Below are positions 1-64,000 of a stretch of DNA of 64,000 bases, in pieces. Source of the stretch: Poriferisphaera corsica (lineage in GTDB: Bacteria; Planctomycetota; Phycisphaerae; Phycisphaerales; Phycisphaeraceae); the NCBI RefSeq assembly GCF_007747445.1, contig NZ_CP036425.1, positions 4,200,175-4,264,174 on the forward strand, in the 5' to 3' direction. Both the position numbers and the translations under genes were made by a program. Positions within the stretch are counted from its first letter, which is position 1. Each line of letters opens with the position of its first letter. The notes beneath the pieces were generated by a model. It was not told the origin of the DNA and searched no databases. It worked only from the letters and a program-made list of their open reading frames with translations.

Positions 1-798
1 AAACGAAATGATGTGCATGTAATCGAATCAGCAGGGACCTATTTCTACAATTTCAGTTGCAGCAATGAACGAACGCAAGCTGGGGCTCCAAATCCATTAC
101 GTGATGCGCGGGTCAGAAAGGCAATGGCCATGTCGATTGACCGACAATACATTGTTGATCGTGTGACACGTGTGGGGCAACCGATTGCCAGAACGTTTGT
201 ACCGCCGAATACGATCGTGGGCTATACCCCACCGGTAGAGGATGGGATTACATTTGATCCGGAGCCGGCAAAATCGCTGCTGGATGAAGCTGGGTATCCA
301 GGTGGTGACGGATTTCCAACGCTAACATTGCTATTTAACACAGGGAATATGCATGAATTTCCGGCACAGGCAATCGTGAAAATGTGGGAGACTCACCTTG
401 GTATCAATGTGAATCTGCAGGGTGTTGAAACAAAGGTGTTTGGCGATCGACTTAAGAAGCATGACTTCGATATTTCCAGGGCAGGGTGGTACGGCGATTA
501 CCCTGATCCAACCACATTTCTAAACAAAATGGCGGCGCATTCGAATAATAATGATGCCGACTGGCAAGATCAGCAGTACAACGCATTGCTGGAGAAGGCC
601 GCAAATGAACTTGATCCGCCAAAGCGAATGAAGATTCTGGAAGAGGCAGAAGGACTGATGCTCGAATCCGCCCCAATGGCGCTTATCTATCAATATAACC
701 ATTTACGGTTATACAATGCGGAACGTGTTAAGGGATTGGCCGAGCAAGATAATGCGTGGAATAAGTTCTATATGGAATTCATCAGCGTCGAAAAATAA
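1..798 (+). CDS. Peptide ABC transporter substrate-binding protein, C-terminal part
   Basis: The reading frame is open from the first base, so the gene is cut by the window edge and only about 265 C-terminal residues remain. It aligns along its whole length with the complete OppA-like lipoprotein at 3820-5586, sharing ATYFYNF-like, NPLRDARVR, FGDRL, GDYPDPTTFLNK and the ending AEQDN-W. It is therefore a family-5 extracellular solute-binding protein (SBP_bac_5), which would capture oligopeptides outside the inner membrane for an ABC importer. Family membership is clear; the ligand is inferred. Its codons are richer in G and T than those of the paralog, which is C-rich although it lies on the same strand. 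Confidence 0.9.
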   Translation, partial: KRNDVHVIESAGTYFYNFSCSNERTQAGAPNPLRDARVRKAMAMSIDRQYIVDRVTRVGQPIARTFVPPNTIVGYTPPVEDGITFDPEPAKSLLDEAGYPGGDGFPTLTLLFNTGNMHEFPAQAIVKMWETHLGINVNLQGVETKVFGDRLKKHDFDISRAGWYGDYPDPTTFLNKMAAHSNNNDADWQDQQYNALLEKAANELDPPKRMKILEEAEGLMLESAPMALIYQYNHLRLYNAERVKGLAEQDNAWNKFYMEFISVEK

Positions 799-842
799 TA
801 CTGACGTGTTTTGATATGACATTAAATATAAGTACAGATAGA

Positions 843-877
843 AAAACTGCAGCGATCTAAACCGCTGCAGTTTGTTT
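843..877. terminator. Bidirectional rho-independent terminator
   Basis: An 11-bp perfect stem (844-854 with 863-873, AAACTGCAGCG) has A residues on its left and a T-rich run on its right. It lies between the convergent ends of the binding-protein gene (+) and the nucleotide-sugar dehydrogenase gene (-) and can serve both. Confidence 0.8.
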
Positions 878-895
878 GTTGATGACGCTAGTTTG

Positions 896-2218
896 TTATG
901 CACTGACGATGTTGTCGTACTTGTCTGTGAACTGACGCATGGCTCCGCGAGTATCGATAATGAGCTTCGCATTCTTGGCGACAAACTCGTAGTCGTATGC
1001 GGCATGGTTCGTTGCGATGAGAATGGCATCGTAACCAGCAAGTGATTCGGCGGAGAGTTCTACTGATTGTTTATTAACGTTGGGGTAATGACGCATTTTG
1101 TGAGTAGCTGGAACGTGAGGGTCGTTATAATCAACTGTTGCGCCAAGGTCTTCGAGCTGCTCAATGAGTTCGAATGAAGGTGATTCACGCACATCATCGA
1201 CATCGGGCTTGTACGCGAGGCCGAGGATGAGGATTTTCGATGTTTTGAGCGCTTTACCATGATCGTTGAGCGCGAGCATTGTCCGCTGAACAACGAATGA
1301 TGGCATTTCATGGTTGACCTGACCGGCAAGCTCAATAAAGCGTGTTGTTTTACCAACTTCTTTAGCTTTCCATGTGAGATAGAACGGATCAATCGGGATG
1401 CAGTGGCCTCCGAGTCCGGGGCCTGGGTAGAAAGCCTGGAAGCCAAATGGCTTGGTTGCAGCCGCGTCGATCACTTCCCAGACATCAATATCCATCGCGG
1501 TCAGAATGATCTTCATCTCATTCACAAGTGCGATGTTTACTGAGCGATAAACGTTTTCGAGGATCTTAGCTGATTCAGCAACTTCTGCTGAGGAAACGGG
1601 GATGATGTCAGAGATCGCATATTTATAGAGTTCCACCGCAAGATCGGTTGATTCCTTATCAAGGCCGCCGACGAGCTTAGGAATGGTTTGCGTGTTGTGT
1701 GACTTGCGGCCTGGGTCTTCGCGCTCAGGTGAGTATGCGAGATAGAATTCGCCATGCTTCAAGCCAGTTTCTTCGAGAATGGGGAGCATAACGTCGCGGG
1801 TCGTGCCGGGATAGGTCGTCGACTCAAGAACGATGAGTTGATCAGGGCGCAATGTTTTTGCGACCAACCGTGTGGTGTCCTCAACGTATGAGAGGTCCGG
1901 ATCCATATGCTTGCCCAGCGGGGTTGGAACACACAGTAAAAGTGCGTCAGCTTCGCCCATCCGTGACATGTCAGCGGTTGAATCGAACGTTTGGCCGTTA
2001 GAACCAGCTGTGAGCATGTCTGAAACAAGGTTTTCGCCAAGATGCTTCAGATAGTTCTCGCCTCGGTTGAGCATTTCAATCTTGGCAGGGTCAACATCAA
2101 AGCCTAAAACGGAAAAGCCAGCATCATAAAAGGCACGAAGGAGCGGAAGTCCGACGTACCCGAGGCCAACAATACCGATACGGGCTGATTTCTGCGTTAT
2201 TGCGTCGTTTAGATTCAT
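896..2218 (-). CDS. Nucleotide-sugar dehydrogenase (UDP-HexNAc 6-dehydrogenase type)
   Basis: This 440-residue protein oxidises C6 of a UDP-sugar to the uronic acid using two NAD+, supplying precursors for surface polysaccharide. An N-terminal Rossmann fold carries GIVGLGYVGLPL at about residues 15-26. ESTTYPGTTRD lies near 130 and the catalytic-cysteine motif GGHCIPIDPFYLTWK near 270. The C-terminal UDP-binding domain has GLAYKPDVDDVRESPS. The ESTTYPGTT and GGHCIPIDP forms fit the WbpA/TviB group (UDP-GlcNAc) better than UDP-glucose dehydrogenases, but the substrate cannot be fixed from sequence. It is divergent from the glycosyltransferase gene at 2512, and the two probably act in the same glycan pathway. 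Confidence 0.93.
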   Translation of the reverse strand: MNLNDAITQKSARIGIVGLGYVGLPLLRAFYDAGFSVLGFDVDPAKIEMLNRGENYLKHLGENLVSDMLTAGSNGQTFDSTADMSRMGEADALLLCVPTPLGKHMDPDLSYVEDTTRLVAKTLRPDQLIVLESTTYPGTTRDVMLPILEETGLKHGEFYLAYSPEREDPGRKSHNTQTIPKLVGGLDKESTDLAVELYKYAISDIIPVSSAEVAESAKILENVYRSVNIALVNEMKIILTAMDIDVWEVIDAAATKPFGFQAFYPGPGLGGHCIPIDPFYLTWKAKEVGKTTRFIELAGQVNHEMPSFVVQRTMLALNDHGKALKTSKILILGLAYKPDVDDVRESPSFELIEQLEDLGATVDYNDPHVPATHKMRHYPNVNKQSVELSAESLAGYDAILIATNHAAYDYEFVAKNAKLIIDTRGAMRQFTDKYDNIVSA

Positions 2219-2511
2219 ATTGCTCTTGTTTCCGTGTCTCGCGTGGAGGGCGCCTAGGTTCTCTATGGCTTGATTAATCGGCTAATATGTAATTGATTTC
2301 CATTTCGATTGCAATTATTTGCATATTGTAAGGCAATGTGAATGGTTTGTGAGGTGAAGGTAAAGTCTGTTTCAACATGATCTAAGGTGATTTCGCAGAT
2401 GTTTGGTATTCTGTAAGATCTGATTCAACGATATATAGAGCAGATACATCAAGAATGCTGCATGTTGACGTGAATGACAGGTTCGCTGCACCGGCTGCTT
2501 GTGGAGGAATA

Positions 2512-3666
2512 ATGACCGAGTCGATGGATAAGACAACACGCGTTTTGATCGTGCAGCCTGCACTTCCGAAATATCGCATCCCTGTGTTCAAAGAGCTTGC
2601 TACGCGTGTTGGTATCGATCTGACTGTACTTCATGCGACCGAATCTGATCTGAAAAGTGAACAGGCTGAAAGCTTCAAAGACATCAAAACAAGTGATAAG
2701 AAGATCAACTCACCAGTTGGCCAACTATTCTGGAACCACGATCACCTCAAATATGCAAGCAAAAAGCATACCGATGTCTACATTATCGTCGGAAACATGC
2801 GATACCTCTCGTTGATCCCAACAGTAATCAAAGCAAGACTCAGCGGCGTAAGAGTCGTATTCTGGACACATGGATGCTCCAAACAAAAGAGTAGACTCAG
2901 AAGCGCATTACGCGAGAGTATCTATCGCTTAGCTCATAGTATCGTGTTTTATACCGACACTGTTCGCAAGCAATTTGAAGACGCTGGCTGGAATCCAAAA
3001 AACTTGTTTGTCGCACCAAACAGTATTGATCTTTCACCGATCGACAAGGAAATTCAGCATTGGAAAAACCGTCCTGAAGCGTTAGAAGCTTTTGCAAAAG
3101 ATAATCAACTCGAAGGCAAACGTAATATCATTTTTGTTTCACGTTTCTCACCTAAGAATCGATTAGACCTTTTATTCAAAGCCGTTGAACGACTCGTCCG
3201 CGAGGGTATGCACGACCTGAAAGTGATCTTGATTGGTGGCGGTGATGACGTTCGTCAAACACTCGAAGAGCAAGCTGCAAATCTCAAAATCCAAAACAAT
3301 ATCATCTTCACTGGTCCAATTTATGAGGAAACTGAGATCGCAAAATGGATGCTTAACGCCCAAATTTTCTGCTATCCAAGCAACATGGGACTGAGCGTAC
3401 AACATGCTATCGCGTATAAGCTGCCTGTCATCACATCCAATGAACCCCGCCTACATGGCCCGGAAATTGAATTGATCACAGACAACCATACCGGCCTGCT
3501 CTACGAGAACGGCTCCGCAGATGATCTTTATCAAAAACTACGCTTACTACTCGAAGATGAAAACAAGCGTAAGCAACTCGCGGATCAAGCATACCATCGC
3601 CTCACACATGAATACGGCATCTCAAACATGGTCGATGGACTCGTCTCATGCATTCGCGGCAAATAA
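2512..3666 (+). CDS. Glycosyltransferase, GT4 family (group 1)
   Basis: This 384-residue GT-B enzyme would transfer an activated sugar to a glycan acceptor at the cytoplasmic membrane. The N-terminal domain starts TRVLIVQPALPKYRIPVF, and FWTHG follows near residue 120. The C-terminal Glycos_transf_1 domain contains VSRFSPKNRLDLLF, LIGGGDD, FTGPIYEE and the nucleotide-binding region with YPSNMGLSVQHAIAY. The frame is open from 2455, but I place the start at the ATG at 2512 because GGAGG (2503-2507) lies just upstream and the earlier residues look like untranslated leader. It is divergent from the nucleotide-sugar dehydrogenase. Acceptor and donor are unknown. Confidence 0.9.
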   Translation: MTESMDKTTRVLIVQPALPKYRIPVFKELATRVGIDLTVLHATESDLKSEQAESFKDIKTSDKKINSPVGQLFWNHDHLKYASKKHTDVYIIVGNMRYLSLIPTVIKARLSGVRVVFWTHGCSKQKSRLRSALRESIYRLAHSIVFYTDTVRKQFEDAGWNPKNLFVAPNSIDLSPIDKEIQHWKNRPEALEAFAKDNQLEGKRNIIFVSRFSPKNRLDLLFKAVERLVREGMHDLKVILIGGGDDVRQTLEEQAANLKIQNNIIFTGPIYEETEIAKWMLNAQIFCYPSNMGLSVQHAIAYKLPVITSNEPRLHGPEIELITDNHTGLLYENGSADDLYQKLRLLLEDENKRKQLADQAYHRLTHEYGISNMVDGLVSCIRGK

Positions 3667-3819
3667 ACCGTCATTCGCATCTATTTCCATACCCCACCTA
3701 CCTTTACAGCTAAATTCTTTTAGAACGTTTCGGCTCAATTAGTGCAATCTTCTATCATTTTCACTCAAGTTTTTATATATTGAATCACTGAATCAATTGG
3801 TTTAGGTTTGGAGCTAAAT

Positions 3820-5586
3820 ATGATCTTGAAAAACGCCCTTGCGGCTGCGTGCGCAGCAGCGATCTCTATCTCTCTCATCGGCTGTGGCTCGAACACGCCC
3901 GAAGCAGATGTCACATACCTCTCGACACTCTCTCACAGCTATCTCGACCCGCAACGCATGTCTTGGCTACACGATCTGCGTGTTGCAAAAAACATGTACG
4001 AACCTCTGGTGAAATACAACTTCATTTCTCACAAAATCGAACCGGCTGTCGCTGATAAATGGTCACTCTCCGAAGACGGAAAAACCTACACCTTCCACAT
4101 CCGTGAAAACGCTCAATGGTCCAACGGCGACAAAATCACAGCCGACGATTTTGTCTACGCGTGGCGTCGCGCAATGTTACCCGACCAAGCTGCTTCCTAT
4201 GCTGAGCTCTTCTTCCCAATCAAAGGCGCACACGAATTCTTCACATGGCGTGCTGATCAAACCAAACAGTTCATCAAAGACAACCCCTCCGGCAGTCAGG
4301 AAAAAGCCGACGCGCTCTGGATACAAACTCAAGATCAATTCAATAACAATGTTGGCGTTAAAGCGATCGATCCAAGCACCATAAGCATCGAACTTGAGCA
4401 GCCAACACCTTACTTCCTCGAACTTGCCGCGTTCATGACCTACTCACCCGTCCATAAAAAATCGGTTGAAGCCGTCACATCCATCAACGCAGATACCGCA
4501 ATGGTCATTACCGATTCTACCTATTGGTCAGACTCATCGCGCGTCATTCACAACGGCCCATACCAACTCAAAGATCGTAAGTTCAAACGCTCCATCCTCA
4601 TGACAGCCAATCCACACTACTGGAACAAGGCTGCGATGAAGAACAACTCTCTACTCGAACGTATCATCGAGAACCCCGAAACTGCGCTTCGAACTTTCGA
4701 AGATTCACGAGAAAACATCGACCTGTGGCCAGATGTCCCAACCTCTGGCTCACTTGGCGAAATGCTCATCGAAGGCTATGAAACCGGCTCTCGCAAAGAA
4801 GTCCATATCATGCCCGCCGCCGCAACATACTTCTACAACTTCAATACGATTGCTGAAAAAACATCGTCCGGCGAACCCAACCCACTGCGTGACGCTCGCG
4901 TTCGCCGCGCACTCTCCATGGCCATCGACCGCGATTACATCGTCAATCGTGTCACACGCATGAAAGAACCCGCCGCCACAACCTTCATCCCCGTAAGCGT
5001 GATCGGTGGCTACAACCCACCAACCAACATCGGCCTCAAACTCAATATCGAAGAGGCCCAAAAGCTACTCGCAGAAGCCGGCTTCCCCAACGGCAAAGAT
5101 TTCCCAACCCTCACACTCCTCTATAACACCGGTTCATTCCATGATAAACCTGCACAAGCCGTTGTAAAAATGTGGGAGGATAACCTCGGCATTAACATCA
5201 ACCTCCAAGGCCTTGAACCTAAAGTTTTCGGCGATCGTCTGCGTCGTAAAGATTTTGAAATTGCACGAGCCTCATGGTTTGGTGATTACCCCGACCCCAC
5301 CACATTCCTCAACAAACTCGCCATCACATCCAACAACAACGACACCGGCTGGAGCAACGCTGAGTACAACGAATTACTCCAACAAGCATCTCTCGAACGC
5401 GATCCCGCCAAACGGATGCAACTACTCCAAGCTGCCGAAAACGAGCTCGTCAAGGACGCTCCCATGGCCCTGCTCTTCCACTTCGTTCAAATCCGTCTTT
5501 TCGACGACACGAAAGTCAAAGGCTTCGCCGAACAGGACAACCCTTGGAATCATTTTGATTTCTATAAAGTCTCAGTGGAACGCTGA
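3820..5586 (+). CDS. Peptide ABC transporter substrate-binding lipoprotein (OppA-like)
   Basis: This 588-residue SBP_bac_5 protein binds oligopeptides in the periplasm and delivers them to an ABC importer. The N-terminus has a lipoprotein signal ending in LIGC (Cys near residue 22). DPQRMSW..NMYEPLVKYN and WSNGDKITADDFVYAWRR follow, as usual for OppA. The ATG at 3820 is chosen over an upstream in-frame TTG because GGAG lies six bases before it. It is a tandem paralog of the truncated gene at 1-798. No permease or ATPase gene is adjacent; an orphan OppB-like gene lies 4 kb away on the other strand. Strongly C-rich coding strand. Confidence 0.93.
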   Translation: MILKNALAAACAAAISISLIGCGSNTPEADVTYLSTLSHSYLDPQRMSWLHDLRVAKNMYEPLVKYNFISHKIEPAVADKWSLSEDGKTYTFHIRENAQWSNGDKITADDFVYAWRRAMLPDQAASYAELFFPIKGAHEFFTWRADQTKQFIKDNPSGSQEKADALWIQTQDQFNNNVGVKAIDPSTISIELEQPTPYFLELAAFMTYSPVHKKSVEAVTSINADTAMVITDSTYWSDSSRVIHNGPYQLKDRKFKRSILMTANPHYWNKAAMKNNSLLERIIENPETALRTFEDSRENIDLWPDVPTSGSLGEMLIEGYETGSRKEVHIMPAAATYFYNFNTIAEKTSSGEPNPLRDARVRRALSMAIDRDYIVNRVTRMKEPAATTFIPVSVIGGYNPPTNIGLKLNIEEAQKLLAEAGFPNGKDFPTLTLLYNTGSFHDKPAQAVVKMWEDNLGININLQGLEPKVFGDRLRRKDFEIARASWFGDYPDPTTFLNKLAITSNNNDTGWSNAEYNELLQQASLERDPAKRMQLLQAAENELVKDAPMALLFHFVQIRLFDDTKVKGFAEQDNPWNHFDFYKVSVER

Positions 5587-5612
5587 CTTACACACGATTA
5601 GACCAACCATAC

Positions 5613-5640
5613 AAGCCGCTTACCCAAGCGGCTTTTTAAT
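5613..5640 (+). terminator. Rho-independent terminator after oppA-like gene
   Basis: The stem AGCCGCT / AGCGGCT (5614-5620 with 5627-5633) has a six-base loop and is followed by a run of five T. It lies 27 bases past the stop codon at 5586. Confidence 0.8.
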
Positions 5641-5726
5641 TGACATAATGCTCACACTAGACCCGTACATCCCACTGTCATACGATATTATTGTTGCCGA
5701 AACATCGAACACATGGAGAAATAAAA

Positions 5727-6308
5727 ATGTCAGCCAAAAATATTCTCATCCTCGCCGGCGACTTCGTCGAGGATTACGAAATCATGGTTCCCTACCAAAT
5801 GCTTGTTATGGTCGGGCATAATGTACACGTCGTTTGCCCGGATAAGAAAAAAGGCCAAACCATCCGCACTGCCATCCACGACTTTGAGGGTGATCAAACT
5901 TACACCGAAAAGCCCGGCCACAACTTCGCACTCAATGCATCCTTTAAAGATATCAAGCCCGAAAACTATGACGGCCTCGTCATCTCAGGCGGCCGCGCAC
6001 CCGAATACATCCGTCTTAATGATCGTGTACTCGAAATCGTCCGTCATTTCGCCAACACCAACAAACCCATCGCCGCAGTCTGCCATGGCATCCAAGTCCT
6101 GACTGCCGCTGATGTCGTGCGTGATTTCACACTCACCGCCTACCCTGCTGTAAAACCTGAAATCGAACTCGCCGGCGGTAAATACATCGACATCGCAATG
6201 GATGCCGCCCACGTCGATCGCAATCTCGTGACCTCACCTGCATGGCCCGGACACCCCGCCTTCATTCGTGAATTCCTCAATCTACTCGGAACAACCATAA
6301 CATGCTAA
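5727..6308 (+). CDS. DJ-1/PfpI family protein
   Basis: This 193-residue single-domain protein belongs to the class I glutamine amidotransferase-like superfamily (DJ-1/PfpI). It starts [18 protein letters not shown], with the conserved acidic residue of the family, and has the nucleophile-elbow cysteine in AVCHGIQVL near residue 120. Members act as proteases, deglycases or stress chaperones, so the reaction cannot be named. The start at 5727 is supported by GGAGAA seven bases upstream; the open frame extends back to 5691 without support. It stands alone between two terminators. Confidence 0.9.
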
Positions 6309-6330
6309 AGAATCAATATACGTAAATATA

Positions 6331-6368
6331 AAAGCCGCTTACATCATGAGTGTAAACGGCTTTATGTT
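6331..6368. terminator. Bidirectional terminator
   Basis: An imperfect stem of about ten pairs (AAGCCGCTTACA with TGTAAACGGCTT, one mismatch) has A/T-rich tails on both sides. It separates the convergent DJ-1/PfpI (+) and HAD phosphatase (-) genes. Confidence 0.7.
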
Positions 6369-6387
6369 TAATCACTATTCTAATCAA

Positions 6388-7041
6388 TCACCACAACACA
6401 TCGGGTAAGTGCACTGCTACAAGACCGCTTGCCACCCAATCCGCACCTGCACCTCTAAGCGCTGATTCGTTAAATGTAGTCGTCAATCCCAGCACGCGGC
6501 AACCCGCCGCCTTACCAGCCTCAACCCCCGCTACCGCATCCTCAACAACTAGACAATCCTCGTACTTTTCACTCAATCCGTCCGCTGCAATAACAAAACA
6601 TTCCGGATCTGGCTTATGCCGAGTAACATCCGACCCTGTGACAACTACATCAAAATCTTCCCATAACAAACCGATCTGATTCAGATTATCCTTCACCTTA
6701 ATCGTGTCCGCTGAACTCGCAACGGCAGTTTTGATCCCTCGCGCCTTAACCTCTTCAATAAATTCTTTAACCCCCGGATAAGCCTCTAAGCGATCTGCGA
6801 TCACCTGACTATAATTTTGGTAAGTCAGTACTTTATCCCCTTCCACATCCAACTCAATACCATACTTCTCAGCAACACCACCTAAAAAGCGAGCCTCACC
6901 CGTTCCCGTAAAAGGCACAAAATCCAACGGCTTCACCTCCGTATCATATTTCTCACGAAACATCATACGCGCCGCCTCAATAATAAAGGGCTCGCTATCA
7001 CATAACACCCCATCCATATCAAATATGATCGCTTTTATCAT
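6388..7041 (-). CDS. HAD-superfamily hydrolase, beta-phosphoglucomutase-like
   Basis: This 217-residue haloacid-dehalogenase phosphatase or phosphomutase has motif I FDMDGVLCDSEP at residues 8-19 (nucleophile and acid/base Asp), motif II VASSAD near 110, and the KPDPECF..VVEDAVAGVEAGKAAG segment for motifs III/IV. The small alpha-helical cap after motif I is that of the beta-phosphoglucomutase/sugar-phosphatase group. GAGG lies eight bases before the ATG. It sits 43 bases or so downstream of the glycogen debranching gene on the same strand, so a role in alpha-glucan sugar phosphates is likely but inferred. Confidence 0.88.
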   Translation of the reverse strand: MIKAIIFDMDGVLCDSEPFIIEAARMMFREKYDTEVKPLDFVPFTGTGEARFLGGVAEKYGIELDVEGDKVLTYQNYSQVIADRLEAYPGVKEFIEEVKARGIKTAVASSADTIKVKDNLNQIGLLWEDFDVVVTGSDVTRHKPDPECFVIAADGLSEKYEDCLVVEDAVAGVEAGKAAGCRVLGLTTTFNESALRGAGADWVASGLVAVHLPDVLW

Positions 7042-7084
7042 CGAATATCCTCACCCATAGGATCGTACAAAATCTATCTAATGG

Positions 7085-9244
7085 TTACTTACCCCGCTCA
7101 ATCATCATCAACACACGAAGTACTTCACTAATCGACCAAGCCTGCGCCCAACATCCTACCGCACGATGTGAGTATGCCGCCTTCGCATCTTCAATCGGCT
7201 GCGCCTCGAAAATTTCGTGCAGCTGCCCCACCCCACGACCAAGCACACGCTCGCATAACGGCTCTATCACGGCAAACGCTTCCTTACGAGATTTCTTGCT
7301 GAATTTACCAACACGCAACACACCCTCTGCAAACGCACCAATCGGCCACGGCCAGATCGTCCCCTGATGATAAGCTTTGTCACGATTAAATTGATCCCCC
7401 GTGTAATACCGCTCAAACTGCGGATTATCCTCGCTAAGTGTTCGCATCCCAACCGGCGTCAACAATTTCTCCCGCGCCATCTCTAAGACGCGCTTAGCCT
7501 TGGCCTGAGGCAGTGGCGAATGTGGCAATGAAATCGCAAACACCATGTTCGGCCGAATCGCGCTATCCTTATGCACATGACCATTATCACCCACATGTAC
7601 ACAATCAAACAGGCAGCCCAAATCTTCCCGCCAAAACAAATCAATAAAACTCTTCTTCACAAGCCCCGCTAATTTACCATACTCCGTTGCATGCTCAGGC
7701 ATCTTCGCATCACGCAACGCTTCCTTCAGGCTCATCAGCGCGTTATACCACAACGCATTAATCTCCACAGGTTTCCCATACCGCGGCGTAAACGCAATCC
7801 CATCACGCTTCGCATCCATCCATGTCAACTGCGATTCCGGATCACCTGCATGGATCAAACCATCCTCTTCCATGTGAATGTGATAGTCCGTCCCCACACG
7901 ATACGCCTCAATAATCTTCACACACGCCTCAGCCAGCCACTCACGCCAACTCGCCTTGTCACCCGACAACTTCACATACTGCACCGCCGCATGAACAAAC
8001 CACAACGATCCATCCACCGTGTTATAGTGCGCCGCCTTGTCGTCATAATCATCAAACAGATTTGGCACCAAGCCGTTCTGAATAAACCGCGCGAATGTCC
8101 GCAGCGCACCCTTCGCTTCTTCATACCGCCCCGTTGTCAGCATCAACCCCGGCAGCGCAATAAACGTATCCCGCCCCCAATCTGCAAACCACGGAAACCC
8201 CGCCAATATCGTCGACAATCTTTCATCACCCACCCAACGATCAACCACAAAATCGTCTGATGCAATCGCAAAATTATTCGCCAACTGCCTAATCAGCGCT
8301 TTGTCCCCAACAATACTCTCACCCTTCTTCCCATCATGCGCCAGTTTATTGGCAATCTTCTCCAAATGAACCAACCGCTCAACATTCTCTCGTTCTGGCT
8401 CGGCCGCTTGCTCACCCAGCGCAATCGTCACCGTCACCTCATACGCACTCTCACGGTCAACCGCTTTCTGCATCCGCGCCTGATCCAACTCCACCGTAAA
8501 CATCCCCGGAATAAAATAATCTTCCTGATCACCTAGTCCGCGATCACGCTCAACACGGTAATAAACGTTGTACCACCAGTCCTGCGCCTCGCCGAACCAT
8601 CCCTCACTCGCACTCAATGTCGCCGCCGTATCGCCGCGCCACACCCGCAGCACTTTCCCATCGCCTGCAACTCGAGGCTGCTCCGGATCATCATGCCTGA
8701 GCAATTCATGAAAATCTCGAATCAACATCATTGGCGCCAACTGCAATACCCCGCCCTTAAACTCTTCTGCATCAAACCCCCACATCCGATACGTCAGAGT
8801 CGCCGCCTGTTTCTTCCAATGCAGGTTAATTCGACGCTCAAATCCAACATTATTCCACTCGTACACCCATCCAACATCCAGACCGCGCTCAAACGATTTG
8901 AGCATATGCAGCCCCTGCGGCGCATAAACCGTTGCTTCCCCTTGTTCATCGCGAAACTCGCAAGTCGAAAACTCCAAAGACTGCATCGCTTCATTCTCTT
9001 TCAGCAAATCCAGCCGCTCGACCATCTGCCCCACCAATAGCTCTCGACCCACCGGCGGATGCTTGCACGCACACAATAGCCCATGATATCGCCGCGTATT
9101 GCTCCCAATCACCGTCCCGCTGCAAAACGCCCCCGTACCATTGCTCAGTAGCCACTCTTCCTCAACCATCTCGCGCACACCACCCGCCTCATCAAACTTG
9201 TGTGTGACCCACGCCTGTTCCGCCTCTATCATCGTTTCGCTCAT
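7085..9244 (-). CDS. Glycogen debranching enzyme (amylo-alpha-1,6-glucosidase)
   Basis: This protein of about 719 residues hydrolyses alpha-1,6 branch linkages during glycogen breakdown. The N-terminal GDE_N domain has EWLLSNGTGAFCSGTVIG and TRRYHGLL. The C-terminal (alpha/alpha)6 GDE_C domain has PWFADWGRDTFIALPGL, TVDGSLWF, QLTWMDAKRDG, KPVEINALWYNAL and AYHQGTIWPWPIGAFAEG, which form the usual active-site track. The frame is open to 9349 (GTG), but residues before the ATG at 9244 do not resemble the family; no strong ribosome site decides between them. The HAD gene follows closely and is probably cotranscribed. Confidence 0.92.
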   Translation of the reverse strand: MSETMIEAEQAWVTHKFDEAGGVREMVEEEWLLSNGTGAFCSGTVIGSNTRRYHGLLCACKHPPVGRELLVGQMVERLDLLKENEAMQSLEFSTCEFRDEQGEATVYAPQGLHMLKSFERGLDVGWVYEWNNVGFERRINLHWKKQAATLTYRMWGFDAEEFKGGVLQLAPMMLIRDFHELLRHDDPEQPRVAGDGKVLRVWRGDTAATLSASEGWFGEAQDWWYNVYYRVERDRGLGDQEDYFIPGMFTVELDQARMQKAVDRESAYEVTVTIALGEQAAEPERENVERLVHLEKIANKLAHDGKKGESIVGDKALIRQLANNFAIASDDFVVDRWVGDERLSTILAGFPWFADWGRDTFIALPGLMLTTGRYEEAKGALRTFARFIQNGLVPNLFDDYDDKAAHYNTVDGSLWFVHAAVQYVKLSGDKASWREWLAEACVKIIEAYRVGTDYHIHMEEDGLIHAGDPESQLTWMDAKRDGIAFTPRYGKPVEINALWYNALMSLKEALRDAKMPEHATEYGKLAGLVKKSFIDLFWREDLGCLFDCVHVGDNGHVHKDSAIRPNMVFAISLPHSPLPQAKAKRVLEMAREKLLTPVGMRTLSEDNPQFERYYTGDQFNRDKAYHQGTIWPWPIGAFAEGVLRVGKFSKKSRKEAFAVIEPLCERVLGRGVGQLHEIFEAQPIEDAKAAYSHRAVGCWAQAWSISEVLRVLMMIERGK

Positions 9245-9586
9245 CTTGTGACTCGCTTTTTGTCGCCAATCTGTTGCTTCAACACCTGCACCATCACCCA
9301 GATGCACCACATCCAAAACTGCCCAGCTTATCATCTTATCGGCAAGCACCCAGCTTTCTTACAATCTCAAAGCCAATTTCACGGAAATTAAATACCAAAA
9401 TTTCTTTTTCATCTCTCCCACCCCTTTTTCAAACTTCGCCCGTTCAATTTCAACCTGCATCTAACACCAAAACTACCTGCAAAAACAAATGATCCGCGTC
9501 GTAGATAAATTTCGAGCGAACACCAAACAGATGTTAAGAAAAAATCGCAGAATGGAGGAGGAGATGCGGAGGGAACGAAAAGATGA

Positions 9587-10513
9587 CTATGACAGATCAA
9601 TCCGAGGGTCGACCCACGCATACGCAATATCCACCACTAAATTAAACAGCACCAACATGCTCGCATACGTTAAAACCACTGCCAGTATCAAGAACTGATC
9701 CTTGTTCAACACAGCATTGACAAAATGCTCACCCATTCCAGGAATATTAAACACTTTCTCAATCACAAAGCTACCCGTCATCACGCTCGCCGTCGCCGGC
9801 CCCAGATAACTCACCACCGGCAAATACGCCACCTTCAGCGCATGCTTGAATAACGCCTTGTTCCGACTCAGCCCCTTTGCCCGCGCCGTCCGCACAAAAT
9901 CACTGCTCATCACATCCGCAAGTCCCAACCTTACCAGCCGCGCAATATACGCACTCGGCATCAGCCCCAGCGTTATCGCAGGCAAAATCACCTGATCGAT
10001 TCGCCCCCATCCCCCGGTCGGAAACCACTGCAACATCGTTGCAAACACCACCAAAAACAAACTCCCCACCACAAAGTTCGGCAAACTCACACCAACCAAC
10101 GTCAACGCCATACTACTAAAATCCAAAAACGTCCCCGGCTTCAACGCACCAATCACCCCGGCCATCGTCCCCAAAAACACCGCCACAACCATCGCCGCCG
10201 CACCAACCTGCACACTCACCGGCAAGCTCCCACCAATGATGTCACTCACCTTCTGATCCTGATAAAACAAACTCGGCCCAAAATCACCCTTCGTAAACAC
10301 ATTCTTCAAATACGTCGTCCCAAAATTCCACGGATTATCCAGGTTGTACTGACGCTTCATCGCCTCAACCACCTCCGGAGGCGGCCTTTTCCCACTTTCC
10401 GCATTCTCCAACGGGTTCCCCGGGATCACCCACACCAACACAAACGTCACCAAAAAAACCACCGACACAATCACCGGCAACTGCAATAACCTGTATACAA
10501 TCAAACGAAGCAT
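9587..10513 (-). CDS. Peptide ABC transporter permease (OppB/DppB-like)
   Basis: This inner-membrane permease of about 308 residues (BPD_transp_1) has the N-terminal signature MLRLIVYRLLQLP, six predicted membrane segments and the cytoplasmic EAA-loop region DFVRTARAKGLSRNKALFKH, which contacts the ATPase. It ends in WVDPRIDLS, as OppB proteins commonly do. The ATG at 10513 fits the family start; a GTG two codons earlier is also possible. The usual oppC, oppD and oppF neighbours are missing on both sides, so it must pair with components encoded elsewhere or be a leftover. The two OppA-like genes lie 4-9 kb away. Confidence 0.92.
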   Translation of the reverse strand: MLRLIVYRLLQLPVIVSVVFLVTFVLVWVIPGNPLENAESGKRPPPEVVEAMKRQYNLDNPWNFGTTYLKNVFTKGDFGPSLFYQDQKVSDIIGGSLPVSVQVGAAAMVVAVFLGTMAGVIGALKPGTFLDFSSMALTLVGVSLPNFVVGSLFLVVFATMLQWFPTGGWGRIDQVILPAITLGLMPSAYIARLVRLGLADVMSSDFVRTARAKGLSRNKALFKHALKVAYLPVVSYLGPATASVMTGSFVIEKVFNIPGMGEHFVNAVLNKDQFLILAVVLTYASMLVLFNLVVDIAYAWVDPRIDLS

Positions 10514-10606
10514 AAGCACCCATCATCTATAGATATACGAATAGCCACCTCCCGAACCAAAACCATTCTACTCTCGCCTCTCTAACCTCACCACCTTTAT
10601 CTCAAC

Positions 10607-11272
10607 CTACAACCGTTCCTCACCCTGCTCATCCGCATCTTCCTCTCGTTCTTCTTCAGCTTTCTCCTTTTTCATCTCATCTTCACCCTTCACTTTCAAC
10701 AACCCCAAACAACGTTCATTCAGACTCTCAAACCGCGCCGCATATTTCTTCAACTTATCTCTGCGAGCATCGTTCACCTCAATATTCGCCAGCCCCGCGC
10801 AAAGCGCCGCAATATACTCCGTTGCCTTCGCCTGACTCAGCACCATCACCAGCTCACTCTTCTGAATCTTCCCTCCTAAAATCGTCTTCCGTGTTCGCCC
10901 CTCAATCCAATTCCGCGCCCACTGCTCAACCTCAGGCAAACCATTCCGGTCCATCAGCACACCATTCGACTTCAACCGTCCGCTAATATCGCCCAGCCAT
11001 CCATTTATATCCTTCGCCGCCTCCTGAACATCCTCCAGTAGATCCCCCACCTCCCCGTCATAATCCCTCACCCACGTCACCAATCCCACCTTCGATTCCT
11101 GCCCCGCCAAACCAACCAGCAAGCTATACCCATTGGTCAACGATCCGGCCCGCTGCGATCCCGCAATCGGCTCCTTCCTAAATGGGTTCCAACACCCCCC
11201 CGCCAACGCGCACACCACCAATAACACCCCAATCAACACCGCATTTTGAGACTGTCTATTCTGCATTTGCAT
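10607..11272 (-). CDS. Hypothetical lipoprotein with charged C-terminal tail
   Basis: The 221-residue product is not recognised. Residues 1-27 form a lipoprotein signal with lipobox ALAGGC, so it should be attached to a membrane. The middle is mostly helical, with KDINGWLGDISGRLKS and KLKKYAARFESLNERCLGL. The last 27 residues are almost only K, E, D and R. A run of seven C (11195-11201) lies just after the lipobox codons. It is 93 bases upstream of the OppB-like gene on the same strand and might share its transcript. No function is proposed. Confidence 0.75.
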   Translation of the reverse strand: MQMQNRQSQNAVLIGVLLVVCALAGGCWNPFRKEPIAGSQRAGSLTNGYSLLVGLAGQESKVGLVTWVRDYDGEVGDLLEDVQEAAKDINGWLGDISGRLKSNGVLMDRNGLPEVEQWARNWIEGRTRKTILGGKIQKSELVMVLSQAKATEYIAALCAGLANIEVNDARRDKLKKYAARFESLNERCLGLLKVKGEDEMKKEKAEEEREEDADEQGEERL

Positions 11273-11414
11273 ATATCAATCTTCGTACATCCCCCCATCC
11301 TGACACCAACATTCCTAATCCCCTGCCCACTTTCATATCACACCTCCCCGCCTATTATCCCGCATCACCCGCTTCCACCTTTTTTTAATCCTCCTCATTC
11401 AAAGGAGATACATC

Positions 11415-11840
11415 ATGAATACCCCAAACAGAAAATCCCCATTCGCCACCCTTGCAGCCATCCTCCTCGCCCCGCTGTTCCTCTTCTCTCTCTCATGCTC
11501 CTCAGACGCGACCAAACAAACCCGCTCAGATACCGTCACGCAACCCTCCTCAGATGAAAACCAAATGAACAACGATCAGTCTAATGGCGAACAAAATTTC
11601 TCTGAAACCCAAGGCGAACGCGACGTCGTCCCCAACAACTACGCCTATGAATCCCAACCACCTGCCATCCCCGATGCCGACACTTCTAACGCGCCTCCAT
11701 ACGAAGGCAGCAAAGAACCCGTCCCCGATGAGTTCCCCTACAACGACTATGAACCACAATCACCAGACAACACAAACAGCAACTCAGAACCATACCAAGG
11801 CGAACGCGAAATCGTCCCCGAAGACTACCCCTACCAATAA
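11415..11840 (+). CDS. Hypothetical lipoprotein with VP-x-x-YPY repeats
   Basis: The 141-residue product is not recognised. It has a lipoprotein signal ending LFSLSC (Cys near residue 25), then a low-complexity polar linker, and three copies of a short repeat: GERDVVPNNYAY, GSKEPVPDEFPY and GEREIVPEDYPY. These are spaced by about 35 residues, the last at the very C-terminus. The start is firm because AAAGGAGA lies seven bases upstream. It is probably a disordered surface lipoprotein in which the repeats form a binding or cross-linking site. A terminator follows. Confidence 0.75.
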   Translation: MNTPNRKSPFATLAAILLAPLFLFSLSCSSDATKQTRSDTVTQPSSDENQMNNDQSNGEQNFSETQGERDVVPNNYAYESQPPAIPDADTSNAPPYEGSKEPVPDEFPYNDYEPQSPDNTNSNSEPYQGEREIVPEDYPYQ

Positions 11841-11874
11841 CATTCAACATCTTGAAATCTAAAAAATTCACGCC

Positions 11875-11899
11875 AATCCCAGCCTGCGCTGGGATTTTT
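11875..11899 (+). terminator. Rho-independent terminator
   Basis: A nine-pair perfect stem (AATCCCAGC at 11875-11883 with GCTGGGATT at 11888-11896) with a four-base loop is followed by T residues. It ends the transcript of the repeat lipoprotein gene. Confidence 0.85.
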
Positions 11900-12102
11900 C
11901 ATAGACCCCTTCCTTCCCCATTCCCGACCCTTGATCCTCACATAAAACATCCTATGTAATGATTCGCAAAACCAGAGTGTGAACCCTCGACAGCCAACTC
12001 ACGTAGATACTTCAGCATTTCTTCATTGACTACTGGCGCGTCGCGTAAACTTTGAAGCCCGCCGTTCTAAACATCAACTCTCCTCTTCCGGAGGTTTCTC
12101 AC

Positions 12103-14004
12103 ATGCATTGGATCATCTTCAACGCCCTGCTTACCCTCCTCCCCCTCACCTTCCTCCTCCTCGCCCTTCGCGGCAAACCCATCGACCAACACCCCGTCTG
12201 CCGCAAATGCCGCTACGACCTCACCGGCCTTAAACCCCCACTCACCACCTGCCCCGAATGTGGCTCCTCCCTCACTTCACCTTCCAAATCCATCCGCATC
12301 GGCAACCGCCGCAAAAAACCCGCCCCCATCACCATCGCCGCCTCCTTCCTCTTCCTCACCACACTCTTCACCGGCTTCCTCACCTTCGCTCACTTCAAAC
12401 CCATCAACCTCAACCAATACAAACCCGTTTGGCTCCTCACCCTCGAACTCAAACACCACACCCTCTCCACCAACCCCACTCGCGTCTGGGATCAGCTCGA
12501 CCGCATCCACAGCAATGCCCCACTCACCACTTCCCAAGGCAACGCCGCCGCCTCCGCCATCCTTACTTTCCTCGAAGCCAATCCTGATCACCGCTACCTC
12601 AGCGGCGGCTGGTCATGCCTATACATGCTCGAAGACCTCACCGAACGCCAACACGTCACCGATGACAACTGGAACCGCATACAAAAAAACCAACTCAAGC
12701 TTATTAAAAGCTCTAACCAAGATATCGCCAACTACGCAGCCGCATGGCTCTGGCGACTCGGTTACCGACACCACTCACCGAAAATCGAAAAACAAATACT
12801 CGAAAAGTTCCACCAACTCCCTCTAAGTGAGCAAACCCCGGACAACCGGCCCATCCCTTACCGCCGCATCTCTCCTGAAACCGAACGTGTAGCCCTCCAA
12901 ACAACCCTCGAAATCTTCCAAGGCAAATACCCCAACGCCGCCATCAATGACCACTACAAAACCCTCCTAATCACCGGCCCCCTTGATCACAACGGTTACC
13001 TCCAGGACTTCGGCCAACAAATCGCTCAACACGCTTTTAAATACACCATCGACACACAACCAACCACAGAACTCAACACTCCCCTCAATATTCAAGTCAA
13101 AGCCATCCCCATCGGCAACCAAATATCTAAACACAAAGTACAAATCAAAGTCACAAAACTCACCCTTCTTAGCGAAGACAACACCGCACTACTACTCACA
13201 ATCACTAAAAGTACTCACAACCAATACTTCTTTCACGCATCACAATCCTTTAACCCAACCCCCATTTGGTCTGACATCCAACCCAACAAACCCTACCGCA
13301 TCAAAGCCGAACTCCTTGCTCGTATCCATATCGACAGCCAATCCAACGAACCCTCCATCATCGATGAAACTAGCCCCACCATCACACTCACCGCCACCTC
13401 CAATCCCTTCACCTTCACCCCAGCAACCATAAAAACAATCAAACTCACGAATAACAAAGCCATGACCGATGCCCTCCAAAAAAGCATCTTCACCACACGC
13501 CTCTCAAGACCCCGCCCCGGATTCAAACGTCACAATGAACTCTGGGCCATCTACACCGATCAAACCCACAACGTCAAAAACATGCTCGTTCAGCGCCCTG
13601 ATATGGCCAAACATTTAGTTTATGCCTACGACCGCAACAAGCAATTACTCTCGCTCCGATACTTCTTCCAATCAGACACGCCCAATGATCGCACCACCTT
13701 CTGTTACAAAGCTTCCATTCGCATCGGCGACAACACCTACCCCTTCGGCCATTGCGTCTACTCCAACACCAAACGTAGCCTCACACACCTTCAACTCCAT
13801 GATTCACCCTTCATCGCCACAAACCCCGATGACCTCAACCACACCACTTGCGATATCATCCTCACGCCCGATCCCCAACACGCTCAAGCCAACACCCAAC
13901 TCACCGAAATCCTCGCCGCCCCCATCACCATCCCCAACATCAAACTCCGCTTCCTCCACCAAACCGCCGAAGAATATTGGCAAGACAACATCCCATCAAA
14001 ATAA
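12103..14004 (+). CDS. Membrane protein with N-terminal zinc ribbon, function unknown
   Basis: This 633-residue protein has a membrane segment at residues 2-23, then a four-cysteine zinc ribbon (CRKCRYDLTGL..CPECGSSL, residues 33-58). A second hydrophobic segment (ITIAASFLFLTTLFTGFLT) lies near 78-96, and a long polar region without a recognised domain follows. The CRKCRYDLTGL ribbon beside a membrane helix is a common arrangement in planctomycete proteins; its role is unknown. The ATG at 12103 is chosen because GGAGG (12090-12094) lies eight bases upstream, although the frame is open from 12052. The coding strand is extremely C-rich and G-poor. Confidence 0.8.
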   Translation: MHWIIFNALLTLLPLTFLLLALRGKPIDQHPVCRKCRYDLTGLKPPLTTCPECGSSLTSPSKSIRIGNRRKKPAPITIAASFLFLTTLFTGFLTFAHFKPINLNQYKPVWLLTLELKHHTLSTNPTRVWDQLDRIHSNAPLTTSQGNAAASAILTFLEANPDHRYLSGGWSCLYMLEDLTERQHVTDDNWNRIQKNQLKLIKSSNQDIANYAAAWLWRLGYRHHSPKIEKQILEKFHQLPLSEQTPDNRPIPYRRISPETERVALQTTLEIFQGKYPNAAINDHYKTLLITGPLDHNGYLQDFGQQIAQHAFKYTIDTQPTTELNTPLNIQVKAIPIGNQISKHKVQIKVTKLTLLSEDNTALLLTITKSTHNQYFFHASQSFNPTPIWSDIQPNKPYRIKAELLARIHIDSQSNEPSIIDETSPTITLTATSNPFTFTPATIKTIKLTNNKAMTDALQKSIFTTRLSRPRPGFKRHNELWAIYTDQTHNVKNMLVQRPDMAKHLVYAYDRNKQLLSLRYFFQSDTPNDRTTFCYKASIRIGDNTYPFGHCVYSNTKRSLTHLQLHDSPFIATNPDDLNHTTCDIILTPDPQHAQANTQLTEILAAPITIPNIKLRFLHQTAEEYWQDNIPSK

Positions 14005-14016
14005 CTCCAAGAACGG

Positions 14017-14056
14017 TGGCCGACTTAATCTTCACAATCAAGCCGGCCGCTTTTCT
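14017..14056 (+). terminator. Probable terminator
   Basis: GGCCGACTT (14018-14026) pairs with AAGCCGGCC (14040-14048) with one mismatch, and GCTTTTCTT follows. It lies 14 bases after the zinc-ribbon protein gene. Confidence 0.6.
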
Positions 14057-14244
14057 TGAGATCACCGACGACAGGGATTATTCAAACTAAGTTGTTCAGG
14101 GTAACCCGTTTTTAATAATGGTTGTCCCTTAATTTTCCTCTCTTTTATCCGGTTTTTTTATTTATATACTCGGTTAATGCTGGTACTATTTTGTCACATT
14201 TTACTTGTTAGTCATTTTTATAAATATTTCTTTTGGAGTTACAC

Positions 14245-14874
14245 ATGTTTCGCAAACTATCTACATGCTCGCTCGCATTCGCACTCGCAGCTTCTGTACA
14301 AGCAGCTCAAGTAACATCATCTCAGTCCGAAGATTTCACAGCTCAACATACTGTCGCTGCTGCTTACTACGTTCAACCATTCACCGATGGCAATTCAATC
14401 CGAGATACAAATGTTGATACCAAAGTGACCTTTGAGCAATTCAACCCAAATGCCGGCCAACTCCAACAAGTTGTTATCAAATTCCTTGATACCAATTTTG
14501 ACGGATCTGCTATGTGGTCGCATAACGAACACGCCGCCCATGGAACCATCAGCGAAGCAACTATCAAACTCGGCCCCCTCTCTAAAAAAATTGAATCCAA
14601 CCTATACTTTGACGATGTTAATACACCCATCCCAGAGCACGTCTACGTTTACAATGTAAACAAGACCGGCGTACTCGCCCAAAAAACAATCAATGTCAAA
14701 AATAACTCCAGCATGTTTGTAGGCACAGGTACCATCGATGCAAACGTTAATCTAAGATTATTTATCATTGGCGGCCCAATCAATTTCGGTAAAGTCGCCC
14801 TGTTCTTCAATATGTACAACACCGCTGAGTATACCGGAACAATCTCCGTAGATTACATCTACGAAACACCATAA
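14245..14874 (+). CDS. Secreted choice-of-anchor E-like protein without anchor
   Basis: The 209-residue protein has a signal peptide ending ASVQAA. The beta-rich body resembles the choice-of-anchor E family: FEQFNPNAGQLQQVVIKFLD matches that family's opening strands, and YTGTISVDYIYETP its last strand. Members usually end in PEP-CTERM or another sorting tail, but this one stops right after the last strand, so it is probably secreted or periplasmic. The start at 14245 is set by TTGGAG six bases upstream. Family assignment is by pattern only; the function is unknown. A terminator follows. Confidence 0.7.
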   Translation: MFRKLSTCSLAFALAASVQAAQVTSSQSEDFTAQHTVAAAYYVQPFTDGNSIRDTNVDTKVTFEQFNPNAGQLQQVVIKFLDTNFDGSAMWSHNEHAAHGTISEATIKLGPLSKKIESNLYFDDVNTPIPEHVYVYNVNKTGVLAQKTINVKNNSSMFVGTGTIDANVNLRLFIIGGPINFGKVALFFNMYNTAEYTGTISVDYIYETP

Positions 14875-14903
14875 TATGTAATTACCATATTCTCTAAATT
14901 GCT

Positions 14904-14938
14904 AAAGCAGCCAACGTATTCGTAGGCTGCTTTTTAAC
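14904..14938 (+). terminator. Rho-independent terminator
   Basis: A nine-pair perfect stem, AAAGCAGCC (14904-14912) with GGCTGCTTT (14925-14933), is followed by TTAACTTTTT. It lies 30 bases after the choice-of-anchor gene. Confidence 0.85.
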
Positions 14939-15319
14939 TTTTTCCTCAAACTACCACACCCTTGTAATCGTGCGCGCATTTCTCATCTTCTTCATTTTCT
15001 TTGTTCCAAACATCCTGTTTCTCACCACTTTCCTCCCTGTTCCAAACCAAAACGCTCTGTTTCAAACCCAAACCGGCCCTATTCTAAATAGGTGGTTTGT
15101 ACGCTTATGCGCGACAACCTCCAACCTCAAACGCGCCATATTTCATCACAACTTTTAAGTTTCACGCCCGCAATAACCCCACGACATATCACAACTTAAA
15201 AATTCTATCTGTGCGCACAAACATCAAACAGCGCGCACAAACGTGCTGCTAGCCCCACAGGTTAAACACGCTGAATCATCAAAACTTCAGCCAAAACCAA
15301 CCTCATTGGGAACATCAAA
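14939..15319 (+). other. Gene-free leader region before the GNAT gene
   Basis: No credible gene is seen in 380 bases. The decamer TGTT(C/T)CAAAC occurs three times (15002, 15038, 15058), which could be a regulator-binding array. Near 15210-15242 the sequence GCGCACAAAC occurs twice, 25 bases apart. The second motif, as GCGCGCACAAAC, also appears in the gene-free stretch at the right end of the window (63498). Confidence 0.4.
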
Positions 15320-16486
15320 ATGTGCGACAATATCCCCCCCACATTGGACAACGCAAAACCCTCATCTCACGGAGTTCAATCACCGCTAGCACATCGTTTT
15401 ATAACAGGAGGGGGATGGGACATCCGCGCACAAATGCGCATCCGTGAAGGCAGTATGTGCGACTATCATGCGCTTAGCCGCTTCCACTATCGCTCAGCCC
15501 GCCCCGGTGCTCCCACCCGCGTCCTCGTTCTCGAACATGTCGCGCACAACAATGATTCAACCCACACACAAACGCTCGCAAAACCCAATCAATCCTTAAA
15601 CAACAACACGACATATCTTCCAGCCGTGACCGGCCGCACGCACGACGACTCGTTGCACACAACCAACCAACCCTTAGAGCCTTTTGCTTCAATCACTGAC
15701 ACACAAAAACAGGCGCACCCGGCAGCAGCCGCGCGCCACAAATCCTTGTCAGACCATGACCTGACGGTCAAAGAAAACGCAAACCCGCAAAACGCTCTTC
15801 ATAAACATCAACGTGATGCAACCATCGTCGGCGTGCTCGTCGAGTCACTCCCCGCACTCTCCTGCAGCCTCCGCGACTACGCGCTTAATAGCCGATTCGG
15901 CTCACCCCTCACACTCCGGCAGCGCGCAAAACTGCTCAACGCCGAAGTCCGCTGCATCTCCCGTGTCGTCATCCACCCCCAATACCGCGGCCTCTCTCTC
16001 GCAGTTCACCTCGTCCAGCACGCATTAACCACTGCCACAACTCGCTTTACAGAATCACTCGCTGCCATGGGGCAGGTCAATCCCTTCTTCGAAAAGGCCG
16101 GAATGACCGCCTATTCGCGCCCTCAACACGCCAGAGATGCTCGTCTAACTGCTGCTTTGGCAAGCATTAACATCAATCAGTCTGACTTGGTCCGCATCGC
16201 ACACGCTGCTGCTCTCATCGCAGGCTTGCCCAACGCGCAATACCTCTGGATCTATGCCGAGCTTAAGCGTTGGGCCAGTAATTACTTACGTGATCGTAAA
16301 CATCAAAAAACCGCACCTCATAAGGCTCCCCATGACTCTAAGATCCTTCATGATCTCCTCGATCTCGCTCGCAAGCGTCTCTTCTTTAAGCCTTTATATT
16401 ACCTGCACTTAAACAACTCGGACTGGCCTTCAGGCTACCACGCTGCGGGGACAGATTGTGGATCAAATCTGGACATCCGCGCGTAA
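15320..16486 (+). CDS. GNAT-fold protein resembling the COG2401 acetyltransferase half
   Basis: This 388-residue protein contains a GNAT fold. IREGSMCDYHALSRFHYRS and TRVLVLEH (41-73) give the first strands, ATIVGVLVESL (167-177) the next, and RCISRVVIHPQYRGLSLAVH (211-230) the acetyl-CoA-binding P-loop region. AMGQVNPFFEKAGMTAY follows at 249-265. This order matches the acetyltransferase half of COG2401 proteins, in which it is fused to an ABC-type ATPase; here a separate COG2401-like ATPase gene lies 1.1 kb downstream. About 93 polar residues (74-166) interrupt the fold between strands. A run of seven C (15334-15340) lies five codons into the gene. Substrate unknown; the N-terminal 40 residues and exact start are uncertain. 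Confidence 0.75.
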   Translation: MCDNIPPTLDNAKPSSHGVQSPLAHRFITGGGWDIRAQMRIREGSMCDYHALSRFHYRSARPGAPTRVLVLEHVAHNNDSTHTQTLAKPNQSLNNNTTYLPAVTGRTHDDSLHTTNQPLEPFASITDTQKQAHPAAAARHKSLSDHDLTVKENANPQNALHKHQRDATIVGVLVESLPALSCSLRDYALNSRFGSPLTLRQRAKLLNAEVRCISRVVIHPQYRGLSLAVHLVQHALTTATTRFTESLAAMGQVNPFFEKAGMTAYSRPQHARDARLTAALASININQSDLVRIAHAAALIAGLPNAQYLWIYAELKRWASNYLRDRKHQKTAPHKAPHDSKILHDLLDLARKRLFFKPLYYLHLNNSDWPSGYHAAGTDCGSNLDIRA

Positions 16487-16736
16487 CTATCTACAACCCC
16501 TCAGTCACACTCAAATCTGAGTCAAAAAAACTTGAATTTCATTCAATCAAGTGAAACCTATTTTTATCTAACCTATTGATAATTCATAAATTGCAACCTT
16601 CGTGACAGCAGTATGTCAGCGATGGCACTACGAGTGTACGAATCTGAATATTGCCTGATTGACGGTGACAGATTCATGTTGTTGAATACAAACATATACC
16701 TAACTTTTTACGAACATTTCTGTGAGGCAATGTAAC
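16487..16736 (+). promoter_or_regulatory. Intergenic region with inverted repeats at the GC-skew switch
   Basis: Two inverted repeats are visible: ACTTGA/TCAAGT (16530-16535 with 16547-16552) and TGACA/TGTCA (16603-16607 with 16614-16618). The first may act as a weak terminator for the GNAT gene, and the second may be an operator for the HTH gene. This is where the + strand changes from C-rich to G-rich. No DnaA boxes were recognised. Confidence 0.35.
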
Positions 16737-17222
16737 ATGGTACAGGTACGAGGTAGTCTTAAAGGTTTAAGTGAAGAGAATTTACGTATCAATATGGTGA
16801 GCCATTCTGAAGAGCTTTTGGATCGGTCGACGCATCTGCCGACAGCTGATCGGGTGTTACTGGAACAGGTGCTGCGGTATGGGTTTACAGCACATGAAAT
16901 CGGCCGTTTGTCAGGCATTACGTCGAGTTCTGTGTTGCGCCGCGTTAGAAAATTGAGCGGCCGCTTGCGCGATCCGATGTATCGATTTGTGACGGAGAAG
17001 GAAGTTCTGATCCCACGGGATCTTAAGGTGACGGCGCGGCTGATCTTTGTAGAAGGTCGAAGTATGCGCGTCGCATCTGAAAAGCAGGGAGTCACGATGC
17101 ATCACACACGCAAGCGCGTGCAGCAATTACGGATGCTTAAAGAAGCTCACGAACAAATGAACGGTTTAGGTGAAACGCTCAAACGTGAGCGCACCCGCGG
17201 GCGGTCGCGTAAACGATCATAA
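16737..17222 (+). CDS. Helix-turn-helix DNA-binding protein (two HTH motifs)
   Basis: The 161-residue basic protein shows two sigma-70 region-4-like helix-turn-helix segments. One is around ADRVLLEQVLRYGFTAHEIG and SGITSSSVLRRVRKL (about residues 43-77). The second is around LIFVEGRSMRVASEKQ and MHHTRKRVQQLRML (about 104-136). The C-terminus is very basic (RERTRGRSRKRS). It probably regulates the cassette genes downstream, or acts as a terminase-type DNA adaptor. The ATG at 16737 has GAGG nine bases upstream and is preferred over the GTG at 16722. No named family is claimed. Confidence 0.7.
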   Translation: MVQVRGSLKGLSEENLRINMVSHSEELLDRSTHLPTADRVLLEQVLRYGFTAHEIGRLSGITSSSVLRRVRKLSGRLRDPMYRFVTEKEVLIPRDLKVTARLIFVEGRSMRVASEKQGVTMHHTRKRVQQLRMLKEAHEQMNGLGETLKRERTRGRSRKRS

Positions 17223-17620
17223 TTCCCCTATCTTTAACTATCTAATCATTAGTTCGTTACGCGAACTATAGCCAGTTAGTTACTTTTGATTGTTTATGAA
17301 AACATGAATACAAAAAGTGGGGGGGGGGAAGATGGAGATCTGTCAACGGAGGCAGAAGCATAACGTCGCGGAGTGCAGATGGACGGTTGAAAGATAAAGG
17401 ATGAATAAGGACGGCGTACACAAATGAGGGGAAGCGGATAATGAAAAGTATACGTGTGAATAAAGGATCGGGAGGCTGAAAAGTGGGTCGTAAAAGAAGG
17501 AAGTAATAAATAAGAAGAAGGGGGATGGGGCAGGGGGGGGTGAATAAGGCTATGGCGTTGTTGCTACGTGTGACTGTTTGATGAAATGAGTACGGCAGAT
17601 TCTTCAAGGAGATGAAAGCG
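17223..17620 (+). other. Polypurine-rich non-coding stretch
   Basis: I see no gene here; the opposite strand is open across part of it, but that product is only a low-complexity S/L/P/F string. On the + strand the stretch is strongly purine-rich, with runs of ten G (17319-17328) and eight G (17533-17540) and repeated GAAG/AAGG. The ribosome site AAGGAG at its end serves the ATPase gene. Confidence 0.5.
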
Positions 17621-18340
17621 ATGGGACAGTGTGAATGTGTGACCGTTAAAAAAAGTGTAAAGACGATGGCGGCGGCGAGTGAGCACGTGCTACAGGTCGC
17701 GTGCATGTTTGGGTTGGGCGTGGATGAAGAGCGGGAGGAAGTGATTGTGCCACGGACGGAGGTGCCAGTGCCTGATGGGGCGGTGGTGTATGTGACGGGC
17801 GCGAGTGGGAGTGGGAAATCGACTATTTTAAGGTTGATAAAATCACAATTACAGTCAGACGCGTCAATGCATTTGATTGATTTTGATGCGATGGAGATTG
17901 AGAACGGGGTGGAGCGGAGTTTAGTCGATGGGTTTGATGATGATGCGCCACTGAAAGACGTTTTGCGGTGGTTGAGTATTGCGGGATTGAATGACGCGTT
18001 TGTGATGTTGAGGAAGCCACGCGAATTGTCGGATGGCCAGCGATACCGTCTGAAGCTTGCTAAAGCGATTGGTGAATCGGAGCAGGTGCTGAGTCAGGGG
18101 AAAAAGGTTGTTGTGTTTGCGGATGAGTTTGGAGCAACGCTGGATCGTGTGACAGCGAAAGTTATTGCAAAGAATGTACAGCGGTGGGTTAGAAGTCATG
18201 TAGAAGATAGTGAAGAGGGATCCGTAACGATGATTGTGGCGACAACACATGAGGATTTAATGGAAGCGTTGGAGCCGAGCGTTTTGGTGGAGAAGGGATT
18301 GGGGGGTGAGGTTGCGGTTTATAGTCGAGGAGGGGAGTGA
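17621..18340 (+). CDS. ABC-type ATPase of COG2401 type
   Basis: This 239-residue soluble ATPase has Walker A GASGSGKS at residues 60-67, signature LSDGQRYRLKLAKAI from about 136, Walker B VVVFADEFGATLDR from about 162, and an H-loop-like TTHEDLMEALEPSVLVEKG near the end. This pattern is that of the ATPase half of COG2401 proteins, which normally continue into an acetyltransferase domain; that half is encoded separately at 15320-16486. The protein has no transmembrane part, so it is not a transporter. AAGGAG nine bases upstream supports the ATG at 17621; one at 17612 overlaps it too closely. It lies between HTH and ParB-like genes. Role unknown. Confidence 0.82.
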   Translation: MGQCECVTVKKSVKTMAAASEHVLQVACMFGLGVDEEREEVIVPRTEVPVPDGAVVYVTGASGSGKSTILRLIKSQLQSDASMHLIDFDAMEIENGVERSLVDGFDDDAPLKDVLRWLSIAGLNDAFVMLRKPRELSDGQRYRLKLAKAIGESEQVLSQGKKVVVFADEFGATLDRVTAKVIAKNVQRWVRSHVEDSEEGSVTMIVATTHEDLMEALEPSVLVEKGLGGEVAVYSRGGE

Positions 18341-18456
18341 TTAAGAACTTGAAGATCGGTGGGTTGTCAACCCTCGGTTATTGGAATGATGAGCGGCTTA
18401 ACATTGGTTGGATCGTAAACAATATTGGTTGGCAATAAAATTGAAAATGAGGATTA

Positions 18457-19203
18457 ATGATGGACAAGCATCGAAGGATACGTCTTGCGCGGTTGGTGGC
18501 GCACCCGCTGAATAGCAATGTAATGGATGGTGAGAAATTCGAGAAGTTAAAGGGACATATGGATCGAACGGGGAAGTATCCGCCGATTATTGTCAGGGTC
18601 TTAAATGATCGCAGGCTTGGATGTAAACACCCCAGCACCGGTGGTACTGGGCTTGTTAAAGATGTTTCTATTGAGGGGTTAGATAATGGTGTATTGTGCG
18701 ATGAGTTTGGGGCGGAAATGGAAGTTACAGCTGACGATCTGGCGGGTGAACCGGGGAGGATTGATGGGCGAACATATGAGATTTTGGATGGGCATCATCG
18801 CGTGGAGGCGATACGGGCACTGGGATGGAAGTCAGCTGCGTGCGTGGTGTGGGATGTGGATGATGATGAGGCGCTAACGTTATTGGCAACACTCAATCGT
18901 CTGAGTGGTGAAGATGATGTTTTGAAACGTGGGCAGTTAGTGAAATCAATTGCGGAACGGATGGGGGAGGGTGCTGATCTTCGCGGAAAATTAGCGGCGC
19001 TATTACCGGAGAATCGTGAGGGCGTTAGCAAGTTGTTGGAAGTGGCGGAAGAGAGAGTAAGAATGCGACGGCCGATGGCGTTGGGGGAGATGCCGAGAGC
19101 GGTTCATTTCTTTTTGAAGGCTGAGGATAAGCGTCAGTTAGAAAAGCGACTTAAAGAGATTGGCGGATCGAGAGAAGCTGCTCTGATGTCGTTGATTTGC
19201 TGA
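18457..19203 (+). CDS. ParB/Srx-fold protein with in-frame insertion
   Basis: The 248-residue protein has a ParB N-terminal-like (ParB/sulfiredoxin) fold. RIRLARLVAHPLNSNVM and YPPIIVRVL (residues 41-49) are followed by the catalytic/nucleotide motif ILDGHHRVEAIRALGW (109-124), AACVVWDVDDDEAL, and a helical C-terminal region. Between YPPIIVRVL and the DGHHR motif lie about 53 extra residues (52-104) containing CKHPSTGGTGL, which is encoded by a palindromic repeat also present in the TerL-like gene. Proteins of this fold can be CTPases, nucleases or DNA-binding proteins; phages often carry one near terminase genes. It is not a chromosomal parB, because no partner ParA is adjacent. A second ATG three bases later has better spacing to GAGG. 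Confidence 0.82.
   Translation: MMDKHRRIRLARLVAHPLNSNVMDGEKFEKLKGHMDRTGKYPPIIVRVLNDRRLGCKHPSTGGTGLVKDVSIEGLDNGVLCDEFGAEMEVTADDLAGEPGRIDGRTYEILDGHHRVEAIRALGWKSAACVVWDVDDDEALTLLATLNRLSGEDDVLKRGQLVKSIAERMGEGADLRGKLAALLPENREGVSKLLEVAEERVRMRRPMALGEMPRAVHFFLKAEDKRQLEKRLKEIGGSREAALMSLIC
18625..18655 (+). repeat. Palindromic repeat copy 1, inside the ParB-like gene
   Basis: This 31-base sequence matches 29 of 31 bases of 21036-21066. Its core CCCAGCACCGG/TGGTACTGGG forms a near-perfect hairpin. In both genes it is read in the same frame and gives KHPSTGG(T/A)GL. Confidence 0.8.
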
Positions 19204-19294
19204 TTCCTTCCTATGGCAATCTGAACACATTTTAGACAACACAAATTGCACACATTGCGTTCGAGATTATCAATTAAATTTCTGGAGAGATTCT

Positions 19295-20182
19295 ATGAAG
19301 AATGTTTATGTATGGTTTGAGGTCAATACAACTAGTGAAAACTATCTTTCAGACTATAAACAACACGCACTAAATTGGGCAAAAATCGGCACACCAATTG
19401 TTACAGGTAAGAAAAATACGGTAGTAGAAGTTATCACCGACATCATGAACACTACCGGGCTGAAAGTTATTCCTGGTATTAAATTAACAGAATTTTTCAG
19501 ATCGGCTTTCGACGAAAATCCAAATATTACCTGTGATGATCCTCGCATTTGGGATGAAATACGTCATGTATCATCTCAACTCAAACAATTAACAAACAGC
19601 AATGATATTGTGTTTGAGAATGAAGGCATGAATACATTTTTGTATCGGTATTACAACATGTCACCAACGGAATACAATGATGAATCATCTGAAAACTTCT
19701 TTAATTATCGCGACCTATACAACATTAACTTTGACATACTTGAAGGATCCGTGGCTACACGAAATTGGGATCATAATGTTTGGTTATGGACGGGTGTTTC
19801 CGGAAGCAACGATCCTAAGTACACAAAGAGTTTAAGTACAAGCTACGCGATCACAAAATCACTGATTAATGGTTTTAATCATCATGGAAATGATTCGTCT
19901 AAATGTCGCTTAATTAAATTAGGGAAAGCTGCATACTCAGGTTCACCCAATAGTACTTTCAGTGCGCTTAATGATGTAATTAACAAAAAACATGATGAAG
20001 ATGCACTCACTATTATTTATCTTGATGATAGCACTTCAAGCCAATGGGATTTAGATCAAGTCGTAACAGCGATTAGTCATGCAGAAGGTGATGTCATTCT
20101 TTACCCGGGTTCTAGTGACATTGGAAATCATGAACAAGTTTGGGATGCAATTAAAAACGAGTTAGTTCGATCAGTTGATTGA
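19295..20182 (+). CDS. Unrecognised 295-residue protein, low-GC cargo gene
   Basis: I do not recognise this protein. It has no signal peptide or membrane segment. Segments such as LKVIPGIKLTEFFRSAF, IVFENEGMNTFLYRYYNM and WDHNVWLWTG, with Asp/Glu and Trp at strand ends, could belong to a TIM-barrel enzyme, but that is a guess. The ribosome site GGAGAG, eight bases before the ATG, is good. Base use differs sharply from its neighbours: it is AT-rich with balanced G and C, while the genes on both sides are strongly G-rich. It sits between the ParB-like and TerS-like genes like an inserted cargo (moron-type) gene. Confidence 0.75.
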   Translation: MKNVYVWFEVNTTSENYLSDYKQHALNWAKIGTPIVTGKKNTVVEVITDIMNTTGLKVIPGIKLTEFFRSAFDENPNITCDDPRIWDEIRHVSSQLKQLTNSNDIVFENEGMNTFLYRYYNMSPTEYNDESSENFFNYRDLYNINFDILEGSVATRNWDHNVWLWTGVSGSNDPKYTKSLSTSYAITKSLINGFNHHGNDSSKCRLIKLGKAAYSGSPNSTFSALNDVINKKHDEDALTIIYLDDSTSSQWDLDQVVTAISHAEGDVILYPGSSDIGNHEQVWDAIKNELVRSVD

Positions 20183-20239
20183 TGAACCAATGTTTGTGGT
20201 TCGTTACTTAACGGTAGCAAACCACATTGGAGGTATACC

Positions 20240-20692
20240 ATGACAAAACGTATAGGCAAAATGAAACGGCGGGAATTGATTGAGGATTTGGTTGATGCAA
20301 AGCATGATTTGAAAGCGTTGGGTAAGCGGTATGGATTAGCGGTGGATGAGTTGGCAACGTGGGCGGGGGAACAGGAGAATGCGCGGACACTTGGTGGGCT
20401 TTGTTTTTTGGCGGATATGCAGACGCAGCTCATGTTGTCGCGGTACCGGTTGCTGGCGGCAGATCGTTTGGTGAGATTGGCAACTGATGAAGGGGAAGGC
20501 AGTTCAAGTGAAGTGTCACGTAAGGCGTGTGTGGATTTGCTCAAGATGGACTTGAAGCGCGCAGATGGGAATGGTACGGGCCGTGATGCGGAAGAGGTTT
20601 GTCGTGATAAAAAAAATGCGCCTAACCATGAATTAGGGTTTTTCGATTTGGATGGAATGAGACAGATGCTGTATGGATCCCCCCCCTGTTAA
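20240..20692 (+). CDS. Terminase small subunit-like protein
   Basis: The 150-residue protein has an N-terminal HTH-like part (RRELIEDLVDAKHDLKALGKRYGL, then VDELATWAGE) followed by helices and VSRKACVDLLKMDL. This layout, and its position 58 bases before a TerL-like gene, suit a small terminase that recognises DNA and recruits the large subunit. Sequence identity to named families cannot be claimed. GGAGG lies six bases before the ATG. The 3' end carries a run of eight C (20679-20686), and slippage there would change the last few residues. DKKNAPN near residue 125 recurs as DKNAPN in the TerL-like protein. Confidence 0.65.
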   Translation: MTKRIGKMKRRELIEDLVDAKHDLKALGKRYGLAVDELATWAGEQENARTLGGLCFLADMQTQLMLSRYRLLAADRLVRLATDEGEGSSSEVSRKACVDLLKMDLKRADGNGTGRDAEEVCRDKKNAPNHELGFFDLDGMRQMLYGSPPC

Positions 20693-20750
20693 AAATAATG
20701 GGTATTGTCAAGATTCAAGTGAGTGTGGTTTGTATTTCTGATTTGAGAGG

Positions 20751-22451
20751 GTGATGATGAGCAAATTAGCGATTGAAAAAATTCGGGAGTGGGGACGATT
20801 GGGCCAATTGTATGCGGTGCGGCCTCGGGATGAGGATGAATTGCATTTATTTGTGAAGGTGGTTTTGGGATTGAATGTGCCACGGGAAGCGCGGTACGAG
20901 GGGAATGATGGCGCTTTTGAATATGTGAAATGGGCATATTTTGAAGGATCCCCTCCTATCCCCCCCACTGAAAGAGAAGTGCTCGGGGCTGATGCTGAAG
21001 AAGATGCAAGCGAAGCGGGAAATCATGGCTGTAGCAAACACCCCAGCACCGGCGGTGCTGGGCTTGATTATGATGTTGATAAAAATGCGCCTAATGATGT
21101 GTTAGATGATATGGCGTTGCGCACAGGCTCAGGGATGAGATCGGAAGATAAGGCTAACGAACAGGGGGGGGACTGTGTGGTGTGGGCGAATCGGGGTGGT
21201 GGGAAGACGATGTTGGGTGCGGTGGTAACGTTGTTGGATCTGATGTTTAAGCCGGGGATACAGGTGCGGATTTTAGGTGGGTCGCTGGAACAGTCGGGAA
21301 GAATGTATGAGCACTTGTTAGGGCTGTTGGAGCGGCCGATGCTGAAGGGGATTGTGAAGGGGGAGCCGACACAAAGGAAAATTGAGTTGGTGAATGGGAG
21401 CCGGGTTGAGATTTTGGCGCAAAGTCAACGGTCAGTGCGCGGTGTGCGGGTACATAAGTTAAGGTGCGATGAGGTGGAGGAATTTGATAAGGATGTGTGG
21501 GAGGCGGCGCAGTTGGTGACTCGGAGCGGGTGGTGCGGTGATGTGTGGGTGAAAGGTAGGGTAGAAGCGTTATCGACGATGCATCGAGCGGGAGGTTTGA
21601 TGGGCCGATTGGTGAGTCAGGGGTGGCAGGTGTTTCGATGGAATGCGATTGATGTGATGCAGCGGTGTGATAGAGAATGTGAAGGATGCGTGCTGGCTGA
21701 TGATTGTGGGGGCAAGGGGAAAAAGGGGGAAGGGTTTGTAGGGGTTGATGATCTGGTGGATCAGTGGCGGCGGACGAGCTTGGGGACGTGGGAGAGTGAA
21801 ATGATGTGCAGGAAGCCGCGATTGGATGAGATGGTTTATCCGATGTTTGAGCGAGGAAGGCATGTCACTCGGAAGTTAGAGATTGAAAAAATACGAGGTG
21901 AACATGCGCTGAGCCGGTATGTGATTGGGGGAATGGATTTTGGAATACGGAGTTTGGCAGTTGTGCTGACGGCGGAGGTTTATGAGTTAGAAGATGGTAA
22001 GCAGGTTGTGCATGTGGTCGATGAAGTATTGGTGGGTGGGATGCGATTGGAGAAAGTTGTGAAGAAATGGGAAGAAGGCCGGGCTAATCGAGAGATAGAT
22101 TGGCCGCGATGGATGGGAGTAGACCCGGCAGGTGTGGCGCGGAATATGCAAACGGGGCTGAGTGATGTGGCGGTGCTGGAGGAAGCGGGGTATGTGGTGC
22201 GCACGGGGCGGGTGCGGATGAGAGAGGGGATCGAACTGGTGAGGAAGATGTTGGATAAAGAGGAGTTGTATGTGCACCCACGATGTGTGGGGTTGATCGA
22301 GGCGATGGAGGGTTATCATTTTGACAGACGGCATGTAGGGAGTGAGGAGCCAGTGAAGGATGGGAGTGATCATGCGTGCGATGCGATGCGGTATATGCTG
22401 CAAAATTTGGTGATGGGGAAGGGGAAGAAGGTGGCGGTGGGGCGGTATTGA
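20751..22451 (+). CDS. Terminase large subunit-like protein with in-frame insertion
   Basis: This 566-residue protein resembles TerL packaging motors. The ATPase half has the Walker A-like VVWANRGGGKTML (143-155) and the Walker B-like LRCDEVEEFDKDVW. The RNase H-like nuclease half shows GGMDFG (Asp 396), MGVDPAG (Asp 461) and SDHACDAMRY (540-548), matching the three acidic clusters of TerL nucleases. A four-cysteine cluster (CDRECEGCVLADDC) lies between. About 75 residues (66-140) with CSKHPSTGGAGL and DKNAPN precede Walker A and look inserted. The gene contains seven-C (20960-20966) and eight-G (21164-21171) runs, both in the extra stretch, yet stays open. Known role: translocating and cutting phage DNA. 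No portal, capsid or tail gene follows. Confidence 0.85.
   Translation: MMMSKLAIEKIREWGRLGQLYAVRPRDEDELHLFVKVVLGLNVPREARYEGNDGAFEYVKWAYFEGSPPIPPTEREVLGADAEEDASEAGNHGCSKHPSTGGAGLDYDVDKNAPNDVLDDMALRTGSGMRSEDKANEQGGDCVVWANRGGGKTMLGAVVTLLDLMFKPGIQVRILGGSLEQSGRMYEHLLGLLERPMLKGIVKGEPTQRKIELVNGSRVEILAQSQRSVRGVRVHKLRCDEVEEFDKDVWEAAQLVTRSGWCGDVWVKGRVEALSTMHRAGGLMGRLVSQGWQVFRWNAIDVMQRCDRECEGCVLADDCGGKGKKGEGFVGVDDLVDQWRRTSLGTWESEMMCRKPRLDEMVYPMFERGRHVTRKLEIEKIRGEHALSRYVIGGMDFGIRSLAVVLTAEVYELEDGKQVVHVVDEVLVGGMRLEKVVKKWEEGRANREIDWPRWMGVDPAGVARNMQTGLSDVAVLEEAGYVVRTGRVRMREGIELVRKMLDKEELYVHPRCVGLIEAMEGYHFDRRHVGSEEPVKDGSDHACDAMRYMLQNLVMGKGKKVAVGRY
21036..21066 (+). repeat. Palindromic repeat copy 2, inside the TerL-like gene
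   Basis: The core CCAGCACCGGCGGTGCTGG is a perfect palindrome apart from its central base. It matches 18625-18655 at 29 of 31 bases and is translated in the same frame (KHPSTGGAGL). Confidence 0.85.
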
Positions 22452-22636
22452 GGGGCATGAGGGAGATGTAGAAGAATAAATAGGTCAGATGGTGCGTTAA
22501 AAGGATGACAAAGTGAGATTAAGGAGGGGATGCGATGATGGTCTATTGGTGTGAGTGGGGGGGATGGTCTAAAATGAGCAGGCTGTGATTTTGTACAAAT
22601 GGGGTGTGTGGGTAGATATGAAGTTAAAGGTCTCGC

Positions 22637-23596
22637 ATGCATTATTTGATGTTTTTGTTTGTTTGTGTGGTGTGGGGGACGAGTTTCATACTGATGAAGT
22701 ATGCGAGCGTTGTTTTTGGGGCGATGACCGTGGGCGGGGGAAGGGTCATGGGCGGTGCTATCTTTTTGGGATTGATGTTGGGGACGGTTGGGTTGCTGCG
22801 TAAACGAAGGCAACGGGGTGTGAGGTTTGGTGTGGTTGCGAAGAAGCGTGTTCGGTTTATGTGGCGACGGCATGGTTTGGGATTGCTTGTGCCGGCGTTT
22901 ATTGGTTTGGGTTATCCGTTTGCGATGCAGCCGTACTTGATTGGGAAGTATGAGAACAGTTCATTCTTCGGGATGATGATGTGTTTGGTGCCTGTTTTGA
23001 CGATTTTGGCGAGCGTGGTGATGCTGGGTGTGTGGCCACGCGTGAGAGAGATTGTGGGTGTGGTTGGTGGTGGGGTTGGGATTTGGATGTTGTTTGGTGA
23101 TGCGGTGGAGCGAGATATTACGGCGATTGATTTTGTGTTGGCAGTGAGTGTGCCGGCGTGTTATGCGGTGAGCAATACGTATGTGAAGAAGAAGTTGGGC
23201 GAATTGCCGCCGGCGATACTGGGGGCTTGGGCATTGGGTTTGGCGGCAATTGTGGTCTTGCCGATGGGATTGGTGAGCGAGAGTGTGGTGAGGGATGTGA
23301 GCTGGTTACAGATAAGCTGGGCGGTGATGTGTATTTTGATTTTGGGTGTAGTGGGTAGTGGGATTGCGATGTGGATGATGTATGAGATGGTGCAGAAGCG
23401 GGGGCCGCTGTTTGCGGGGATGGTGACGTATATGGTGTGCGGCTTTGCGGTGATGTGGGGATGGGTGGATGGTGAGGTGGTAACGAGTGGGCAGCTCATT
23501 GCACTGGGTGTGATTTGGTTGATGGTGGCGCTGGTGCAGTGGCCTTCGCGAAAGTCCCGCCCCCAAGAGTTGCCTGTTATCAGTTCGAATGTGTAA
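22637..23596 (+). CDS. DMT-superfamily (EamA) transporter
   Basis: This 319-residue protein is made of two repeated EamA domains with about ten membrane segments. It opens YLMFLFVCVVWGTSFILMKY, the usual first helix of the family, and the second repeat begins near ITAIDFVLAVSVPACYAVSN. Members export or exchange small metabolites; the substrate is unknown. AAAGG six bases upstream supports the ATG at 22637. It follows the terminase-like gene by 185 bases and appears to be the first ordinary chromosomal gene after the cassette. A run of seven G (22557-22563) lies in that gap. Confidence 0.88.
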   Translation: MHYLMFLFVCVVWGTSFILMKYASVVFGAMTVGGGRVMGGAIFLGLMLGTVGLLRKRRQRGVRFGVVAKKRVRFMWRRHGLGLLVPAFIGLGYPFAMQPYLIGKYENSSFFGMMMCLVPVLTILASVVMLGVWPRVREIVGVVGGGVGIWMLFGDAVERDITAIDFVLAVSVPACYAVSNTYVKKKLGELPPAILGAWALGLAAIVVLPMGLVSESVVRDVSWLQISWAVMCILILGVVGSGIAMWMMYEMVQKRGPLFAGMVTYMVCGFAVMWGWVDGEVVTSGQLIALGVIWLMVALVQWPSRKSRPQELPVISSNV

Positions 23597-23618
23597 ACGG
23601 TCACTGAATTCTGATGAG

Positions 23619-23924
23619 CTATTGATTTTGTAACTTTTCTGTGACGGAGTCGATCTTGTCTTGCATGGATTGCGGGCGGTCGATGCGCGTGCCTAGTTTG
23701 ATTGTGGTGTTGATGCGGGGTGCGCCCATGTCGTGGATGGTTTGATGACATTCTTTGACGGCGGCCATGACGGTATCCCATGGACCTTCGACGTTTGTGC
23801 CGTAGGCGTGCATGGAGTGGGAGAGGTTGTGTTTTTCGAAAATGCGTTGGGCCTGGGTGACGTATTTTGAGACAGAGATGCCGACCCCCATGGGTACGAT
23901 GCAGATGTCGATGATGACGTTCAT
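23619..23924 (-). CDS. MTH1187-family thiamine-binding protein
   Basis: The 101-residue protein is of the UPF0045/MTH1187 family, which binds thiamine and has a ferredoxin-like fold. The core is VIIDICIVPMGVGISVSKYV, followed by HSMHAYGTNVEGPWDTVMAAV and GAPRINTTIKLGTRIDR. The long open frame reaching 24554 is an artefact; the real start is the ATG at 23924, with AAGGAG seven bases upstream. A terminator separates it from the PEP-CTERM gene behind it. It is likely cytoplasmic and monocistronic. Confidence 0.9.
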   Translation of the reverse strand: MNVIIDICIVPMGVGISVSKYVTQAQRIFEKHNLSHSMHAYGTNVEGPWDTVMAAVKECHQTIHDMGAPRINTTIKLGTRIDRPQSMQDKIDSVTEKLQNQ

Positions 23925-23973
23925 GATTTGGCTCCTTTTTGTGTGATATGAATTGTAGGTGAGAGATGGGCAT

Positions 23974-24010
23974 TGAAAAAGCCTGAAGTGATATGCTTCA
24001 GGCTTGCTGT
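23974..24010 (-). terminator. Rho-independent terminator after PEP-CTERM gene
   Basis: A ten-pair perfect stem (AAGCCTGAAG 23979-23988 with CTTCAGGCTT 23996-24005), read on the - strand, is followed by a T run. It lies 24 bases after the PEP-CTERM gene. Confidence 0.85.
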
Positions 24011-24033
24011 TTTTAGGTGTTGGCATGGTGAGG

Positions 24034-24993
24034 TTAGCTGCGCGGTCTTTTTCGGGAAATGAGAAGGAGCGGAAGGGTGAGTAGTGCAAGGGAGGTGGGC
24101 TCGGGAACTGGGACGATGTTGATGATTGCGTTTGGACTGAAAAAGCTGTTTGTGTGGTCGTTGACGGATGAGAGGTTGTAACTGAAAGGTGTGCCGTCGG
24201 CGAGGATGCCGGAGAAGATGACGTCGCGATCATTGATGACGGCTGGTGCGGTGAGTGTGCTGGTGAGATTGCTGAGGATGGCTGATGCGTTGGAAAGGTT
24301 GTCGAGTAGGATTTCGTTGATGGTGAAATTTGAGCCGATGAAATTGAGGATGCCGGTGTCTTGGGCGATGATTCTGTTGATGGTGCCGCCGGAGATGTTG
24401 ACGATGCCGCCCCATGATGCGGTGAGGCTGTCGGTAATTTCGCCGCCGGTGATGTTGATGGTGCCAGCAACCGAGGTGGCTTCTGTGATGACGGCGATAT
24501 CGCTGATGTTGAGTGTACTGGTGTCGTAGGCAGTAATTTCAGTTGTTGTTCCACCTGAGAGATTCACGGTTGAGCTGCCGTTGGCATTAAGTCTTTCAAC
24601 GATTGCGTTTCCAGAAACATTGAAGGTGCTGTGGTTGAGTGGGTTAGCGGTTGCACGAACGATCCCGCCGGTGACGTTAACGACGCTTGTGTCATGGGAT
24701 TGGAAGGAGTTGAGGATTTCACCGCTGAACAAGTTAACGGTGCTGGTGCCAAAAGAATCGGCAAAGCTATTGAGAGTGCCACCGTTGATGTTGACGGTAC
24801 TTTCACCAAGTGAGTAGAAGTTGAAATTAGTTGAGCCGGTGCCGGTGAGGTTGAGGGTGTCGCCGCTGATGATCTTATTAGGCGGGGTTTGAGATGCGTC
24901 GCTAATGTTATATATGGTCGCGTGCGTGCTTAAGTTAGCTGATAGTGATAGAACGATGGCGCTGAGTGCGCACCATGATTTTACGGTTTTCAT
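24034..24993 (-). CDS. PEP-CTERM protein built of short beta repeats
   Basis: This 319-residue secreted protein has a signal peptide (ending THAT near residue 26). Roughly ten repeats of about 20 residues follow, of the pattern ST-V-N-(I/L/V)-(S/N/T)-GG, for example ESTVNINGGTL, TSVVNVTGGIV, SSTVNLSGGTT, GTINITGGEI and GIVNISGGTI. The C-terminus has the sorting signal VPEPTSLALLTLPLLLIS followed by basic residues. The repeats suggest a solenoid beta-helix, displayed until an exosortase removes the tail. Exosortase is not in this window, but a PEP-CTERM-associated CAAX-type protease gene lies at 27739. Confidence 0.85.
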   Translation of the reverse strand: MKTVKSWCALSAIVLSLSANLSTHATIYNISDASQTPPNKIISGDTLNLTGTGSTNFNFYSLGESTVNINGGTLNSFADSFGTSTVNLFSGEILNSFQSHDTSVVNVTGGIVRATANPLNHSTFNVSGNAIVERLNANGSSTVNLSGGTTTEITAYDTSTLNISDIAVITEATSVAGTINITGGEITDSLTASWGGIVNISGGTINRIIAQDTGILNFIGSNFTINEILLDNLSNASAILSNLTSTLTAPAVINDRDVIFSGILADGTPFSYNLSSVNDHTNSFFSPNAIINIVPVPEPTSLALLTLPLLLISRKRPRS

Positions 24994-25175
24994 ATTTATC
25001 TCCTCCCTCTGATATACAGAGATGATTATTGAACAACTACTATGCGAGGTAACTTACAGGATTTATTGAAAACAACAAAGCGCCTTCTGCTAAATATCTT
25101 CATTTAAATGATTTACATCAATTAAATGGTGAAAATATTTTATATGTGGCCATTTGGGGTGCATTTGTGATGGAA

Positions 25176-25213
25176 ACAAAAAACCCGCGCTTAAAAAAGC
25201 GGCGGGCTTGTTA
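25176..25213 (-). terminator. Rho-independent terminator after HD-GYP-like gene
   Basis: Read on the - strand, GCCGCTT pairs with AAGCG(C)GGG-like bases with a one-base bulge, followed by GGGTTTTTTGTTT. It is about 80 bases past the stop codon of the gene at 25296. Confidence 0.65.
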
Positions 25214-25295
25214 ATCAATGAATGAAAACTGTCTAACTGTTCATTAGATTAATTCTGATTTTTATTACGCGCGTTTACGGCGGATAAGTGGTGGG

Positions 25296-26501
25296 TTACC
25301 AAGCACCGGCGAGGGCTTGAGGTTGAGCGAGTGAGGGGCGAGGGAAGTTGAGGTCGGCGGTGTCGTGGCCTTCCGCTTCTGAGATAAAGAGAGAGTTGGG
25401 TTGGCTGGCGAGATCGATTTGGGGACCAACTGGCGGGTCTTCGTCATTGGGGTCAATGGTTGCGGGGTTGGGGATGATCTGAATGATGGGCCGACAGGGA
25501 GTTTCGATGTTGTGATCGATGACGACGGCGTGACGATCGTCTGAGAGTTTGACGACTGAGCCGGGGGCATAAGGGGGGACAACGTCGAGAAGCGCGGCGA
25601 GGATTTGCGGATCGAAGCGTTCGGAGAATGGGGCTGAGGTGATGGTGCGGAGTGCGAAAACGGAGGGTTGTTGTGGGAGTCCTTGCGGGTTGCGGAGTCG
25701 ATCGAATTGTTCGGCAACGGCGACAAGTCGCGCAAAGACGTGAATGTTTTTACCATCGAGGATGGGGATGTCTTTACCGGCGTAGCCTGAGCCGTCGAAA
25801 CGTTGATGGTGATTGAGAACGACGGTCGCGGCGGAGGGGTCGATTTGGCCGCGAACCATGCGGAACCCGATGGCGGGGTGTTCTTGGAATGCGAGATCGG
25901 ATTCGTCGTTTGTTTTTTGGTATTTGTCGAGTGTTTCCTGGGCGAGTTGAGTGAGGCCGATGTCGTGGAGCATGGCGCCGAGGCCGAGATTGGTGACGGT
26001 TTTGGCGCGGGCGGGATTGATGTGCTTACGTTCTTTGACGAGGTAGGTCTCGAGCCTGAGCGCGAGTAGGAGAGAGACGTAGGTTGTGGCGGAGGAGTGG
26101 CGGAGTAGGTCGTTAGGTGAATCGGTGAGGTCGCCGAGGAAGAGTGAGGAGGTGGGGTTTGAGATGATGGAGTCGACGAGTTCGGCAACGTTAACGAGAT
26201 AGGTGTTGTAGTTCATCTTTGCAGCAGCCTGGGTTTGGAGCTGCTCGAAGGTGTCGGTGATTGCGGTGACAACTTCCTGTTGGGCTTGAAGTTTCGAGTT
26301 ATCGATGAACTTATCGAGGAAGTCGAGGGCGGGGTAGCGTACCCAGAGAGATTTAACGCCTGAGTCAGAGAGCTTTCGAATAATCGATTCTGAGAGCTTA
26401 AAACCGGCTTTAAGCAGGGCTCTGGTGGGGACTTGTGGGTTTTGAACGGGCAGCGCGAGGGCCATACCTTCGCGAGCCTCGTGTAAATCAATACGGAGCA
26501 T
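25296..26501 (-). CDS. HD-GYP-like domain protein (degenerate)
   Basis: The 401-residue protein has an N-terminal region starting MLRIDLHEAREGMALALPV, which is typical of HD-GYP proteins. The HD domain contains GAMLHDIGLTQLAQ (about residue 205), AFQEHPAIGFRMV, VVLNHHQRFDGSGYA (about 245) and ARLVAVAEQFDRL. HD-GYP proteins hydrolyse cyclic di-GMP. Here the lysine after HDIG is replaced by Leu and the GYP motif reads GYA, so activity is uncertain. The ATG at 26501 is chosen because GGAG lies eight bases upstream and the family begins there; the frame extends to 26666. No partner gene is adjacent. Confidence 0.85.
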   Translation of the reverse strand: MLRIDLHEAREGMALALPVQNPQVPTRALLKAGFKLSESIIRKLSDSGVKSLWVRYPALDFLDKFIDNSKLQAQQEVVTAITDTFEQLQTQAAAKMNYNTYLVNVAELVDSIISNPTSSLFLGDLTDSPNDLLRHSSATTYVSLLLALRLETYLVKERKHINPARAKTVTNLGLGAMLHDIGLTQLAQETLDKYQKTNDESDLAFQEHPAIGFRMVRGQIDPSAATVVLNHHQRFDGSGYAGKDIPILDGKNIHVFARLVAVAEQFDRLRNPQGLPQQPSVFALRTITSAPFSERFDPQILAALLDVVPPYAPGSVVKLSDDRHAVVIDHNIETPCRPIIQIIPNPATIDPNDEDPPVGPQIDLASQPNSLFISEAEGHDTADLNFPRPSLAQPQALAGAW

Positions 26502-26899
26502 AGAGATTCTCCAACCTCTTAAGAGCGCCTTGGGATGATTGAAATCTCGAGAATCTGCTGCGGATGCGGCATGAATCGAGCAACCAATCGTCCTGCTGAC
26601 GGCTCTGCTATTAAACGGGTACTCACTGCACAGGCTACGCAAAACGAAAGTAGGTGTGCATCCCATTCCCTATCTAAAAGTTCGGAAGTTATGCGGTCCT
26701 ACTTAAAGACGAAGCGATATGTAGGCAGGTTGTGGGGGGAACATATCAGGACAAAAAGGCGCAGATGATATAGTCGTTACAGATGGGTGAACGAGCGTAC
26801 CGATTTATGAGAATACTGTTAGGTAAGTGTTGTATGAACGTGTAGTTACGGATGTGATAATTATATCTTGTTTTCGATATGCTGGGTGTGGACGTGTTG
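26502..26899 (+). other. Gene-free region upstream of the HD-GYP-like gene
   Basis: About 400 bases between two genes transcribed from the - strand. I see no credible gene, hairpin or repeat. The + strand is moderately G-rich. Confidence 0.5.
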
Positions 26900-27433
26900 C
26901 TAGCGAAGCGGGTGTTGGCCGGCTTGCTGCCTGCGGCGATTGATCGATTCAAAAGCGCGGGGGGCATCCTTGATGAACTTGATGAGTTGAGAGGTGGAGA
27001 GATTCAGAATGGTTGCGGCGGCGGCGGGGTTAAAATCGGCAGCGTGGAGGATATCAAGCGATTCTGCCAAGAGGGCTGGAAAGTCGGCGTGCTTCGGGTT
27101 ACAAGCGATACGCTTAGATTTGCAACGTGATTGCCAAAGAGTGGAGGGGGTGTAATCCGCCAAATGATCGACGCTCACTGCAGTACGATGATCGATTGCG
27201 AGATTGATTCTGAGGCGAAAGAGGGCCATTTTCTGATTTTCGGCCTGCGAACGGCGCTCAGACGCTTGGGCGTTGATATGGGAAGGTTTATGGGTGATGC
27301 GGATGGCGGTTTCGACTTTATTGCGGTGCTGCCCGCCTGGGCCGGAGGCGCGGGTGCGTTCGATGGTGCAAGATTTGAGTAGTTCCTCGGAAGGAAGGGT
27401 TGCGGGGTGAGGAGATGGAGTTGATGTGGTCAT
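26900..27433 (-). CDS. Release-factor-like protein with GGQ motif
   Basis: The 177-residue protein begins with a peptide-chain release factor RF-1 domain. ERTRASGPGGQHRNKVETAI (about residues 26-45) carries the GGQ that catalyses peptidyl-tRNA hydrolysis, and THKPSHINAQASERRSQ follows. There is no stop-codon recognition domain, so it is not RF1 or RF2. The C-terminal half (AAAATILNLSTSQLIKFIKD) looks HTH-like instead of the basic tail of ArfB. It may rescue stalled ribosomes, which is inference. The start at 27433 fits the domain; the frame runs to 27469 without a clear ribosome site. Confidence 0.82.
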   Translation of the reverse strand: MTTSTPSPHPATLPSEELLKSCTIERTRASGPGGQHRNKVETAIRITHKPSHINAQASERRSQAENQKMALFRLRINLAIDHRTAVSVDHLADYTPSTLWQSRCKSKRIACNPKHADFPALLAESLDILHAADFNPAAAATILNLSTSQLIKFIKDAPRAFESINRRRQQAGQHPLR

Positions 27434-27738
27434 GAGAGCATGATAGCAAAAACGGATCTGTAATCGCATTCTATGGGTTTGTTTTAACAGGATGAAAAAT
27501 AGTTCGTTAGGATTAGAAAAGTGAACTTGTGGGATGGATATGGGGTAATTATGTTGATTGAGGAAAGTTGATGTGGGTGTGGGACGACATATGGTTTGGT
27601 GAGGTCTTTTTGAGAGGGGAATGGTGGTGAGGGTGTGAGGTTGAACAGTTCTATATATAGATGATGTGGGGGATTGGAAGCTGGTGCATATTGAGCGAGC
27701 AGGATGAGAACAAAGATGTAAAACCCGAGGGGCATCTA

Positions 27739-28602
27739 ATGAAACTAGATGCGATCATGACGGGGAGTGATTGGGCACCGCGGCTGATCCCGTTTGTGTT
27801 TTACGTTGCGATGCTAATGGTGATTGATGCGGGTGTGAGTTATGGGGGACTGTGGCTGTACCCATTTTTGTATGTGCTGCAATGCGGGCTGGTGGTTTGG
27901 TTGTTGTGGCGATATCGGAAACAGATTCCAGAGATGAATTGGAAGTTTCACTGGTTAGCGGTGCCAACAGGTTTGGGGCTGACGTGGGCATGGGTGGAAC
28001 TGGGGGATTACATGACGGGATTGGGCTCGTGGTTTGATTTTACGAAATTACAGGTTGAGCATCCGTTTGCGAAAATGAAGATGCAGATGGATGAGGGTGG
28101 AAGAGATTGGTTGGTGGGGCTGTATTACAGTTCGATTGTGCTGAGATTAGTGGGGATGTCGGTGGTTGTGCCAATGTTTGAGGAATTGTTTACACGGTCG
28201 TTGTGTTTGAGGGCGTTGCATAGCCCAAAGAGCACGTGGTTGGGGTTAAAGCAGTTGGCGCATGACATGCCGATGATTGGCGATCGGTATATGTTGACGG
28301 AGAGTGGGAAGCAGGCGGCGTTGCAGCCGCCGGCGTTTACGGAGGAGTTTAAGCGGACGGCGCTGGGGGATGTGAGCGCTTTTGCGATTTTGGCAACGAC
28401 GGTGGTGTTTATGTTGTCGCATGTGATGCGTGATTGGCCGGGGTGTATTGCGTGTGGTGTGGTTTGGTGTTTATTGATTGCGATGACGAACAGGAAGGGG
28501 AAGAAGCAGTATGGGCTAGGGCCGGTGATCTGGTCACATGGGATCACGAATGCGGCACTTTGGTGGTATGTGATTGAAACGGGGCGATGGGAATATCTTT
28601 AA
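27739..28602 (+). CDS. CPBP/CAAX-type membrane protease, PEP-CTERM-associated type
   Basis: The 287-residue protein has about seven membrane segments and the three motifs of the CPBP (Abi/CAAX) glutamic-type intramembrane protease family: EELFTRSL (EExxxR), FMLSHVMRDWP (FxxxH) and WSHGITNAALW (HxxxN). The tight overall length and motif spacing resemble the CAAX protease-related proteins that co-occur with PEP-CTERM/exosortase systems. With two PEP-CTERM substrates in the window this fits, although no exosortase is here. GAGGGG six bases before the ATG at 27739 sets the start; 26 upstream codons are open but unlikely. Confidence 0.85.
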   Translation: MKLDAIMTGSDWAPRLIPFVFYVAMLMVIDAGVSYGGLWLYPFLYVLQCGLVVWLLWRYRKQIPEMNWKFHWLAVPTGLGLTWAWVELGDYMTGLGSWFDFTKLQVEHPFAKMKMQMDEGGRDWLVGLYYSSIVLRLVGMSVVVPMFEELFTRSLCLRALHSPKSTWLGLKQLAHDMPMIGDRYMLTESGKQAALQPPAFTEEFKRTALGDVSAFAILATTVVFMLSHVMRDWPGCIACGVVWCLLIAMTNRKGKKQYGLGPVIWSHGITNAALWWYVIETGRWEYL

Positions 28603-28633
28603 GTGGGCTAGGCTGGTATTGAATGAGCATTCA

Positions 28634-28663
28634 GGAACGCTGCACGTAAGTGCGGCGTTTTTT
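28634..28663 (+). terminator. Rho-independent terminator
   Basis: The stem AACGCTGCAC / GTGCGGCGTT (one mismatch, short loop) is followed by seven T. It ends the CAAX-protease transcript. Confidence 0.75.
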
Positions 28664-28834
28664 TATTCGTGGTGGAGAAACACAAAATAGAGGAAAGCGA
28701 TGAACAATATTCAAGAGATGGGGGTTAAATAGCGTTAAACTGGGCAATTAACAGCAAAATAAGGGTTTTTTTCGGACATTGTAGGGGTTGATGGGGTTTC
28801 GGGGAGAAGCGATTGAGCTTACAATTTATGTGTC

Positions 28835-31642
28835 ATGGAGGACAACCGCACACAAGAAGCTTTGGATGAGCTGGCTGATCTGTTTTTAACGGGCATATCT
28901 AAGCCTGCTACTGAGTCGACTGATGAAGGTCGTTCGGTGGAAGATCATTATTCAGTTGTTGATCAGGAAAAGCATGGGACTGGCGATGAGTTGTCATCGA
29001 CTGGTTCTGTTGTGCGCGATGAGCTGAAGGAAGCTGAGAAAACGATGTCGGTTGAAGAGCAAATAGAAGAGCAGGTTGAGGTTGAGACTACGAGTGGCGA
29101 TAGCGGTGTGCCGCAGCCACGCTATGGTGCAGGCAAAAGTGGGATGGTGAAATTACGTGCGAAACCGGCGGTGAAGCGTGGGGAATCGATGGTACAGATG
29201 GGTGTGAGTGCGCCGCGGCCACGAACTGATGCTGTGGGGGGTGATGAGCAGGTGGAAACGGAACGGCAAGAGGGGCATGAAGGTGTGAACCGGATGTCTC
29301 AATTGGTAGCTGGAGTTGCGCCAGTGAGCGGGAATGAGCGTCGTGAGGTTGTGTTGGGGCGTATTGGTGGTGAGGAAACGCTGGAAGACGCGATTGAGGA
29401 AGCGTTGGATAAAAATATGGGTGAGGGTGAGGATGTTTATGATGAGGAGGGGGTGGTTGAGCAGGCCAATATAGCGGTCGAGGAAAAAGGTGGTGAGGAT
29501 GAAGGGGTGATGAGTTTTGAGCTGGCGGGCGATGATAGCGGGCTGATGGATCTGAATGATGCATCGGTGGTTGAAGAGGATTTGGCGCACAAGCAAGCCC
29601 AGCTAGATGAGCTGCATGAGGAATTGCTGCGTGCGGATGAACAGGCGGGATTATTAGAGGGGGTTATTAAGGGAGGGGAAACCGTGATGGCAAATGATGA
29701 AGTCGCACTGGATCAGGACGTGGTGGAAGAGGTTGTTGATGACGTGGAACTGGTTGTGGTAGATGAGGGAGTCATTGAGGTGGTGAGTGGTGAAGTTGGG
29801 GATGAGGTTGTGCTGGCAGAGCGGGTTGATGCGACCTGGGAGGACGAGGGGGAGATTGCAGAGAGTCAAGAAGTTGAGAGGGGAAGTGCTGTTGAAGGCG
29901 GAGCTTATGTTGAGGCGGTCTATTTGGGGAACTTGCCGGGTGTGAGCGGGCCATGGCTGACACAGTATGCACAACTGGTGGCACAGGAAGAGGGTGCGGT
30001 GGTGGTGCTGCATGTGGATAGTGGTCAGATTGATGTGGAATTGGTTGAGCCGATTGATGTAAGAAGGCGGGGAATCGTGGCGAGAGAGCCGCGTCGGGTA
30101 AGGGCGATTGAGACTGAGGGTATGGATTTGGTGGGTGTGTTGGATGAATTGGTAAGCATGGGGCAGCCGGTACGGACGGTGCTGGTGCATTTGGATGAGG
30201 GTGTGGATGAAAAGGCTTTTGAACGGGGTGCGATGATTGATGATGTGACGGTGTGCTGTGGTGCGGATGATATGGCGGTGATGAGTGTGATCCAGAAATT
30301 GCGAAAGCTGGGTGATGCAGATCGTCTGAAGGTGAAGGATAAGCAGGTGGGGTTGATGATTATGGGCGGGGATGAGGAGCATAGCCGCAGTGCGGCAGCG
30401 AAGATCAGTGCGCAGATGGCGGGTGAGATGGGGTTTGATGTGCAGCTGGCGGGGTGGCAAAAACAGATGATTCCTGTGAGTGTAAGCCAATTGGGATCGT
30501 ATTTGGATACGGAAGGGCAGTGGGAAAACTTGAGAGAGTTCTTGATGGGGTTGGGTTTGCCAGCGGCGATGGAGCGCGAAGTGGAGACAATCGAAGTTTC
30601 GAAAGAGCAACCATATGACGGTCATTATGCTGAGGCTGGGCCGATTGAGCAGTTGGTGATGGATGAAGTGAATGGCGGGGTGGAAGAATTAGTTGAAGAG
30701 AAGGTGGTGGAGGAAGTTTCAACGGTACCGATTGTTGCACAGAAGCAGGAACTGGAAGATGAACGGGAAGATGGGGAACTGAGTAATGCTGAGGCTGCGG
30801 CAATGTTTGCGGCTGAGGTAAAGGCAGAACTTGCAGGATTCGATACTGAGGATGAAGCAGGAGATGTGGCGGTCGTTGAGATTGATGGTGGTGAACCGAT
30901 TTCAGATCCTGTTTCAGAAATTGATGAACAGGGTTTAGAGGTGGGACAAAATACGGTTTCAGCAGATCTGGACATTGAGCAATTTGTTGATGATGGGGAC
31001 GAATTACCCGGGCGGGATATTGCGGAAGATGTTCCGGCGCCACGATTTGAACGGGAAACTGAAACCGTGTTCAACCATGTCCGCGATGAAGTGATTGAAC
31101 AACCTCGTGAGCAGCGTGTACGCGAATCTTCAGCGATGAAAATTGATCAGGTAGCTGAAGTTATGTTAGATGATAAGGGCGATGCTGATTCGTTTACATT
31201 GACTGAGTTGGTGATGGGTACGGATGGTATTTTGGCTGGGGGAACGGCGCTCGAGGCATATTGCCCGAAGAAGCCAGAGGTTGAATTGGCGGTGGATGAG
31301 TATGGTGGTATGCACCTACTTGGGATGCACGACTCGACGAAGGGGGTTCAGGTTTCACGAAAAGAGCAGCAACGTGCAATAGATGAAGCGGAATTGCAGC
31401 AAGTTGTGATGGATTTATTGGCGGTAAAGCAGTGGGCAGATGAACATCAGGATCTACTGTCCATGACACAGCGGCAATTGCGTTTTTCGTGGGATGAACC
31501 GATGCAATTACACCTGTTTACGGATCGGGCTGATTTAGCGACAAAGCTGATCGCAAGGTTTGATGGGGATTTGAAGGTGCATCTACTGAAACTGATTGAG
31601 GTTGGTGAAGATTCAACGGTATTCTGTACGCCGCTGAATTGA
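28835..31642 (+). CDS. Large acidic protein with NTPase-like core lacking a P-loop
   Basis: I do not recognise this 935-residue protein as a named family. It is strongly acidic: residues 1-350 and about 590-800 are Glu/Asp/Val-rich and probably disordered. A compact region (about 355-570) shows alternating strands and helices: VYLGNLPGVSGPWLTQYAQL, GAVVVLHVDSGQIDVEL, PVRTVLVHLDEG and VGLMIMGGDEEHSRSAAAKI. It resembles a MinD/ParA-type Rossmann NTPase but has no GKT/S. A C-terminal domain (about 815-935) has helix KEQQRAIDEAELQQVVMDLL. No signal peptide or membrane segment is present, and no clear ribosome site precedes the ATG. A terminator follows. Confidence 0.75.
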   Translation: MEDNRTQEALDELADLFLTGISKPATESTDEGRSVEDHYSVVDQEKHGTGDELSSTGSVVRDELKEAEKTMSVEEQIEEQVEVETTSGDSGVPQPRYGAGKSGMVKLRAKPAVKRGESMVQMGVSAPRPRTDAVGGDEQVETERQEGHEGVNRMSQLVAGVAPVSGNERREVVLGRIGGEETLEDAIEEALDKNMGEGEDVYDEEGVVEQANIAVEEKGGEDEGVMSFELAGDDSGLMDLNDASVVEEDLAHKQAQLDELHEELLRADEQAGLLEGVIKGGETVMANDEVALDQDVVEEVVDDVELVVVDEGVIEVVSGEVGDEVVLAERVDATWEDEGEIAESQEVERGSAVEGGAYVEAVYLGNLPGVSGPWLTQYAQLVAQEEGAVVVLHVDSGQIDVELVEPIDVRRRGIVAREPRRVRAIETEGMDLVGVLDELVSMGQPVRTVLVHLDEGVDEKAFERGAMIDDVTVCCGADDMAVMSVIQKLRKLGDADRLKVKDKQVGLMIMGGDEEHSRSAAAKISAQMAGEMGFDVQLAGWQKQMIPVSVSQLGSYLDTEGQWENLREFLMGLGLPAAMEREVETIEVSKEQPYDGHYAEAGPIEQLVMDEVNGGVEELVEEKVVEEVSTVPIVAQKQELEDEREDGELSNAEAAAMFAAEVKAELAGFDTEDEAGDVAVVEIDGGEPISDPVSEIDEQGLEVGQNTVSADLDIEQFVDDGDELPGRDIAEDVPAPRFERETETVFNHVRDEVIEQPREQRVRESSAMKIDQVAEVMLDDKGDADSFTLTELVMGTDGILAGGTALEAYCPKKPEVELAVDEYGGMHLLGMHDSTKGVQVSRKEQQRAIDEAELQQVVMDLLAVKQWADEHQDLLSMTQRQLRFSWDEPMQLHLFTDRADLATKLIARFDGDLKVHLLKLIEVGEDSTVFCTPLN

Positions 31643-31670
31643 TTTGCGGGGAATATGATAAGAATAAAAT

Positions 31671-31701
31671 GAAAGGCCGCTTTTATAGGCGGCTTTTTTT
31701 A
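31671..31701 (+). terminator. Rho-independent terminator
   Basis: GGCCGC pairs with GCGGCT after a seven-base AT loop and is followed by TTTTTTT. It lies about 30 bases after the large acidic protein gene. Confidence 0.8.
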
Positions 31702-31877
31702 TGGGCGGATCAAATGAAAAGTTGTGCTATAAATTCAATCATCTAAGCGGGTTAGAGTCGATGTGCTAAATGGAGCGGTGGATGATTGGGAGTATGGGAA
31801 GGAAAAGGTGAAGGGGAGTGGGTGAAATGGTGTGAATCAGTAATGTTTCCGGTGGTCTTGCTCAGTGGTTGTGCGAC

Positions 31878-32111
31878 ATGTTGGCTGGGCTGCAGTTGTG
31901 GTTGGGTTGTGCGATGCGTGATGTGTTGGAATTATTGTTATTGGGCGGGTTTATGATTGTAATGCTGGGCGCGGTGCATGCGCATCAACGCCGAGCAAAG
32001 GAAGCGAAAGCGGGAGTGGTGAGATGCCCGCGATGTGGGGAACTGATGGGTAAGCTGTTGGCGAGAAAACGGAAACGCTGCCGCGAATGTGGTGGAGCAA
32101 TGAGGGGATAA
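31878..32111 (+). CDS. Small membrane-anchored zinc-ribbon protein
   Basis: The 77-residue product has one hydrophobic helix (VLELLLLGGFMIVMLGAVHA) followed by basic residues and a four-cysteine ribbon, CPRCGELM..KRKRCRECGG. This parallels the ribbon-plus-membrane-helix arrangement of the protein at 12103. The start is uncertain: no ribosome site is seen before the ATG at 31878 or the TTG at 31869. A good terminator directly after the stop codon supports it being a real, separately terminated gene. Confidence 0.6.
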   Translation: MLAGLQLWLGCAMRDVLELLLLGGFMIVMLGAVHAHQRRAKEAKAGVVRCPRCGELMGKLLARKRKRCRECGGAMRG

Positions 32112-32114
32112 GAA

Positions 32115-32138
32115 AATGCCAATTTGGCAGGTTTTTTC
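32115..32138 (+). terminator. Rho-independent terminator
   Basis: The perfect palindrome TGCCAATTTGGCA is flanked by AAAA and GGTTTTTT and begins five bases after the stop codon of the small zinc-ribbon gene. Confidence 0.8.
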
Positions 32139-32315
32139 GTATCGGTTGCCTGCAAATGATTGTGTTACGGGGAACTAAGGCTGTTATGGCTTGTTCTGAG
32201 TGGTTTTAGTGGTTTTGAGAGCGTGATTTTCTGGCGCGCTGTTTGCTAATCTTCTGTTGCTGACTGTCTGTGCTGCGAGGTTGCTGCGCGAGTAGTGAGT
32301 GAATGAGGTACATGC

Positions 32316-33308
32316 ATGAGCGTGAAATACAAAGACTACTATGAGACTCTGGGTGTTAGTCGCGATTCGAGCGCTGATGAAATTAAGCGCGCGTTTCGAA
32401 AGCTCGCTCAGAAGTTTCATCCGGATATGAATAAAGAGGCTGGGGCGGAGGATCGATTTAAGGAAATAAACGAGGCATACGAAGTGCTGGGCGATGCTGA
32501 TAAGCGTCGGCGATACGATGCGCTTGGTGCGAATTGGAAAGCAGGTCAGGATTTTCGGGCTCCGCCTGGGTTTGAAGGACATGAGAATGTTCACTTTGGC
32601 GGTGACATGGGAGGTGGTTTTAGTTCAGGTGGTATCAACGATTTCTTCGAATCGCTCTTTGGATCACGCGGCAGACAAAGCAGTGGTGCAAGTGGATTTG
32701 AAGAGATGTTCCGTGGCGCGTCTGGTCATAGTGGATTTGGAGGGATGGGCGGTGGTGCGCGGACGATGCGCGGACAGGATGTTGAGAGTGAATTGGCGGT
32801 AACTCTTGAAGAAGTGTTTCATGGCGGGAGTCGGCGTGTGAGTTTACAGATGCCGAACGGTGGAACGAAAACAATAGAGGTGAAAATCCCGAAGGGGATT
32901 ACCGATGGCAAAACCATCCGCTTGAAGGGGCAAGGGGGGCCATCGCCGAGCGGCGGTGAATCGGGCGATTTGCTCTTGAAGCTGCGGATCATGCCACATC
33001 GTGAGTATGGGGTTGACAATCATCAATTAACCAAAGAGCTAAGACTTCGGCCTGATGAAGCTGCTCTAGGTGGAAGGTTTGATGTCAAGGTGATGGAAGG
33101 GGATGTGACTGTGCGCGTACATGAAGGTGCACAAAATGGTCAGAAAATGCGGCTCAAAGGTAAAGGGTTACCTACAGGCAAGGGAGACGCGCGTGGTGAT
33201 TTGATACTAACAATTCAGGTGGTGATACCGCGAGAGTTAGATGAATCGCAGAAAGAAGCATTTAAATCTTTAGGCGAAGCATTACAAGATTTTAATCCGC
33301 GTGAGTAA
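32316..33308 (+). CDS. J-domain co-chaperone (CbpA-like DnaJ)
   Basis: This 330-residue Hsp40 has a J domain at residues 7-72 with the HPD motif (FHPDMNKEA), a Gly/Phe-rich linker ([20 protein letters not shown]), and the C-terminal client-binding domains ([49 protein letters not shown]). It lacks the four CxxCxGxG zinc repeats of DnaJ proper and so is of the CbpA type. It stimulates DnaK. The ClpB gene follows by about 110 bases in the same direction, giving a disaggregation module. GAGG precedes the ATG. Confidence 0.93.
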
Positions 33309-33418
33309 GAATTAGTGAATTCGTTTTATCGTTCGATCTGTACATTTATTTGTAACGTTTCTTATAATCAATGTATTTATATATTCCAGGATGGCAGCGT
33401 AGAGAAAGGGCAGCGTCA

Positions 33419-36028
33419 ATGGATATTAATAAGCTGACACAGAAGAGTCAGGAAGCGATACAGGCAGCACAAACAGAAGCGACACGGCATGGCCATGTTG
33501 AGACGGACGTCATTCATTTATTGGCAGCGCTTGTGAAACAAGAAGGTGGCTTGATACCAAGATTGTTTGAACGTCTTGGTGTTGATCAACGCCGACTAAT
33601 TGATGATATTGAAGGGGCTATCAATCGCAAGCCTAAGGTTAGTGGGCCCGGAATTGAACCTGGCAAGGTTGCTGTTTCTCAACGGTTAACTCAATTATTT
33701 GATAAAGCAGAGCAGGAAGCGAATCGACTAAAAGATGAGTATGTTTCGACTGAGCATTTATTGCTGGCTGTTCTTGATGAAAAAAACAGTGAGGAAGCGG
33801 GCTTACTTGCTAAACATAATGTAAATCGGGATGTGTTTTTAGCAGCGTTAACACAAGTACGAGGCAATCAGCGTGTTACTAGCGCAACACCTGAAGGCAC
33901 ATATGAAGCACTTGATCGGTATGGGCGTGATTTGGTTGCGGCAGCCAAGGAAGGGAAAATGGATCCCGTCATTGGTCGAGATGATGAGATACGTCGCACG
34001 ATTCGAATTTTGTCACGAAAGACGAAAAACAATCCTGTATTAATTGGTGAACCGGGAGTAGGAAAGACGGCAATTGTTGAGGGTTTGGCGCAGCGGATTG
34101 TTCGCGGCGATGTACCTGAAGGTTTGAAGAATAAAACAATCTTTTCGCTAGATCTTGGTGCGCTTGTCGCTGGTGCGAAATATCGCGGCGAATTTGAGGA
34201 ACGATTGAAAGCTGTCCTTAATGAGATCAAAGAAGCGGCGGGACAGATACTACTGTTTATTGATGAACTACATACGATTGTGGGCGCGGGAAAAACAGAA
34301 GGCGCAATGGATGCGGGGAATTTATTGAAACCAATGCTTGCTCGGGGAGAATTGCATTGTATTGGGGCGACAACACTAAACGAGTATCGCCAATATATTG
34401 AAAAGGATGCGGCGTTGGAGCGAAGATTCCAACCGGTGGTGGTTGATCCACCTACTGTTGAAGACACTGTGTCGATTCTGCGAGGTCTACGCGAAAGATT
34501 TGAAGTACATCATGGGGTTCGAATTCAGGACAATGCGCTGGTTAGTGCCGCGACATTGAGTAACCGTTACATCACAGATCGATTCTTGCCGGATAAGGCG
34601 ATAGATTTGGTTGATGAGGCATGTGCGATGATTCGGACTGAAATAGATTCCATGCCTGCAGAACTAGACGCGATTACTCGACGTGTGATGCAGCTTGAAA
34701 TCGAAGAAGCTGCCCTTAAAAAGGAAAAAGACTCAGCTTCTAAGTCTCGGTTAGATAATCTGCGTAAAGAGCTTGCTGATGCTAAACATCAGGCGGAGAC
34801 CTTACGTGCGCAATGGGAAGCCGAGAAGGGCAGTGCAGATCGACTAAAAGATTTGCGAGAACAAATCGATACGATCAAGATCCAGATACAGCAGGCTGAG
34901 CAGGCCTATGATTTAGATAAAGCTGCGGAGCTGAAATATGGCCAACTACCGGAGCTTGAAAGGGCGTTAGCCGAACTGGAAAAACATGAGGATAATGAAA
35001 CGGTAGATCAAGACGTTCTTGTTCGGGAAGAGGTTACTGAAGAAGAAATTGCTGAGATTGTCAGTAACTGGACCGGTGTTCCAGTATCAAGACTTGTTGA
35101 AACCGAGCGACAAAAATTGTTGCATTTAGACAAAGAATTACACAAGCGAGTGGTTGGTCAGGGCGAAGCAGTACAGCTTGTGGCTGATGCTGTGATTCGA
35201 GCGAGATCGGGTATAAAAGATCCTAAGCGACCAATAGGTTCGTTTATATTTCTTGGACCAACAGGTGTTGGCAAGACGGAATTAGCAAGAGCATTAGCAG
35301 AGTCACTTTTTGACAGTGAGGACAACATTGTTCGCATTGATATGAGTGAGTATATGGAGAAATTTGCGGTTTCTCGTCTGATTGGTGCGCCTCCGGGATA
35401 TGTTGGTTATGAAGAAGGCGGCCAATTAACAGAGGCTGTTAGACGAAAACCTTATAGCGTGGTTTTGTTTGATGAAATCGAAAAAGCGCACCCGGATGTG
35501 TTTAATGTGCTTTTACAGATACTTGATGATGGTCGCGTTACGGACTCACAAGGACGAACTGTTAATTTTAAGAATTGTGTCATTATCATGACAAGTAATA
35601 TTGGGGCGAACTATTTGCTGGACGATGCTGGAAGTGGTAGCGGCGAAATTAGTGATCATGCTAAAAACAGTGTTATGGCAGAAATGAGATCGCATTTCAG
35701 ACCTGAATTTCTAAATCGTGTTGACGATATCGTAATGTTCAAGCCATTGACGCTTACAGAGATTAGTAACATCGTTGATCTTTTAATCCGCGATATACGA
35801 GAGCGATTAATGGAAAGACATATTACGTTAACACTAACAGATGACGCGAAAAAATATGTTGCGGAGATGGGCTTTGATCCTGTTTATGGTGCTAGGCCAC
35901 TCAAACGTTATTTGCAGCACGAAGTTGAAACGAGACTTGGCCGCGCATTGATTGCTGGTGATGCTTCTGATGGGAATGAGATAATTATTGATGCTAATTC
36001 TGATGAGCTAGTTATCGATATCAAGTAA
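33419..36028 (+). CDS. clpB: ATP-dependent chaperone ClpB
   Basis: The 869-residue Hsp100 disaggregase solubilises aggregated proteins with DnaK and its co-chaperones. The N-domain spans residues 1-145. NBD1 has Walker [14 protein letters not shown] (about 210) and the arginine-finger and sensor regions. The coiled-coil middle domain runs from about 410 to 520 ([19 protein letters not shown] and following). NBD2 has [14 protein letters not shown] and the pore loop [13 protein letters not shown]. The long middle domain separates ClpB from ClpA/ClpC. Length is normal. AAAGGG eight bases upstream sets the start at 33419; the 16 earlier codons are untranslated leader. It is probably heat-inducible with the upstream J-protein. 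Confidence 0.97.
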
Positions 36029-36055
36029 ATACTGTATCTATATAATCTATATACT

Positions 36056-36084
36056 GAGGGGAGCATAAGATCGCTCCCTTTTTG
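36056..36084 (+). terminator. Rho-independent terminator after clpB
   Basis: GGGAGC (36059-36064) pairs perfectly with GCTCCC (36073-36078) and is followed by TTTTT. Confidence 0.85.
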
Positions 36085-36206
36085 GTTAGTCTATTTGATC
36101 TAGCTGTAAAATTTAGAAATTGCTTCATCGCAGATTACATATCGCCGATAACTTGGGTGTCTAATTAATTTGACTAGCTGTATATTTGGTGATGGGAGAA
36201 GCAATA

Positions 36207-36962
36207 ATGAAAATATTTTTTATATCTGCCGCGATCAGTATGATGGGTACAGGTATAGTAATAGGTGCTGAATACTCGAACGATTTTTCGGGTATATCGA
36301 CAACTTCATATACATCAAATCCTGATTTGAATAGTTTCTCAAACCGCTTTGATTCATGGGGTGTATATGGTTCGGGTGAAGGGTCTTCAAGGCTCACCGA
36401 TGAAACGGCTACAGGTGGCAGCGAGGGTGTTGTTGATGCAGCTGTTGAAGGTCAGTTTTTTGGCTTGGTTGATACATACAATCCAGAACACAAGGCTGAT
36501 GTGAGTATCACTTTTGAAATTAATTTGGATCGTGCGGAGTATTATCAGGTCTCGATTGATATGGGTGCGTACGGGCTTTTTGAAGATACTGACTCTGATC
36601 ACATCTTGTGGACATATCGGTTTGGTAATGGCGAAGAGAAAGTGATTTTTAATCTAAAGCCATCTACCGAACATACGGTTCAATATCAATTTGCTTCTGG
36701 AAGTGTTGTTGAGTCTGACAGGCCATTAGTTTTCAAGCAAGCTGATGTGTACCACAATACAAGTCTCAGCAATGGACTATCTACATACCGTTCTAACTTT
36801 GATGGTGAAGAAGGTACGCTATATATCACCATGAAGGGAAGAATTGATGGTTCAAAAGAAGCGTATGTTTTTGACAATCTTAAGGTCGCAAGTTTTATCC
36901 CTGAGCCTGGCAGTTTTCTGCTGATACTAGTGGGCCTACTTGGTGTATCAAAAAGAGACTAA
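36207..36962 (+). CDS. PEP-CTERM sorting-domain protein
   Basis: The 251-residue secreted protein has a signal peptide (MKIFFISAAISMMGTG.., cleaved near IGA). A beta-sandwich-like body follows with a Ser/Gly-rich start (DFSGISTTSYTSNPD), TFEINLDRAEYYQVSIDMG and YVFDNLKVASF. The tail IPEPGSFLLILVGLLGVSKRD-like segment has PEP, a hydrophobic stretch and basic end for exosortase recognition. The ligand is unknown; the domain may bind carbohydrate. GGGAGAA six bases upstream of the ATG at 36207 sets the start. Confidence 0.85.
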   Translation: MKIFFISAAISMMGTGIVIGAEYSNDFSGISTTSYTSNPDLNSFSNRFDSWGVYGSGEGSSRLTDETATGGSEGVVDAAVEGQFFGLVDTYNPEHKADVSITFEINLDRAEYYQVSIDMGAYGLFEDTDSDHILWTYRFGNGEEKVIFNLKPSTEHTVQYQFASGSVVESDRPLVFKQADVYHNTSLSNGLSTYRSNFDGEEGTLYITMKGRIDGSKEAYVFDNLKVASFIPEPGSFLLILVGLLGVSKRD

Positions 36963-37105
36963 TCGATATTTGCGAAATAATTCATTTTCTTAAATGTATT
37001 GATATATATTTTTGATCCTTAAAATTAACTAAATTTAAGCATTGATGGGATGGAAGCGTTTTACTTATTTTGTTAACATGCGTTCATTCAGTCGAAACAA
37101 TGTTC

Positions 37106-37138
37106 GGGATAGGCAGTAAGTAAGCCTATCTTTTTTAT
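37106..37138 (+). terminator. Rho-independent terminator
   Basis: The perfect stem GATAGGC / GCCTATC (37108-37114 with 37124-37130) is followed by six T. It lies 145 bases after the PEP-CTERM gene, so either that mRNA has a long 3' end or a short RNA ends here. The rest of 36963-37349 shows no gene. Confidence 0.8.
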
Positions 37139-37349
37139 TGAACAATTGTCGCGTTATTTACAAATGCAAGTCGACTGACTCATATCTCCGGCACATGGGC
37201 TTGAAAAGCTGATTGAGATGTTGGAATTTAGCTTATAAGCATAATCAACCATTCAGCGTTTTGATAATGGATATTAAACCCGTCGACTCTTGGGAAGACG
37301 ATGTGTGTACGTTTGCATACAAGTTGTACGGGCAAACTGGTGAGACGTA

Positions 37350-38330
37350 ATGATGAAAGATTTAAGAAAAGCAAGAGAAAGATTTGGTTTTACGCTGATC
37401 GAATTGCTTGTTGTCATTTCGATTATTGCATTGCTTATCGGCATCTTGCTTCCGGCATTGGGAGCAGCACGCCAAACAGCACAGAAGGCGGTTTGTCTTG
37501 CAAACCTGCGCAGCTCTGGTCAAGGCTTGGCGATTTATGGCTCGAGCAATCGTGACTGGACGCCGGGCCCTAACACAAGTGGATTCCACTTGAATGACGG
37601 CAGTTTCGATGATGGCGAAGATAATGGCTCTACTGCCCCCATTCAGAACTTTGACTGGATTTCTCCCACGATGGGTGAATCAATTGGTTTGTCCGATGAT
37701 GCGGCGACCCGCATGGAAGACATCTTTACTAACAGCTTCCGCTGCCCAGCCAACGATTCGACATACGACTCGCAGTATGGTTCGGGGATCACGCCACCAA
37801 ACGGAGTGACAGACCTGCTTATCAACAGCTACTCAGCGATTAACCAATTCATGTTAATCAAGAGCAATGCTGGGGATAACAAAGTTTACACTGCTTGGTG
37901 GGTGGAAGATGTCGTCGAGATCCCGGATAACTTTGACAGTCGTCAAGATTTGGTTGGTAATGCGTCCTCAAAGGTTTGGACGCTTGATGGCGCTCGGTAT
38001 CTTGATAACAACAAAGGCACTGTGACATTCAACGCTCACCCACGTCAATATAGTGGCGGCAACTACGGCACCTGGGGTCCCGCTTTAGGGAATGTTGTAA
38101 GAACAGGTAATCCTTACAAACTCACAACGGAGCAGGATAAACAGAACGCGGAGCGTTTATCTTACCGTCACAACGGCAGTCTTAATGCCAGCTTCTTTGA
38201 TGGTCATGCGGAATCTATGGATCAAACGGAAGCTCAACGTGTTGAGCACTACTTCCCAAGCGGCTCAGTCGTACGCGATGCTGCTGCACTTAATGACGAC
38301 TCTGTTGAAAACGGAATGCGTATCAACTAA
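37350..38330 (+). CDS. Type II secretion/pilin-like prepilin, paralog A
   Basis: The 326-residue protein has the leader MMKDLRKARERFG, then [19 protein letters not shown]. PilD-type peptidase should cut after Gly, and the helix packs in a pseudopilus. Conserved cysteines flank CLANLRSSGQGLAIY, and the C-terminal H-x9-DG motif appears as RHNGSLNASFFDGHAESM. This is the usual planctomycete DUF1559-like architecture, but the role of the large C-terminal domain is not known. It is a tandem paralog of the next gene (shared DWISPTMG/DWISPAMG, GLSDDA, NSYSA, VENG end). A terminator lies behind it. Confidence 0.88.
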   Translation: MMKDLRKARERFGFTLIELLVVISIIALLIGILLPALGAARQTAQKAVCLANLRSSGQGLAIYGSSNRDWTPGPNTSGFHLNDGSFDDGEDNGSTAPIQNFDWISPTMGESIGLSDDAATRMEDIFTNSFRCPANDSTYDSQYGSGITPPNGVTDLLINSYSAINQFMLIKSNAGDNKVYTAWWVEDVVEIPDNFDSRQDLVGNASSKVWTLDGARYLDNNKGTVTFNAHPRQYSGGNYGTWGPALGNVVRTGNPYKLTTEQDKQNAERLSYRHNGSLNASFFDGHAESMDQTEAQRVEHYFPSGSVVRDAAALNDDSVENGMRIN

Positions 38331-38401
38331 ACCTGTTTAGTTAGCAGGGTCGGTATATGTTAGGTGAAACAATACTGATTTAAAACGGAATAATCTCTCA
38401 C

Positions 38402-38436
38402 CAGGCTCGAACGTCATGTTCGGGCTTTTTTTTGGT
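38402..38436 (+). terminator. Rho-independent terminator
   Basis: The stem GCTCGAAC / GTTCGGGC (with a G-T pair) has a five-base loop and is followed by eight T. It separates the two prepilin genes. Confidence 0.8.
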
Positions 38437-38546
38437 CATCATTTCGTGTAAAATTGTCAGGTACGGCGCATTTTATTATTCATGCGCATCAGCAACTGGT
38501 GAGTAGATTAGACATCTCCAAATGCCCAATGGGCGAAGGAAAAACA

Positions 38547-39515
38547 ATGAGAGATTCCAGCAACCTGGTTCCAGGTGGTGAAAGCTTCAAGCGCGCATTT
38601 ACGCTGATCGAATTGCTCGTGGTCATTTCAATTATTGCTTTATTGATCGGCATTCTATTACCCGCACTGGGGGCAGCTCGAAAGACAGCGCAAAGTGCTG
38701 CATGTCTTTCAAATCTTCGTAGCTCTGGCCAAGGTGTTGCGATTTACGCCACGGACAATCGTGATTGGTTGCCAGGCCCTAATTCAAGTGGTGCTCACCT
38801 CAACGATAATACTTACGACAATGGTGAAGAAAACGGCTCAAGCGCAGCACTGCAAAACTTTGACTGGATTTCTCCTGCAATGGGATCATTAATTGGTCTT
38901 TCAGATGACGCGGACGAAAGATTGAAGGATATTTTCCTGAATAACTTCCGTTGCCCAAGTAATGATGTCACATATGACTTCCAGTTCGGTGGAGGCACAG
39001 CCGGTGATCTAGTAACTAATAGTTACTCTGCCATGACACCTTTTATGGCATCTAGAGAGTTTTTCGTCGACCAAGGCAGGTCATGGGTGTTAGCTGTCGT
39101 TGACATGCCTGATCAGTACGATGCAAGATTAGACTTAGTCGGCAGCGCTACTGAAAAAGTTTGGGCGATGGATGGATCAAGATACGTAGATGCTTCTAAC
39201 GGTGAAATTTCATTCAACGCATTTCCCAAGCAGAAAGATGGTGGTAATTTCGCTAGTTGGGGTCCTGGCTTATCACGTTTAGTGCGTAATGGTAATCCAT
39301 ATAAACGTGAAAACGAAACGCAGATTAAAAATTCCGAAATACATGCTTACCGTCACAATGGCGCATTAAATGCATCATTTCTTGATGGACACGCATCCAG
39401 CATGCAGGTTGAGGAATCCCAAAAAATTCATCATTATTTTCCAGGTGGATCAATTGTCAAAAACACATCACAATTGCTAGATCAAGATGTTGAAAATGGA
39501 GATATTATTCGGTAA
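38547..39515 (+). CDS. Type II secretion/pilin-like prepilin, paralog B
   Basis: This 322-residue paralog of the preceding gene begins MRDSSNLVPGGESFKRA, followed by [18 protein letters not shown], so the residue before the cleavage site is Ala instead of Gly. CLSNLRSSGQGVAIYATDNRDW and the RHNGALNASFLDGHASSM motif are conserved. The ATG at 38547 has GAAGGA six bases upstream; the open frame reaches back to 38454 through the terminator region. Each of the two genes has its own terminator. Confidence 0.88.
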   Translation: MRDSSNLVPGGESFKRAFTLIELLVVISIIALLIGILLPALGAARKTAQSAACLSNLRSSGQGVAIYATDNRDWLPGPNSSGAHLNDNTYDNGEENGSSAALQNFDWISPAMGSLIGLSDDADERLKDIFLNNFRCPSNDVTYDFQFGGGTAGDLVTNSYSAMTPFMASREFFVDQGRSWVLAVVDMPDQYDARLDLVGSATEKVWAMDGSRYVDASNGEISFNAFPKQKDGGNFASWGPGLSRLVRNGNPYKRENETQIKNSEIHAYRHNGALNASFLDGHASSMQVEESQKIHHYFPGGSIVKNTSQLLDQDVENGDIIR

Positions 39516-39539
39516 TCACTATAAAACAAGCACAATAAA

Positions 39540-39568
39540 AAAGACCGCTTAATTGCGGTCTTTTTTAT
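39540..39568. terminator. Bidirectional terminator
   Basis: The perfect stem AAGACCGC / GCGGTCTT (39541-39548 with 39555-39562) has T-rich tails on both strands. It sits between the convergent prepilin (+) and ParA-fusion (-) genes. Confidence 0.85.
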
Positions 39569-39584
39569 TGTATTAATGTTTAAT

Positions 39585-40937
39585 TCAAACCGTCGCAGGT
39601 GCTGCGACTTGATCGTAGAGTGCGACATTGTTGAGTTCACCATATGGGTTGGTTTCAACAATATCGTTGTGGGGATCTTGTTTCCACTCACCATCAAAAA
39701 CGAGTCGATAGCGGTAGCGACCGGGTGGTACTTTCACAACTGCTTGCCAAATGCCGAGATTCTTATCACGAGACATTGGCGTTTGCGATGGATTCCAATC
39801 GTTAAAATCTGCAGCAATTGCAACATTACCTGCAATGTCACCTGGCTGTACAAAAAGAAGCCCACGGGATGTAGAACGAACGCCATAAATCCGTGCGAGT
39901 TTTGCTTTTAATCGATCTTGATTTGAATCTTGGCTTGGCTGGCTATAATCCGGCTCAGGGATCGGAGCAACACGCGGTACAATTTGCTCTGCTTCCATAT
40001 CCGGGTCTTTGTTTAGTTTACCTGTGATCGCATTGGTACGAGCAGTCAACGCTTTCGCACGTTCAACTAATTCAGCAGCGCGACTAAGCGCGGGATTACT
40101 TGATGGGGCAGCGGTAATTGGATCGGCAAAAGCTTCCCCCCGCTCGGTGACAAAGACATCAGTTCGAGGTTTGGGTGGGTTTTCAAGAAGCCATGCCGCA
40201 AGTCTTTCGAAGTCCTGCATGCCACGAGATGCCGCATCGTACTCAGTAATCGGCTGTCCAAAAGAGGCAGCCTCCTTGAGCTTGCTGTTGAAGTTGATGA
40301 CGACAGGTAATAACTGATCATCAAACTGCTTCTTCAACTCAGATAAAATCTCGCGAGCCAATTTGGTACGAACATCGTACATCGTTGCGAGCACTTTGAA
40401 GCGAACTTGATGGCCAGCTCTACGTGCAAGCATTTGGATGGTTTGTTCCTGCTTAATCGACCCTTGCATCGCAAAGTAGCCGGTTTCAACGGGAATCAAT
40501 ACCTCATCAGCAGCACGTAGTGCATTAAATGTCAACAAACCGATTGAAGGTGGACAGTCAATGATGCAGAATTCGTATTTATCCTGCACGGTTGAAAGTA
40601 CTTGAACCAAACGTCTGTCGCGGTCATGTGCGGATGCTAGTTGTTGTTCAATACCAGCGAGAGCCATCGTGCTCGGCGCTAAATCGAAGTTTCTAGCGAT
40701 CTGCCACACCACGTCTGCAAATGCGATTGAGCCGTCCATGCCTGCTCGAAGAATGTCGGGCATGCCCCGATCAATCTGAGCATCTGGAACAGCCAACCCT
40801 AAAGCACAATGTGACTGCGGGTCCATGTCGACAAGCAAAGTGCGACGTCCCTTAGCTGCTAATGTTGCAGCAAGGTTAATCGAACAAGTCGTCTTCCCAC
40901 AGCCACCCTTTTGATTAATGATTGCGATTGTACGCAC
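39585..40937 (-). CDS. ParA-family ATPase fused to a CBM48/AMPK-beta-like domain
   Basis: The 450-residue protein begins with a complete ParA/MinD ATPase: MRTIAIINQKGGCGKTTCS (deviant Walker A), LLVDMDPQSH, IIDCPPSIGLLT and the switch regions, to about residue 250. A linker (about 255-360) leads to a C-terminal domain, GNVAIAADFNDWNPSQTPM to RYRYRLVFDGEWKQDPHND, ending in NPYGELNNV. This is the hallmark of glycogen-binding CBM48/isoamylase-early-set domains. GTG start, with AAAGGG upstream. No parB gene is next to it, so it is not an ordinary partition gene. It could position polysaccharide or another cargo; the function is inferred. Confidence 0.9.
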   Translation of the reverse strand: MRTIAIINQKGGCGKTTCSINLAATLAAKGRRTLLVDMDPQSHCALGLAVPDAQIDRGMPDILRAGMDGSIAFADVVWQIARNFDLAPSTMALAGIEQQLASAHDRDRRLVQVLSTVQDKYEFCIIDCPPSIGLLTFNALRAADEVLIPVETGYFAMQGSIKQEQTIQMLARRAGHQVRFKVLATMYDVRTKLAREILSELKKQFDDQLLPVVINFNSKLKEAASFGQPITEYDAASRGMQDFERLAAWLLENPPKPRTDVFVTERGEAFADPITAAPSSNPALSRAAELVERAKALTARTNAITGKLNKDPDMEAEQIVPRVAPIPEPDYSQPSQDSNQDRLKAKLARIYGVRSTSRGLLFVQPGDIAGNVAIAADFNDWNPSQTPMSRDKNLGIWQAVVKVPPGRYRYRLVFDGEWKQDPHNDIVETNPYGELNNVALYDQVAAPATV

Positions 40938-41304
40938 AACTCAGCCCTTTCGTCCCTGAAAACGACTGGCTGGCTCCAGCATGATTACCCCTGGTCAAAT
41001 CTGGACCCAAACTGCGGATTGCAGTTACTTGAGCGTCATCAGACGATCATCTGAGCACACAAATAAAGTGACTGGAACATCCAGTCTCTAAAGCAGTTAT
41101 CGGGACATGCCCAAAAAAAACCTTAAAAGTTGATGAAGAAATGCAGGAATTCACATTCCGTATTCATTTCTTAACCTAAATTAACATATTTTATCGCCCT
41201 TTATAGTATTCTTGCTATCAATTCAACGCGGACACTACGAACTCATATGCGCGTACATCGTTCACTTCTAGCCCTACAAGCGTCAGCCGATTACAATCCA
41301 GTAC
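40938..41304 (+). other. Gene-free divergent promoter region
   Basis: Divergent region between the ParA-fusion (-) and Maf (+) genes. It holds the ribosome site AAAGGG of the ParA gene and AT-rich stretches near 41180-41215 with TATAGT- and TATTCT-like -10 candidates toward maf. No further gene is seen. Confidence 0.4.
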
Positions 41305-41958
41305 ATGAATTTCCATGCTGATACACAAACACGTCTCATTCTCGCAAGCCGATCACCTCGCCGAGCAGAATTACTTCGCGATGCTGGTTTGAGTATCGAA
41401 CAGATCGAATCGCCCTTTGTAGATCCGCTGCAACCGAATCTGGCGGAATTCGATACAGCCATCGAACTTGCCGCAGCCTTAGCGATGGAAAAAGCGAAAG
41501 CTTTGGCCCCTGAGATTGAGGGCAAGGCTGTGATCATCGCTGCAGATACGATATGTGTAGATACTGAAAACCAGTTGATCGGCACACCCTGTAGCCGAGA
41601 CGATGCATCAGACATGATCAAAACTTTTCGCAGCGCTATTCATTACGTCGTGACCGGAGCAGTCGTATTAGCGGTTGATGCGGAACAGCAAAACGACGAT
41701 GGTGATTATGCTCGCCCAATCGCGATGACACCTTTTGCAGACGAAGCGATTGTCATGCTCGGGCATATAGAGGATGCAGAGATTGAACGCTACCTCGACC
41801 TAGATACATGGAAAGGCAAGGCAGGTGGCTACAACCTTACTGAACGTCAAGCGGCCGGTTGGCCGATTGTTGTTAACGGTGACCCAACCACGGTAGTTGG
41901 ACTTCCAATTGAGAAAACGATGCTTGCACTAAAGAAGTACAATATCAAACCCATTTAG
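41305..41958 (+). CDS. maf: Maf family nucleotide pyrophosphatase
   Basis: The 217-residue protein matches the Maf (Maf/YhdE-like) nucleoside triphosphate pyrophosphatases, which remove non-canonical nucleotides such as modified pyrimidine triphosphates. RLILASRSPRRAELLRDAGL (10-29) is the phosphate loop; VIIAADTICVD and YLDLDTWKGKAGGYNLTE contain catalytic Asp/Glu and Lys residues, and VVNGDPTTVVGLPI is the family end. The codon before 10 lacks a clear ribosome site. Subfamily substrate specificity is not decided. It is followed by lpxK 40 bases on. Confidence 0.92.
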   Translation: MNFHADTQTRLILASRSPRRAELLRDAGLSIEQIESPFVDPLQPNLAEFDTAIELAAALAMEKAKALAPEIEGKAVIIAADTICVDTENQLIGTPCSRDDASDMIKTFRSAIHYVVTGAVVLAVDAEQQNDDGDYARPIAMTPFADEAIVMLGHIEDAEIERYLDLDTWKGKAGGYNLTERQAAGWPIVVNGDPTTVVGLPIEKTMLALKKYNIKPI

Positions 41959-41998
41959 ACACTCACATTCCTCACGGTTATTCGTAAAATACAACGAT

Positions 41999-43060
41999 AT
42001 GAAAGAGCAAGACATCATCAAAATTATGTCAGGCGAAGATCAATCATTCGTTGGCAAAGGGATGCGATGTGTAATGCGCTCTATAGAGCCTATCTATAGC
42101 ATGGCAATGACATGCCGCAACAAAATGTTCGATCATGGCATTCGGCAACAACATGATCTTGGACGACCAACAATCTCGATTGGCAATATTACAACGGGCG
42201 GCACAGGCAAAACACCATTTGTTACGATGCTCGCCGAACATCTAATTAAGCTTGGGCATCGACCTGCAATCCTCATGCGCGGCTACCACAGTGATGATTC
42301 CGGCTCAGATGAAGCAATGGTCTACCGTAACATACTAGGTAACAAAGTCGTCGTAGAAGCCAACCCCTCACGCATCAAGGGAGCAAAAACAGTCCTGCTC
42401 AATCATCCCGAAACATCCGTATTCATTCTTGATGACGGATTTCAGCATCGAACCGCTTCACGTCAGCTTGATATTGTATTAATTGACGCAACACAACCAT
42501 TTGGGCATAAACACGTCATACCCCGAGGCTTGCTTCGAGAATCTATAAGTTCACTTAAGCGTGCTGATTTGATTGTGCTTACCAGATCTGATCAGGTACA
42601 AAATCAAGAGATTAAATATATCAATCAAACGCTCACCCAAATTACAGATCAACAATCATTCATAAAAACGAAGCACGCTTGGACTCATTTTTTGAACAAT
42701 GATGATCAGATCGTACCACTTAATCAAGTTTCTACTTTGAATGTTTTAGCTATCACGGGCATTGGTAATCCCAATGCGTTTCGGTCGACTTTGGAGCGGC
42801 ACGTAAAAAGTATCATTCATTTCAAAGCAATGCCTGATCACCATCAATATACCAACGACGATGTGTCTACAATACTCGCACAAGCAAAATCGAATTCATC
42901 TGATGCTTTAATAATGACTGAAAAAGATTACGTAAAATTTAAACCACTTATTGCAGATCATAATAACACGATGGTGAAAATTCTTCGTCCCAATCTAGCA
43001 ATTCAATTTCTTGAAAATAAAAACATTTTCTATAATCATGTTGGTAATATTTTTCAGTAA
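41999..43060 (+). CDS. lpxK: Tetraacyldisaccharide 4'-kinase (lipid A)
   Basis: The 353-residue kinase phosphorylates the 4' position of the lipid A disaccharide at the inner membrane. PTISIGNITTGGTGKTPFV carries the P-loop. GYHSDDSGSDEAMVY and TSVFILDDGFQHR (catalytic region) are diagnostic, and VIPRGLLRE, DLIVLTRSDQ and MTEKDYVKF are also standard. The presence of LpxK indicates a Gram-negative-type outer membrane with lipid A. The N-terminal membrane-binding helix is represented by residues 17-40. Close to maf, probably cotranscribed. Confidence 0.95.
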   Translation: MKEQDIIKIMSGEDQSFVGKGMRCVMRSIEPIYSMAMTCRNKMFDHGIRQQHDLGRPTISIGNITTGGTGKTPFVTMLAEHLIKLGHRPAILMRGYHSDDSGSDEAMVYRNILGNKVVVEANPSRIKGAKTVLLNHPETSVFILDDGFQHRTASRQLDIVLIDATQPFGHKHVIPRGLLRESISSLKRADLIVLTRSDQVQNQEIKYINQTLTQITDQQSFIKTKHAWTHFLNNDDQIVPLNQVSTLNVLAITGIGNPNAFRSTLERHVKSIIHFKAMPDHHQYTNDDVSTILAQAKSNSSDALIMTEKDYVKFKPLIADHNNTMVKILRPNLAIQFLENKNIFYNHVGNIFQ

Positions 43061-43135
43061 TATGTCATGCAGCATCACATTTCCTTACCTAATCTGAAAA
43101 ACAACCTAAGGTATAGATTGAGAATGATTGTGTGT

Positions 43136-45073
43136 CTACAACATATGTTCGTCTGATATTAATTTCACTTTAAATTTACAATCTAAACCATCTTCAAAAT
43201 ATTCGATATGACATTCACCTTGAAGCTCGAATTCAATGATCCCCCTAACTAACTTAGTTCCAAAACCAGTATTTGGCACTTCATGAATCAATGGGCCACA
43301 GCTCTCTTTCCATTCAATTAACAACCATTGTTCATTTTCTATTCTGCACTCTATATTCAATCGCCCCTCAATTCTCGATAAAGAGCCGTATTTTACCGCA
43401 TTCGTTGCTAACTCATGAATAACCATACTAAGCGGTGAACATGTTCTTGTTGGAACATTTATGCTATCACTATTAATATTGATTCGATCTGTATTTTCAT
43501 GAACATACGGCATCAAAACCAATCTTATAAGCTGCGTAACACACATCGAACGCCATTGTGTGCTGGCAAGTACCTCGTGTGTTCTTGCCATTGTGTAGAC
43601 ACGATCGGCCAGTGACTTTTTATAGTTATGAATCCCTTTCTCTTCATTAGTACGATCTATTAATGATAGCACTTCTGAAAGATTGTTCTTAACGCGATGA
43701 TCTAACTCACGTAACAGACTTTGTTGGGCTCGTAATTCATGTTTATGCTCTGATACATCTACTATTACACTTAAAAAACAATCTAGACTCCTTTGTTCAG
43801 TATGTTTTACCCAGATCGTTGTAAAAAATTCAGACAAATGGCCATCTTTACATATATAGGATTTATCGTGTTGAACAAATGGTACGTCGCCATTAATTAA
43901 ATTGTTGACTTGCTCATTAACCTCAAACATATCTTCGGCGTTACCAAATATCTGCCACGGTAAGCCTCGCATGTCTTGATCATCGTAACCTGTCATTTTG
44001 CTAAAACATCGATTATAAGCAAGAATTTCTTTATTAAAATCAGAAATGACAATACCACAAACATTACAATCTAGTCCGTCTATCAAGTTTTGATAATTAT
44101 TGCTTATCCCCTGGCTATCTTCAGTATGAACTACATTTGATATTCGATACTTTTTCCGTAAATGTGTTATATAGATTATTACGGAAACAGTACATAGCAA
44201 TCCTATATTACTTATAACACCTGATCGTAAATCAAAATCATGTAAAGTAAAAGATTCGCTATCACCAAGCCAACGCGCATTAATCGCATGCTTAGAATCT
44301 TCCGGAATATCACTCATCGTTTGCTGCACTAATTCAAATAGAACATCCCAATCTTTACGAATGGCAATTCTAGAATCGATACTTGTTGGCAAAACGGCTA
44401 ACTGTACAAGTTTATCTACATCAAGATCAACTTGATTTTGCAGATAAATCGTACATCCCAGAACAACATCTAACTCTTGATTATCCAAACGCACCATAGA
44501 TTCACTCAAGGTATCAAAAAAAAGATATTTCCATTGAGGAAACAATTTGCTAGCACGTTTATGCGTCAAACTATTTCTTAATACGCCGATGCGCATTTTA
44601 TTCATTTTTAATAAATCAAATTCATCAGAATCAAACTGCTGCTTTAAACCAACTACATTAATATGATCTTTATAGTATGGCTCTGTAAAATTTAAATATG
44701 CTATACGATCATCTACACGACTTATATTGACCGTCATATCAACTTCATGATTTTTTGCAGATTGCAGTACATCTTGCCAAGAATCTTGAACAACAAAATC
44801 GAATTGAATACCCAATCGTTGAGAAATCAAGTCGAGATATTCTGCAGACAAACCTCGATAATGTCCATCCTTATCAAGGTAACTAATTGGCGGCCATCCC
44901 GGTGTCAAACCAACACGAACACGATAATCAATCGATGCAAGCCAATCAGCTTGCTCTTGTGTTAACACCGTTTTCTGATAATTAATTTCCCCACACCCAC
45001 CTATACAAATAATCAAAAGCAACACAATACAACGAATCAAAACTCTGCCTCTCCTAATCCTCCGACCCATCAC
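43136..45073 (-). CDS. Sensor histidine kinase with periplasmic amino-acid-binding-like domain
   Basis: The 645-residue protein has an N-terminal signal with a lipobox-like IGGCGE. A bacterial solute-binding family-3 domain (RVRVGLTPGWPPISYLDKDG to about 275) and a membrane helix near 295 follow. Next come a PAS domain (about 335-450), a HisKA_2-type dimerisation segment ELDHRVKNNLSEVL (phospho-acceptor His), and an ATPase domain (N box VIHELATNAVKYGSLS). BvgS-like sensors use the same input domain. It is a tandem paralog of the next gene and has no response regulator beside it. Ligand and target are unknown. Confidence 0.87.
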   Translation of the reverse strand: MMGRRIRRGRVLIRCIVLLLIICIGGCGEINYQKTVLTQEQADWLASIDYRVRVGLTPGWPPISYLDKDGHYRGLSAEYLDLISQRLGIQFDFVVQDSWQDVLQSAKNHEVDMTVNISRVDDRIAYLNFTEPYYKDHINVVGLKQQFDSDEFDLLKMNKMRIGVLRNSLTHKRASKLFPQWKYLFFDTLSESMVRLDNQELDVVLGCTIYLQNQVDLDVDKLVQLAVLPTSIDSRIAIRKDWDVLFELVQQTMSDIPEDSKHAINARWLGDSESFTLHDFDLRSGVISNIGLLCTVSVIIYITHLRKKYRISNVVHTEDSQGISNNYQNLIDGLDCNVCGIVISDFNKEILAYNRCFSKMTGYDDQDMRGLPWQIFGNAEDMFEVNEQVNNLINGDVPFVQHDKSYICKDGHLSEFFTTIWVKHTEQRSLDCFLSVIVDVSEHKHELRAQQSLLRELDHRVKNNLSEVLSLIDRTNEEKGIHNYKKSLADRVYTMARTHEVLASTQWRSMCVTQLIRLVLMPYVHENTDRININSDSINVPTRTCSPLSMVIHELATNAVKYGSLSRIEGRLNIECRIENEQWLLIEWKESCGPLIHEVPNTGFGTKLVRGIIEFELQGECHIEYFEDGLDCKFKVKLISDEHML

Positions 45074-45258
45074 TCACAAAGTGAAATACGTCTCCAAGAT
45101 GCACATCAAACAACAGACTCAACCTGCATCATCTCAATAATTCGATATGAATACTCCGAAACTATCGTACCATGATCATACTTAAAACAACAGCTATCAA
45201 AACTGATCTCTCAATCAAATATTAGTAAATTATGATGATAATTTCGCCACAACCACCA

Positions 45259-47232
45259 TCAATGTTTCGCAGTCAAATGATCATGTATTAGTTTAATCGT
45301 GATATTACACACTAGCCCTTCCACCGGATATATAATCTCTAGTTTTCCCTGTAATTCATACTCAATTAAGCCACGCATTAATTTCGTACCCAGCCCCATT
45401 TTTGTTGGAGCAGATACCTCAGGACCTCCAATTTCAGTCCAACGAATTCGTAGTAAACTCTTTTTCTCATCAAACCACCACTCAAGCTTGATTCTACCAT
45501 CGTAATTAGACAGCGCCCCATACTTCGCTGCATTCGCTGAAAGCTCATTCAATGTCATACACAACGGTGAACACGTTCGACTAGGTAGTACAAGATGATC
45601 CCCAAGAATTTCAATTCTCTCCGCACCCTCGCGGCAATGTGCTCCCAAAACCAATCCAACCAACTTATGTAAATCAACACCTTCCCATTTTGACGCCGCC
45701 AAAGCTTCGTGCGTTTTTGCCATCGCTCTAACACGACTCAAAAATGACTCTCTAAATACTTCTAATGAAGTTGAGCGATTTAAAGTATGCTCAGCTAACG
45801 CTAGCACCTCTGCAAGATTATTTTTCACACGATGATCCAATTCTTGCATCATCGTTTTTTGCCTAATCTCCGTTCGTTTACGCTCTGTAATATCTTGAAT
45901 TAAGGCGATCGTCTGAGATAAAACACCATCCGCCCGTCGTAATGCTCTTACCGACGTAATCGCATAAATCACGCGGCCATCTCGACATGTATACCGCTTA
46001 TCAATCGTTATTCCATCCATATGACCGTCGACTATCTTCGAAAACGCCCTAATACTATCTTTCAAATCATCCGGATATGTGATTGCTGTCCAAGACGTTT
46101 GTTTCAACTGTTCCGCCGTATACCCCGTCATTCGACATAGTTCATCGTTTACCTCAAGAAACCTCCCTTCACCATCCGTCATCGCCATGCCCACAATCCC
46201 CAGTTCAAAATACCGCCTGAAATGCTCTTCGCTTTCACGAAGCGCAATCTCTGTCAATTTGTGCTCTTCTAACTCACGTCGCAACTCTTCGGTTCTGGCC
46301 TGCACCTTCTGTCTCAACAAACGGTTCCACATCAACACCGCAACAACAACAATAATCAGCCCAACAATGACACCTACGACAATCAATAGAAGCTGGGGCC
46401 AAATATAATACCCCTCCGTTTGTAGATTCACCCACTTACGTTCTATATCATCTCGATCTGCATCTGAAATCGCATTCAACCCCTTATTCAAAATGACATT
46501 CAGCGTTCGTAAATCTCTACGAGAACCGATTCGGATGTTGTATTCCAGCGGGGTACGACCCACCACCCGTAACTTCGGCAACACCAGTTCATCTATGTAA
46601 TACGAACTAGAAGCTAAATCACCGACAAACACGTCATACTTATGAAATGCCACTCCTTCCAAACCACTTTTGTCATCAATCACGCCGATTATTTCTAATT
46701 CCGGATAACGACTTCGCAGATAATCACTGATCGCCGAACCGCGCACTGAAGCAATCCGCCGCCCTTTCAAATCCTCTAACCGTAAATCTTCCCGCATCTC
46801 ACTCGTACCAATAATCACCACCTGCACAGTAAAATAGCTGTCCGTAAACAACAGATATCTTGCCCGTTGCGGATTCTCATTGATCGTAGATATAACATCG
46901 ATTTCCCTTGCCTTTGCCGCCTCCAACACCTCCGACCATGTGTCATAAAACACATGCTCAAAATTGAGCCCCGTTACCTCAGAAATACGATCTATATAAT
47001 CCCGCCCAATCCCAACCTCTTCGCCACGATCATTAAAAAAGATAAATGGCGGCCAATCTGGCGCGCAACCAATGCGTATCACTGGATGATCTCGTATCCA
47101 GGCTTCTTGCTCCGCTGTCAATACAACGGGCCGTGTCTCTACCTCCTCCTCACCAAAAACTGCCCCATGACACAGCAATACCACCGCAGCAATACTTACA
47201 ACCATTACCCAAATAGCGCGATATCTAAACAT
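45259..47232 (-). CDS. Sensor histidine kinase, paralog of the preceding gene
   Basis: The 657-residue protein has a signal peptide, a solute-binding-like domain (VIRIGCAPDWPPFIFFNDRG to about residue 275) and a membrane segment (LLLIVVGVIVGLIIVVVAVL). A coiled coil, a PAS domain (RRYFELGIVGMAMTDGEGRF), the HisKA_2 segment ELDHRVKNNLAEVLALAE and an HWE/HisKA_2-type ATPase domain follow. The ATG at 47232 is preferred over the GTG at 47247, since the protein normally starts near MFRYRAIWVMVV. Its partner kinase lies 185 bases downstream and the pair appears to come from duplication. Coding strand is G-rich. Confidence 0.87.
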   Translation of the reverse strand: MFRYRAIWVMVVSIAAVVLLCHGAVFGEEEVETRPVVLTAEQEAWIRDHPVIRIGCAPDWPPFIFFNDRGEEVGIGRDYIDRISEVTGLNFEHVFYDTWSEVLEAAKAREIDVISTINENPQRARYLLFTDSYFTVQVVIIGTSEMREDLRLEDLKGRRIASVRGSAISDYLRSRYPELEIIGVIDDKSGLEGVAFHKYDVFVGDLASSSYYIDELVLPKLRVVGRTPLEYNIRIGSRRDLRTLNVILNKGLNAISDADRDDIERKWVNLQTEGYYIWPQLLLIVVGVIVGLIIVVVAVLMWNRLLRQKVQARTEELRRELEEHKLTEIALRESEEHFRRYFELGIVGMAMTDGEGRFLEVNDELCRMTGYTAEQLKQTSWTAITYPDDLKDSIRAFSKIVDGHMDGITIDKRYTCRDGRVIYAITSVRALRRADGVLSQTIALIQDITERKRTEIRQKTMMQELDHRVKNNLAEVLALAEHTLNRSTSLEVFRESFLSRVRAMAKTHEALAASKWEGVDLHKLVGLVLGAHCREGAERIEILGDHLVLPSRTCSPLCMTLNELSANAAKYGALSNYDGRIKLEWWFDEKKSLLRIRWTEIGGPEVSAPTKMGLGTKLMRGLIEYELQGKLEIIYPVEGLVCNITIKLIHDHLTAKH

Positions 47233-47247
47233 CAAGTCGCCTAACAC

Positions 47248-47700
47248 ACTCGTTCACTCTGCAAACATCCAACTGAATCACACATCCATATATATATATG
47301 CCTGCTTCTATTCACAACCCCCTCTCACCCATCCTCACCACCCTTTGCATCGACAATATCATCCCCATCCAAACAATACCCCGACTAAACATCACACCAA
47401 CCAAGATATAAAGCAAGCATTAATCGATTACCTCCTCAATCCTGCTCGCCATCATAGATCATCAACTATTCACTGTCATCAGTCTTTTTATATCCCAATA
47501 CTGCATCTAGCTCATCCCCAAATCCCCCACAATCTCACCCCGTACACGTATACCTCTGACTTGTTTTAGCACCCCATTCGCCTAATTTTGCCCCAACCCC
47601 CTCTAACCTGATATAAATGTTGTTCTGTAAGAGTAAACCAACCCAAACATCGCCCAAACTGTGCGATATCGGTCATACATAATTAACCGGAGACCAAACC
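47248..47700 (+). other. Gene-free divergent promoter region
   Basis: About 450 C-rich bases between the divergent sensor kinase and leuB-like genes, without a credible gene. The only visible signal is the ribosome site GGAG ten or so bases before the leuB-like ATG. Confidence 0.4.
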
Positions 47701-48795
47701 ATGACACTCAACCTCGCCATCGTCGGCGGTGACGGCACTGGCCCAGAAGTTGTCGCTGAAGGACTCAGAGTCCTTAAAGCTGTTTCTGAACTCGAAAACT
47801 TCAACTACACCACCAAAGATTTCGACTTCGGCGGCGAACGCTACATGAAAACTGGCGAAGTCCTCTCCGATGCCGACATCGAAGAACTCAAAAACTACGA
47901 CGCTATCTTCCTCGGCGCCGTCGGCCACCCCGACGTCAAACCAGGCATCCTCGAAAAAGGATTGCTCCTCAAGATGCGCTTCGACCTCGATCAATACATC
48001 AACCTTCGCCCAGTTAAACTCTACGAAGGCATCGAAACACCACTCGCCAACAAAACACCCAAAGACATCGACTTCGTCTGCGTTCGCGAAAACACCGAAG
48101 ATCTCTACTGTGGTAACGGCGGCACAGCTCGTAAAAATACACCACACGAAATCTCAACTCAGGAAATGATCGCTACACGCTTCGGCGCAGAACGCTGCCT
48201 CCGCTACGCTTTCGATCTCGCTCGATCCCGTAAAGCAGCCGGCTACCCCGGCATCCTCACACTCGTTCACAAAACCAATGTTCTCACCTTCTGTGGCGAT
48301 ACATGGTTCCGTGCATTCAACGAAATCGGCGAAGCCGACTACCCAGACATTGAGCGCGACTACCACCACGTCGACGCATGCTGTATGTACATGGCCACCA
48401 AACCCGAAATCTACGACGTCGTCGTCGTACCCAACATGTTCGGCGACATCATCACCGACCTCGGCGCAGCAATCGCCGGCGGCATGGGCATCGCATCATC
48501 AGGCAACATCAACCCTGACAAAGACAACAATAACCCATCCATGTTCGAACCCGTACACGGCTCATCCCCCGACATCGCTGGCCAAAACAAAGCCAACCCG
48601 CTTGCTGCCATCGACTCACTCGCCATCCTCCTCCAAGAGTCTGGCCGCAAAAAAGACAACACAACCCTCATCAAAGCTGGCGAGCGCATCGCAAAAGCCG
48701 TCCAATCCGTCACGCACAACTTCACCGGCAAGCGTCTCGATCGCTCCGGATACTCAACCACTGAAATCGGCGACATGGTCATTGCCGCACTCTAA
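47701..48795 (+). CDS. leuB: Isocitrate/isopropylmalate dehydrogenase family enzyme (LeuB-like)
   Basis: The 364-residue beta-decarboxylating dehydrogenase has LAIVGGDGTGPEVVAEGLRV (4-23). IFLGAVGHPDVKPGILEKG and LLKMRFDLDQYINLRPVKLY are the substrate and Arg-rich region. FVCVRENTEDLYCG, VHKTNVL, VVVVPNMFGDIITDL (metal-binding Asp) and FEPVHGSSPDIAG are all typical. Family membership is certain; leucine biosynthesis is the most likely role, but tartrate/malate or homoisocitrate use cannot be excluded. GGAG precedes the ATG. It is followed by a terminator and stands alone, without leuCD beside it. Confidence 0.85.
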   Translation: MTLNLAIVGGDGTGPEVVAEGLRVLKAVSELENFNYTTKDFDFGGERYMKTGEVLSDADIEELKNYDAIFLGAVGHPDVKPGILEKGLLLKMRFDLDQYINLRPVKLYEGIETPLANKTPKDIDFVCVRENTEDLYCGNGGTARKNTPHEISTQEMIATRFGAERCLRYAFDLARSRKAAGYPGILTLVHKTNVLTFCGDTWFRAFNEIGEADYPDIERDYHHVDACCMYMATKPEIYDVVVVPNMFGDIITDLGAAIAGGMGIASSGNINPDKDNNNPSMFEPVHGSSPDIAGQNKANPLAAIDSLAILLQESGRKKDNTTLIKAGERIAKAVQSVTHNFTGKRLDRSGYSTTEIGDMVIAAL

Positions 48796-48821
48796 CTCTT
48801 CGTTAGACTACAAACATCAAA

Positions 48822-48855
48822 CAAAAAGCCCATGCAAAAACGCATGGGCTTTTTC
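48822..48855. terminator. Bidirectional terminator
   Basis: A 13-base arm AAAAAGCCCATGC (48823-48835) pairs with GCATGGGCTTTTT (48842-48854). Both strands carry a T run, and it separates convergent genes. Confidence 0.85.
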
Positions 48856-48875
48856 CATAGAAATATCCCGTTCAA

Positions 48876-50108
48876 CTAAAAACTAAATTCAGCCCGCAAT
48901 GTAGTCACCAATGCGTCCTTTCCCTCTTCGCCACCCGGATTCGCGATCCACTGGACGTCTGGCTTCAAACTCATCCAATCCCATAACACCGCTTTATAAA
49001 AAACCTCTGCCGCAAACTCTCCATCCCCCTCAAGTCCTGCATCATCACTAAACCCCACCCACGTACCCATCACACCACATACATCCTCACCCCGCCCTTC
49101 AATCAACCCCTGATATACAAAGCCCATACCAATATGCTGATCAATCTCCGCCACTGCATCATCCGCATAACCAAACATCCCAAACATACTCAACCCCTCA
49201 TCACCACCAATTTCCTCCCGGTATAGCGCCTGATCAAATACCGCATACATTCCATCAGTCCCTTCCTCTACTCCTTGACCATCCAACCTCTGAACATCTC
49301 CTGTAAACCGCCACACCCCAACGCCAAACCTTCCCTCCAATCCATTTCGCAACTTCCAGTTCATCCCGCCCTCTGCAATCAAATACAAATCCCCCTGCCC
49401 ATCAATAAAACTGCTCGGCCCGCGCAATCCCGTCCTGATACCCTGCATATTCGAACCATCAAAAATCCCCACACTCATATATACAGGATTATCTTCCGTT
49501 GCCCGCATATACACCGACCCACCAAAAGCTGTCTCAGGATACGTCGGCAACCCCAGCGTCGTTGGGCTAAACCCCGCAGATGAATTCACAAACTCTCCCC
49601 CATAGTCAACAAACCCAAAATCCGCATTCACATCTATCTTCCCCATCTTCATCGCAAATCGGCCCAACTCATCCAGCTCCTGCTCCCACCATACCTCACT
49701 AATCTGTGCTCTGTTATCGCCGAAATCAATATTCGAAAACGCCTGTGCATCTCCTGTTAAGACCTCGCTGCCATCGTCCCCACTAATGGACTGCATCAAC
49801 ACGTACGCATTTGCTCCTTTTAGCCCGAACATCTTCTCAAGGTCTATCCCCACACCCACATCCACCAATGACCGTAGCGCATCAGCACTAGTACTCACCC
49901 CACCCATCAAATTCATCGAATAATCAATTGTGACACCCACCTCTACCTCCACCCCTCGATCCGCCAGAGCTTCTCGCTCCATCACCACCCAATCCCAAAT
50001 AGGTACCGAAATCACCGCCTCCTCTGTCACCTGTCCCTGAACATCCCCATTTCCCATACTCAGCCCTGCCAGCAACCCCAACACACCGAAAACTGTTTTG
50101 TGATACAT
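48876..50108 (-). CDS. Carbohydrate-selective porin, OprB family
   Basis: The protein of about 410 residues has a signal peptide and an OprB-like beta-barrel. VEVGVTIDYSMNLMGGVSTS, KGANAYVLMQSISGDDG, AQISEVWWEQELD and FAMKMGKIDVNADFGFVDYG are typical for this family. The last residue is Phe (LRAEFSF), as needed for outer-membrane insertion. It lets sugars diffuse across the outer membrane. GGAG lies six to seven bases before the ATG at 50108, so the four codons upstream are not used. No sugar transporter genes are nearby. Confidence 0.82.
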   Translation of the reverse strand: MYHKTVFGVLGLLAGLSMGNGDVQGQVTEEAVISVPIWDWVVMEREALADRGVEVEVGVTIDYSMNLMGGVSTSADALRSLVDVGVGIDLEKMFGLKGANAYVLMQSISGDDGSEVLTGDAQAFSNIDFGDNRAQISEVWWEQELDELGRFAMKMGKIDVNADFGFVDYGGEFVNSSAGFSPTTLGLPTYPETAFGGSVYMRATEDNPVYMSVGIFDGSNMQGIRTGLRGPSSFIDGQGDLYLIAEGGMNWKLRNGLEGRFGVGVWRFTGDVQRLDGQGVEEGTDGMYAVFDQALYREEIGGDEGLSMFGMFGYADDAVAEIDQHIGMGFVYQGLIEGRGEDVCGVMGTWVGFSDDAGLEGDGEFAAEVFYKAVLWDWMSLKPDVQWIANPGGEEGKDALVTTLRAEFSF

Positions 50109-50422
50109 CGAAATCTCCAAATAGTATTATTTTGATATATCAACTTCTTTTATTTGATTTGTCAAATTTCTATCGCAAAATGTAAACCTATCACAGCTCA
50201 GAATGCCAGAATCCTTTGATTCTTCCCTTTAATTCAATCCACTCCTTAACCCCCAATCAATCAGTTCATGCTCTTGACGAGCATTCACTACCAAAGGTGT
50301 ACACCTGGGCTGACGCCGACGACTCAATCAAAACAGAATTCATAAAATCCTAACTCGCTTATAAATGATGACTTATATTTTTAGTTAAGATTGTGCCTAC
50401 TTAGCATAAAACTTTATATGAG

Positions 50423-50456
50423 ACTGTCGACCGATCGATCGATCGAATCTATAATG
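50423..50456 (+). promoter_or_regulatory. Promoter with palindromic operator for the TetR gene
   Basis: TATAAT at 50450-50455 has a weak TTGACA-like GTCGAC at 50426-50431. In the spacer lies the perfect palindrome CGATCGATCGATCG (50432-50445). A repressor bound there would block RNA polymerase, and autoregulation by the TetR protein encoded 30 bases downstream is the simple reading. Confidence 0.6.
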
Positions 50457-50485
50457 CACGGAGACCGAATTTCAGGAGAATTGCC

Positions 50486-51100
50486 ATGACTGACAGCAAA
50501 AGCAAAACCGTTGATACACAAACAAAGATCATTGAGGCCGCGCTCGACATCCTCACTACTCAAGGACATACCGCCCTCACTAGCGGCTCACTCACTAATG
50601 CTCTAAATATCAGCAAAGGCACCCTCTTCCATCACTTCCAAGACATGGACGCCATCCTACTTGGCGTACTCGAGCATCTCGTCAACGAGATCAATCAACA
50701 AGTCCAAGGCCGCGATCATAAAGACCTATGGGCATTCATTGATGCAAACATCCAAATCACATACGAAGCTCTCGAAAAATACCAAGGCGTCTTCGCCACA
50801 CTCATGTACTTCATCGCTCAAGCACCACACAAACCTGATTTTCAATCACGTCTCAGAAACCACATGGATACCGAACTAAACAAATGGAAAGCGTCATTCT
50901 TCAAGCACATGCCCACCACCATCACTGAGAAAGAAAAAGATCACATTGTGCGCATGATCGACATGCACTTCGGCGGCGCATGCATCCATCATTTTATTTA
51001 TAACGATCCCAAGCATTACCGCGAGATCTCAGAAGAATTCCTCGACATCATTGCTTCGTACCTTGATCACAACAAGCCGCAGAAACATAACTCTCAATAA
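50486..51100 (+). CDS. TetR family transcriptional regulator
   Basis: The 204-residue repressor begins with a TetR HTH. TKIIEAALDILTTQGHTALTSG leads to LTNALNISKGTLFHHFQDMD (the recognition helix segment KGTLFHHF), ending near residue 60. The variable all-helical C-terminal domain binds a ligand and mediates dimerisation. AGGAG lies upstream of the ATG. The palindrome between the -35 and -10 of its promoter suggests self-repression. No obviously regulated efflux gene is adjacent; the divergent porin gene starts at 50108, 380 bases away, and could share control. Confidence 0.9.
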   Translation: MTDSKSKTVDTQTKIIEAALDILTTQGHTALTSGSLTNALNISKGTLFHHFQDMDAILLGVLEHLVNEINQQVQGRDHKDLWAFIDANIQITYEALEKYQGVFATLMYFIAQAPHKPDFQSRLRNHMDTELNKWKASFFKHMPTTITEKEKDHIVRMIDMHFGGACIHHFIYNDPKHYREISEEFLDIIASYLDHNKPQKHNSQ

Positions 51101-51838
51101 CTACACCGCAATCAAATCACAATACCAAAACCCCATTTTACTTGGCTCTTCATCCCTACCACCACACAAAGAATCATCATCTCCCTCTCCCTCTGGCTTG
51201 TGATACTCACGATAAACCTTCTCACCAATCTCGATCCGTACCCCTTTTTTCATATGCGGCCCGTCATAGACAAACGAATGAAATTCCCCATGCTCCCCGC
51301 ACGCATCAACTCCCTCAGGTAGCTCTGCAAAAAACCCCGCGTCCATCTCCCGACCCACCCATGCCTCACCCATCGCCTCATCACTCACACAACTCGTCAC
51401 ACCCTTGAATCCCTGCTCAACAAATCGTCCTGCAAGCATCTTTGTATCAAGTTTCCAAAGTGGGAATAGTCCTTCAAAACCCGCACTTCTTAGCTTTTGC
51501 TCACGATACGCCCGCAAATCCTCCAGAAATATATCACCAAATATCGACACACCCACGCCCTGCGCCCTGAGTCCCATCATCGCCTCATTCATCCCGCGCT
51601 CATACGCCGCCATCGTCGGCTCGTCACTCAGCTTCACCTTCACTAAAGGCAAACCAATCGCCGCCGCCTGCTCATCAAGCAAAGCTTCCCTCACACCATG
51701 CATACTCACCCGCCCATGCGTCTCGTTCAACGTTGTTAATAGCGACACCACCTCAACCTCTCCCCGCCTCATCACGTCAAAAAGCGCCAGCGAACTATCC
51801 TTACCACCGCTCCAGTTCATCACCGCTTTCATCTTCAT
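51101..51838 (-). CDS. ATP-pyrophosphatase, diphthine-ammonia-ligase-like
   Basis: The protein of about 245 residues belongs to the adenine-nucleotide alpha-hydrolase (PP-loop) superfamily, Diphthami_syn_2 type. MNWSGGKDSSLALFD is the PP-loop at about residues 7-21. ETHGRVSMHGVREALLDEQA, FGDIFLEDLRAYRE and FPLWKLDT are conserved in this family. GEFHSFVYDGP is the usual C-terminal motif. Bacterial members have no known diphthamide role, so the substrate is uncertain. I use the ATG at 51838, though one at 51853 is also open and neither has a convincing ribosome site. Confidence 0.85.
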   Translation of the reverse strand: MKMKAVMNWSGGKDSSLALFDVMRRGEVEVVSLLTTLNETHGRVSMHGVREALLDEQAAAIGLPLVKVKLSDEPTMAAYERGMNEAMMGLRAQGVGVSIFGDIFLEDLRAYREQKLRSAGFEGLFPLWKLDTKMLAGRFVEQGFKGVTSCVSDEAMGEAWVGREMDAGFFAELPEGVDACGEHGEFHSFVYDGPHMKKGVRIEIGEKVYREYHKPEGEGDDDSLCGGRDEEPSKMGFWYCDLIAV

Positions 51839-51865
51839 AAGCCGTCCCATCATCCAATCAATATA

Positions 51866-51893
51866 AAAAGGCGCCCATTTGGACGCCTTTCAA
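51866..51893 (-). terminator. Rho-independent terminator after flotillin gene
   Basis: AAAGGCG pairs with CGCCTTT with a ten-base loop; on the - strand TTTTTA follows. It is between the flotillin gene's stop codon and the start of the next - strand gene. Confidence 0.7.
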
Positions 51894-51918
51894 TTTTATC
51901 AAGCTTTCGACAATGGTC

Positions 51919-53541
51919 TTAACTCTCTTCATCCGCAACCGGCACAGCTTCAAACGTCGTACGCCCTGCATCCGATGACTTCGTATCCGCAACCTGACCA
52001 AGCACCTTCGGCAAGTCAATCCCTGCCTGCTGAGCTAACTCATGCATCGGCGGCAACGCGCCCATCAAGCCCCGCAAAAATGAGCCCGTCGAGCCCGTTG
52101 GCACCGTCTCACCATCGCCCGATCCGCCACCACTACCAGAATCCCAAACCGTAATCTTATCGATCTTGAGATTCTGAATCGCCTTAACCTGTTCAGCAAC
52201 AAGCTCTGGCAATTTCTCAATAATCAGCAGCGACGGCGCCAAATCTTTACGGTCACCACAAACTTCAATCAGCCTGTTATAACCCTCAGCCTTCGCTTCA
52301 AGTACCTTCTGCATACCCTCAGCCTCAGCCTGATACTTCGCCAAAATCGCGTCCGCCTCACCCTTCGCAATCCTGCGTTGACGTTCAGCTTCCGCCTCAG
52401 CCTGGATCTCAATCTTACGCTGTTCAATCATCTGCTGCGCAACTTCTTCCTTCTCAAGCCGCGCCAATTCCTGCTGCTTCTCTGCCTCAAGAACATCTTT
52501 CGCAGCATTCGCTGTCGCAACCTCACCGCGGCGTTTCGCCTCCGCTTTGCGCTCCTCAAGTGTTGCCTTGTAATCCGCAATTTCCGCCTGCGATTTATTC
52601 TCACCTTCAACCGCACTGGCTTCGAGTGTCGCAACCTCAATACGCTGCTTGGATTCCGCAGCTTTTTTACCTTGCACCGCCTTCGCGTTCTGCTCCGCAA
52701 CAGCGATCTGTTTCGCACGCTCAGCATTCGCCTCGCCCGCAATACCATCCGCTTCAAGCGAAGCAACCTTAATACGCTGATCACGCTCCGCTTGTTTCTG
52801 CCCCATATTCGATTGCGCGACCTGCTCAGCAACTAACACCTGCTTCTCACGATTCGCACTCGCTTCACCAATCGCACCGCCCTTATCAGCTTCCGCAACC
52901 TCGACCTTCGCCGTATTGATCGCTTCAGCCGCAGCCCTGCGGCCAATCGCGTCGATATACCCCGATTCATCAGTAATATCGCGAATATTCACGTTGATCA
53001 CTTCAAGACCAACCTTCATCAGCTCGCTGTTCACGTTCTGATTAACCAACCCTAAGAATTTTTCACGGTCTTGGTTAATCTCTTCAATCGTCAGCGTCGC
53101 AATCACCAAACGCATCTGCCCAAGAATAATATCCCGCGCCTGTGTCGCGATATCAATCTCTGTCAGCCCCAGCAAACGCTCAGCAGCATTATTCATAATG
53201 TCCGCTTCTGTCGAGATACCAATCGTAAACGTCGATGGCACATTCACGCGGATATTCTTCTTAGATAGCGCGTTCGTCAGATCAATTTCAATCGTCATTG
53301 GCTCAAGATTTAGATACGCATAATCCTGAATCAATGGCAAGATCAATGCGCCACCACCATGCAAACACTTCGCTGTTCGCTCTCCTCCCACACTACCATA
53401 AACCACTAACACTTTATTAGACGGACACCGTTTATACCTTGTCGCCGCATACATCGCGATAAACAAAAACACCGCAACCGCAACACCGATCACCGCAAAG
53501 ACCAGCCCTTCGCCAGCCGCTAACATCATCATTCCCATCAT
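51919..53541 (-). CDS. floT: Flotillin-like SPFH protein
   Basis: The 540-residue protein has an N-terminal membrane segment (residues about 12-34), an SPFH/band-7 domain (about 40-210; CPSNKVLVVYG, MTIEIDLTNALSKKNIRVNV, GLEVINVNIRDI), and a long Ala/Glu-rich coiled coil (about 215-430). A C-terminal region with APSLLIIEKLPELVAEQVKA and a Gly/Ser linker follows. Flotillins organise membrane microdomains. It overlaps in function with the NfeD-like protein encoded 106 bases upstream, an arrangement that matches the yuaF-floT pairing of Bacillus. The symbol is by family. Confidence 0.9.
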   Translation of the reverse strand: MMGMMMLAAGEGLVFAVIGVAVAVFLFIAMYAATRYKRCPSNKVLVVYGSVGGERTAKCLHGGGALILPLIQDYAYLNLEPMTIEIDLTNALSKKNIRVNVPSTFTIGISTEADIMNNAAERLLGLTEIDIATQARDIILGQMRLVIATLTIEEINQDREKFLGLVNQNVNSELMKVGLEVINVNIRDITDESGYIDAIGRRAAAEAINTAKVEVAEADKGGAIGEASANREKQVLVAEQVAQSNMGQKQAERDQRIKVASLEADGIAGEANAERAKQIAVAEQNAKAVQGKKAAESKQRIEVATLEASAVEGENKSQAEIADYKATLEERKAEAKRRGEVATANAAKDVLEAEKQQELARLEKEEVAQQMIEQRKIEIQAEAEAERQRRIAKGEADAILAKYQAEAEGMQKVLEAKAEGYNRLIEVCGDRKDLAPSLLIIEKLPELVAEQVKAIQNLKIDKITVWDSGSGGGSGDGETVPTGSTGSFLRGLMGALPPMHELAQQAGIDLPKVLGQVADTKSSDAGRTTFEAVPVADEES

Positions 53542-53646
53542 ACGCTCCTTTATAGTTTCTATTTCATCTGCGCAGCCATGCCGCGCGCCCGGATATTCTT
53601 ACCAATTTCTTGGCTATTGACGTTCTAAAATTCTTCAACACACAAA

Positions 53647-54285
53647 CTAACCTTGCCCAACGGCCTCATGACATGGCTTCACCCAAAACACCTCATCATC
53701 CCCCACCTCAATTACCTCAACCATATCAAATGCATTCAACTCCGTTTCCCCCTTCGTCATCGCCTTCATCACCTTGCGGCGTCCCGATATCGATATTTCA
53801 ATCTGCCCCATCCCCTTCGCACCTCCCGGAATCGTCAAATACACCTTCGCTGTTCGCCCAATCCCCGTCTTCACATCATACTCATTCGTGCCCTCTAGCC
53901 GCTTCACATACATAATCCCCACCGTTGATAGCAGCATCATTGCCATACCAAACCCCACCGACACCAACAAACTCATTGGCCCAGACAATCCAAACGAGAT
54001 TCTTGCAGCCAACCCCATCCAACCTGTCCCCATAAAAAACGCCGTTATCGACAGCAACGAAAACACATTAAATGACTCCCCTGTGTCCATCGCATCAATG
54101 TCGTGTGCATCTAGTGCATCACCACCAATTAAATCCGTGTCAGTATCCCCACCCAACATCATCATTGCCATGCGGATTCCAAACAGAATCGTTGCAAACA
54201 TCGCAATCGAAAAATAGATCATCGCATCAGTACCTGTCCCCAATGCACCATCCCAGCCCACAAAATCCAAAATAAATTCTCGCAT
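53647..54285 (-). CDS. NfeD/YuaF-like membrane protein, flotillin partner
   Basis: The 212-residue protein has three membrane segments (FSIAMFATILFGIRMAM, NVFSLLSITAFFMGTGWMGL and SLLVSVGFGMAMMLLSTVGI). A soluble C-terminal OB-fold (GIGRTAKVYLTIPGGAKGMG, QIEISISGRRKVMKA, VEVIEVGDDEVFWV) follows. This matches YuaF-type NfeD proteins, which act with flotillins at membrane microdomains. The flotillin gene follows on the same strand. The ORF starts near MREFILDFVGWDGALG; ribosome-site evidence is weak. Confidence 0.85.
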   Translation of the reverse strand: MREFILDFVGWDGALGTGTDAMIYFSIAMFATILFGIRMAMMMLGGDTDTDLIGGDALDAHDIDAMDTGESFNVFSLLSITAFFMGTGWMGLAARISFGLSGPMSLLVSVGFGMAMMLLSTVGIMYVKRLEGTNEYDVKTGIGRTAKVYLTIPGGAKGMGQIEISISGRRKVMKAMTKGETELNAFDMVEVIEVGDDEVFWVKPCHEAVGQG

Positions 54286-54572
54286 TGCCTGTCCTTCAAT
54301 TAGCCTGTGATGCGTCTATATACAATCGCCTACAAAGCGAGTTACACAAAATACTTCGAAAGCTATCCGAAATTACCGCCCCCCATTATCCCCGTCAAGA
54401 TCAATCTCTCCCCTGTTCCCACCCTCGCACCATCCATCATCATTATCCACAGTTCTGCGTATCATTTGCTCCACATTCATCGCTATAGCCCTCTTCCAAT
54501 AAATAAACAAGGGCCTGAGATATCGCAATCTCAGACCCTTGGATGCTTAAAACTTCGCAAATTATTTCGCTA

Positions 54573-55400
54573 TTAATAAATATCCCATTTATTGCCTTCA
54601 GAAGCATTCAAATGGTCATGCCACCCCAATTCCGCAGAACTAAATGCATCAATCGTTTGATCAGACTTCGTAGCGACTGACTCACCGTGTCCATCTACAA
54701 AACCGACATTAATACCAAATGAACTATGACGTGCATGAAGCGATTTCGTGTAAGTCGTAGCGAACGATGATGGCAATGTTCCGCTACCTTCAACTGTTGT
54801 CAATGAATGACTATCCGCGAACAGCACTGTTTCTGTACCGTTTCTGACTTCACTCTGACGCCTCGAATACTGATATCGCTCAGGTTCACTTCTAAGCCGA
54901 CTTCCCGTTTCAAGACCTGCCCCATTAAACTCATTCTGATATGTCAATGTCGCCAACCAGTTCGCATTGATTCCGTAATGCGATCGCTTCCACTTAACAC
55001 TATCTAGCTCATCCAATGGTGCTCGACTAATATCATTACTTCCATCTAAACCTTCACCAAATCGTGGACAAACAAACAAATCTCTATTCGCACCATGACT
55101 CTTAGTCAACAACGATGTCCACCACGCCATCCCCGGATCCACCGTTTGCCAACCATTTCTACCGTCATTCGGCTTCTCTTGGTGAAGCGTGTTCGTATTG
55201 ATAAAGAACGAATCATTATCCGTTGAATACGCAAAATGCACCGTCAGTAACTGCCGCACATTGCTTAGACAGCTTATATCCTGAGCCGCTTTTCTTGCTG
55301 CACCTAATGCAGGCAATAAAATGCCAATTAACAATGCGATGATTGATATGACTACTAATAATTCAATTAATGTAAATGCTTTTTTCATATGACATCTCAT
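54573..55400 (-). CDS. Type II secretion/pilin-like prepilin, paralog C
   Basis: The 275-residue protein has the short leader MRCHMKKA followed by [19 protein letters not shown], again with Ala instead of Gly before the cut site. [21 protein letters not shown] comes next, and [20 protein letters not shown] is the H-x-DG motif. The end GNKWDIY is shared with the gene at 55848 (GNKWNIY). GAGAGG lies ten bases before the first ATG; the one at 55388 is also possible. It belongs to a cluster of four intact prepilin genes on this strand. Confidence 0.87.
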
Positions 55401-55744
55401 AAATTACAATCCTCTCTTATGTGTACCTGCTATGACACAGCCAACATCCTGAATAGGCGCTGCTCGACAAATACATATGTTTTTTAGTACAGACACTAGG
55501 TAGGCTTAAAGAACTACATCACTTCAAGAACGATAGAATTGTAAGATGAACCACCTCAATTAAGAATAACTAGATTGCAACACTTCATTGCGCAAAACAA
55601 TTAAAATGTGCATTATCGAACACACAATCTCTATTAATCGGCAATATTGACTGTAAATTTAACATAATCGATCACACCCAAATACAACTCTCCACGACCA
55701 AAGAACAACACTGCCCAACTTGCATCATGCATCCCAATTAAAAT

Positions 55745-55795
55745 AGGGCTCCCACAGATAACATCACTGCGTTATCTGTGGGAGCCTCATCCGTA
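55745..55795. terminator. Long 16-bp hairpin, possible terminator
   Basis: GGCTCCCACAGATAAC (55748-55763) pairs perfectly with GTTATCTGTGGGAGCC (55772-55787), with an eight-base loop and an ATTTTAA tail on the - strand. It lies 61 bases past the stop codon of the prepilin gene at 55848. The perfect stem is unusually long for a simple terminator. Confidence 0.65.
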
Positions 55796-55847
55796 TATGC
55801 TCGACAATTAATCCACCACACCCAATCTCCCTTTTCCGTCTAACTAT

Positions 55848-56720
55848 CTAATAGATATTCCATTTGTTACCCTCTGTTGCACTCCCCGAATGATGCCACC
55901 CCAACGCGTCTTCAGCCCATGGGCTACTCCCCCAACTGTTCGGTCCCTTTCTTGCCCATGTCGTCTCACACTGCACTGTCCCCGCATGACCATCAACATA
56001 TGCTACATTCACAACCGTCGATGTATGTCTTGCATGTGGCCCACCATTATTTACACTCGTCCCAGCAGGATACATCGTTCCCCAGCCATTAAAGTAATCC
56101 TCATTCTCATAACGTTCACGCCAGGCATCCGCAAACAACAACGTATCCGCCGGATTACGAATTTCAACCTGTCGTCTCGTCGTACGCAAACGATCAGCAT
56201 CATTACTGTAATGGCTCCCACCCGTAACCTTTCCTGTCTTCAACTCACCCCAAAAACGTGTCCCTAACCATGTATTATTAAAACCATAATGAGTTCGCTT
56301 CCAACGATAATCATTTAATGCATCCATCGGCGCATTAATAATCGAATCGTGTGCATCCAAGCCCTGATCAAAACTTGGACAGATCAACATATCCCGTGTG
56401 CCACCATAATTTTTGCACAATAACGCTGGCCAGTATCCCGCCTTATCTGAAATCGTCCCCCATAACCACGCATGACTCTCAGGTTGTACAAGCTGATGAT
56501 TGCTCATAATAATAATGAACGAATCATTATCCGCAGAATATGCTGCATGAGAAATATTCATCTGCCTCAGATTACTCAAACACATCACATCTCTTGCTGT
56601 ATTCCTCGCCGCACCAAGTGCCGGCAGCAAAATTCCAATTAGTAAAGCTATTATTGAAATCACTACTAAAAGCTCAATTAATGTAAATGCAGTAATACGA
56701 TTCGTGGCGATTCTCATCAT
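55848..56720 (-). CDS. Type II secretion/pilin-like prepilin, paralog D
   Basis: The 290-residue protein has the leader MMRIATNRITA followed by [41 protein letters not shown], the disulfide-like cysteine region LICPSFDQGLD and the motif ARHTSTVVNVAYVDGHAGTV identify it as a paralog of 54573-55400, with which it shares its C-terminus. Two consecutive ATGs start it and GGGG lies just upstream. It lies in the same cluster, each gene with its own flanking region. Confidence 0.87.
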   Translation of the reverse strand: MMRIATNRITAFTLIELLVVISIIALLIGILLPALGAARNTARDVMCLSNLRQMNISHAAYSADNDSFIIIMSNHQLVQPESHAWLWGTISDKAGYWPALLCKNYGGTRDMLICPSFDQGLDAHDSIINAPMDALNDYRWKRTHYGFNNTWLGTRFWGELKTGKVTGGSHYSNDADRLRTTRRQVEIRNPADTLLFADAWRERYENEDYFNGWGTMYPAGTSVNNGGPHARHTSTVVNVAYVDGHAGTVQCETTWARKGPNSWGSSPWAEDALGWHHSGSATEGNKWNIY

Positions 56721-57230
56721 ATACCCCGTTCTTGTATTAAATAAAATATGTCTAAATAGCCTACAATAATCACTTGATATGATTGAACATCAAAAATCTA
56801 AATAATTGATAGCATTTCAAATAACCAATCTCTCGTTGATTGGCTTATCATCGTTTAGTAATACAGTTCATATTACATATTATTAATACAAACAAAATAT
56901 CTCAAAAACAAATAACCATTGCAGTTCACACACTCGCCCAACCTGACCCTGCAACATATGACCAATATTCAATGATCACAATCAAAACAATTAACCTAGC
57001 CATCAGATCAATCATTTTTTCGTGATATATAGCAATCATTCTGCTCATGGAAACCAGAAACCTAACAATAGCTTCAATACATTGATAAACACTAATATTA
57101 AATTTAGAAATCTATGCCCCCTTAATTCTAGAATTTCTCAGCTCAATTTTATATTCTCAATCGCAATTATTTCAATACACAACACAAACGCTTTACAAAC
57201 GACCATTGTAAATCACACGCCTTTACACCA
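56721..57230 (-). other. Gene-free region
   Basis: About 500 AT-rich bases upstream of the paralog D prepilin. I see no credible gene. The short open frames here lack ribosome sites and domain character. Confidence 0.5.
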
Positions 57231-57232
57231 AA

Positions 57233-57260
57233 TAAAAAAGGCCAGCTCTCGCTGACCTTT
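57233..57260 (-). terminator. Rho-independent terminator
   Basis: The stem AAGGTCAGC / GCTGGCCTT (one G-T pair) with loop GAGA is followed on the - strand by TTTTTTATT. It ends the prepilin transcript at 57281. Confidence 0.8.
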
Positions 57261-57280
57261 CTATGGGCACTTTGGTATTT

Positions 57281-58177
57281 CTAACGCCATTCACCCCAAA
57301 GCGTAACTTTGTATTCTCCGCCGTTGCGCCAAATATTAAAATCATCTTCCCACCAGTCACCAAATGCGCTGATGTCATAAGCGCTCTTGAAACGTGTATC
57401 TGGAATATTATCGTAAGTTCCATCAATTTCCCATTTACTCGCAACAGATTCACCATGACCATCCGCAAATGCGGCATTTGCCGAATTTCCGCTATGACGT
57501 GGGTGTACATGTGTACGATCAATATTCGGCGGATTCCATGAATCTCGAATGCGTGCACGACCTACACTCGTTCCATTGACTTCCATCTCATAACTTGAAT
57601 AACCATCTGCAAAAGCAACCGTTTTTGTTGGATTTCTGACCATAACATCACGCGGTGTTTGCACCGTATGCGCATTCTCATCTTCCCAAAAATATGGCTC
57701 AACGACAGCCCATGCGGTACTTCTTTCTTGCCCTCCAGCATATCGCTGCAATGACCCCAAGTGCATGTAGTTCATACCATATTGAGCGGTATACCAACGA
57801 TCATCGACTGGATTACTGATATCCGTAATCTCTAAAAATTCTGCGTTTATCGCGTCAAATGATGGACAATCATAAAATTCAACGGAACTAATAATCCCGC
57901 CCGACGCCAACATTCCAGGCCAATACCTTGGCTCTGTATGACTTGGCCATGGATTAGCATACGGTAAATGATATCCATCATAGCTAATCATATACGCAGC
58001 CATCGCCGTTCCAATCTGGCGAACATTACTCAAACATTTAATCGACATCGCCGTCTGTCTTGCAGCACCCAACGCGGGCAGCAAAATACCAATTAACAAC
58101 GCTATTATCGAAATGACTACGAGCAATTCAATTAGCGTAAACGCCTTTACACCATAACGAATACATGATTTTTTCAC
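57281..58177 (-). CDS. Type II secretion/pilin-like prepilin, paralog E
   Basis: The 298-residue protein has leader [11 protein letters not shown], then [53 protein letters not shown] and the motif [20 protein letters not shown] define the family. The true start is the GTG at 58177: GGAGG lies eight bases before it, while the ATG five codons upstream overlaps that same GGAGG. It is a tandem duplicate of the gene at 58797, including the upstream 600 bases. Confidence 0.87.
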
Positions 58178-58192
58178 AGCAATAACCTCCAT

Positions 58193-58796
58193 CAGTAATG
58201 ATGTGAATATTTTCCAACTGTAATTTTGTTTACTCTACAAAATCCAATATCTACATAGATTTAAAGATTTGATATGCGCGCAGACAGTTGCACGTTTAAT
58301 TAATATGTTCCCGAAAGTATCAAACCTCTGCCCAAACAAACATCTCTAAACTAATCAGACTCGATTTGCCTATAAACTACAAAGACTTATATATGATCAA
58401 CTGCCTGACATTAATCACACACTCAAACCAAAAAGTGTGGCTGCCAACTATCGATGTTCATTGTTCTAAAACTTACCAAAACAAAACACACCCTATTATA
58501 AAACCAAATTCGTAACAATTACAATAGTCGAGAGCGATTCTTATACAGTTTTTTTATTTTTCACTATTCTGTGAGTTGTGGTGTAAATCCGAGATTCGTA
58601 CGGACTTACGCACAAAGTTAATATCCCAACTCCCGCTATAAAACACATACCTTTGCTATACATCGAAAATATAACAACTTGTAGATGTAAAGATAGCTCC
58701 ATCCTCTTCAAGACGATTCTCGCATAACTTCTTAAAAGAATAAGCCAGCTTTCGCCAGCTCATTCTTGCTAGTCTGTTTCATATTCAGACCTATTG
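58193..58796 (-). other. Duplicated intergenic region, copy 1
   Basis: This region (upstream of the 57281 gene) resembles 59745-60330 over most of its length, including GATATGCGCGCAG, CAGTTGCACGTTTAAT and AATTACAATAGTC. It carries the promoter and leader of the gene at 57281, and near 58737-58768 an imperfect hairpin that may terminate the transcript of the gene at 58797. Confidence 0.6.
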
Positions 58797-59705
58797 CTAT
58801 TCAATATCCCATTTACTTGAACCTATATAATATGGATTACCTTTCCACAGATCATTGACCCATTTATCCGTCAAACCATTCTCTGTGTATGCCGATGTCA
58901 GATATGACTCAGGAATATTAGTCGCAGGATCCGCCTCAAACTCAGTTGCCTCGGCTGAACCGTGCCCGTCTCCCCATGCAACATTGACCGTCGCATTACC
59001 ATGACGTGCATCAGCTTCTTGATGCGGATTTGAGGTTGGTGTCGGATTCCATGAATCACGAACAATACAACGGCCTTCCTCCTCACCAGCCAATCTAGCA
59101 TCCGGCGAGTATGCGTCTGTAAACGCAATAGTCTCTGTCGGATTCTTGAAGTCAGAATCTCTCGCCGACATCAAATCATAACCTGTACCGTTATCATTGA
59201 TTTTAGAGGGGTCTTCACCTAACGCCCGCTGTGTACTTCCTAAGTTCATGTAATTATAACCATATTCTGTCGTCTGCCATCGATCATCATGCTCAGCATC
59301 TTTCGACATATCTGTAATTTCTTTGTAGTAATCGTTTGTTGTATCGAATGACGGGCAATCATGAAAATCAGGGCTTGCTAAATAATTGCGAGCTGCAAGA
59401 ATCCCCGGCCACCAACGTGTTGGATGCTGTAACGGATTACTTGGATTAAGTGGTGAATCACGGGGGATACTCCAAGGACTTGCAGCCGCCGGAACATAAA
59501 AACTCTTATGATCAATGGTATAGGTATATGATGCTAAGCCAATTTGCCTAATATTGCTAAGGCACTTAACTGATTGCGCGGTCCTTCTCGCCGCACCCAA
59601 TGCTGGTAATAAGATACCAATTAATAATGCTATTATTGAGATTACAACTAACAACTCAATTAGCGTAAACGCTTCCATACTAGTACGAATACATATTTTT
59701 TTCAC
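58797..59705 (-). CDS. Type II secretion/pilin-like prepilin, paralog F
   Basis: The 302-residue protein begins [11 protein letters not shown] followed by [54 protein letters not shown] and the H-x-DG motif [19 protein letters not shown] mark it as a close paralog of 57281-58177. The start is again a GTG (59705) preceded by GGAGG; the ATG five codons earlier overlaps that sequence. It ends in SKWDIE, also found on the remnant at 60322. Confidence 0.87.
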
Positions 59706-60321
59706 AGCAATAACCTCCATCAGTAATGATGTGAATATACTCAACTGCGATTTTGCTTACTCTACAAAATCCAAGTTCTACATTGATTTATAAATTTGAT
59801 ATGCGCGCAGGCAGTTGCACGTTTAATATTCCCGAAAACACCAAACTACCAACAGAACCAAACATAATTTTACGAATCAGACTGGTTTTTGCCTCTAAAC
59901 TACAAATACATACATAAGATCAATTGTCTGATATTGTTCATATACACTAGAACCAAAAAATATGTTTCTCACGATCAATATTCCTTGTTCTAGAATTTAC
60001 TAAAACAAACCACAATCTATTATTAAACTAAGTTTGCAATAATTACAATAGTCACGGGCGTTTCTTATATAGTTTTTTTTATTTTCACAACACAATGATT
60101 TGTTAAATAAATCCGATATTTATATTGACTTATACATCTATAAAATCACGCTAAACTCTTTTTTTTATTAATCATTAATCTATTCACTTCATATATAACT
60201 ACTTGCAGATATAAAGATACCACCATCCCTTTCGAGGTGATTTTCGCATAATTGTTTAAAAAAATTAGCCGGCTTTCGCCAGCTCATTCTTGACAGTCTG
60301 CTTCGCATTCAGGCTTTTTTG
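59706..60321 (-). other. Duplicated intergenic region, copy 2
   Basis: Similar to 58193-58796 from the ribosome site (GGAGG) through to the hairpin-like sequence TTTCGCCAGCTCATTCTTG (60285-60303). It carries the promoter region of the gene at 58797. No gene is seen. Confidence 0.6.
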
Positions 60322-60444
60322 CTATTCAATATCCCAAAAACTCTGCTTCTCTCCATCCACACCACTGACGAAGTGGCGATAATCCTTCAATCGTGTCGAT
60401 CCATGACCATCTGCCTCATGATGCTGCCTCGTGCTCAGCACATT
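60322..60444 (-). pseudogene. Remnant of a seventh prepilin gene (C-terminal part)
   Basis: The frame is open for only 41 codons and ends in FWDIE stop, like SKWDIE of the gene at 58797. It also contains HHEADGHGS, which matches HQEAD..DGHGS of that gene with the 13 residues between missing. An in-frame stop precedes it. So it is the decayed 3' end of another gene in the tandem series, preceded by the same duplicated flank. Confidence 0.7.
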
Positions 60445-60471
60445 CTATGAATCTACGCCAATGCGTATTTA

Positions 60472-60503
60472 ATAAAAAAACCCACCTCTTTCGAGGCAGG
60501 CTC
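60472..60503 (-). terminator. Probable terminator after CBS-domain gene
   Basis: On the - strand CCTGCCTC pairs with GAGG(T)GGG across a GAAA loop and is followed by seven T. Confidence 0.7.
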
Positions 60504-60530
60504 ATTACGTATCTATCCTTTGCACACAAA

Positions 60531-60965
60531 TCACGTTCCATACAAATATTCATGCAAATAATGTATTGTTCGTTTATGACCTGTTAAATCCCACGCATTC
60601 AGGTCACCAATCGAAATCAACCCATGCAGCCGACCTTCATCATCAATCACAGGCAAGTGACGCACACGCCGCTTCATACAGATCCCACGCGCCTCTTCCA
60701 AATCCATATCAGGCTTGCAGCAAATCACCTCACCCGTCATCACATCCCCCACACTCACATCCTCAGCCTTAACACCCTTCACCACAACGCGACGCAGCAC
60801 ATCACGTTCCGTAAAGATACCCACAACCTTATCACCCTCTTCAACAACAAGCGCCCCAATCGCTTTGTCATTCATCTTCACTGACGCTTCCATCACAGTC
60901 GTCTGTGAACTTACCTTCATCACCTCACCACCCTTGTCCGCTAGAATGTGCCCAACAGTAGCCAT
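60531..60965 (-). CDS. Tandem CBS-domain protein
   Basis: The 144-residue protein consists of two CBS motifs. They run from VSSQTTVMEASVKMNDKAIGA / GIFTERDVLRRV and DVMTGEVICCKPDMDLEEAR / HLPVIDDEGRLHGLISIGDL. Stand-alone CBS pairs bind adenine nucleotides and act as energy or redox sensors on partner proteins. The C-terminus has a short extra tail (HKRTIHYLHEYLYG). AAGGAG lies upstream of the ATG at 60965, so the eight earlier codons are not used. Its partner is unknown. Confidence 0.88.
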   Translation of the reverse strand: MATVGHILADKGGEVMKVSSQTTVMEASVKMNDKAIGALVVEEGDKVVGIFTERDVLRRVVVKGVKAEDVSVGDVMTGEVICCKPDMDLEEARGICMKRRVRHLPVIDDEGRLHGLISIGDLNAWDLTGHKRTIHYLHEYLYGT

Positions 60966-60999
60966 CACATATCTCCTTACAATGCGCAATAATCAAATC

Positions 61000-61321
61000 A
61001 ATCAACACGCCACCTGGCCAATACAACAACCATCCAAAGTCGCAGATTATTGCTTCGTTAAATATTAGCGCTCAAACATAGACATGAAACCACAATACAG
61101 TCCTTCCCCCAATCACCATTCCCCTGTATATCTACAGACTTCACCCAATAATTTACCATTCATTCGCCTTGAACCGAACCTTTTTTCATCCCCTGTATTT
61201 TCCCTCACACACCCATCTCTCCTTAAGCGCTTAGAACAGCTAACTAAAGATTTTAAAACCCTATGATATGATTAGTGTGCCTCCCACCAGCCCTTCTAAT
61301 CATCCGCTACACCCATTCAAC
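61000..61321 (-). other. Gene-free region
   Basis: About 320 bases between two - strand genes. Short open frames are present but have no ribosome site, domain or composition to support them. Confidence 0.5.
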
Positions 61322-61819
61322 CTAAAACAGCAACGTCCCTTCACTCTCATCCTCGTCCCCCGGCCGCATCTGCTTTATGTCCTCTGCCTCAGCAATCAGA
61401 TCATCCAAATCCTTAAACTGCATATACACACTCGCAAACCGCAAGTACGCAACCCCATCAATCCGCTTCAGCTTCTCAGCCAAAATCTTCCCGATCTCTA
61501 AACTCTCTACCTCACGCTCACCACGATTCAGTAGCTGCTCTTCCATCTCCTCAACCGTCTTCGTCAAAACCTCCGTCGGCACGGGCCGCTTATAACACGC
61601 CCTCTGCAAACCCGTCAGCAACTTGCTCCGCTCAAACGGCACCCGGCTCATATCCTTCTTGATCACCGTCAGCCGTGTCGTCTCTTCAATCCGCTCACGA
61701 CTACTAAACCGCTTACCACACCGCTTGCACTCCCGTCGCCGGCGCACAACCTTACCGCCCTCGCTCTCGCGCGAGTCAATCACCTTATCATCATTATCAT
61801 GGCAATACGGGCACCTCAT
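61322..61819 (-). CDS. nrdR: Transcriptional repressor NrdR
   Basis: The 165-residue protein begins MRCPYCHDNDDKVIDSRESE, the zinc-ribbon start typical of NrdR, and continues CKRCGKRFSSRERIE. The ATP-cone domain has TVIKKDMSRVPFERSKLLTG, LQRACYKRPVPTE and LKRIDGVAYLRFASVYMQFK. It represses ribonucleotide reductase genes in response to ATP/dATP. The open frame extends to 61951, but the extra residues are a C/G-rich stretch without homology to the family. No nrd gene is present in the window. Confidence 0.96.
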   Translation of the reverse strand: MRCPYCHDNDDKVIDSRESEGGKVVRRRRECKRCGKRFSSRERIEETTRLTVIKKDMSRVPFERSKLLTGLQRACYKRPVPTEVLTKTVEEMEEQLLNRGEREVESLEIGKILAEKLKRIDGVAYLRFASVYMQFKDLDDLIAEAEDIKQMRPGDEDESEGTLLF

Positions 61820-62028
61820 ACCCTCTAGCTTACAGTCCTCCTTCTCTTTCGTCACCCCAATCCCACACCAACACCCCCCACAACCTACCCCCAAACCACT
61901 CCAATCACTACAACCCTTACATCCACCCTCAAATCCAAGCCCTATAACCATTTACATTCACCCCCTTTATAACCTCATCCCCACTTTCCATTCGACAATA
62001 ACCCCCTCTTCCCGCTATCCTCTATCCC

Positions 62029-62904
62029 ATGCGAATCATAATCCTCGGTGACATCGTCGGAACCCCTGGCCGCCAGGCCGTCACGCAAGCCATACCCATA
62101 CTCCGCGAGCAATACACCCCCGACCTCCTCATCGCCAACGCCGAAAACGCTTCCAACGGCACAGGCCTCACACCCGACCTCTACAAAAAACTCGTCCGTG
62201 CAGGCATCGACGCCTTCACCCTCGGCGACCACGTCTACAAAAAAAACCACATCATCCCCATCCTCCAAAGCGAATCCAACATCATTCGCCCCGCAAACCT
62301 CTCCCACAAAGCCCTCGGCAACCGCTTTATGCGATTAACTCCCGGTGATCCTTCTCAAAATCTTCCAGCGATCTACGTCTTCACCGTCCTCGGCCGCATC
62401 TTCATGTCACTCCCCGCCTCCGATCCATTCGAGTGCTGTGACAACCTCATCGCCGACATCAAAAAGCACGACCCCACCGCAATTATCATCACTGAAGTCC
62501 ACGCCGAAGCCTCTTCCGAAAAAGTCGCCCTTGGCTGGTATCTCAACGGGCGCGTCTCCTGCGTCTTCGGCACACACACCCATATCCCCACAGCCGACGC
62601 TCGCATCCTCCCCCCAACACTCTCCGACGGCTCCATCTCAGATCGACCCTCACCATCAGGCGGCACCGCCTACATCACCGACCTCGGCATGTGCGGCCCC
62701 ACCGGCTCCGTACTCGGCCGCCGCGTCGACCGTGTCCTCACCCACATGACCACCAACATGCCCGCCCCATTCGACGTCGCAACCATCTCCCCCGTCACCG
62801 CCGGCATCCTACTCGACATCAACCCAAAAACCGGCCTCGCCACCTCTATCCAGCGCATAGAGCTTCCTGCTGACACCAATTCCCCCCCATTCACCGCTCA
62901 TTAA
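62029..62904 (+). CDS. ymdB: YmdB-like metallophosphoesterase (TIGR00282 family)
   Basis: The 291-residue phosphodiesterase has metal-binding motifs IILGDIVGTPGRQAV, LIANAENASNGTGL, TLGDHVYKK, ITEVHAEASSEK and FGTHTHIPTADARI. YmdB-like proteins cleave 2',3'- or 3',5'-cyclic nucleotides and influence biofilm and RNA turnover. The third motif has GDH where the family often has GNH. Length is about that of the family. Short distance to the divergent nrdR (210 bases). Coding strand is strongly C-rich. Confidence 0.9.
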   Translation: MRIIILGDIVGTPGRQAVTQAIPILREQYTPDLLIANAENASNGTGLTPDLYKKLVRAGIDAFTLGDHVYKKNHIIPILQSESNIIRPANLSHKALGNRFMRLTPGDPSQNLPAIYVFTVLGRIFMSLPASDPFECCDNLIADIKKHDPTAIIITEVHAEASSEKVALGWYLNGRVSCVFGTHTHIPTADARILPPTLSDGSISDRPSPSGGTAYITDLGMCGPTGSVLGRRVDRVLTHMTTNMPAPFDVATISPVTAGILLDINPKTGLATSIQRIELPADTNSPPFTAH

Positions 62905-63025
62905 TACATCACACAATCCATCTTATGAAATAACGTTCGATCTATTCAAACCGTATCTCCAATAACTTGAAGTTAATCCCATTCAATCTCACCACCCCCA
63001 ATACTCCGCCAAGACAAAAACAATC

Positions 63026-63307
63026 ATGTTCTTTGTCATCGCAACCTTTCTCACCTTCGTGTTGATCACCGTCATACACACGATTCTCTTCGTCCTGCCA
63101 GCAGGTGTTATTGTCCTCCTCCCCATCAACTACCCGATCACCTGGTTCCTGGATCTCTTGTACTCTTCAAATATTGGTGAACACGCATTCATCCCCATGA
63201 TCATCGTCTTCTGTATTTACTGGCTCCTCATCAGCTTCTGCATCACCAGCTTCAACTATTTAATCATCAAGAAAAAAACCAATCTCTTCAACGACCCATC
63301 GCAGTAA
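63026..63307 (+). CDS. Small membrane protein, function unknown
   Basis: The 93-residue product is not recognised. It has a hydrophobic N-terminal helix (FVIATFLTFVLITVIHTILF), a second hydrophobic stretch (LPAGVIVLLPINYPITWFL) and a third (FIPMIIVFCIYWLLISFCIT), then a polar, basic tail. No ribosome site is clear before the ATG, so the start is uncertain. It stands alone, 121 bases after the YmdB-like gene. Confidence 0.5.
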   Translation: MFFVIATFLTFVLITVIHTILFVLPAGVIVLLPINYPITWFLDLLYSSNIGEHAFIPMIIVFCIYWLLISFCITSFNYLIIKKKTNLFNDPSQ

Positions 63308-64000
63308 AACACACATCACTCAACCCATCACCCTCCCAGATCTCCCTCTCCATATTCGTTTACTTACATAGTCAAGAACACGCGCACTCACAAATTAAAA
63401 TCTATTTGTGCTAACCATCAATTAGTCACACTTTCCAATCAGCCCCGCGGCGCAAATCCCATGTCAATGTAGATCGAATTCAAAAAAATTCTGCGAGCGC
63501 GCACAAACACGAAAATCGCCAATTCGCGCTCGCGTGTTTCTCGTTATTTCTCACAATTTCTATATCCAAACTCACCCAAACGAATCTGTTTTGAACCAAA
63601 ACCGACCCAAACGGCCTACAGGAAAATCATTAATTTCGGGATTCTGTGCGCCAAAACCCGCCGCGCCACTGCAATCCATTCTCATCCCCTGTCCCCCCTG
63701 TTCGTGTCATCCATTTTTCAAACCCACCCCTGACTTGCAGCGCATCGAAACCCAACAGTCATTTTCATATCACTCCCCTCTGTCCGCTTCGCTCAATTTC
63801 CAAACCCACCCCGCACACCGAAGCCAACCCCCACTACACATACCACCCATGAAATTCACCAACCTCACCTACCTGCTCACCCGCGCTAAACCCTTCAGGC
63901 GCAACACATAACCGAAATTATTCTCATATCTGTTCATCATTCGCACCAAACATATCCGATCCTTCACAACGTGACGACGCCATCCCCCCCGCCAACGCCC
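63308..64000 (+). other. Gene-free C-rich stretch at the window end
   Basis: About 690 bases with no convincing gene. There is a nine-pair perfect inverted repeat, GCGAGCGCG / CGCGCTCGC (63493-63501 with 63525-63533), flanking a 23-base loop, and GCGCGCACAAAC as near 15230. A gene could begin past the window edge. Confidence 0.4.

Follow-up and report, generated by a model that had tools for sequence, protein, structure and literature searches.

A terminase module without recognised virion genes, very probably domesticated, in the class Phycisphaerae

A compact set of phage-type packaging genes in Poriferisphaera corsica is very probably a domesticated terminase module under selection (Table 1). 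By sequence, the cassette is the counterpart of the packaging module in SSU5-type phages, the small terminase subunit (TerS) by position only, and its genes very probably now serve a normal function of the cell, e.g. DNA transfer or DNA processing. The reading preferred here, tentatively, is a packaging of host DNA like that of gene transfer agents (GTAs), with a shell that would be encoded elsewhere or be too diverged to be detected. The cassette lies in the window, i.e. the whole stretch of 64,000 nucleotides that was analysed (positions 4200175-4264174 of the 4.29-Mb single-contig genome, G000).

Table 1. Features of the terminase cassette. Positions are those of the window. HTH, helix-turn-helix protein; TerS and TerL, small and large terminase subunits.
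Feature	Position	Strand	Basis
GNAT-fold acyltransferase, phrog_886 family	15320-16486	+	phrog_886, E 2.6e-12
Putative sigma-70-like promoter TTGACG-N17-TTGAAT, predicted to serve the HTH-ATPase-ParB-TerS-TerL block	16659-16687	+	sequence
Two-HTH, sigma-region-4-like DNA-binding protein	16722-17222	+	ortholog in 19/21 family loci
ABC-type ATPase, COG2401/phrog_293-like	17612-18340	+	phrog_293, 4.2e-27; Pfam ABC_tran, 2.9e-11
ParB-like protein	18457-19203	+	phrog_723, 9.5e-16
Palindromic-element insertion, in-frame, inside the ParB-like gene	18628-18655		
Low-GC orphan ORF between ParB and TerS	19295-20182	+	without homolog in 20 family loci
TerS-like small terminase subunit	20240-20692	+	position and conservation only
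TerL: ATPase, Cys4 insert and RNase H-type nuclease	20751-22451	+	phrog_10250, 1.9e-14; phrog_2, 1.9e-13
Palindromic-element insertion inside the TerL gene	21039-21066		

All seven genes that the initial annotation had placed on the + strand were recovered by ORF and profile checks. Its statement that no virion genes lie nearby also held: none were recognised within about 10 kb of the cassette in the window or at 40 homologous loci. Integrase and replication genes were likewise not recognised in the window cassette (by reading of the sequence rather than with an integrase profile). The ATPase has an intact Walker A motif, LSDGQR signature and Walker B motif. The TerS-like protein has 17 family members that are 35-71% identical to the window copy, and this family gives no significant match to phage TerS profiles (hhalign). 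The low-GC ORF is specific to the P. corsica genome, being missing also from the same-genus genome G044, and is best read as an insertion that lies outside the conserved module. The gene 3′ of TerL (22637-23596) is membrane-transporter-like by its sequence, and the same neighbour follows TerL in G044. The GC skew of the P. corsica genome has a sawtooth shape genome-wide. The skew also jumps at the cassette, but similar jumps recur every 29-49 kb nearby; the jump is therefore not specific to the cassette, and its reading as a sign of an origin was rejected.

The ATPase, TerL and ParB profiles match proteins of SSU5-type phages. The ATPase of one family member (L064) shares 38-42% identity with those of SSU5-type and related phages, and the GNAT is homologous to that of SSU5-type modules (hhalign, E 3.6e-12). 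The cassette has the genes of the ParB-ATPase-GNAT-TerS-TerL block of SSU5-type and related phages (E. coli PhiR41_1, Stenotrophomonas BUCTxx99, Rhizobium RHph_N1_15, Pseudomonas Nican01), in which a ParB-like gene, a phrog_293 ATPase, a phrog_886 GNAT, a gene at the TerS position and TerL stand together. In related phages this block lies directly upstream of the portal, scaffold and capsid genes (the Nican01 record ends after the GNAT gene, before any portal/capsid region), whereas the Phycisphaerae cassette stands alone, with no such genes directly downstream in the window or at homologous loci. It also differs from the phage block in being single copy and vertically inherited, in having its own HTH gene and, in relatives of P. 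corsica, in having an S24 repressor. The nearest TerLs in viral contigs are those of the tailed-phage contigs IMGVR_UViG_3300047201_000053 and 3300008470_001711 (L081, L082). They are 32-34% identical to the cassette TerL and have the same Cys4 insert, but an HK97-type portal (phrog_12) follows each of them directly.

In the GTDB family, 30 of the 51 genomes, and 25 of the 33 good ones, have TerL as a single copy. In the class, 232/396 genomes match the TerL profile, about 210 of them strongly (E below 1e-40, tallied from the profile table), and 158 of the 266 genera include a genome with some match. Strong matches are confined to the class; the rest of the phylum gives weak or moderate ones only. 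Among named records, the cassette TerL is carried by Phycisphaerae/Phycisphaerales MAGs and by two cultured strains, ZRK32 (CP066225.1) and ZRK34. The usual order among 20 family loci is a divergent S24/XRE repressor followed by HTH, ATPase, GNAT, ParB, TerS and TerL; the GNAT lies between ATPase and ParB in most relatives and is shifted upstream in the genus of the window. The set recurs in further families of the class, the most distant loci yielding fewer of its members. In G333 and G183, TerL is found without other recognised module genes within about 10 kb. The initial annotation had proposed to look for the set in related Phycisphaerae and for its recurrence without virion genes in several lineages; both were found, the latter in many GTDB families of the class. 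MurE/MurF-, MraY- and mqnD-like genes adjoin the cassette in several family genomes, and flanking genes are shared across part of the family. Reading of N termini, with no profile, revealed no virion genes among the TerL neighbours in class loci (L165, L158, L161, L151 and others); the neighbours with a recognisable start look ordinary (sulfatase, transposase, aspartyl-tRNA synthetase). Its loss from a number of genomes that are nearly complete (G043, G050 and most genomes of family f4) shows that the module is dispensable. The literature searched gave no account of a cassette of this kind in Phycisphaerae.

The topology of the TerL tree tracks the GTDB families (16 groups, minimum possible 15 changes), and all 21 members of family f1 group together with full support. 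TerL dN/dS is 0.08-0.16 (NG86), which indicates purifying selection and no relaxation of it, the check that the initial annotation had called for; the neighbouring MraY and mqnD genes give 0.02-0.07 (both sets of values are rough, dS being near saturation). As that annotation had noted for the window copy, Walker A, Walker B and the acidic clusters of the nuclease are kept: K84, T85, D172, E173, D330, D394 and D476/D480 are invariant in 52/52 class TerLs. The four Cys are invariant in the 52 rows, with one exception at one position. The protein thus has what defines a TerL, a Walker A/B ATPase and an RNase H-fold nuclease with three acidic residues. An AlphaFold model of a family member (L064, pLDDT 83) is matched by Foldseek to the D6E terminase (2.7e-19) and T4 gp17 (4.5e-15). 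The TerL gene of G045 has one in-frame stop.

A divergent S24 (CI/LexA-type) repressor is often found upstream of the cassette in relatives. Its ortholog is present in 24 of the 30 cassette genomes vs 1 of the 21 without cassette; both its Ser/Lys pair and its A-G cleavage site are retained. An operator-like palindrome, GTTYAATNATNATTRAAC, lies upstream of the HTH gene in most repressor-bearing genomes and outscores most shuffles there, in a test that is not fully independent since the consensus was derived from the same loci. It was not found in the four examined genomes without repressor, P. corsica included; repressor and palindrome were both lost in the genus of the window. A promoter of the type TTGAC-N17-TNNAAT is found upstream of the HTH gene also in G044, G040, G025, G027, G017 and G009. 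The type of repressor suggests that the cassette is induced by DNA damage, which need not hold in the genus of the window.

Remote virion genes were sought by profile only. The portal PF04860 is found in 7/30 cassette genomes vs 7/21 others, and the capsid PF05065 in 8/30 vs 8/21; neither is associated with the cassette. Among 22 cassette genomes from several families, PF05065 is found in one and missing from 21. In the class, the phrog_12 portal occurs in 25/210 cassette genomes vs 32/186 others, with no positive association; phrog_145 (3/51 family genomes) and phrog_212 (1/51) are not associated with the cassette either. The portals phrog_12 (L081/L082-type), PF04860 and phrog_145 were therefore rejected as cognate, and so were PF05065 and phrog_212 as linked capsids. 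A search for portal and major capsid genes elsewhere in the genome, suggested by the initial annotation, revealed a portal in an ordinary HK97-type prophage that lies near 2.104-2.117 Mb, about 2.1 Mb from the cassette, and has TerS, TerL, portal, protease and tail genes of its own. The gene at the capsid position of this prophage matches no PHROG, and PF05065 finds nothing in this genome. Since profiles can miss capsids in this way, the absence of shell genes from cassette genomes is likely rather than proven.

A second terminase set is found in the sister family f9, in which 18 genomes lack the class-wide TerL as a strong match. At the 16 f9 loci inspected (L190-L205), a portal gene is accompanied by one for the prohead protease; at L204 the protease ORF is missing from the drawn gene list but clusters with the other f9 proteases. 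A capsid gene is present in 17 of the 18 genomes, in one copy each except for two in G145 (one in a prophage); it is separated from the portal by 11-46 kb or lies on a different contig. A ParB-(ATPase fused to GNAT)-TerS-TerL set, full or partial, is found in about seven of those genomes. Two other f9 genomes (G116, G139) carry the class-wide TerL instead. The f9 set looks like a candidate dispersed GTA, and f9 set and class-wide cassette look like two systems that replace each other. With its terminase set and its portal, protease and capsid genes at separate loci, f9 provides a dispersed packaging gene set within the class, and it is mainly because of this sister system that we lean to packaging with a remote shell.

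Under GTA-like packaging, the cassette would be a domesticated, repressor-controlled terminase module, held as a single, vertically inherited chromosomal set in Phycisphaerae. Lifting of the repression, presumably by DNA damage, would switch it on. The sigma4-like HTH protein and the ATPase/GNAT/ParB group would prepare or mark host DNA, the mark being possibly made by the ATPase/GNAT pair. TerS would select this DNA and TerL would cut and pump it, as in the ancestral phage module, into dispersed and diverged shells, if such shells exist. Arguments for this reading are the corresponding gene order directly upstream of portal, scaffold and capsid in related phages, the single-copy, vertical TerL with strong matches in the class only, its invariant residues and low dN/dS, the link between repressor and cassette with the accompanying operator-like palindrome, and the coexistence in f9 of a terminase set with single-copy portal+protease and capsid genes elsewhere in the genome. 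Against it stand the lack of any portal or capsid profile that tracks the cassette, the losses in G043, G050 and most of f4, and the state of the window's genus, with no repressor or operator and with palindromic insertions in ParB and TerL. RcGTA-type agents share with the cassette a phage origin, vertical inheritance, purifying selection, a terminase and a regulation of their own. Known GTAs, however, keep portal, protease, capsid and tail genes, of which none was found associated with the cassette in searches that covered portal and capsid, with profiles of limited sensitivity. The same-genus strain ZRK32 is reported to release hexagonal particles of about 30 nm, assigned by the authors to a 21.9-kb extrachromosomal phage (PMC10945688).

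It is also a real possibility that the motor was domesticated class-wide without a virion of its own, either for capsid-independent translocation and cleavage under repressor control or for loading host DNA into the heads of other phages. A host-owned packaging machine of either sort would be new in kind. The first is possible but, taken singly, rather unlikely: the terminase would be kept as a repressor-controlled translocase-nuclease that acts on chromosomal or incoming DNA with no virion, in repair, end-processing or restriction of DNA that lacks a modification made by the ATPase/GNAT pair. It agrees with the lack of portal or capsid association at family and class level, the invariance of both TerL activities and the isolated TerL of G333 and G183. 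A passage of PMC7824862 cites Iyer 2013 for GNATs coupled with an ABC ATPase and predicted to modify DNA bases; the pair of the cassette may belong to this family. The AlphaFold model of the GNAT (pLDDT 85) has a GNAT fold, and its Foldseek neighbours include NAT10/TmcA and Mu Mom, with NAT10 and Mom among the top ranks. VIA-align gives Mom a Z of 11.8, tied with many GNATs, and the fold evidence does not single out Mom. In PADLOC, the ATPase is matched only as a generic ABC protein (mad3, 3e-12), hence no known defence system is indicated. The TerS- and ParB-like partners and the phage-type regulation are more than a nuclease needs, and the vertical inheritance of the cassette contrasts with the patchy, mobile occurrence that is typical of defence systems. 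To our knowledge, no terminase works without a portal.

The second use is improbable. The terminase of the host would be switched on along with resident or infecting phages and would load host DNA into their heads through the phage portal, with transduction and a lower phage yield as results. The module does look complete for the initiation of packaging while lacking a shell, a repressor of the CI kind in relatives would agree with an induction shared with prophages, and HK97-type portals have a patchy occurrence in these genomes. However, the pairing of TerL with its portal is usually specific, many cassette genomes (e.g. G037, G020, G063) have no detectable portal or capsid, and prophage portals show no positive association with the cassette. 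PICI-like phage satellites redirect packaging with TerS and, like the cassette, have a packaging function without a shell of their own. The cassette differs from them in its full TerL, in the lack of a recognised integrase or replication gene and in a distribution that is vertical, not mobile, as seen from the TerL tree and from the flanks shared in part of the family.

The initial annotation had left two branches, a relic kept under selection for a new role and a recently truncated prophage. The former is borne out by the single copy, the vertical, class-wide distribution, the invariant catalytic residues, the purifying selection and the conserved promoter and repressor; the latter fails, no relative having a complete prophage at the site and the cassette recurring without virion genes in many families. 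Although the module is clearly phage-derived, the copy of G000 has insertions and lost its repressor and the TerL of G045 has a stop, a relic or truncated prophage with no present function is highly improbable: class-wide synteny in the same order and single copy without virion genes in well over 100 genera, the vertical tree, the 52/52 invariant catalytic residues and the low dN/dS reject both for the lineage, with neither patchy distribution nor relaxed selection found; in individual genomes, e.g. G045, decay is conceivable.

GTAs are known from few bacterial lineages only. In Phycisphaerae, a packaging-initiation module is inherited vertically across about 20 GTDB families with no recognisable shell. 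If GTA-like packaging is right, the GTA concept would be extended to a new phylum and to a split genome; otherwise, this would be the first host-owned terminase working outside virion assembly.

The TerL of the cassette carries a conserved four-cysteine insert that separates the ATPase from the nuclease. The cysteines, aligning with C245/C251/C254/C260 of the TerL from family member L064, give the insert a zinc-finger-like character. The same insert is found in the TerL of viral contigs L081 and L082, whereas SSU5-type TerLs, from phages with a corresponding packaging module, lack it.

The insertion of a low-GC orphan ORF is restricted to G000, the genome of the window. A palindromic element, CACCCC-nnn-ACCGGCGGT-nnn-GGGGCTTG, is present there in 56 copies and its arms covary; two copies lie inside cassette genes, and the others examined are mostly outside clear long frames. 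The capsid gene of the resident prophage (L104, G000 ~2.11 Mb) is probable, being assigned by position; its product has no PHROG match and a PF05065 search did not find the gene.

Features located in the window or in the prophage locus L104
Feature	Coordinates	Strand	Remarks
GC skew jump	window 16.2-16.7 kb		
Palindromic element	window 18628-18655		inside ParB; in frame, read KHPSTGG
Low-GC orphan ORF	window 19295-20182		between ParB and TerS
TerL	window 20751-22451		
Palindromic element	window 21039-21066		inside TerL; in frame, read KHPSTGG
Probable prophage capsid gene	L104 11559-12653	-	between protease and head-tail genes

GC skew across the whole G000 chromosome is sawtooth-shaped: it rises abruptly (about -0.5 to +0.5), then declines slowly after every jump. 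In 191 kb of joined sequence, jumps are spaced by 29-49 kb and no equally sharp reverse jump was seen. Gene strand near the cassette does not track the skew. The sawtooth also occurs in the cassette region of the same-genus genome G044; G043, G050 and G037, sampled over 100 kb, do not show it. The pattern resembles multi-origin skew.

About 17 genomes of the sister family f9 carry, at separate chromosomal loci, single-copy portal and protease genes (together at one locus), a capsid gene, and ParB-(ATPase/GNAT fusion)-TerS-TerL. One of them, G145 (L245), also carries a prophage with the matching gene order TerS-TerL-portal-protease-capsid. The f9 gene set (L190-L205, L229-L243, L245) is a candidate dispersed gene transfer agent.
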